Shown piece by piece: positions 1-26,410 of a stretch of DNA of 26,410 nucleotides. Both the position numbers and the translations under genes were made by a program. Each line of letters begins with the position of its first letter. Positions within the stretch are counted from its first letter, which is position 1. The notes under the pieces are model-generated. The model was not told the origin of the DNA and searched no databases. It was given only the letters and a program-made list of their open reading frames with translations. Source of the stretch: a virus; the IMG/VR virus record IMGVR_UViG_3300034012_000735, positions 1 through 26,410 of that record. The stretch is one strand, 5' to 3'.

Positions 1-1
1 G

Positions 2-154
2 CTCAAGCTTGATCTCACACTTGATGAAGTCAACACGGTATTAGATGCGCTAGGGAATCTGCCCTATAAGCAAATAGCACCGTTGTTTGAGAAGATCAAA
101 TCTCAGGCTGTAGCGCAGTTGCAGCCAGAGGAACCCAAGGCTGATCCGCAGTAA
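2..154 (+). CDS. C-terminal end of a small phage protein (partial)
   Basis: An open frame enters from the left edge and ends with TAA at 152-154, giving the last 50 residues of a protein whose start lies outside the window. The visible part begins LKLDLTLDEVNTVLDALGNL and looks like two amphipathic helices followed by a charged Pro/Glu/Lys tail. Small proteins with a 'LTLDEVN..L.AL..LP' pattern are common next to lysis and tail genes in environmental phages, but I know no function for them. The next gene starts 5 bases later, so it belongs to the same late transcription unit. Confidence 0.6.
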   Translation, partial: LKLDLTLDEVNTVLDALGNLPYKQIAPLFEKIKSQAVAQLQPEEPKADPQ

Positions 155-159
155 CGATC

Positions 160-579
160 ATGGACGATAAAACCCACGAACTAGCGGTTCTCAAAGCGCA
201 AGCTAAGATCAAGCTAGAGGAACTTAAGGCCCAAGATTCTGCTAAAGAAGTTGCTGGTAAAGCGATTGGCGAGGACGGGCTTCTTTACATCTTCCTCATC
301 GTACTCGTGGGTGTCGGCGCATCCCTTTTCTTAGAGGGCGAGAAGATAGCTGCGGTCATGGGACTTCTTGGCGCTTCGCTAACTGCGCTTATACAGATGC
401 TCAATGGCATTGCAGGCACCGCACCGAAGCAAGAAAAGCCAGAGTTTGAAGTTATCAAGGATCTTATCCATCGTCTTGATAAGCTTGATCGTGCCGAGCA
501 ACCCATGCAAGTGGATGTTGAAGGCAGCAAAGTCACGGTTAAGAAGGGCCAGGACGTCGTTACGGCTTCGGGGAAATAA
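160..579 (+). CDS. Small phage membrane protein, holin-accessory candidate
   Basis: This 139-residue protein starts at ATG 160, five bases after the previous stop, and ends just before the next gene's ATG at 580. Residues 1-35 are a charged Lys/Glu/Ala helix, likely coiled coil. Two hydrophobic segments follow at about 40-58 (LLYIFLIVLVGVGASLF) and 62-85, separated by a short charged turn. The last 50 residues are soluble and charged. Two closely spaced membrane helices directly upstream of a holin candidate and an endolysin suggest a lysis-cassette role, such as a second holin, an antiholin or a membrane scaffold. That role is inferred from position and topology only; no family motif is recognised. 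Confidence 0.7.
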   Translation: MDDKTHELAVLKAQAKIKLEELKAQDSAKEVAGKAIGEDGLLYIFLIVLVGVGASLFLEGEKIAAVMGLLGASLTALIQMLNGIAGTAPKQEKPEFEVIKDLIHRLDKLDRAEQPMQVDVEGSKVTVKKGQDVVTASGK

Positions 580-1062
580 ATGTTTGAGTTACTCGGCGGC
601 GGTCTTCTTGGTTCCATATTCGGTGGTCTGTTCAGGCTTGCACCGGAAGTCTTAAAGTTTCTCGATAAGAAGAATGAACGCCAGCATGAATTGAGTATGT
701 TCCAACTCCAGACTGACCTTGAGAAGATGCGAGGCGAGTTCAAGATGGAGGAGAAGTATGTTGACTACAGCATCCAGCAAATGGATACCATTAAAGCTGC
801 GTTTCAAGAGCAAGCTGAAACGGCTAAAGCAGCGGGTTGGTTTGTGGCTGCTATCTCAGCCCTTGTTCGTCCGGGTATTACTTGGAGTCTCTTTTTTATG
901 TACGCGGCAGTCAAGGCGGCTGCGCTTGTTATGGCGTATCAGACGGGTGCGAACTGGATGGAAGTTGTAACCAAGGTTTGGGATGAAGATGACTTTGGGT
1001 TATTTTCGATGGTTATAAGTTTTTGGTTCGTTGGGCGTAGCATAGAAAAATATCAGAAATGA
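580..1062 (+). CDS. Holin candidate, 3TM gene-transfer/phage holin type
   Basis: This 160-residue protein starts directly after the preceding TAA. It has a Gly/Phe-rich hydrophobic N-terminus (1-22), a long charged helical section (about 28-85, probably coiled coil), a long hydrophobic stretch at 86-120 that can make one or two membrane helices with the 'LVRPGITW' turn, and a final helix at about 139-154. The coiled-coil then RPGITW-type membrane layout resembles the 'holin of 3TMs, for gene-transfer release' family (recalled, not searched). A holin would form inner-membrane holes that let the endolysin reach the cell wall. Its stop overlaps the endolysin start as ATGA at 1059-1062, the usual holin-endolysin coupling. 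It could instead be another small membrane protein of the cassette. Confidence 0.65.
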   Translation: MFELLGGGLLGSIFGGLFRLAPEVLKFLDKKNERQHELSMFQLQTDLEKMRGEFKMEEKYVDYSIQQMDTIKAAFQEQAETAKAAGWFVAAISALVRPGITWSLFFMYAAVKAAALVMAYQTGANWMEVVTKVWDEDDFGLFSMVISFWFVGRSIEKYQK

Positions 1063-1529
1063 ACGATGAGGCAAAGCAGCTTTGCAAAGATGTTTTCATC
1101 AAACCCTTTGAAGGGTTGGCAAAGCGTTTGCCTGATGGACGAGTAACTGCTTATCCTGATCCCGGAACCCGTGGGCATCCTTGGACGATTGGTTGGGGGG
1201 CGACAGGGCCAGAGATTCAGCCTGGAACTATTTGGACCATGCAGCAGTGTGAAGATGCGCTTGACCATCATGTTGAGTATTTTGTCCGTGGCTTGTTTAA
1301 ACTCTCCCCCAAGTTGGTAAACGCTTTTCCACGCCGCATTGCCGCAGTGACAAGCTGGGCATACAATTGTGGCTTAGGGAACTATCGGGTTTCCACGTTC
1401 AAGAAGCGTATTGATGCGGGGGATTGGGATGGTGCAGCCGATCAATGTTTATTGTGGAATAAAGCTGCCGGAAGAGTTCTCCCCGGACTTACCCGCCGCC
1501 GTGCGGCTGAAGCTGCGTTGATGAGGTGA
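1059..1529 (+). CDS. Endolysin, GH24 (T4-type) lysozyme
   Basis: This 156-residue protein should cleave the MurNAc-GlcNAc bond of peptidoglycan at the end of infection. GH24 hallmarks are visible: catalytic Glu18 in KPFEGL, Asp34 in AYPDP, and Thr43 in WTIGWGAT, followed by the helical core with a conserved 'AAVTSWAYNCGLGNY' segment and a C-terminal 'LPGLTRRRAAEAAL' helix. The E-to-D spacing is longer than in T4 lysozyme but usual for phage endolysins with an inserted loop. There is no signal peptide or anchor, so release would need the holin upstream. The start is the ATG of the ATGA overlap with the holin candidate. Length matches the family. Confidence 0.93.
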   Translation: MNDEAKQLCKDVFIKPFEGLAKRLPDGRVTAYPDPGTRGHPWTIGWGATGPEIQPGTIWTMQQCEDALDHHVEYFVRGLFKLSPKLVNAFPRRIAAVTSWAYNCGLGNYRVSTFKKRIDAGDWDGAADQCLLWNKAAGRVLPGLTRRRAAEAALMR

Positions 1530-1532
1530 GCC

Positions 1533-3668
1533 GTGCCATTATCCAAGATCTTATATAAGCCCGGGGTCAACAAAGAAAACACTCGTTATACAAATGAGAA
1601 CGGTTGGTATGTTAGCGACAAGGTTCGTTTTCGTCAAGGCACTCCAGAAAAGATTGGCGGCTGGGTAAGAATCTCGCAGGCTACCTTCTTGGGTGTCTGC
1701 CGGTCCTTATGGAATTGGGTAACGTTAGGCGCTGCAAATCTTCTTGGCGTTGGTACCAACTTAAAGTATTACATTGAACAGGGCGGCGCTTATTTCGATA
1801 TAACGCCCATTCGCGTTACTCAATCAGTAACCTTTTCAGCCGTCACGGTATCTCCTTTTTCATCCATCATCACGGTTACATCAGCTAGTCATGGTGCGAT
1901 TACAGGAGATTTTGTCACTTTCTCCGGTGCGGTAAGTCTTGGCGGGAACATCACAGCGGCAGTTTTAAATCAGCAGTATCAGATTGCATCCGTACCAACA
2001 GCTAATACGTTTACTTTTGTAGCCTTAGATCCCGGCACAGGTGCGCCGGTCACATCCAATGCATCAGATGTTGGTAATGGTGGCGGTAGTTCGCTTGGTG
2101 CGTTTCAAGTTAATACTGGCCCTGGTATTGCCCAGGTTCCGCTTACAGGCTGGGGTGCTGGTGCATGGGGCGGTGGATCATGGGGTGTTACACCAACCGT
2201 CACAGATCCATTAAGGATTTGGAATGCCAATAACTGGGGCGAAGATCTTGTCTTTGGGCCTAGAGCAGCAGGGCTTTATTACTGGGATGCAACAACAGGT
2301 TTAACGAGCCGTGGTGTAGCGTTAAGCAGTCTTGGTGGCACAGTTACCCTGACTATAGCCAATCCTTGTGTTGTGACATTTGGTATTGTTCTGTCAGATG
2401 GCACAGCGGTATCGTTTAAAACCACAGGTGCCTTACCAACTGGATTAACAGCAGGGACAACGTACTATCTAAGGAATGTCGCAGGGCTTACGGCAAACCT
2501 TTCGGCAACACCGGCCGGGGCTTTAATCACCACATCGGGTACTCAGTCAGGCACACAGACGATGGTGCTTGAAGATGTACCCAAGATTCAGTACTCCCTA
2601 TTAGTATCTGATGCACTGCGGTATTTGCTGGTCTTTGGGTGTAATGACTACGATTCTTCTGTAGCAGACCCCATGCTTATTCGCTGGTGCGATCAGGAAT
2701 CGTTGGTAGATTGGCGTCCTGTATCAGCTAATACGGCTGGTTCATTACGCTTATCCCACGGCTCACAGATCATTACTGTCCAGCAGCAGCGCCAAGAGAT
2801 TCTTGCGTGGACCGATTCAGCCCTATTTTCTATTCAATACCTTGGTGCGCCGCTGGTCTGGGGATCTCAGATTCTTGCAGACAATACCTCCATAGCAGGA
2901 CCAAATGCCACGGCTGTTGCATCTGGTGTGACGTACTGGATGGGCGTAGATAAGTTCTACCTGTATAACGGGCGAGTACAAACGCTTAACTGTGACCTCA
3001 GAAGATATATCTTTAATGATATAAACCGTTACCAAAACTTCCAGATCTTTGCTGGTACCAATGAAGGTTTCAATGAGGTTTGGTGGTTCTATTGCTCGGC
3101 TGATTCAACAACCATTAACCGGTATGTGGTGTACAACTATGCCGAGAATGTTTGGTACTACGGCACGATGGCACGAACAGCCTGGAGCGATTCGGGCATA
3201 CGTCAGTACCCACAGGCGGCAACGTACAGTTACAACATCGTAGACCATGAGCGCGGTGTTGATGACAACGAAACAGGAACCGCCGCAGCTATTAATGCTT
3301 ACATTGAATCGGCCGAGTTTGATATTCAGGATGGTCACTCATTAGGTTATGTGTACAGGGTTCTGCCTGACATTACCTTTGACGGATCAGAAGCATCGTC
3401 TCCTGCGGTGACCATGACCTTGATTCCAATGATGAACTCTGGATCTGGATATAACAATCCTCAGTCTAATTCAGGATCGTCATCAGCCTCTGTTGTCAGG
3501 ACTTCCACGTCAACGATTGAGCAATTCACGGGCCAGGTTTATGTGAGGGTTCGTGGTAGGCAAATGATCTTTAAGGTTGAATCCAATCAACTGGGATGTA
3601 CTTGGCAGTTAGGTTCACCAAGAATCGACATCAGGCAGGACGGGCGGGCAACAGGACGAGGCGCATGA
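1533..3668 (+). CDS. Large virion/tail structural protein (tail hub or stabilisation type)
   Basis: A 711-residue protein starting at GTG 1533, behind AGGTGAG and four bases after the endolysin stop. The N-terminus has the pattern 'KPGVNKENTRYTNENGWY..DKVRFRQGTPEKIGGW', which I associate with structural proteins of podovirus-like environmental phages that take the position of the P22 gp10 or T7 gp12 tail-hub protein. The rest is beta-rich with many Trp, Gly, Thr and Ser residues and no enzyme motif, as expected for a propeller or sandwich tail component. Residues about 85-340 contain repeated Ser/Thr/Gly-rich beta segments that may be inserted immunoglobulin-like domains. Its stop overlaps the next start as ATGA. 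Virion location is likely; the exact tail part is uncertain. Confidence 0.7.
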   Translation: MPLSKILYKPGVNKENTRYTNENGWYVSDKVRFRQGTPEKIGGWVRISQATFLGVCRSLWNWVTLGAANLLGVGTNLKYYIEQGGAYFDITPIRVTQSVTFSAVTVSPFSSIITVTSASHGAITGDFVTFSGAVSLGGNITAAVLNQQYQIASVPTANTFTFVALDPGTGAPVTSNASDVGNGGGSSLGAFQVNTGPGIAQVPLTGWGAGAWGGGSWGVTPTVTDPLRIWNANNWGEDLVFGPRAAGLYYWDATTGLTSRGVALSSLGGTVTLTIANPCVVTFGIVLSDGTAVSFKTTGALPTGLTAGTTYYLRNVAGLTANLSATPAGALITTSGTQSGTQTMVLEDVPKIQYSLLVSDALRYLLVFGCNDYDSSVADPMLIRWCDQESLVDWRPVSANTAGSLRLSHGSQIITVQQQRQEILAWTDSALFSIQYLGAPLVWGSQILADNTSIAGPNATAVASGVTYWMGVDKFYLYNGRVQTLNCDLRRYIFNDINRYQNFQIFAGTNEGFNEVWWFYCSADSTTINRYVVYNYAENVWYYGTMARTAWSDSGIRQYPQAATYSYNIVDHERGVDDNETGTAAAINAYIESAEFDIQDGHSLGYVYRVLPDITFDGSEASSPAVTMTLIPMMNSGSGYNNPQSNSGSSSASVVRTSTSTIEQFTGQVYVRVRGRQMIFKVESNQLGCTWQLGSPRIDIRQDGRATGRGA

Positions 3669-5047
3669 CACTGATTGTTACTACTGATTATGAGTTCAAT
3701 AAAGTTGTTGCGCCTAGTCTTCCTTTGGCACCGGTTGAATATTCGGCTTTTTACCAAGACCAATACAGCAACGTCTTGCGTTTGTACTTTAATCGGCTGG
3801 ATAATTTTTTGGCAAATCTTATGGCAACCACATCAACGCTACCGGTAACATTCCCCGGCACATACTTTGATGCGTTTGGTAGGCAGCGTGTTAGTCAGCC
3901 GTATACCTTATTTGATAGTCAGAATCGCTACGCTGCGGATAATCAGTTTGATGTAGCAACTACCGGAACAGGTACGACATCGTTTTTATCTGACGAAGCT
4001 GCGGTCAAGATGGAAGTTACTGGCGCGGGCGTTGGTTCGGTGGTGCGTCAGTCTTATCGGTCTTTCCCATATCAGCCGGGAAAAGGTCTTTTGGTATTAG
4101 CGACGTTCGTGATGGACAGCAGCCAGAGTTTGAACCTCACGCAGCGGGTGGGTTACTTTAATACGAGCAACGGTGTTTTCTTCCAAAGGGTGGACGGTAC
4201 CTATTCTTTTGTGCTTCGCTCGTCAGTAAGTGGGTCGCCCTCAGATGCTAGGACAGTTAATCAATCCTCATGGAACGGCGATAAATTAGATGGCACAGGC
4301 GCTTCGGGGTTAACGCTTGATCCTTCTAAAGCTCAGATTCTGTGGATGGATTTTGAGTGGTTAGGAGTTGGGTCGGTTCGATGTGGATTCATTATTAACG
4401 GTCAGTATATTGTTTGCCACACCTTTAATAATGCCAACGAGATTACCAACGTCTACATGACCACGGCCATTCTACCTGTGAGATATGAAATAACGTCAAC
4501 CACCGATCTTGCCGCAAGCATGAAAGCTATCTGCTGCTCGGTGATTTCAGAGGGTGGCTTTGAGCAAACGTCTATTGATCATGTGGCGCGTCGTACGACG
4601 ATCTTTAATAACATCAGCACAGCAGCAAACTTCTTTCCAATTGTTTCTATCAGGTTTGCTTCAGGGCGGACGGGTGCGGTAGTTCTTCCCAACAGGGTTC
4701 AGTTTCTCCCGACCACGAACCAGAATTACGAAGTAGCTTTGATGAAGAACCCTGTACTTACAGGTGCTTCGTGGACGACTGTACCTTCTGACTCTAATGT
4801 TGAATATGATGTAGCTGCTACGGCTATTGCAACGGCTGGAACGATTGTCCAGACAGATTACGTCACAAACACGGGTAGCGCCGGGGTAAGTCAAACAAGC
4901 TCTGCTACAGGTTATAACTGGGATCTACAGTTAGGCGCATCCTTGGCTGGTGTTAGTGATATTTACACCTTGGCGGTCAGAACGGTTTCTGGCGCAACGC
5001 TTGGCGATGGTGTTGGCAGTATTTCGTTTTACGACCTTACCCAGTAA
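3665..5047 (+). CDS. Phage structural protein with 'DAFGRxRVSQPxTLFDSQ' domain
   Basis: The frame is open from 3596, but the start is best placed at ATG 3665. That ATG forms an ATGA overlap with the preceding stop and has AGGACGAGG just upstream; the earlier start would overlap the upstream gene by 73 bases. The protein is 460 residues. The first 60 residues, ending in SNVLRLYFNRLDNFLANL, resemble a segment often found as a separate small phage protein. The rest contains FDAFGRQRVSQPYTLFDSQN and a beta-rich body with WMDFEWLGVGSVRCGF, a recurrent domain of large environmental-phage virion proteins. No enzymatic motif is seen. It probably sits in the tail, fibre or baseplate. The C-terminal half is Thr/Ala/Gly/Val-rich, fibre-like beta sequence. 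Confidence 0.7.
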   Translation: MTLIVTTDYEFNKVVAPSLPLAPVEYSAFYQDQYSNVLRLYFNRLDNFLANLMATTSTLPVTFPGTYFDAFGRQRVSQPYTLFDSQNRYAADNQFDVATTGTGTTSFLSDEAAVKMEVTGAGVGSVVRQSYRSFPYQPGKGLLVLATFVMDSSQSLNLTQRVGYFNTSNGVFFQRVDGTYSFVLRSSVSGSPSDARTVNQSSWNGDKLDGTGASGLTLDPSKAQILWMDFEWLGVGSVRCGFIINGQYIVCHTFNNANEITNVYMTTAILPVRYEITSTTDLAASMKAICCSVISEGGFEQTSIDHVARRTTIFNNISTAANFFPIVSIRFASGRTGAVVLPNRVQFLPTTNQNYEVALMKNPVLTGASWTTVPSDSNVEYDVAATAIATAGTIVQTDYVTNTGSAGVSQTSSATGYNWDLQLGASLAGVSDIYTLAVRTVSGATLGDGVGSISFYDLTQ

Positions 5048-5059
5048 AAAGAGCAAATC

Positions 5060-8000
5060 ATGGCAATTCAATTACCGGGAGATTGGAGTACTTACGGCCC
5101 ATACGAAAAGATTGATTTTTTCAATACACAAGGTATTACGCCTCAACAGTTGACAAGTGCTGGCGTACCTCAATCAGATATTCAATCGATGTATCAAAAC
5201 GGATATCAAATTTATGACGCAGAGACAGAAGCAGTAACAGGAGTAAAACCAGGGGCTGGAATAACAACATTAGTACCCACCTATGTAGCGCCTGTATACG
5301 TTGCTCCAGAGCCGATATATACAGAACCTCCTTATGTTTATGATCCTTGGGCTAATAGCGATCAAGGTGGTACCCCACCTTATGAGCCTCCTTATGAGCC
5401 TCCGTATGAGCCGCCTCCTGTATATGTACCTCCACCGGTTGCGCCGCCGGTAGCCGCGCCGGTAGCACCACCAGTAGTACCACCGGTTGCTCCTCCTGTA
5501 TATGTAGCGCCAGTTGCGCCACCTATAGCGCCTCCACCTGTAGTATCGCCAGTTGCGCCACCTGTTGCCCCGCCGGTAGCGCCAGTTGCACCTCCGCCTA
5601 TAGCACCACCTGTAGCGCCTCCAATAGAACCACCAGTTGAAGAGCCACCTTACATTCCTCCTGAAACAGAAGCGGTTACAGGGGTAAAGCCTGGGGCTGG
5701 AATAACGCAACCACCTATGGAGCCGCCTGTAGTTCCACCGGTTGCGCCGCCTATAGTTCCACCAGTAGCACCACCCGTTTATGTAGCACCGCCGGTTGCT
5801 GCGCCTACTGGGTATGCTGTTTTTGGTTTGAACTGGAACCCAGCAGCAGATCTTGGCACTAAACAAGGTTACATCACCACGTTATTAAATCAGGGTGTTA
5901 CACCTGATCAGATCAAAGCCAAGATTGCTGAATTAGATCCGTCTAGTGCAACACAAACAAATTTTGATTTGCTTGGAATTCCTAAGCCTCCTGTTGCTCC
6001 ACCCATTGAACCGCCGGTTGTCCCACCAGTGGTGCCACCAGTTGCACCTATTACGCAGCCTGCTGAACCGTCAACTGCAATCACTCCACCAGTAGTTCCG
6101 TCAAATTTCAAATTTGGCGAAGGAGCATTAACAAACCCGTTTCAAGGTAAGACGGGCGGAGAGTTTTTAGATTTTCTTAACGAAATCACTGGTTATGGGC
6201 AATCAAACTTATATAGAGAATTCTTTCGATCAAATCCTAATGCTTATTACGATACGCCAACAGGTCAGTTTATAGCCAATACATTAAGCGCTACAACGAC
6301 GGATCTTCAAGGATTTAAGGACGATAAAGGTAATCAATACGTTTATATCGCAGGCGCGACGGGCGGTCCTGACCGTGAACGTATGGCTCAGACTTATCTC
6401 GTAAAAGGTGATCAGTTAGTGCCTTTGGCTGAACCAAAGTATTACCAAGGAGAAAGTAAAGATACAGGATGGAAACAAGCTGCGATGTTGGCTGCGGCTA
6501 TGTTTTTAGGACCGGGTGGTGGGTTAGAAAGTTTACTAGGATCATCAGCAACTGGAACAGGTGGCCTTGCTGCGTTAGGCGAAGGAGCTGGCGCAGCAGC
6601 TGGTGCAACAGGAACAGCTTCATCAATAACAACAGCCCTTCAGTCATTACTGCCTGCGGATTTGGTGTCAGCAGGACAAAGCTTTGTTCAAACATACAAT
6701 CAAGTACGGCCTTATTTACAAGCAGGTAATGCGCTTTATCAAGCGTCTCAGGGTAATCTTGAAAATGCATTAATTAGTGGATTAGGGGCGGCAGGAGGTC
6801 TTGGGGTTCCTGGCGCGACAGAAGCCTCAAGAATATTAAATGCGGCTCTTGCGGCATCAAATGGCAATTATCTTCCAGCAACAACAATTTTATTAAACAC
6901 CGACACGGGAAAATCATTAGCCAATACCCCAGTGGTTGGAAGCCTCACCCTCAATGATGCAGTAAAAGGTCTTAATTTTGTTACCGCGGTTCAGTCTGAA
7001 AATCCTACGCAAATCCTTGCGGCAGCTAATCAGCTTGTAGGTAGTTCCGACTTAGCGACTGCTACGTCTGCCTCAAGACTTATTGATTTACTCAAAAACC
7101 CATCAGACAATCCGCAATATTATTTATCGTTGGCGGATGCGACAACAAGCCTAACAAAAAACCTCACTAATTCAGCCTCGCCACCAGCTGCGCCTGCGGC
7201 TCCTATTACGCAAGCCACACCAGCGGTTCCAACAACTCCCCCAACGGCAACACCAACGTTAGCAGATTCGTATATAGCTACATTGCAAAACATGGGGTTA
7301 GAAGAAGATGACGATCTTCCTCCCGTCCTTAGATATACAGGGTCAGGATTTTTAGGCGCGCAAGGACAGCAGTTGGCGCAAGCTGGATACACAGGCGTCG
7401 GCTCTATTTCAAAAATCGTTGAGTTAAATAATCCTTGGGCAGAAACCAAAGGGTTGAATATTAGAAACAATGAAACTGAATTAAGCCAAGGTTTTGCAGG
7501 GCAAGATTCTGATGATTATGGTCGTTTACTAGTTAATTATCAGCTTTCTGCGACAGATGCATCAGGCAGTCCAATTCAATATCAAGCAGTATATGACCCA
7601 GATACTGGCAAAACGATTTACAGAACGAATGTAAATAACGAATTAATAACAAGTGCCGAGCGTCCTGAATTAGAAGGTAATATTTTATACATTGGTAACC
7701 GCGGTATTACGCTCAAGGAAACCGCTCCTTCTGATGCTTCATTAGTTGTATCGGCTCCAACGACTACATATAATGAACTTTTAGATATTCTTGCGCCGAC
7801 AAAAGCGCCTACCGCTCCTACTGTTGCGCCGACTGTTGCATCCCCCGTCCCAGTACCAACAGCACCACCTGCAACACCAACGGTTGATTATTATCAACCA
7901 ACAGCAACGCCAATTGTTGATTATTACGAACCGCCTGCAACTCCAACGGTAGATATTTTTACACCAACAACAAGCTATGATGAGTTGTTGGATATATTGG

Positions 8001-8980
8001 CACCAACAAAAGCACCAGCAGTTCCGCCTGCTCCTCCAACCACGCCTATTAGTACACCAACTGAGGCGCCTATTACACCTGTTGAAGCGCCAATCACACC
8101 GGCCACTCCTACAGAAACCCCTACAACTGAATCACCTGATACATCGTCCATACCGTCGCCGACTTCCGCTCCTGCTGGGACGGCGGTTTCGTCAGAAACG
8201 CCAGTAGGCCCACCTATTGGAGAACCTACTGGAACACCTACTGGAACGCCAGCCGGTGAGCCGACAAGTGTACCTACTGCAACGCCAGTTGTAGATTATT
8301 ACGTACCCACATCAACGCCTATAGTTGATTACTATGTTCCTACAACAGAACTCACACCAGGAGTTCCGTCGGGGGAGCCAACAGGAGAACCCATAGGAGA
8401 ACCCACAGGGGTACCGACCGGCGTTCCTACAGGTGTTCCTACAGGTGTTCCTATAGCGCCTGTTGCGCCAACATCTCCTCCTGCGGAGCCGCCAGTAACT
8501 CCTGTGGAGCCGCCAGTAACTCCTATAGAACCTCCTACTGCGCCAACAGAACCACCTGCCACTCCGGTAGCTCCACCAACTTCTCCTCCAACGGTTCCAC
8601 CTATAGCGCCACCAGCGGTTCCACCAATCGCTCGACCTCCTGCATCACCAACGGCACCAACTGCACCTACTACGCCTATTTCTTGGCCGATGGCTCAGGC
8701 AATAGCAGCTTCGTTTGGTATGCCTCAATTAGCGAATGTCTTTTATTACGGCAAAGAGTTTGGTTCAAAGAAACAAAAACTCACCAAAGAGGGCAAGCTT
8801 GAAGAGGAAGAATACAAACCGTTGAGTGTGACGCAGGCGGGGGTAGAGCCTGAACAAATTGCTGAACAGATTGAAGCTTCAAAGAAAAGAGAGGAAAATC
8901 CCGTAGATCAAATCTTACGGGCGGTAGACGATGAAACCGTGTCGTTTGATGAACTTATACAGATTTTGAGAGGGCAGTAA
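5060..8980 (+). CDS. Giant Pro/Ala/Thr-rich repetitive virion protein, probable fibre or tail appendage
   Basis: A 1306-residue protein starting at ATG 5060, 12 bases after the previous stop. The first 60 residues carry 'FFNTQGITPQQLTSAGVPQSDI', a helical motif echoed near residue 275 as 'LLNQGVTPDQIKAKI'. Blocks of PVAPP/EPPYEPP-type repeats follow (about 105-250 and 305-345), then a mixed globular region (about 350-890) with an Ala/Gly-rich hydrophobic stretch near 475-525. Next come Pro/Thr repeats with VDYY..P(T)ATP units and GEPTGxPTG tracts (about 895-1210), and a charged helical C-terminus. The motif [YF][ND]EL[LI]xIL occurs three times (about 904-911, 973-980 and the extreme C-terminus). 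This looks like an extended, flexible rod with small binding motifs. Placement among virion genes supports a structural role; the function is inferred. Confidence 0.75.
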   Translation: MAIQLPGDWSTYGPYEKIDFFNTQGITPQQLTSAGVPQSDIQSMYQNGYQIYDAETEAVTGVKPGAGITTLVPTYVAPVYVAPEPIYTEPPYVYDPWANSDQGGTPPYEPPYEPPYEPPPVYVPPPVAPPVAAPVAPPVVPPVAPPVYVAPVAPPIAPPPVVSPVAPPVAPPVAPVAPPPIAPPVAPPIEPPVEEPPYIPPETEAVTGVKPGAGITQPPMEPPVVPPVAPPIVPPVAPPVYVAPPVAAPTGYAVFGLNWNPAADLGTKQGYITTLLNQGVTPDQIKAKIAELDPSSATQTNFDLLGIPKPPVAPPIEPPVVPPVVPPVAPITQPAEPSTAITPPVVPSNFKFGEGALTNPFQGKTGGEFLDFLNEITGYGQSNLYREFFRSNPNAYYDTPTGQFIANTLSATTTDLQGFKDDKGNQYVYIAGATGGPDRERMAQTYLVKGDQLVPLAEPKYYQGESKDTGWKQAAMLAAAMFLGPGGGLESLLGSSATGTGGLAALGEGAGAAAGATGTASSITTALQSLLPADLVSAGQSFVQTYNQVRPYLQAGNALYQASQGNLENALISGLGAAGGLGVPGATEASRILNAALAASNGNYLPATTILLNTDTGKSLANTPVVGSLTLNDAVKGLNFVTAVQSENPTQILAAANQLVGSSDLATATSASRLIDLLKNPSDNPQYYLSLADATTSLTKNLTNSASPPAAPAAPITQATPAVPTTPPTATPTLADSYIATLQNMGLEEDDDLPPVLRYTGSGFLGAQGQQLAQAGYTGVGSISKIVELNNPWAETKGLNIRNNETELSQGFAGQDSDDYGRLLVNYQLSATDASGSPIQYQAVYDPDTGKTIYRTNVNNELITSAERPELEGNILYIGNRGITLKETAPSDASLVVSAPTTTYNELLDILAPTKAPTAPTVAPTVASPVPVPTAPPATPTVDYYQPTATPIVDYYEPPATPTVDIFTPTTSYDELLDILAPTKAPAVPPAPPTTPISTPTEAPITPVEAPITPATPTETPTTESPDTSSIPSPTSAPAGTAVSSETPVGPPIGEPTGTPTGTPAGEPTSVPTATPVVDYYVPTSTPIVDYYVPTTELTPGVPSGEPTGEPIGEPTGVPTGVPTGVPTGVPIAPVAPTSPPAEPPVTPVEPPVTPIEPPTAPTEPPATPVAPPTSPPTVPPIAPPAVPPIARPPASPTAPTAPTTPISWPMAQAIAASFGMPQLANVFYYGKEFGSKKQKLTKEGKLEEEEYKPLSVTQAGVEPEQIAEQIEASKKREENPVDQILRAVDDETVSFDELIQILRGQ
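5378..5670 (+). repeat. In-frame proline-rich repeat tract 1
   Basis: Short degenerate in-frame repeats encode YEPP three times, then many copies of P(P/V)(V/I)(A/V)PP. The DNA units differ mostly at third codon positions (gcg/gca/gct, ccg/cca/cct), so the repeat is kept at protein level rather than being a recent tandem duplication. Similar, shorter tracts recur at about 5715-5800 and 5985-6060. Confidence 0.85.
8205..8460 (+). repeat. In-frame GEPTG/GxPTG repeat tract 2
   Basis: Tandem in-frame units encode (G)(T/E/V)PTG-type peptides, with near-identical 12-base units at about 8412-8455 (ggtgttcctaca repeated). These are the least diverged repeats in the gene and the most likely place for copy-number change by slippage or recombination. 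Two VDYYVPT units (about 8290-8345) lie between the two halves of the tract. Confidence 0.8.
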
Positions 8981-8981
8981 T

Positions 8982-9776
8982 ATGGACGACTTTCTAGGAA
9001 CTGAAGACACCGATACAGCAGACACAACTATTTATGGTGATAATGATCTAGAAGCTGGTGATCCATATGGCGGCGATCCGTGGAGTACTTCTTCGTCAGA
9101 TAACTTAAACCTGTCTGATTATTTCAAATCGCTTCCTAGTGATGTGACAGGGACAGGATCTCTGTCGGATATTATTAAAGGACTAGGGTCGTTACTCAAA
9201 GGAACTTCAAGTCTAGGGCAAGGTGGTCAGCTAGCGGGGTTATTGGGAATTGCTGGCCTTGCAAATAAGATGTTTGGTTCAAGCGGTAGTGGAGGTTATG
9301 CCGGTTATCAAGGTGGCATCCCAACATACACAGCCGCAAGAACGATGAACACCATACCAACGACTGTGGCTAATCCATTGGCGGGGCAGACGGGACAACC
9401 GGCAACCATTCCTCGTCGGCCAGGGTCTGGGGGTGTTACGTACTTTAGTCCTATGACTTATACCGAGAAGAAAGCCGAAGGCGGTATTGCGTCATTAGGG
9501 CATCTTGGTTCTTATTCAGATGGTGGTCAGTTACTTCGCGGACCCGGAGATGGAGTGAGCGATGATATTCCCGCAACCATTGCTGATAGACAGCCTGCTC
9601 GATTGGCTGACGGCGAATTTGTTATTCCTGCCCGTATTGTTTCTGAACTGGGCAATGGCTCTACAGAAGCTGGGGCAAGGAAGCTTTACGCGATGATGGA
9701 CAGGATTAAAAGCGCCAGACGCAAAGCAAAAGACATTGCGGCTGATACTAAAACAGATCGTTATTTGCCGAGGTAA
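8982..9776 (+). CDS. Conserved phage structural protein with 'DGEFVIPARIVSELGNGST' C-terminal domain
   Basis: A 264-residue protein starting one base after the previous stop codon, with the upstream gene's AGAGGGCAG as ribosome-binding site. The first 60 residues are strongly acidic (many Asp, Thr, Gly). The middle is Gly/Ser-rich and flexible. The last 110 residues hold the recognisable part: EGGIASL, GPGDGVSDDIPATI, LADGEFVIPARIVSELGNG and a basic KLYAMMDRIKSARRKAK helix. This C-terminal pattern recurs in many environmental phages next to tail genes, and I know no established function. It may be a tail-appendage or assembly protein. No catalytic motif is visible. Confidence 0.7.
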   Translation: MDDFLGTEDTDTADTTIYGDNDLEAGDPYGGDPWSTSSSDNLNLSDYFKSLPSDVTGTGSLSDIIKGLGSLLKGTSSLGQGGQLAGLLGIAGLANKMFGSSGSGGYAGYQGGIPTYTAARTMNTIPTTVANPLAGQTGQPATIPRRPGSGGVTYFSPMTYTEKKAEGGIASLGHLGSYSDGGQLLRGPGDGVSDDIPATIADRQPARLADGEFVIPARIVSELGNGSTEAGARKLYAMMDRIKSARRKAKDIAADTKTDRYLPR

Positions 9777-9778
9777 TT

Positions 9779-10612
9779 ATGGCTACTAGTGCAACAACAG
9801 TTCCTGCTGCGGGAACATCTTCTCAGTCCACCCTATCAGATTGGGCGGGGCAATATGTAACCGACATGCTAGGCAAGACGCAAGCATTAGCGTCTCAGCC
9901 CTACCAAGTCTACGGCGGTCCTATGACTGCTGGAGAATCAGCGCTTCAGTCTAAATACTTTACTGGTTTGGGGTCGCTTACTTTTCCTTCACAACTAGGA
10001 CAAAGCTTTACGTCGGCTAATGCACCTGCATTACCGTCGGCTACTTCAGGAACCGCGGGTGGTGCGACTCCAACAGGACCGGCAGCGCAGTACATGAATC
10101 CGTACTTACAAGCCGTTCTTGCTCCACAACTTGATGAGTTAAGAAGACAAGCCGGTATTACGCAACAAACGCAAGCAGGTAAAGCCGCACAGGCTGGAGC
10201 GTTTGGTGGTACGCGTTATGGCCTTATGGAAGCAGAAGGTGCAAGGAATCTCCTTCAGGAAATGAATAAGACCATCGGTACTGGATATGCAAACGCATAC
10301 GATAAAGCGATGCAGCAATTCAATGCCGAGCAAGCCCAGGCTAAAACGCTAGCAGATATGATGGCTAGTGCAGGCGCGCAGCAACGGGCCATAGAACAAG
10401 AAGGAATCACGGCTGACTACAACGAGTTCTTAGCCCAACGTGATTACCCAATGAAGCAACTTCAGTTTCAGCAATCCATGCTTCAGGGACTACCCATTTC
10501 GACGGTATCTACTTCTCAAGCTCCACAAAGCGGCATTGGGCAATTGTCGTCAACAGTAGGTGCATTAGGATCGACCTACGATTTGTTGAAAAAACTTGGT
10601 GTTATTGGTTAA
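9779..10612 (+). CDS. Conserved phage virion-associated protein, Ala/Gln-rich
   Basis: A 277-residue protein starting at ATG 9779, two bases after the preceding stop, with AGG about seven bases upstream. The N-terminal 60 residues include DWAGQYVTDMLGKTQALASQ and 'YQVYGGPMTAGES'. A centre with 'AQYMNPYLQAVLAPQLDELRRQ' is followed by a long helical Ala/Gln-rich part, including KAAQAGAFGGTRYGL and MEAEGARNLLQEM. This architecture recurs in environmental podovirus-like phages between tail genes and the large internal/polyvalent protein. A structural or ejected-protein role is plausible from helicity and position. No enzyme motif is visible. Confidence 0.65.
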   Translation: MATSATTVPAAGTSSQSTLSDWAGQYVTDMLGKTQALASQPYQVYGGPMTAGESALQSKYFTGLGSLTFPSQLGQSFTSANAPALPSATSGTAGGATPTGPAAQYMNPYLQAVLAPQLDELRRQAGITQQTQAGKAAQAGAFGGTRYGLMEAEGARNLLQEMNKTIGTGYANAYDKAMQQFNAEQAQAKTLADMMASAGAQQRAIEQEGITADYNEFLAQRDYPMKQLQFQQSMLQGLPISTVSTSQAPQSGIGQLSSTVGALGSTYDLLKKLGVIG

Positions 10613-10621
10613 GGACTAGCC

Positions 10622-12475
10622 ATGAATCTTGTTCAAATTCAAGAGCGTCTTAAGGACATGCCGCTTCAAGCGGTGATGATGTATGCCAACGGCATGAACC
10701 CCGAGGTTCCGCCTTATCTGGCGCTTGGCGAATTGAATAGGCGAAAGAAAATGGAGCAGGCGATGCAACCTGCCCAGATGCCGCAAGGCACTATTAAAGA
10801 TAAGCTTGAACAAGAAGTCGGTCTTGCTGCGTTGCAAAAACAATTAATGAATCAGTTGCAGACTCAAGGCTTGCGCCAACAACAAGCGGCGATGAGTCAA
10901 GGTCAGCAAATGGCGCAAATGCCTGGGCCAGCACCTCAAGGCGTACCACAGCCAGAGGTTCCTGAAGAAATGGCAGGTGGTGGTGTAGCATCGATCTCAG
11001 TTCCTGATGATCAGTTTGAATTTGGATCGGGTGGCATCATTGCGTTTGCGGGTGGATCACCGGGGCAAAGAAAAGAACTTACCGAAGATGATTTGAAAAA
11101 GCTTGATGAAATACGTGAACAAGTCACACAAGCAAAAGCCTTAGAACAAGCATTCTTAGAACCAGGAATCATGGGTTCAAAACAATTGCGTGAGTTTCCA
11201 GAACGCAAAGAAGAATATGAAAAGGCTACGGCAACAAGAAGGATGCTAGAGCAGCAACTAGCTCAGGCTGAATTAGGAACTACGCCACCGCCTCCTACGC
11301 CTGCGCGGCAACCCGTGTCACAACCTGTAACCCCGAGGATGGAACAACGTTTTCCTCCTGGGCCTCCTCCGCAAGCGCCGCAAGGAATTGGTACTTCTAC
11401 ACAAACGCCGCCTAGAAGTCCGTCGGTACAAGCGTCAGCCCCTACTCCAGCCCCGCAAGGCATAGCAACAGTTGCACCTCAGCCTATTGCTGAAACCCCA
11501 GCGATGCAAGCCTTAAAAACATCTATTCCTCAACAACAACCGACCACCCTTCAAAGCTATGAAGAGGAATTGAAAAAGGCGGCTGAAAAGGATCCTTATC
11601 TTACAAAGCGTCCTGGCGAAAAGCTCGAGCAATATCTGGCTACGCTAGAACGCAGAGACCGCGAAGATCAAGAACGTTTCCAACAGATGGAGAAAGATCG
11701 TACAAGATCTGCTTTATGGAAATCACTTATGGCTGCGGGTGAAGCGTCCCGTGGTCAGCGTGGTATTGGTGCGTTATTAGGCGGGTTTGGTAAAACTGCT
11801 GAGACAGAAGCTGAAGCCGCTCGAGGTCGTGAAGAGAAACAACAATTACTGCAACGTGAACGTGAGATGAACCGCATCAAGATGATGCAGGAAATTGAAA
11901 CCGCAAGGATCGCTCAGTCGCGTGGTGATTTCGCAGCCAAGCGTCAAGCTGATATGGAAGCTGCAAAGTATCAGCAGAAAGATAGAGAGATTGCCGGTCA
12001 GTTAACGAGTAACCTTGCACAAATTGAAGCATCTAATGCAAGGACGTTTGCAGAACTTAAGGCTCGGGCTGAAGAAAATAAACTTAGTCGCGAAACGCAA
12101 TTAATGGTTGCTAAAATCCAAGCGGCAGCCGGTGATCGCCCTGGCGAGACAGAGCGATTGTTTGGTGAATACCAAAGGTTACTGAAAACCGATCCAACAG
12201 GTAAAGCTGCTGAAACCTATATGGCTACTATTGAAAGGCTGAAAGGCGCAGGAAGGGCAGAGTCCGTAGAACAACAAAGACTTAAAGCGTCGCTTGACTC
12301 CAAACGAAACACCTTAAAAACATATATGGAAAATATGGTGTACGCCAGTAAGCCTGAAGGAAAAGAAGCAATAAAACGTTTACAAGAGGATATTAAGGCG
12401 ATAGAAAATCAACTGCTTGGCGGTGCGGCATCAAGCGCGCCAAAAGGAAGTGCGGCCAATCCTATTAAACTTTGA
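10622..12475 (+). CDS. Gln/Glu-rich coiled-coil virion-associated protein
   Basis: A 617-residue protein at ATG 10622 with AAGGA seven bases upstream. The N-terminus (MNLVQIQERLKDMPLQAVMM, then NPEVPPYLALGELNRRKKME) is a motif often seen in large phage internal proteins. Residues about 20-110 are Gln/Met/Ala-rich, 115-145 hold Gly-rich GGGVASI and GSGGIIAFAGG segments, and 215-300 form a Pro/Gln/Thr-rich linker. From about 310 to the end it is a long, highly charged coiled coil (EEELKKAAEKD, REREMNRIKMMQEIETARIA). Such helical proteins upstream of a giant protein may be internal or ejected virion proteins, by analogy to T7 gp14-16. That is inference; no motif proves it. Confidence 0.65.
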   Translation: MNLVQIQERLKDMPLQAVMMYANGMNPEVPPYLALGELNRRKKMEQAMQPAQMPQGTIKDKLEQEVGLAALQKQLMNQLQTQGLRQQQAAMSQGQQMAQMPGPAPQGVPQPEVPEEMAGGGVASISVPDDQFEFGSGGIIAFAGGSPGQRKELTEDDLKKLDEIREQVTQAKALEQAFLEPGIMGSKQLREFPERKEEYEKATATRRMLEQQLAQAELGTTPPPPTPARQPVSQPVTPRMEQRFPPGPPPQAPQGIGTSTQTPPRSPSVQASAPTPAPQGIATVAPQPIAETPAMQALKTSIPQQQPTTLQSYEEELKKAAEKDPYLTKRPGEKLEQYLATLERRDREDQERFQQMEKDRTRSALWKSLMAAGEASRGQRGIGALLGGFGKTAETEAEAARGREEKQQLLQREREMNRIKMMQEIETARIAQSRGDFAAKRQADMEAAKYQQKDREIAGQLTSNLAQIEASNARTFAELKARAEENKLSRETQLMVAKIQAAAGDRPGETERLFGEYQRLLKTDPTGKAAETYMATIERLKGAGRAESVEQQRLKASLDSKRNTLKTYMENMVYASKPEGKEAIKRLQEDIKAIENQLLGGAASSAPKGSAANPIKL

Positions 12476-12483
12476 GGTGAGCG

Positions 12484-15400
12484 ATGCCTGTCTATGAATA
12501 CCAAGGGCAGCATTATGATCTTGCTGAAACTGATCCGTCCGCGGCTAAAGCAAAGATCCTTGCTTACCTAGCAAAGCAACAGCCACCATCCAAAGAGCGT
12601 ACCTACGGCGAGGCGTTACAAGACATTGGCGCTGGGGTTGTCGGTGGAATCGGTTCGCTCGTCCAACTCCCAGGCCAGTTATATGGCCTTGCTACGGGGG
12701 ATATGAGACGTACCGGAGCGTTAGGTGTTGGAAAAGATATTGAAGAATATGCCGAGTCTTTGAAGTCGGCAGGGCTAAAAGCTAGAGAAGAAGCAAGACG
12801 TAAAGCGATTGAAGAAGCCACTGCTAAGGAAGGACAGTTTGGTGCGTTTAAGTCTGCTTTCTCGGAGACAGTCAAAGACCCAGGATTACTGTTAACGTTT
12901 CTTGCAGAACAGGCTCCTCAGTTGCTAGTCCCCTTCGGGGCGGCAAAGATCGCCAAGGGTGCGACAGTCGCTCGAGGCGCGGGTGAAGCCGCAGCAGCAC
13001 AGGCTGGTGTTCGTGGTGCGATTGGAGCCGCGGGTGTTCAGCAAGGCGCAGATGTTGGCGCAGGTGCTTACGAGAATATCTACAACGAACTTAAGTCCAA
13101 AGGCGCAACAGATACAGAGGCGGCTCAAGGTGCGTTGAATCTTGCCCGAGCAGCAGGCGCATCAGGTGCAATCATTTCTGTATTGGCTCAACGACTTCCT
13201 GGTGCGAGGGCTTTAGAAGAAACATTCGCAGGTGTGCCGAGCGTCGCAGGTAGGGCCGGTCGTGTTGCTCGAGGCGCGGCAGGTGAAGGTGTTAGTGAAG
13301 TCGGCGAAGAAGTGGGTGGCCGATTCACGCAGAACCTTGCAATGCGCGAGGTCAAGCCTGAGCAGTCCTTGACTGAAGGTCTAGGTGAAACCGCAGGCAT
13401 GGCCGCTATTGGCGGTGTTGGACTTGGTGGTATTTCAGGTCTAGCTAGAAGGCCTGCTCCACAGGAACCGGCTCCTCCCGCTACAGAGGAACAGCTTCCA
13501 CCCGTAGAACCGACCGCTACACAACAACGGATTGAAGCAATGACCGGTGTTGGAAGGCAACCAGGGGTTGGTATTGAAGGTTTACTCTCAGCACAAGAAG
13601 CTGCCGCGCAAGAAGAAGAGCGTAGACCGCTTCGTCCTGGAGAGGGAAGGGCTAAGTTGCCGGAGTTTGAGCGTGGCGTTGCGTCGTTACTAAGACCGGG
13701 AGAAACCCGCGTCGAAGATATGCCTGAGTTCCAACAGCCGACAAGCAAGTTTGGCTTGCGTCCTGGCGAAACAAAAGTAGATAGGATGCCTGAGTTTGAA
13801 AAGCCTGCTACGGCTGAGGCGCAGCAGATACAAGAAGACATTGCCGCTCGGGAAAAGATCGCAAGAGACGCTGAACGTAAACGTGTAAGAGAAGTGCAGG
13901 CTATTCCTGGCGAAGCAAGAGCGGCTAGCGAAGAAATGTTAGACATCATTAGGCAATTACAACTTGCCAACTTGCCTAACACGCCGAACCCTCTTACGAC
14001 AGAACAACGAGAGTATCTGAAGAATCGTTTGATTGAACTTCAGAAACAAGCTAAACCGCAACCGCGGGTAGGACCAGAGACTCGACCAGAAGTACAAGAG
14101 CGAGGACCGTTAGCACAACAACTTCCAACCGCATCTAGCCCTGAAGCCATAGCAGCAAGACAGGCGGAGATTGATCGTCGTCGTCAAGAAGCTGGACTTC
14201 CTACGGCAGAACAGCAACGAGCTGGCATCACCGAAGTTGAAAAGCCAAAGATCGGAAAGTCTCCGATTCCTAAGCTTGTCGATCCGAGACCGCTAACAGA
14301 ACAGCAAGCTAACGCACGGCTTGGTGTACTGAGAGACATGCTTCAGATTGAGGGCGGAGATCCTAATAGTCTTGGCATCGTTCCTCATCCAACGGTTCAG
14401 GGTAAGTTTGCTATCAAGTCTTTTGACTTACCATTTAAGTTATCCACGGAACAACAGGCTACGGCATTTGGTACGCCTGAGAAACCTGTTGTGATTGATC
14501 CGGTCGAGGCTTACGTCAACATCGCTAGACAAACAAACACACCGGCATCACAAAGATTTGTAAAGGATTGGGAAGCAGGTCGTATCACACGAGAAGATGT
14601 CCAGCGTGCGTTACAGACTGAGCGTCAAGTACTACAGCTTCCTCCCCTGACATTTCTTGGTTCTCCTCCCGCAAAGATATCTCAACAACCTATTGCCGGT
14701 CCTACGCTTCAAGGCGTTCGTGATGTATTTGATCGCCCAGTTACAAATATCGCGAGACCACCCGCAAAGCCGTATGACTTACCACCTCCGGTACAGCAAT
14801 TAGGCGTAACAACATGGTCTGTTGAACCAGGGCAAGTAGAGACTACTAGCAATATAGAACTTCCATCTCTTGGCTTTTTAAATAACCAAAGCGTTGACCC
14901 GGTTGAGTATTACGTCCGTATGCTTACAGAGATGGCGGCAGTAGAGCCAACCACACAGGAAGAACGCAATCAACAAGCAAAGATCAAAGCGTTTCTTGAG
15001 GCGTACAACCAAAACAAAATACCTCGAGAGTTTATTGAAAAGGCTTTGAGAAAGCAGGGAGGTACGACGACCGCCCAGCCTCCGACGCAACAACCTCCTG
15101 CCGAACAGCCGCCTACTGAACAACCACCGAGCGAAGAACAGCCCATATCATTTGCTGAGTTTAAATTGCGTATGCCTGTTGCTAGGCAAAACGCAGAAGT
15201 CTTGGCGGCAAACAATCAAGGCAATATTCAGAAGCTTGGTGAAGCGTTAGCAAAGAGTTCTAACCCAGCTATTGCCAAGGTTGGTGAGTTAACCAAACTT
15301 ATCGTTGGCAAGGTAACGTTAAAGAAACCAACGAAGTTTCCTGCATGGAAAGGTGGAGAGTACGTCTACAACACCGATTCCATTCAAATGAATAAAACTA

Positions 15401-18400
15401 GCGCAGGAAGCGAACACGTTAACGCGCATGAACTTGTTCATGGGCTTATTTCTAAATCGCAAAGATTCCCCGGCCCAAGACAACTTCGTTATGCAAATGA
15501 TATTAAAACACTTTACGAACATGTAAAGAAAGAACTTGCTAAAAAAGGCATGGGAATCGGCCCTAAATATAAAGTGCAAGTTTACGGTTTGACCAATGAA
15601 CGTGAGTTCACTGCTGAAGCGATGACTAATCCAGAGTTTCAGTACATGCTTATGCAGATTCCTTACAAGGGTAAGAAGTCTGCGTGGTCACAATTTGTTC
15701 AAGTGGTTGCTAATCTGTTAGGCATTAAAGATACCAACGCTTTGACAGAAGTTATGTCGTTAGTGGAGAAGCTAGCAAAGGTTGGCCGTCCAACAACGAT
15801 GAAGCGAGACTCTCAACTTGTTGATGAATCGTTAAGCTTAGAACAAGTAAAGCAAACAGCCCAGCAAGCTATGCAAAAACGCGAGCCACTCAGACTCGCA
15901 CCGCAGATCTCTGAGCAAACCGCACAACAGTTACAGGCTACCTTCGCTCCCGAGAATAAGACCATCATCGATAAGATCGAAGGTCTTAAGGATCGGTTCT
16001 GGCAGCGTATCGCTCAGGGTATGGCCGATCAGTTCAGATCGATTAAAGAGTATGACGAGAAGGCTTATATGCAAGCCCGTCTGTCTAAGTCTGTTGACGG
16101 TGGACTCGAGGGGCTACTGTTCTACGGCGAAGTCTTTAACGATGACGGCGCATTGAATCTTAGAAGAGACGGTAAAGGTCTTATAAAAGCACTAGAACCC
16201 GTTGGTGCTGAAGTTGATAACTTCATGATCTGGATTGCGCTTAACCGCGAAGCAAACCTCCGAGGAGCAGGAAGGAACCCATCCATTCCTGATGCGTTGC
16301 TTGCTCAGAAAGATACGTTATCAAGTGGGACATTGAACGGACAACCAAGGCTACAGGTCTATCAGCGTGTACTTCAAGACATGAATAAGTTGAATCGTTC
16401 AGTCCTGAAGATTGCATTAGACACAGGGCTGATCGATCAACAGGGATTTGAGAACTTCTCAAACGACATCTATTACGTGCCGTTCTACAAGGAGATGGAA
16501 GGCAAAGACATTGACGCTCCTTCCACGGCGTCAGGCCTTACAAGTCAGTACTTCTCGAAGCAGCTCAAAGGTGGTGAGCGTCCATTCGGTGATCTAGTAG
16601 AGAACACCTTACGAAATTGGAATCACATCCTGTCGGCAGCGATGAAGAACCAAGCCGCGGTATCGACATTACAAGCCGCCCAAAATGTCGTACTAGGTGA
16701 TACACCTGTGGTCGAGCCGACCAATGAGAAGACCGGATCTGCCAAGGTAATGGTCAATGGACAACCGCAGTACTTCAAAGTCAATGATCCATTACTGTTA
16801 GATGCCATCTCTGCGATTGGATACTTAGGTCCAAAGTCTAAGTTCCTTGATGTGGCTAGAGGCTTTAAGAATATCCTACAGTTTGGCGTGACTTTATCCC
16901 CGGCGTTTAAGGTAAACAACTTGATCCGCGACTCGGTGTCTGCGATGGCGGTGACCGAACTAAATAAGAACCCGATTGCCAACGTTCTTAACGGTATCTC
17001 GATCTTTAACAAGGACGATCCTACGTACATATCGGCACTCGCTGGCGGGGCTATCTTTAACTTCGGCACGGCGTATGAAGGTGACCAATCCAAACTTATC
17101 AAACGATTGATTGAGAAAGGCGTTGATCGCGATACCATTTTAGATACCGAGTCAAGAATTAAAAAGGGGTTGCGTACCGCTTGGGATAAATATCAAGAGT
17201 GGGGTAACGCTTCTGAATCGGCTAACAGACTTGCGCTATATCAGCAGCTTAAAGATCAAGGGATGAGCCACCTCGAGGCTACCTATAAAGCTAGAGATCT
17301 GTTGGACTTCTCGATGCAAGGATCGTGGCCTGCGTTCCGATTGGTTACGCAAGTTGTACCGTTTATGAATGCGCGTATTCAAGGTCTTTATAAACTCGGA
17401 AGAGACGGTGTCATTCCTACGTCGCGGGTGTTGTACAACGTGGCGACAGGACAAGAGATCGAAGGGTCTGATAAGCAGAAGGCTTTAGCGTTTAGCATCG
17501 TTACCGGCGCTGTGACAATGGCGTCCATGATGTTGTACCTCGCATTCAAGGATGACGAGGAATACAAGAAACGTGACGAGTGGGATCGTGATAATTTCTG
17601 GTGGTTCAAGTTGCCAGGAATGGAGGTTGCGCTTCGTGTGCCAAAGCCCTTTGAGATCGGTGCGTTTGGTACGTTGACCGAGCGTGTCTTAGAACAAGTC
17701 TTTGATGAAGGCGCAGAAGGAAAACAATTCACATCGTCCATAGCAAGGATGCTTGGCGATACGTTTGCCTTGAATCCAACGCCGCAGATATTCAAGCCAC
17801 TCTTAGATTTGTACGCTAACAAGGATTCCTTTACCGGCGCGCCGATTGAAACCGCGGGTCTCGAGCGTTTATCCAAACAAGAGCGGACGTTGGATACCAC
17901 AAGCGAACTAGCCAAAGCACTCGGTGGTTTGTCGTCCATTCTTCCAGAGAAGTTTGAGCTGTCTCCCGTTCAGGTTGACTATGCCATCAAGGGATACTTT
18001 GGCTGGCTAGGTGGAGCGGCATCAACCATATCGACTTATGCGGTTATGCCGTTTAAGGAAGGTGAGTATCCTGATGCGAAGTGGATTGATCGTGCAAGCT
18101 TAGGTTTGGCAAAAGATCTACCGGCTAATCAGGCTAAGTACGTGACATCGTTTTATGAGAACGCCAAAGAGATCAATCAGGCCTTTGCGGATATGCGGCA
18201 TTACGCTGAGGTTGGTGATGCGGCTAAGGTCGAGGAGATCATCTCTGAGAGGGGAGACAAGATCGCCTTGGCTAAGTTCTATGACAAGACATCAAAGAAC
18301 ATGTCTGAGATTAGAAAACAAATCCGCGTCATCATGGCGGATCCCACGATGAGCGGAGCGGAGAAGCGTGAAGAGATTGACCGAATGAAGTTGATTATTT

Positions 18401-18447
18401 CTGACTTAGCTCAACAGGCAGAAGAAATCAGGAAGTCATCCAAGTAA
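12484..18447 (+). CDS. Giant polyvalent phage protein with zincin-like HExxH domain and LPD38-like region
   Basis: A 1987-residue protein starting at ATG 12484 behind GAGGTGAG. It opens with 'MPVYEYQGQHYDLAETDPSA', then Gly/Ala-rich hydrophobic helices (about 40-330) that could insert in a membrane. A linker carries three 'LRPGE....PEF' repeats (384-438), and low-complexity Pro/Gln linkers follow. Residues about 920-1090 form a metallopeptidase-like domain: HELVHG puts zinc ligands at His982 and His986 with catalytic Glu983, and Glu1041 or Glu1045 (NEREFTAEAM) could be the third ligand. The C-terminal half includes 'LSPAFKVNNLIRDSVSA' and 'ESANRLALYQQL', resembling large polyvalent protein-associated domain 38. 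Known polyvalent proteins enter the host with phage DNA and carry effector enzymes. The family calls come from memory. Confidence 0.75.
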   Translation: MPVYEYQGQHYDLAETDPSAAKAKILAYLAKQQPPSKERTYGEALQDIGAGVVGGIGSLVQLPGQLYGLATGDMRRTGALGVGKDIEEYAESLKSAGLKAREEARRKAIEEATAKEGQFGAFKSAFSETVKDPGLLLTFLAEQAPQLLVPFGAAKIAKGATVARGAGEAAAAQAGVRGAIGAAGVQQGADVGAGAYENIYNELKSKGATDTEAAQGALNLARAAGASGAIISVLAQRLPGARALEETFAGVPSVAGRAGRVARGAAGEGVSEVGEEVGGRFTQNLAMREVKPEQSLTEGLGETAGMAAIGGVGLGGISGLARRPAPQEPAPPATEEQLPPVEPTATQQRIEAMTGVGRQPGVGIEGLLSAQEAAAQEEERRPLRPGEGRAKLPEFERGVASLLRPGETRVEDMPEFQQPTSKFGLRPGETKVDRMPEFEKPATAEAQQIQEDIAAREKIARDAERKRVREVQAIPGEARAASEEMLDIIRQLQLANLPNTPNPLTTEQREYLKNRLIELQKQAKPQPRVGPETRPEVQERGPLAQQLPTASSPEAIAARQAEIDRRRQEAGLPTAEQQRAGITEVEKPKIGKSPIPKLVDPRPLTEQQANARLGVLRDMLQIEGGDPNSLGIVPHPTVQGKFAIKSFDLPFKLSTEQQATAFGTPEKPVVIDPVEAYVNIARQTNTPASQRFVKDWEAGRITREDVQRALQTERQVLQLPPLTFLGSPPAKISQQPIAGPTLQGVRDVFDRPVTNIARPPAKPYDLPPPVQQLGVTTWSVEPGQVETTSNIELPSLGFLNNQSVDPVEYYVRMLTEMAAVEPTTQEERNQQAKIKAFLEAYNQNKIPREFIEKALRKQGGTTTAQPPTQQPPAEQPPTEQPPSEEQPISFAEFKLRMPVARQNAEVLAANNQGNIQKLGEALAKSSNPAIAKVGELTKLIVGKVTLKKPTKFPAWKGGEYVYNTDSIQMNKTSAGSEHVNAHELVHGLISKSQRFPGPRQLRYANDIKTLYEHVKKELAKKGMGIGPKYKVQVYGLTNEREFTAEAMTNPEFQYMLMQIPYKGKKSAWSQFVQVVANLLGIKDTNALTEVMSLVEKLAKVGRPTTMKRDSQLVDESLSLEQVKQTAQQAMQKREPLRLAPQISEQTAQQLQATFAPENKTIIDKIEGLKDRFWQRIAQGMADQFRSIKEYDEKAYMQARLSKSVDGGLEGLLFYGEVFNDDGALNLRRDGKGLIKALEPVGAEVDNFMIWIALNREANLRGAGRNPSIPDALLAQKDTLSSGTLNGQPRLQVYQRVLQDMNKLNRSVLKIALDTGLIDQQGFENFSNDIYYVPFYKEMEGKDIDAPSTASGLTSQYFSKQLKGGERPFGDLVENTLRNWNHILSAAMKNQAAVSTLQAAQNVVLGDTPVVEPTNEKTGSAKVMVNGQPQYFKVNDPLLLDAISAIGYLGPKSKFLDVARGFKNILQFGVTLSPAFKVNNLIRDSVSAMAVTELNKNPIANVLNGISIFNKDDPTYISALAGGAIFNFGTAYEGDQSKLIKRLIEKGVDRDTILDTESRIKKGLRTAWDKYQEWGNASESANRLALYQQLKDQGMSHLEATYKARDLLDFSMQGSWPAFRLVTQVVPFMNARIQGLYKLGRDGVIPTSRVLYNVATGQEIEGSDKQKALAFSIVTGAVTMASMMLYLAFKDDEEYKKRDEWDRDNFWWFKLPGMEVALRVPKPFEIGAFGTLTERVLEQVFDEGAEGKQFTSSIARMLGDTFALNPTPQIFKPLLDLYANKDSFTGAPIETAGLERLSKQERTLDTTSELAKALGGLSSILPEKFELSPVQVDYAIKGYFGWLGGAASTISTYAVMPFKEGEYPDAKWIDRASLGLAKDLPANQAKYVTSFYENAKEINQAFADMRHYAEVGDAAKVEEIISERGDKIALAKFYDKTSKNMSEIRKQIRVIMADPTMSGAEKREEIDRMKLIISDLAQQAEEIRKSSK

Positions 18448-18693
18448 TCGTTCAATCGTCTTAGATAGGGCGTCGAGTTCATCCATTTTACGGATAGACC
18501 ACGCCCGTTTCTGACCATGCCAGCCAAGGATAGAACCTTGATGGCAGTCCTTACATAAAGCCACCACGGTGTATTGTTGATGCTGCTTAACGTGATGGGC
18601 GTCTGATGGTCCAGGAGCGTCACATACACTACAGGGTAAGAGTTTTACCCTGTGTATATGCTCACGTTCCTTAGCGGTTAGTTTGTTATTCAA
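18436..18693 (-). CDS. Small HNH-type zinc-finger nuclease, Ref/HNH-like
   Basis: An 85-residue protein starting at TTG 18693, overlapping the upstream gene's end by 8 bases. It contains CSVC (Cys21, Cys24), DAHHVKQ (His33, His34) and CKDCHQGS (Cys47, Cys50, His51), followed by 'ILGWHGQKRAW'. Two CxxC pairs around an HH make a small treble-clef HNH-like fold resembling the Ref-like/HNH nicking proteins of phages, which act in recombination or DNA processing. This last gene of the leftward recombination operon ends inside the 3' end of the giant late gene on the other strand (12-bp tail-to-tail overlap). Start choice is uncertain because the codon is TTG; AGAAAGG lies upstream. Confidence 0.7.
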   Translation of the reverse strand: MNNKLTAKEREHIHRVKLLPCSVCDAPGPSDAHHVKQHQQYTVVALCKDCHQGSILGWHGQKRAWSIRKMDELDALSKTIERLLG

Positions 18694-18883
18694 AGCCTTT
18701 CTTTCTCATTCGTTTCTTTCTTTCTTTCATCATCTCTTCGGCGAGGTTAAAACTTGCCCATGCAAGATCATCAAAAGGCGTTTCCAAGATAGCAAAGCGA
18801 ACCATAGCAAAGGCTGCGTACCAATCTAGCATGGTGAGTTCAGGCTCGGCTTCCTCTTTAACGAGTGACTCAACGCCTTTCAT
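18686..18883 (-). CDS. Hypothetical small helical phage protein
   Basis: Starting at ATG 18883, this gives a 65-residue protein (MKGVESLVKEEAEPELTMLD...). A longer open frame reaches 19030 but would run through most of the next gene. The shorter start has GGTGAG upstream and a 14-base overlap with the neighbouring gene's end, typical of this operon. The product is mostly helical, with an aromatic segment DWYAAFAMVRFAIL and a very basic tail (MMKERKKRMRKKGFE) suggesting nucleic-acid or protein contact. No family is recognised. Confidence 0.55.
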   Translation of the reverse strand: MKGVESLVKEEAEPELTMLDWYAAFAMVRFAILETPFDDLAWASFNLAEEMMKERKKRMRKKGFE

Positions 18884-19121
18884 GATGCTCACCGTGGGCG
18901 AAGATGTTTCTCCAGTAAGCCCATTTCTTTTGGTATGCCGGATCTTCTGACGGCGGGATCCATGTTGGCGGAACCCACGGCCATTCGCCTTCTTCTTGCG
19001 GGATGGGTTCTGGTTCGCTAATTTTTCCATAGAGATCGATCTTCACTACATGCGTCGGGGCTTTTTGTTTCTTCCAAATTTCCATTGCGTTTGCGCCGGA
19101 TTTCCATATGCGTTCGTTCAT
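18870..19121 (-). CDS. Hypothetical Trp/Pro-rich small protein
   Basis: An 83-residue product starting at ATG 19121 in an ATGA overlap with the ribbon-helix-helix gene. It begins MNERIWKSGANAMEIWKKQ, then has an acidic Pro/Trp segment (EEGEWPWVPPTWIPPSEDPA) and ends in a basic, His-rich tail. It has no hydrophobic helix and no catalytic motif that I can see. It is supported as a gene by the tight overlap with both neighbours. Function unknown. Confidence 0.6.
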   Translation of the reverse strand: MNERIWKSGANAMEIWKKQKAPTHVVKIDLYGKISEPEPIPQEEGEWPWVPPTWIPPSEDPAYQKKWAYWRNIFAHGEHHERR

Positions 19122-19423
19122 TTCTTTTTCCTATTCGGACGTTGGTGGATGATCATCGTGATCAAGATCTCTTCGAGATAGCAGGCAATCGTTTCTCCTT
19201 GATAACCGAGGCGGCTACACAACTCATCGTCATGGACTGCACTAATTACATCTCTAATGGCTTTGTTGTATCCGGCATTGAATTCATCATTGCCCTCGAT
19301 CATCATCGTGATGGCATCACGTACTAAGGCCGTAGCCTTTCTGTCCTGCGCGGCTTCCTTCAGCTTTAAATAAATATCCTCTCTCAGATGGACTGAGTAG
19401 GGGATGAGACGTTTGCTTTCCAT
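19118..19423 (-). CDS. Ribbon-helix-helix DNA-binding protein candidate
   Basis: A 101-residue protein from ATG 19423 with AGGAA eight bases upstream. The first 45 residues fit a ribbon-helix-helix (MetJ/Arc) fold: a beta strand with alternating residues (LIPYSVHL), a first helix (REDIYLKLKEAAQDR) and a second helix (ALVRDAITMMI). The C-terminal half is helical and acidic and may mediate oligomerisation; the tail is basic (RPNRKKK). Such proteins usually repress phage promoters as dimers, so it is one of several in-window candidates to bind the palindromes around 22885-22955. It overlaps the upstream gene by 40 bases and the downstream one by ATGA. Confidence 0.6.
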   Translation of the reverse strand: MESKRLIPYSVHLREDIYLKLKEAAQDRKATALVRDAITMMIEGNDEFNAGYNKAIRDVISAVHDDELCSRLGYQGETIACYLEEILITMIIHQRPNRKKK

Positions 19424-19824
19424 GAATTAAATTCCTGTTCGATATTGAATAGACGTTTAGCCGCGGCTGGTTTGTTCTTGAGTTCAGACCGGGATGTAAT
19501 CTCGAGGGTTTCTTTCAGCCAATCAGTAGCGGCGCTTTCTGATTCCTCGAAGATGTTTCCTGTATCCACGAGGAACTTTGCAAACGCCGGATCTTTACAG
19601 ATCATGGCTGAGGCTCTGACGGGATCGCGTCCATACTCACGCTCCCTAACCATCGGGGTTTCATCACTATTCAGTCTGACCATCACCACTTGATATCTCG
19701 CCCCGACAAAGTCCCTCAGAATCTCATCAGGGATTTCGTCAGGGTGGATACAAAGGGTTAGGACATAACCCGTCTTATCCTGTTTTATAGCCACCTTAGC
19801 GGCTTCAAATTGTGAGGTCTTCAT
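19384..19824 (-). CDS. Conserved phage protein of unknown function, recombination operon
   Basis: A 146-residue protein starting at ATG 19824. The first 90 residues look like a compact alpha/beta domain: 'GYVLTLCIHPDEIPDEIL', then 'VGARYQVVMVRLNSDETPM' with alternating hydrophobics. A helical part with many acidic and basic residues follows. The 'IHPDEIP..ILRDFVGARY' pattern is one I associate with small phage proteins near SSB and annealing genes, without known function. It starts two bases after the HNH gene's stop, with no clear Shine-Dalgarno before its ATG. Its translation may therefore depend on ribosomes finishing the upstream gene, which before the HNH insertion would have been ssb. 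Confidence 0.6.
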   Translation of the reverse strand: MKTSQFEAAKVAIKQDKTGYVLTLCIHPDEIPDEILRDFVGARYQVVMVRLNSDETPMVREREYGRDPVRASAMICKDPAFAKFLVDTGNIFEESESAATDWLKETLEITSRSELKNKPAAAKRLFNIEQEFNSWKANVSSPTQSI

Positions 19825-19826
19825 GC

Positions 19827-20300
19827 TTATTCATAAACGGCAGTGTTGTCGCGGTGCCATTTTTTGTGGCATGAAATGCACAACCACCGTATATCAAGTG
19901 GTTTTGTATAATCATCGTGATGTCCTTCAATGTTAGAAGTTGAACCACATACAGAACATGCAGACGCAGGAAAAAGTTTTCCATCCCTTATGTGGTTACT
20001 AGTAATAATGTGTGCAGCCCTTTTTAATGGAAAACGTTGCTTATAAGCTTTCATGGCTTTTTGTTTGGCTATACGCCCTTTTTCGGTTTTTTGATATTCC
20101 TTTTGTGAGGCAATGCGATGAGGAAGCTTTGCTCTTTTTTTGTCGTGTTCTTTAATACGATCAATGTTTAAAAGACGATGTTTTGAAATACGTTGTTTTA
20201 CGCAATCAATACATTTATTTAAGTATCCGTCTCGCATAGCCGCATGTTTGTAAAAAAAATCCAAAGGTTTCTCTAATAGACAATTTCGACATACTTTCAT
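19827..20300 (-). CDS. HNH endonuclease, probable free-standing homing-type selfish gene
   Basis: A 157-residue protein from ATG 20300 with AAGGTGA just upstream. The N-terminus has a four-cysteine finger (CRNC and CIDC) followed by a very basic helical middle rich in Lys/Arg. The C-terminus is a classic HNH module: CSVCGSTSNIEGHHDDYTKP, then WLCISCHKKWH. This layout is typical of small phage HNH endonucleases that nick or cut DNA and spread as free-standing genes. The coding sequence looks clearly more A/T-rich than its neighbours (long a/t runs, aaa-rich Lys codons). It splits an otherwise ATGA-coupled operon between ssb and the next gene, consistent with later insertion. Confidence 0.88.
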   Translation of the reverse strand: MKVCRNCLLEKPLDFFYKHAAMRDGYLNKCIDCVKQRISKHRLLNIDRIKEHDKKRAKLPHRIASQKEYQKTEKGRIAKQKAMKAYKQRFPLKRAAHIITSNHIRDGKLFPASACSVCGSTSNIEGHHDDYTKPLDIRWLCISCHKKWHRDNTAVYE

Positions 20301-20313
20301 AAAATCACCTTAA

Positions 20314-20338
20314 AATGGTATGCCAGAAGTATACCATT
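20314..20338 (-). terminator. Hairpin between ssb and the HNH gene (weak terminator or operator)
   Basis: A perfect 8-bp inverted repeat, aatggtat at 20314-20321 and ataccatt at 20331-20338, with a 9-base loop, begins right after the ssb stop codon. On the - strand the stem ends in a short T run (ATTTT) before the HNH ribosome-binding site. It could weaken transcription into the HNH gene, stabilise the ssb message, or be an operator. The T tract is too short for a strong intrinsic terminator. Confidence 0.5.
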
Positions 20339-20716
20339 CTAAAACGGCAAATCGTCCTCATCGTCTTGTTTAATCGTAGGCTTTTCAGGACGGCCTGCTT
20401 CCTTGTTACCGCCGAGCATGGTCATGGCAGAACAAGAAATCTCAACAGTGGTCTTCTCGTTGCCTTCTTTGTCGGTGTACTTGCCGTACTTAATTGATCC
20501 TTCGACATAGAGTTGAACGCCTTTCTTGACGTATTCAGAGACGATCTCAGCAAGCTTTCCAAAGAAGACAAGGCGATGCCATTGTGTTTCTTCCTGGCCT
20601 TTGACCTTAGTGGATGTAGCAAGGGATACGTTGGCTATTGCCATGCCATCCCCGGTGTATCGCACGATAGGATCTTGCCCTACCCGACCAATAAGGATTA
20701 CGCGATTAACACTCAT
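20339..20716 (-). CDS. ssb: Single-stranded DNA-binding protein
   Basis: A 125-residue OB-fold SSB. The start (MSVNRVILIGRVGQDPIVRY), the central 'TQWHRLVFFGKLAEIVSEYVKKG' and 'VEGSIKYGKYTDKEGNEK' match bacterial/phage SSB strands closely. The acidic C-terminal tip ends DDEDDLPF, the peptide that recruits partner enzymes to ssDNA. A strong AAAGGAG lies eight bases before ATG 20716, which is also part of the ATGA overlap with the annealing-protein gene. It coats ssDNA during phage replication and annealing. Length is shorter than chromosomal SSB because the linker is short, as usual for phages. Confidence 0.96.
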   Translation of the reverse strand: MSVNRVILIGRVGQDPIVRYTGDGMAIANVSLATSTKVKGQEETQWHRLVFFGKLAEIVSEYVKKGVQLYVEGSIKYGKYTDKEGNEKTTVEISCSAMTMLGGNKEAGRPEKPTIKQDDEDDLPF

Positions 20717-21411
20717 ACTTCTTCTCCTTTAAGTTTGTTTTGTTTGTCTACGAAGTGCTTCATCAGGTCTTTGTAGTTAGGCTCATCAAGGGTCTTGAGC
20801 TGATCAAAGATATTCCTGTTGACCTTGAATAACTCTTTGACTTCGTCCGGTGTTTTGCAAAATGCAAGGCCGGTCAGGGTGGCTTGAGCGACCTTCTCTG
20901 CCCAATCACCGAGGTTGGCATCGGGTGTGATGTCTACCTTGATCTGCCAGTCTTTGTTCTGCCCTTCGATGTGAGCCGGAGGTTTAGCGAGTGTCTTGGG
21001 TTCAGGCTTAGGCTCTGGCTTTTTAACCTCTTCCTTGCGTTTACTTGCGGCGTTGGCATCATCATCTTCAGGAGCGATGCCGCACGCAGCCATGAGGCTA
21101 TAGCGGCGCGCATAGGTCAGTGCTGAACCATATCCTTGAGGATCATGTTTAGCCGCGGGGACATGAAGCCTGCCGTTGCTTAAGGTCTCGCCTGACTCAT
21201 GGATGAAGATGGTCTCAACGATCACACCGTTATCGCAGTCGTGTGTGTTTTGAATCATGGCGATACCGTTGTCGTTCAATGCATCGATCACGGCTTCAAC
21301 GCAGGCAGATAGGTCAGCGTACTTCGTTCTGAAGTGAGGATTCGTTGAAGACTTCAGCGCAGGACCGAAGGCCTTCTGTGCTTTAACGAATGATTGGGCG
21401 ATCTGTTTCAT
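20713..21411 (-). CDS. erf: ERF-family single-strand annealing recombinase
   Basis: A 232-residue protein with the ERF signature: 'FGPALKSSTNPHFRTKYADL', 'VIDALNDNGIAMIQ' and 'DPQGYGSALTYARRYSLMAACGI', followed by acidic DDDANAA, a Lys/Pro-rich linker (EEVKKPEPKPEPKTLAKPP) and a helical C-terminus. ERF proteins anneal complementary ssDNA and promote recombination or genome circularisation in phages such as P22. AAGGA lies seven bases before ATG 21411. It overlaps ssb by ATGA and sits downstream of a RecB/Cas4-like nuclease, giving a resection-annealing-SSB set. Confidence 0.93.
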   Translation of the reverse strand: MKQIAQSFVKAQKAFGPALKSSTNPHFRTKYADLSACVEAVIDALNDNGIAMIQNTHDCDNGVIVETIFIHESGETLSNGRLHVPAAKHDPQGYGSALTYARRYSLMAACGIAPEDDDANAASKRKEEVKKPEPKPEPKTLAKPPAHIEGQNKDWQIKVDITPDANLGDWAEKVAQATLTGLAFCKTPDEVKELFKVNRNIFDQLKTLDEPNYKDLMKHFVDKQNKLKGEEV

Positions 21412-21502
21412 TAGGATTCCTTAGTACATGTTCGATTTGATCGATGAGTTGGCGTATGTCCTGTAAAGCCCACAGGATCCAGGCTATGTCTTCATGTTTC
21501 AT
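21383..21502 (-). CDS. Overlapping 39-residue ORF upstream of erf
   Basis: The apparent gap between erf and the next gene holds a 39-residue frame beginning at ATG 21502 in an ATGA overlap with the upstream gene's stop and ending at TAA 21383-21385, 29 bases inside erf. It starts MKHEDIAWILWALQDIRQLI and looks like a single amphipathic helix with a polar C-terminal tail. ATGA coupling is the rule in this operon, so the frame is credible, but it is short and matches no family I know. Confidence 0.45.
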   Translation of the reverse strand: MKHEDIAWILWALQDIRQLIDQIEHVLRNPNETDRPIIR

Positions 21503-21759
21503 TTCTTTGCCTTGGGTCCAGGTTTGCCGCGAGGTGTGCCGTCTTTACGAAAACCGTACCGGGCTTCAACTTTTTTAACTCGCGGCATTGATGGTTCTTC
21601 TTTTGCTACTGGTTGGCTCATCTGTTTTTGATTGGCAAGGTCTTCGTTCCTTGCCGTGTTCTGGAGGCGAACAATTAAGTGATTAACCTCAGCCCAAGGT
21701 AAAACCATCAGACCGCGGAATACCAATTCAAGTTCTTTGTTGCCTAAAAAAACGTTCAT
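21499..21759 (-). CDS. Small protein with AT-hook-like basic tail
   Basis: An 86-residue protein from ATG 21759 with AGGAG upstream and ATGA overlap with the nuclease gene. Residues 1-45 look helical (LELVFRGLMVLPWAEVNHLI). The tail RYGFRKDGTPRGKPGPKAKK is Gly/Pro/Lys-rich and resembles an AT-hook-like or histone-like DNA-binding tail. It may assist the recombination proteins around it on DNA, inferred from charge and position. No family assigned. Confidence 0.6.
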   Translation of the reverse strand: MNVFLGNKELELVFRGLMVLPWAEVNHLIVRLQNTARNEDLANQKQMSQPVAKEEPSMPRVKKVEARYGFRKDGTPRGKPGPKAKK

Positions 21760-22634
21760 GTTTTCTCCTGATAACGTTTGTATTGATTACAAAAACCGGC
21801 GACTTGGCAGTACGAAACGCACCGCACACGTTCGCCTTCTCTAACCTCCACGGTGTAACCCTTGGAGTCCTTCAAAGAAGCCAACGCTTGATTAGCTTCT
21901 TCTAAAGTTGCGTGTACTGACTTAGCCCGAACGTTGCCGGTCTTGATCAGCGCGTACCTTGTAGGCCTCTCCCACATTTCCTCAGACGAACACTCTGGCA
22001 TCTCATCGTCCAACTGAAGTGAGAAGTAAGCCTCGTTGTGTTTAGAGATCCTTGCTTTGACATAGGCCTCCCGAGCCTCTGAAGGCCATAGAGGGATCTC
22101 AACCACGGCGACAGGGGATTGTGGGTAGCCTTCCTTTGTTTGCGCCTCACGGGCCGTCCAATCCCTTACGATGGCTATGATCTGGGCAGACTTAACTTTG
22201 ACGTTCTTGGATCGCTCGATAAGCCATGCGTAAACGTTGAGTTGGTTATGCCAGTCTTGCTTCTCGTTCATGACCGACCAAGCTCCGGTGACCTTGTAGT
22301 CAGAGATCACGATGCCGTCTTCGTAGACTTCTTGAAGATCCATCTGGCCTGAGATCGTCCATCCATCGAGTTTGGTGTAGAGGCGTTCCTCAATGATGTG
22401 ATGTGAGTCTTTGCCATGCTCGAGGACTTTGTGGACGGCAGAGCCGAACAGTTGCCAGACCATCTCAGAAGCATCCTGTTCTAACTCTTCCCAATGCTTA
22501 TGTCTAAGACTCACAATCTGTGGTGAGTTCAATAGTTCTGTGACTGAAACGTGAGAGTCTCCTTTGTTGTAGGTCGGTCTATGGATGACGTTGATAAACG
22601 TCTGCGGCAGATTGAATTTGTTTGTAAGTTTCAT
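21756..22634 (-). CDS. PD-(D/E)XK exonuclease, RecB/Cas4-like
   Basis: A 292-residue nuclease. N-terminal helix motif GSAVHKVLEHG supplies His68; GQMDLQEV supplies Asp99; VISDYKVT supplies Asp112 and Lys114. Together these make the RecB/Cas4-type PD-(D/E)XK site. 'WHNQLNVYAWLIER' matches the QxxxY helix typical of this group. Four cysteines (Cys215 in PECSSEEMW, and Cys272, Cys276, Cys282 in RCVSYCQVAGFCNQY) could bind a [4Fe-4S] cluster as in Cas4 and AddB. The likely role is resecting phage DNA ends to give ssDNA for ERF and SSB encoded downstream. No cas1/cas2 or array is present, so this is a phage recombination nuclease, not a CRISPR adaptation gene. Confidence 0.88.
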   Translation of the reverse strand: MKLTNKFNLPQTFINVIHRPTYNKGDSHVSVTELLNSPQIVSLRHKHWEELEQDASEMVWQLFGSAVHKVLEHGKDSHHIIEERLYTKLDGWTISGQMDLQEVYEDGIVISDYKVTGAWSVMNEKQDWHNQLNVYAWLIERSKNVKVKSAQIIAIVRDWTAREAQTKEGYPQSPVAVVEIPLWPSEAREAYVKARISKHNEAYFSLQLDDEMPECSSEEMWERPTRYALIKTGNVRAKSVHATLEEANQALASLKDSKGYTVEVREGERVRCVSYCQVAGFCNQYKRYQEKT

Positions 22635-22858
22635 GTCAGATGATTCAGTGCAATAACAAAATCCATATGTTCTTTGGTCAGTTTCTTGTACTCGTCATAG
22701 ACCTCCAAAAGCTGAAGGTGGTAGTACATCGCCGTGTCATAGTCACCTCGATGCTCATAGAAAAAAAAGAGATCAAGGTTGTTGGCTACCTCACCAAGGT
22801 GCCAGGAGAAATTCCTAGCGCGTCCTATCTGTCGCCGAAGCATTTCATCTCGTGTCAT
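22631..22858 (-). CDS. Hypothetical small helical protein, first gene of the recombination operon
   Basis: A 75-residue protein from ATG 22858, preceded by a strong AGGAGAG and about 20 bases downstream of the predicted start point of the leftward promoter. It is helical, with Arg-rich MLRRQIGRARN at the N-terminus, an aromatic patch (LDLFFFYEHRGDYDTAMYYH) and an acidic/basic C-terminus. It ends in ATGA overlap with the nuclease gene. No family recognised. As the leading gene it would be made first and in quantity. Confidence 0.6.
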   Translation of the reverse strand: MTRDEMLRRQIGRARNFSWHLGEVANNLDLFFFYEHRGDYDTAMYYHLQLLEVYDEYKKLTKEHMDFVIALNHLT

Positions 22859-22884
22859 GTTCTCTCCTATCTGCTAGTTGTGTG

Positions 22885-22903
22885 TGCAATATAACAGGTA
22901 TAT
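22885..22903. promoter_or_regulatory. Operator candidate: 19-bp inverted repeat over the leftward -10
   Basis: The sequence caatata-acagg-tatattg is a perfect 7-bp inverted repeat with a 5-base centre. It includes the whole -10 element of the leftward promoter, so a dimeric repressor bound here would block it. In-window candidates to bind are the XRE-like protein (24793-24996) and the ribbon-helix-helix protein (19118-19423). Confidence 0.6.
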
Positions 22904-22915
22904 TGGGAACGTGTC
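22886..22915 (-). promoter_or_regulatory. Leftward sigma70-type promoter for the recombination operon
   Basis: On the - strand a consensus TTGACA (22910-22915) is followed after 18 bases by TATATT (22886-22891). The start point should fall near 22879, leaving a leader of about 20 bases that contains AGGAG before ATG 22858. This is the best promoter I can see in the window. Confidence 0.75.
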
Positions 22916-22929
22916 AACCAGATGCATGT

Positions 22930-22955
22930 AAACTCTATAAATATTTATGGAGTTT
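22930..22955. promoter_or_regulatory. 26-bp palindrome across the start region of the rightward nuclease gene
   Basis: The arms aaactctataaat and atttatggagttt are inverted repeats matching at 12 of 13 positions, directly abutting. It contains a TATAAA (22936-22941), which could be a rightward -10, and the GGAG ribosome-binding site of the gene starting at 22957. It could be an operator, or in RNA a hairpin that hides the ribosome-binding site. No good rightward -35 was found. Confidence 0.6.
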
Positions 22956-22956
22956 T

Positions 22957-23244
22957 ATGCGTCGCGCAGCAAGAGTTGATGCAAATCAAGGACTTATCGT
23001 TCAGGCTCTTCGGGCCTGCGGGGCGACTGTCCGAGTCATTTCCCAGGGGGATGGAATACCAGATCTACTCGTTGGCTACCGCGGCCATACGATTTTGATG
23101 GAAGTGAAGGACGGGGATAAGACGCCGTCGCAGCGCAAGCTCACCGAGGCGGAACAAAACTTCTTCGATACGTGGACCGGTGGGAAATTATTGATTGTGA
23201 ACAGTGTCGATGAGGCGCTTGCTGTACTGAAGGAATGCAGATAG
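22957..23244 (+). CDS. Small VRR-NUC-like PD-(D/E)XK nuclease
   Basis: The frame is open from 22852, but the start is placed at ATG 22957, four bases after GGAG; the upstream stretch crosses the divergent promoter region and does not look like protein. The 95-residue product begins MRRAARVDANQGLIVQALRA and has the compact nuclease core 'GDGIPDLLVGYRGHTILMEV' followed by KDG, with PD and ExK residues (Asp in IPD, Glu and Lys in MEVKDG), then 'TEAEQNFFDTWTGGKLLIV'. This matches small phage VRR-NUC proteins, thought to cut branched or structured DNA. It is the only protein gene of its island on the + strand and is followed by a strong terminator and the structured RNA. Confidence 0.85.
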   Translation: MRRAARVDANQGLIVQALRACGATVRVISQGDGIPDLLVGYRGHTILMEVKDGDKTPSQRKLTEAEQNFFDTWTGGKLLIVNSVDEALAVLKECR

Positions 23245-23274
23245 GATGAGGGCTGTAGTCCATGTTGTCTCCTC

Positions 23275-23290
23275 TGTTGGCTTCCCAACA
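23275..23290 (+). other. Short hairpin before the terminator
   Basis: A 6-bp stem with a 4-base loop: tgttgg (23275-23280), cttc, ccaaca (23285-23290), followed by TTT. It lies 30 bases after the nuclease stop and just before the main terminator. It may add to termination or to 3'-end stability. Confidence 0.45.
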
Positions 23291-23293
23291 TTT

Positions 23294-23320
23294 GCCCCTT
23301 GCAATAAGGGGCATTTTTTT
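23294..23320 (+). terminator. Strong intrinsic terminator of the VRR-NUC gene
   Basis: A 7-bp G/C-rich stem, gcccctt (23294-23300) and aaggggc (23306-23312), with a 5-base loop gcaat and a run of seven T at 23314-23320. The T tract exists only on the + strand, so it acts on rightward transcripts. It insulates the nuclease gene from the RNA that starts right after it. Confidence 0.88.
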
Positions 23321-23328
23321 GGTATATT
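23299..23328 (+). promoter_or_regulatory. Rightward promoter of the structured RNA, embedded in the terminator
   Basis: TTGCAA (23299-23304) lies 18 bases before TATATT (23323-23328). The -35 is inside the terminator's loop and stem, and the T run fills the spacer. The predicted start at about 23334-23336 coincides with the first base of the RNA's closing stem (23336, or 23333 with the bulged extension). That agreement supports the call. Confidence 0.6.
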
Positions 23329-23332
23329 CTGC

Positions 23333-23755
23333 GCCGTCGGATTGGCACTCCGGTGAAGCGAACGTAGGAACAAACCCCAGATGTTTTAGGTTGGGGCGTT
23401 GTAGATGATGCGCGTTTTCCCTTCGGGGGAAATCCTACATTCGCAAACGCCTGAGTCTGCCTCCGCCAGAGGTAACGCTCCAACCTAAGTCTTCTGGGGT
23501 TTTGCTTTTGGTGCCGACCGGACTCCATCCGATAGCAAGGTCTAAACCGGACGCGTGGAAGAATAGGTAGTCGGTATGCCAGGGTAACCTGAGCCGGTGC
23601 AAATCCGCCAATCCGACAGGCTCGCCGTAGTCCCAAGCCTGGGGGTGTAGGAGATAACCCGTCCTACACATGGGGCTTCCCGTAAGGGGGTGATGAAGAT
23701 CACCGAAGGCATCCTCCCTTTACCCGTATGGGGTAGGGGGAGCCTTTGGGTGATA
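23333..23755 (+). ncRNA. Candidate large structured non-coding RNA of unknown family
   Basis: No credible gene covers this stretch; the only long frame is an Arg-rich antisense one. Read on the + strand, a closing stem pairs 23336-23346 with 23607-23617 (11 of 11), extended by 23333-23335 with 23619-23621 past a bulged A. Inside, 23372-23381 pairs with 23493-23502 (10 bp) and 23385-23394 with 23480-23489 (10 bp, one G-U), across a 3x3 internal loop. Further helices are 23395-23400 with 23446-23451, a UUCG-capped hairpin at 23415-23432, 23460-23463 with 23469-23472, and a GUAA-capped hairpin at 23580-23591. Positions 23358-23368 match 23434-23444 at 10 of 11, a possible pseudoknot. The 3' domain (23635-23755) has four more tiled hairpins, one GUAA-capped. 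The 3' end is uncertain. It matches no RNA family I can recall. Confidence 0.7.
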
Positions 23756-23760
23756 AATAG

Positions 23761-23952
23761 CTAAGATTGGTTTTTGCCTGCGTTGCGATCCATGTTTTCT
23801 TTTAGTTCTTTCAGGATCGATTCGGCCAAAGACTTTATGGCGGCGGACTTTAGGAGTAACAACTTGGCCTGTCCCGCTGCGCGTTCTGCCTCCTCCATCA
23901 GGGTTTCTACGCGGAGCTGGAGGACGACCCGAGGGTCAATGTTTATCTTCAT
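23761..23952 (-). CDS. Hypothetical small helical protein, last gene of the early operon
   Basis: A 63-residue protein from ATG 23952 with AGGAA close upstream and a 17-base overlap with the previous gene. After a short strand (MKINIDPRVVLQLRV) it is one long Ala/Glu/Lys/Leu helix, probably coiled coil, with a polar tail. The strand-helix start vaguely recalls a ribbon-helix-helix protein, but the second helix pattern is not convincing. No intrinsic terminator follows on the - strand, so transcripts could run antisense through the structured RNA. Confidence 0.6.
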   Translation of the reverse strand: MKINIDPRVVLQLRVETLMEEAERAAGQAKLLLLKSAAIKSLAESILKELKENMDRNAGKNQS

Positions 23953-24172
23953 GTTTATTCCTGTCTAGGATGGCTTCAGAACACTTCTGAACGATATATC
24001 CGGCATCATGGTCGCCGTCCAAAAGAAATCGCTTGTAGACCTTGGTAAGTTCTTCGTCACAAGCTTCTCGCTCCGCTTCTACCCCGGCCATGAAGATAGA
24101 CCTCATGTGCCGGTTGTAGGGGTCCATACCGTATTGCTTACAGTAATCAATCCAAAGTTGGTCGGGACTCAT
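23936..24172 (-). CDS. Hypothetical small phage protein with 'FMAGVEAEREAC' motif
   Basis: Starting at ATG 24172 gives 78 residues (MSPDQLWIDYCKQYGMDP...); a TTG start at 24184 would add four. The stretch 'SIFMAGVEAEREACDEEL' is a pattern common in very small phage early proteins with a helix carrying EREAC, and related wording occurs in the protein at 25883-26092 (HEREACARVC). Their function is not known to me. It overlaps the winged-helix-like gene's end by 26 bases. Confidence 0.6.
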   Translation of the reverse strand: MSPDQLWIDYCKQYGMDPYNRHMRSIFMAGVEAEREACDEELTKVYKRFLLDGDHDAGYIVQKCSEAILDRNKHEDKH

Positions 24173-24578
24173 GTTTAATTCCAAAAGGGTTGTGGAACAT
24201 GATGGGTTCTTTGTCAGCTTCCTCGAGTCGTTTCTTCTCGAGTTGTTGTCTTGCTTTCTCGTCCTTCTTTAGTTCTTTCTCTAAGGCCGTGTTGGTTAGC
24301 CACGTTTTTTTCTTCTTCCTGTTGTTTACAGCGGTGTAGCCATAAGCCCATCCTGATTTCTTACATATAGAGGACTGGCGCAGCATCAGTTCACGGACGA
24401 TCAAGCCTTGTTTGAGAAGCGGCACAAGAGAGTTTGAAATGGATTTCGTTGTGACATCAAGCTTGCTTGCCAAATCTTTCAGCGTGACGGGTTCGATTCT
24501 TGTTTGAAGATACTGAAGGCAAGCCTTACCACGGTCTTCCTTGGCTTTCATTCTTAGTTTGTGAATGCTCATACTCAT
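24147..24578 (-). CDS. Winged-helix-like DNA-binding protein candidate
   Basis: The start at ATG 24578 (MSMSIHKLRMKAKEDR...) has GGAG seven bases upstream and forms ATGA overlap with the previous gene; a GTG at 24590 would add four residues. The 143-residue product has a helix-turn-helix with wing pattern at about 15-65: 'VTLKDLASKLDVTTKSISNS' followed by LVPLLKQGLIVREL. Then comes a basic segment (NRKKKKTW) and a charged coiled coil. This resembles replication or regulatory winged-helix proteins of phages. It may regulate early genes or bind an origin; the target is unknown. Confidence 0.6.
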   Translation of the reverse strand: MSMSIHKLRMKAKEDRGKACLQYLQTRIEPVTLKDLASKLDVTTKSISNSLVPLLKQGLIVRELMLRQSSICKKSGWAYGYTAVNNRKKKKTWLTNTALEKELKKDEKARQQLEKKRLEEADKEPIMFHNPFGIKHESRPTLD

Positions 24579-24796
24579 GCGTCTCTCCACGTACCATCCT
24601 TAAATATAAAACGGGTAAACAATAGTTTTCCATCTTTGTCGTAATGCGCTGCCATGCATGGTGGTTCGTTATATGCTGGCGCGCGAGGGGGTAACCCCAT
24701 ACCACTAGCCGTTTGATGCGGGAAGTAGTACATCGTTTTCACGGCTTCCTTTGGGGTGTCTGGTGGTGTGGTGAAGTCATACAGTTCGCGTTTCAT
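24575..24796 (-). CDS. Hypothetical small protein, early operon
   Basis: A 73-residue protein from ATG 24796, in ATGA overlap on both sides. It is rich in Pro, Tyr and Phe in its first half (MYYFPHQTASGMGLPPRAPA) and ends in a beta-hairpin-like segment (DKDGKLLFTRFIFKDGTW). No hydrophobic helix, no catalytic pattern and no family are recognised. A gene is supported by the overlaps and an AGGGGAGAGG ribosome-binding site before the ATG. Confidence 0.55.
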   Translation of the reverse strand: MKRELYDFTTPPDTPKEAVKTMYYFPHQTASGMGLPPRAPAYNEPPCMAAHYDKDGKLLFTRFIFKDGTWRDA

Positions 24797-24996
24797 TCCT
24801 CTCCCCTCGCTCTGTTAATGGGTGTTGGCAACGCAATCAATTCGCGCAGCGCGTCCATCGTTTTGTAGCGTGGATTAGCGCATTGATCAGTGGCTATGCG
24901 GCTGACCGCAGGTTTACCAACACCGAGATATTTAGAGATGTTTTGCCTTGTCCATCCGATCATTTCAAGCGTTGCGATCATGTCTGCTGGTTTCAT
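24793..24996 (-). CDS. XRE/Cro-like helix-turn-helix protein
   Basis: A 67-residue single-domain protein from ATG 24996. Residues 12-38 form a helix-turn-helix: GWTRQNISKYLGVGKPAVSR with the expected Gln, Ala/Ile, Gly and Val-Ser positions, followed by 'YKTMDALRELIAL' as a later helix of the XRE fold. It is the size of a Cro-type repressor. It is the closest classical repressor to the promoter region 22885-22955 and may bind the inverted repeats there. Its own gene has no separate promoter that I can see and lies inside the early leftward operon. Confidence 0.72.
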   Translation of the reverse strand: MKPADMIATLEMIGWTRQNISKYLGVGKPAVSRIATDQCANPRYKTMDALRELIALPTPINRARGEE

Positions 24997-25193
24997 TGTC
25001 GCTTCTCTCTTTGAGATAACAAAAGAAGAATCTCTTCTTCCTCTTCTTTACTTAGTTGCCTAGCGTGCTTGTCAATCTCACCTCGCTCGGCCATGTTCTT
25101 AATCTCAGCGATCAAGTCATCAAGTTCTTTCTGAGTGCCTTCAAAGTTATCAAAGCACCCTGGCGCAAAAACTACCTTTAGATTCTTGGTCAT
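24993..25193 (-). CDS. Conserved phage protein with 'FAPGCFDNFEGTQ' motif
   Basis: A 66-residue protein from ATG 25193. It begins 'KNLKVVFAPGCFDNFEGTQK' and continues 'ELDDLIAEIKNMAERGEID', a short domain I have seen in small hypothetical proteins of several tailed phages, without assigned function. The tail is very acidic then basic (LSKEEEEEILLLLSQREKRQ). It sits in ATGA overlap with the XRE-like gene and 11 bases after the secreted-protein gene. Confidence 0.6.
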   Translation of the reverse strand: MTKNLKVVFAPGCFDNFEGTQKELDDLIAEIKNMAERGEIDKHARQLSKEEEEEILLLLSQREKRQ

Positions 25194-25204
25194 TGCCCAC
25201 CCCT

Positions 25205-25489
25205 TTATTTCTCAGTTTTTTGTTTGAAAAACCCTGGGTTGTAAATCCTTACCGACTGGTCATCTAAGTAAACCACTCGAATCATGTCGTCCACAATCGC
25301 CCAGCAAAACTCCAACATGCGCCCGTTCTTGGCAAACGCGTACCCATCAAAAGATGCCGTCGAGTATTGCTTGCAAGTAGTTTGGCGCAACGTGATGATG
25401 ATCTCTCCACCGCTTTCATTCTTTGCCGCCCATGTCTGCGCCATAGCCGATAGCGGAAGGGCTAGGGCGAACAGGATTGCTTTCTTCAT
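25205..25489 (-). CDS. Small secreted phage protein with signal peptide
   Basis: A 94-residue protein from ATG 25489. The N-terminus MKKAILFALALPLSAMAQTW is a textbook Sec signal peptide with a likely signal peptidase I site after AMA. The mature part of about 75 residues has two cysteines (TTCKQY and EFCWAI) that could form a disulphide in the periplasm, plus alternating strands (EIIITLRQ, MIRVVYLDDQSVRIYN). A periplasmic phage protein made with early genes could modify the envelope, for example in superinfection exclusion. That is inference from localisation only; no family is assigned. Confidence 0.75.
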   Translation of the reverse strand: MKKAILFALALPLSAMAQTWAAKNESGGEIIITLRQTTCKQYSTASFDGYAFAKNGRMLEFCWAIVDDMIRVVYLDDQSVRIYNPGFFKQKTEK

Positions 25490-25692
25490 TGCTCACCCCT
25501 AGGATAAAAAGTGACAACATCGTCTCCGGGATAAATCGTGGCCGTACACCCTAACTCTTTGCACGCGCCATTGACCCAATGCTGCACATATCGCAGCGAA
25601 GGAACCTCATCGGGCAATCTTTGTTCTAGTAGTGCAAGGCTGATCGTAGCCGCTTCGTTACTTCTAATTTTGTTATGAATCCAGTCTTTCAT
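25486..25692 (-). CDS. Hypothetical small phage protein, early operon
   Basis: A 68-residue protein from ATG 25692, overlapping both neighbours by ATGA. It is helical at first (MKDWIHNKIRSNEAATISLA, then LLEQRL), then VQHWVNGACKELGCTA and a short strand (VVTFYPRGEQ). No family is recognised. Its last residues, RGEQ, are written by the overlapping ribosome-binding site cassette of the next gene, not necessarily by selection on the protein. Confidence 0.55.
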   Translation of the reverse strand: MKDWIHNKIRSNEAATISLALLEQRLPDEVPSLRYVQHWVNGACKELGCTATIYPGDDVVTFYPRGEQ

Positions 25693-25886
25693 TGCTCACC
25701 CCTCGCCTTCAACATAGCATCTGCTAAGGCATATGCTGATTCTGCATACTTCATTGAATCTACGTTTTGTCCGCTAGGAATTAATGCCTGCATCGCCTTA
25801 GCCGCAAAGTAATCACGCAAGGTCATTCCTGTTTCGTTCGGCCATCCGGGTCGTGGAAATGCTGGACCTCCATCGTCTCGTGTCAT
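25689..25886 (-). CDS. Small phage protein with 'GGPAFP...GMTLRDYFAAKAMQA' motif
   Basis: A 65-residue protein from ATG 25886. It shows GGPAFPRPG, then GMTLRDYFAAKAMQALI and ESAYALADAMLKARGEQ. This is a very widespread short phage/prophage domain whose helix 'YADAMLKAR' or similar ends the protein; the function is unknown to me. ATGA overlaps bind it to both neighbours. Confidence 0.75.
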   Translation of the reverse strand: MTRDDGGPAFPRPGWPNETGMTLRDYFAAKAMQALIPSGQNVDSMKYAESAYALADAMLKARGEQ

Positions 25887-26092
25887 TGCTCACCCCTTGC
25901 TCGTATTGCGGTGGCGCACAACTGCCCATCAAGACTTGGTGCTTCTTCAAGGCACACCCGCGCACACGCCTCACGTTCATGCGCGGCGACAAGGGCGGCG
26001 AAGCGTGTTACAGAACCTAATGGTTTTTCGTCAGATCCGTAAGCCAATCCAGCCTCCCGCGCCATGCGGATGATTTCTTCTCTAGTCATCAT
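25883..26092 (-). CDS. Small phage protein with 'EREACARVC' motif
   Basis: The start at ATG 26092, behind AAGGTGG, gives 69 residues (MMTREEIIRMAREAGLAYGS...); ATG 26089 is possible, and a longer frame to 26137 would overlap the upstream gene by 56 bases. The pattern TREEIIRMAREAG...FAALVAAHEREACARVC is frequent in tiny proteins of phages and prophages of Proteobacteria, function unknown to me. It ends RARGEQ, like its neighbour. Confidence 0.65.
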   Translation of the reverse strand: MMTREEIIRMAREAGLAYGSDEKPLGSVTRFAALVAAHEREACARVCLEEAPSLDGQLCATAIRARGEQ

Positions 26093-26321
26093 TGGCCACC
26101 TTTCTAAGTAACTTAACCAGATTTTCAAGCGTCTCAAGACTGTAGCTACCAGCAGTCAGGTACACCACCGTCTTAGTGGTTGGCTCCCGCCAAGCTTCGT
26201 CTTGGCACCTTTTCCATGTGTCGGCAATCCACTGTCGTGTTTGCTCTAGCGTCATGGCGCTTGTTGCTATGGGCAAAGGCTCTCCGTCTGCTGGTGTCTT
26301 TGCGTTTTTGTTTTCGCTCAT
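26082..26321 (-). CDS. Hypothetical small protein, early operon
   Basis: The start at ATG 26321 (MSENKNAKTPADGEPLPIAT...) has AAGGAG eight bases upstream and ATGA overlap with the gene before it; the frame stays open to 26390 but without that support. The product is 79 residues with a polar N-terminus and helical segments 'MTLEQTRQWIADTWKRCQDE' and 'TLENLVKLLRKVAND'. No family is recognised. It overlaps the next gene's start by 11 bases. Confidence 0.55.
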   Translation of the reverse strand: MSENKNAKTPADGEPLPIATSAMTLEQTRQWIADTWKRCQDEAWREPTTKTVVYLTAGSYSLETLENLVKLLRKVANDD

Positions 26322-26410
26322 GCTAAGAACTCCTTGATGGCCTCGTACACATCCGTGCGTCCGTGCTGGTCGTTTAAGCGTATGTCCCACCCGGCGTAGC
26401 GCATCTCTTT
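26318..26410 (-). CDS. C-terminal end of a small protein (partial)
   Basis: A frame entering from the right edge ends with TGA at 26318-26320, in ATGA overlap with the following gene. The visible 30 residues include MRYAGWDIRLNDQHGRTD followed by VYEAIKEFLA. The ATG at 26404 could be its start, but no ribosome-binding site is visible in the few bases left, so it may be longer. Function unknown. Confidence 0.5.
   Translation of the reverse strand, partial: KEMRYAGWDIRLNDQHGRTDVYEAIKEFLA

What the first reader, a model, noticed from the sequence alone, without database searches (positions are those of the whole stretch)
23333..23755. Large structured phage RNA behind a nuclease gene, no recognised family
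About 420 bases lack a gene and show nested long-range complementarity: an 11-14 bp closing stem joining bases 270 apart, a 20-bp two-part stem, and UUCG and two GUAA tetraloops. The tetraloops are of the stable type only on the + strand; the reverse complements would be CGAA and UUAC. A promoter places the 5' end at the first base of the closing stem. Structure, strand and start point agree independently. Known large phage-associated RNAs (GOLLD, ROOL, HEARO, raiA) are the natural comparison; I do not recognise any of them here. Possible roles include a ribozyme, a protein-binding scaffold, a packaging or nuclease partner RNA, or a structured replication origin.
Basis: partly seen in the sequence, partly recalled or inferred. 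Interest (0 to 1): 0.88.

Follow-up and report, generated by a model that had tools for sequence, protein, structure and literature searches.

The report
Widespread modular pseudoknotted phage RNA family
Between two phage genes lies a roughly 420-base RNA with its own promoter; relatives in hundreds of uncultured phage contigs keep its shape while changing its letters, so it is a real, so far undescribed phage RNA whose job is still unknown.

Summary
The region 23336-23755 encodes one RNA with two domains. The 3' "body" (23518-23755) holds a second pseudoknot. Relatives occur in over 300 IMG/VR contigs. In a second head class (54 distinct sequences) the pseudoknot helix is Watson-Crick in 378 of 378 cells, with up to four pair types per position. 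Heads and bodies are reshuffled between phages. No Rfam 15 family matches; nothing was found in named phages or prokaryote genomes with the queries used. The nuclease is not an obligate partner (7 of 42 RNA-bearing contigs carry it). A cis-leader role is largely refuted: downstream genes vary, are absent, or run the other way. Best explanation: a free-standing, trans-acting early phage RNA with a common head and swappable bodies. The main rival is an RNA linked to the replication origin, because many copies lie close to the GC-skew minimum. No transcript or function has been shown.

The parts
22957..23244 (+). upstream small PD-(D/E)XK / VRR-NUC-like endonuclease (neighbour, not an obligate partner)
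   Evidence: PHROG 93 endonuclease E=1e-7, no Pfam hit; IPDLL...MEVKDG motif; homologues annotated endonuclease; 75 viral relatives; in 7 of 42 RNA-bearing contigs
23294..23320 (+). intrinsic terminator of the nuclease gene (GCCCCTT/AAGGGGC + T7), overlapping the -35 box of the RNA promoter
   Evidence: sequence; weak hit of this stretch to Betaproteobacteria_toxic_sRNA, 26 bits against a cut-off of 50
23299..23328 (+). sigma70-type promoter: TTGCAA (23299-23304), 18 nt, TATATT (23323-23328)
   Evidence: conserved in place in class A and B relatives, far above shuffles
23336..23354 (+). P1a hairpin GTCGGA-TTGGCAC-TCCGGT, first bases of the RNA; loop holds the TGGC(A) motif
   Evidence: stem letters covary in relatives, TGGCA loop conserved
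23358..23369 (+). P2 5' strand GCGAACGTAGGA (pseudoknot)
   Evidence: pairs 11 of 12 with 23433-23444; in 15 distinct class-A sequences own helix score 10.0 vs 6.5 for swapped partners, 0 of 10000 permutations
23373..23400 (+).
   Evidence: different letters, same pairing in A-like heads such as L285, L299, L301 (read by eye)
23414..23432 (+). window-specific hairpin with UUCG loop
   Evidence: fold; not kept in relatives
23433..23444 (+). P2 3' strand TCCTACATTCGC (pseudoknot)
23460..23472 (+). P5 hairpin CCTC-CGCCA-GAGG, loop GCCA complementary to the P1a loop TGGC (possible kissing pair)
   Evidence: loop GCC(A) and P1a loop GGC conserved in class A; kissing is inferred by eye, not tested
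23474..23503 (+). P3 3' strand
23500..23511 (+). conserved U-rich run after P3 (TTTTGCTTTTGG; mostly five or more T in class B, terminator-like)
23514..23518 (+). CCGAC strand able to pair with the 5' end (P1), mutually exclusive with P1a
   Evidence: class B: own 6.81 vs 5.84 permuted, 0 of 10000; in class A seen by eye only
23518..23755 (+). body domain, type II
   Evidence: aligned in 13 phages, including L122, L129, L167 and L182, which carry the other head class
23617..23641 (+). body pseudoknot helix PKa: CAGGCT 23617-23622 with AGCCTG 23636-23641
   Evidence: 0 of 10000 permutations
23629..23677 (+). body pseudoknot helix PKb: AGTCCCA 23629-23635 with TGGGGCT 23671-23677, crossing PKa
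   Evidence: 1 of 10000 permutations; C-to-T / G-to-A compensating change against sister L052
23679..23690 (+). hairpin CCC-GTAA-GGG
   Evidence: GCAA in L052/L002
23714..23753 (+). 3' hairpin with invariant GGGGTAGGGGG and CTTTGGGTGA end

Best explanation
The segment is the gene of a free-standing, trans-acting phage RNA of about 420 nt (longer in some relatives), made by the host sigma70 RNA polymerase from its own promoter, usually in the early/replication region. Shown by comparison: the RNA begins with a hairpin and folds a head by a pseudoknot (class B: 7 nt of the hairpin loop pair with a 7-nt bulge of a long stem; class A, here: a junction strand pairs with an internal strand). A U-rich run follows, then a body with a second pseudoknot, and heads and bodies are swapped between phages. 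Inferred: the head is a common docking module for one host or phage factor, probably a protein, and the interchangeable bodies carry the variable function, most plausibly binding or decoying host components during takeover or counter-defence. Confidence that it is a genuine RNA family not in Rfam is about 0.95; the figure given here is for the trans-acting scaffold/decoy mechanism.
For: Pseudoknot P2 in 54 class-B heads: 378/378 cells standard pairs, covariation score 0.762 vs 0.177 shuffled and at most 0.149 slid; whole head 97.5% paired vs 84.5% shuffled and 33-46% slid. Class A P2 and body pseudoknot pass permutation tests. Promoter at a fixed distance from the first helix. No fixed neighbour, orientation or protein partner: downstream gene in the opposite direction in 8 of 27 mapped contigs, including this window; nuclease in 7 of 42; most widespread protein cluster in 15 of 27 records. 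Head-body reshuffling: A+II 14, A+I 4, A+III 2, B+I 33, B+IV 14, B+II 9, B+III 9; bodies collected without regard to head carry an A- or B-like head in 88 of 158 cases vs 22 of 430 random stretches. One copy per locus.
Against: No transcript, binding partner or phenotype is known. The scaffold/decoy step rests on analogy and on the lack of a cis target. The U-run after P3 could end many transcripts at the head. Many copies lie near the GC-skew minimum, which a purely trans-acting RNA does not need. In 16 of 27 mapped contigs both flanking genes run with the RNA, so some read-through into genes is likely.
Confidence: 0.5

Rival explanations
1. Origin-linked RNA: the transcript stays on, or returns to, the DNA as a primer/R-loop for leading-strand replication, like ColE1 RNA II, and the alternative pairing of the 5' strand (P1a/P2 versus P1) is its control.
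For: Median distance to the cumulative GC-skew minimum is 0.042 of contig length (0.25 at random); 14 of 27 within 0.05, and where close the RNA mostly points away from the minimum. Neighbours include a replication-initiation protein (PHROG 9474/270), helicase and primase (names by sequence reading). Mutually exclusive pairing of the 5' strand has permutation support in class B.
Against: Replication/recombination genes next to it are as close to the minimum (0.03-0.06), so proximity may only reflect the module. 11 of 27 copies, this window included, are more than 0.1 away (many contigs are partial). Some copies lie between structural genes. The 3' G-run is absent from body I, and no AT-rich element was sought.
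Confidence: 0.2
2. Transcription-control leader: the head acts on the polymerase that just made it (put-like antitermination, or attenuation at the P3/U-run) to control the early operon.
For: The head lies at the extreme 5' end. P3 plus a T run in class B looks like an intrinsic terminator. The downstream neighbour is codirectional in 19 of 27 contigs.
Against: The downstream gene is opposite in 8 of 27, including here. A conserved 240-nt body after the U-run would have no role. Class A has only a weak U-run. ORFs after body I are 0-16 aa in many copies.
Confidence: 0.13
3. Ribozyme or self-processing RNA.
For: Compact pseudoknots; class-B P2 is a strict 7 bp, as P1 is in HDV-like ribozymes (own knowledge).
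Against: P2 sits in the loop of its own hairpin, unlike HDV P1. No Rfam ribozyme or intron hit at permissive thresholds. No invariant catalytic core was recognised.
Confidence: 0.06
4. Cis-regulatory leader of one downstream gene (riboswitch-like).
For: Body I often ends at GGRGAACCTATG, and in several copies that ATG opens the replication gene.
Against: The same end is kept when the ORF is 0-16 aa; downstream genes differ; here the next gene is on the other strand.
Confidence: 0.03
5. RNA component of the adjacent nuclease (guide or cofactor).
For: The R1 head model hits the + strand downstream of the nuclease in 39 of the 50 loci L002-L051 at E < 0.002, and L002-L005 and L052 carry class A heads.
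Against: Only 7 of 42 RNA-bearing contigs carry the nuclease; the three named-phage nuclease loci fetched lack a convincing model match.
Confidence: 0.03

Closest known systems
GOLLD RNA
   Same: large, phage/prophage-encoded structured RNA of unknown function, with one better conserved and one variable region (PMC12286853)
   Different: no covariance-model match; GOLLD keeps its 3' region and varies its 5' region, here a head topology is kept and 3' bodies are swapped; no tRNA in the window
ROOL RNA
   Same: large multi-pseudoknot phage RNA, no known protein partner, function unknown (PMC12286853)
   Different: no covariance-model match; no modular head/body exchange is described in the passages read
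HEARO/OMEGA and raiA RNAs
   Different: no covariance-model match
ColE1 RNA II (replication primer)
   Same: own promoter, pseudoknot, alternative pairings of one strand, lies at an origin (own knowledge)
   Different: no sequence relation; no RNA-DNA hybrid or RNase H step shown; location not constant
HK022 put antiterminator RNA
   Same: phage RNA folding at the 5' end of a transcript (own knowledge)
   Different: put is about 70 nt with simple hairpins and acts in cis; this is about 420 nt and often has no codirectional operon

Membership tests
GOLLD / ROOL / HEARO / raiA / OLE and all other Rfam 15 families | match to the family's covariance model | tested here: not met
   window: 0 gathering hits; permissive E<=10 on window, L029, L111, L133: only weak hits far below cut-offs; 39 loci of relatives: tRNA only
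GOLLD | universally conserved 3' region, less conserved 5' region | tested here: not met
   at least four 3' body types behind two head classes
GOLLD / ROOL | often near tRNA islands | tested here: not met
   no tRNA in the window; tRNAs only in L006, L010, L122 of the 39 loci scanned
GOLLD / ROOL | homo-oligomeric RNA cage | not testable with these tools
   needs cryo-EM or native gels
HDV-like ribozyme | 7-bp P1 starting at the cleavage site, P1.1 and active-site C in J4/2 | tested here: inconclusive
   strict 7-bp helix present in class B, but inside a hairpin loop; no catalytic core recognised; no model hit
Group I intron | P3-P7 pseudoknot separated by P4-P6, splice sites in a gene | tested here: not met
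   only about 6 nt between PKa and PKb 5' strands, so no P4-P6; no interrupted gene seen; no Rfam hit
ColE1-type replication primer | persistent RNA-DNA hybrid cleaved at the origin | not testable with these tools
   only position relative to GC skew could be tested: near the minimum in 14 of 27
Cis-regulatory leader | constant, codirectional downstream gene | tested here: not met

The most novel reading that the evidence does not exclude
A widespread class of phage RNA machines built from a standard head plus exchangeable bodies, in which the head recruits one common host or phage factor and the body sets what is targeted. Its 5' strand switches between a loop-bulge pseudoknot and a long-range closing helix, so that assembly and activity are timed with transcription.
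Probability: 0.3. Interest if true: 0.92.

Novelty: categorically new. Interest (0 to 1): 0.82.

Why it matters
Few large phage RNAs are known (GOLLD, ROOL), and their functions are not understood (PMC12286853). This family is present in more than 300 viral contigs, has two alternative heads and at least four body types, and is missing from Rfam 15. Its modularity gives a handle: head and body can be tested apart, and natural swaps show which part determines what. The class-B pseudoknot, 378 of 378 Watson-Crick, is a clean target for structure work. If it takes part in host takeover, counter-defence or replication, it would be a common non-protein tool of environmental phages. Caveat on the novelty label: as a general kind (large phage RNA of unknown function) it stands beside GOLLD and ROOL, and only open-access papers could be searched.

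Tried and rejected
(1) blastn of the RNA in named phages: nothing for the window, chance fragments for two relatives. (2) Genome collections: class-B pattern, 0 hits; the nuclease protein gave only Ramlibacter monticola, with coding sequence and no such RNA behind it on reading. (4) Nuclease as obligate partner: rejected. (5) A protein present in all RNA-bearing phages: none; the best cluster is in 15 of 27 records. (6) Cis leader: rejected. (7) Group I intron and known ribozymes: no Rfam hit, no core. (8) Named-phage nuclease homologues: L220 and L221 show no similar RNA; Escherichia phage vB_EcoM_APEC has a different-looking structured gap. (9) MAFFT misaligned the variable P2 and PKb strands, so those were tested by helix search with partner permutation instead. 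(10) A first regex for the body pseudoknot missed 8 of 13 sequences and was redone.

Full report
What was tested. The window is a 26,410-base IMG/VR virus record. The gap 23245-23760 lies between a small endonuclease gene on the + strand (22957-23244; PHROG endonuclease) and a small open frame on the - strand (23761-23952). The gap itself encodes no + strand protein of 60 aa or more. Its RNA folds with z = -4.67, but the reverse complement folds almost as well, so relatives were needed.

Relatives. The nuclease found 75 viral loci. Five of them carry a homologue of the RNA directly behind the nuclease. A pattern from the long stem found 35 stretches (33 real on reading) in viral contigs, called class A. 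Reading other nuclease loci showed a second sequence class with similar architecture; a pattern for it found 108 viral stretches and none in genome contigs. None of the RNA queries matched named phages beyond chance fragments.

Head, class B. In 54 distinct sequences a 5-bp hairpin opens the RNA. The last 7 nt of its 8-nt loop pair with a 7-nt bulge in a long stem. That loop-bulge helix is a standard pair in 378 of 378 cells, all Watson-Crick, with up to four pair types at one position; shuffled 3' letters give 72%, and slid partners 19-51%. The whole head is 97.5% paired against 84.5% shuffled and 33-46% slid. Two cautions: the pattern used to collect these sequences fixes parts of the long stem P3, so its invariance is by construction, whereas P1a, P2 and P4 were not in the pattern; and the shuffles do not model phylogeny. 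A covariance model of this head (R1) finds it on the + strand downstream of most close nuclease homologues, sometimes more than a kilobase away.

Head, class A (the window). Similar parts appear in another layout: hairpin P1a with a TGGC(A) loop, a junction strand (23358-23369) pairing with an internal strand (23433-23444), the long stem P3, a hairpin with a GCCA loop, then a U-rich run. P2 has almost no conserved letters, yet it pairs in every sequence: own score 10.0 against 6.5 for swapped partners, 0 of 10,000 permutations. A-like heads (L285, L299, L301) replace the letters of P3 and P2 and keep the pairing on reading. The GGC/GCC loop-loop contact is suggested by conservation only.

Alternative pairing. 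In class B the 5' strand is also complementary to a strand just before the body (13 bp in L147, up to 17 in L175); over 43 sequences own 6.81 vs 5.84 permuted, 0 of 10,000. This is mutually exclusive with P1a/P2. It is weaker than P2 and may be a folding intermediate, a switch or a dimer contact. In class A the same is seen by eye (GTCAG with both CTGGC and CTGAC), with few independent events.

Body. The window's body aligns in 13 phages, several of which carry the other head class. It holds a second pseudoknot, 23617-23622/23636-23641 crossing 23629-23635/23671-23677: 0 and 1 of 10,000 permutations, plus a compensating change against the nearest relative. At least four body types exist, and both head classes occur with several of them. 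Starting from bodies alone, an A- or B-like head is found upstream in 88 of 158 cases against 22 of 430 random stretches. Head and body therefore look like one RNA gene with exchangeable domains; that a single transcript spans both is inferred from this linkage and the lack of an obvious gene boundary, not shown by reads.

Transcription. A sigma70-type promoter sits at a fixed place before P1a: 37 of 51 class-B sequences have a -10 box with at least 5 of 6 matches (3.5 expected), 34 have a -35 with at least 5 of 6 (1.35 expected); 10 of 14 class-A sequences have the -10 (0.43 expected). The RNA start near 23336 is thus well supported by sequence, though not by reads.

Surroundings. In 27 contigs the RNA mostly lies in the early/replication region, next to replication-initiation, helicase, primase, exonuclease or recombination genes, but some copies lie between other genes; flanking genes are codirectional on both sides in 16, and the downstream gene is opposite in 8. 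No protein cluster is in more than 15 of 27 records, and the nuclease is in 7 of 42. The RNA lies close to the cumulative GC-skew minimum (median 0.042 of length; 14 of 27 within 0.05), as do its replication neighbours. Contigs are often partial, so this is suggestive only.

What it is not. Rfam 15 gives no family for the window, for relatives at gathering thresholds, or for four representative RNAs at permissive thresholds. It is not a leader of one gene. The literature searched shows GOLLD and ROOL as the nearest kind; the search covers open-access papers only and cannot find a family by sequence.

Verdict. A genuine, widespread phage RNA family that is not in Rfam is close to certain (about 0.95). 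That it acts in trans as a scaffold or decoy is the most likely mechanism (0.5) but is inferred. An origin-linked role is the strongest rival (0.2).

Noticed in passing
L222:2840-3118 (MT664721.1, Escherichia phage vB_EcoM_APEC): An unannotated structured gap (z = -3.5) with its own terminator directly behind a homologue of the same nuclease; 5' hairpin, long stem and closing helix recall the present design, but homology is not shown. It could be a culturable test case.
   Followed up: partly
L006, L010, L028, L032, L067 behind the nuclease: Recurrent hairpin modules of the form CAACACGCATGGGG...CCCCAGCCGTGTTGG, sometimes several in a row, between the nuclease terminator and the RNA promoter or tRNAs.
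   Followed up: no
L007, L014, L025, L043, L133 between U-run and body: Optional module GGGTTAGCGCC...CACTGCTTCATGTGAGC enclosed by its own stem (GAGACTGGGA/TCCCAGTCTC).
   Followed up: no
body I relatives, e.g. L132, L209: The 3' end CACCCTTGGRGAACCTATGTCTAA is kept even where the ATG opens only a 5-aa frame, so it looks like RNA rather than coding conservation.
   Followed up: partly
window 23266-23320: The nuclease terminator with TGTCTCCT upstream scores 26 bits (E 0.006) against Betaproteobacteria_toxic_sRNA, below its cut-off; with the Ramlibacter nuclease homologue this hints at Burkholderiales hosts.
   Followed up: no
window 12484-18447: A 1987-aa protein with the LPD38 polyvalent-protein domain near its C-terminal end.
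   Followed up: no
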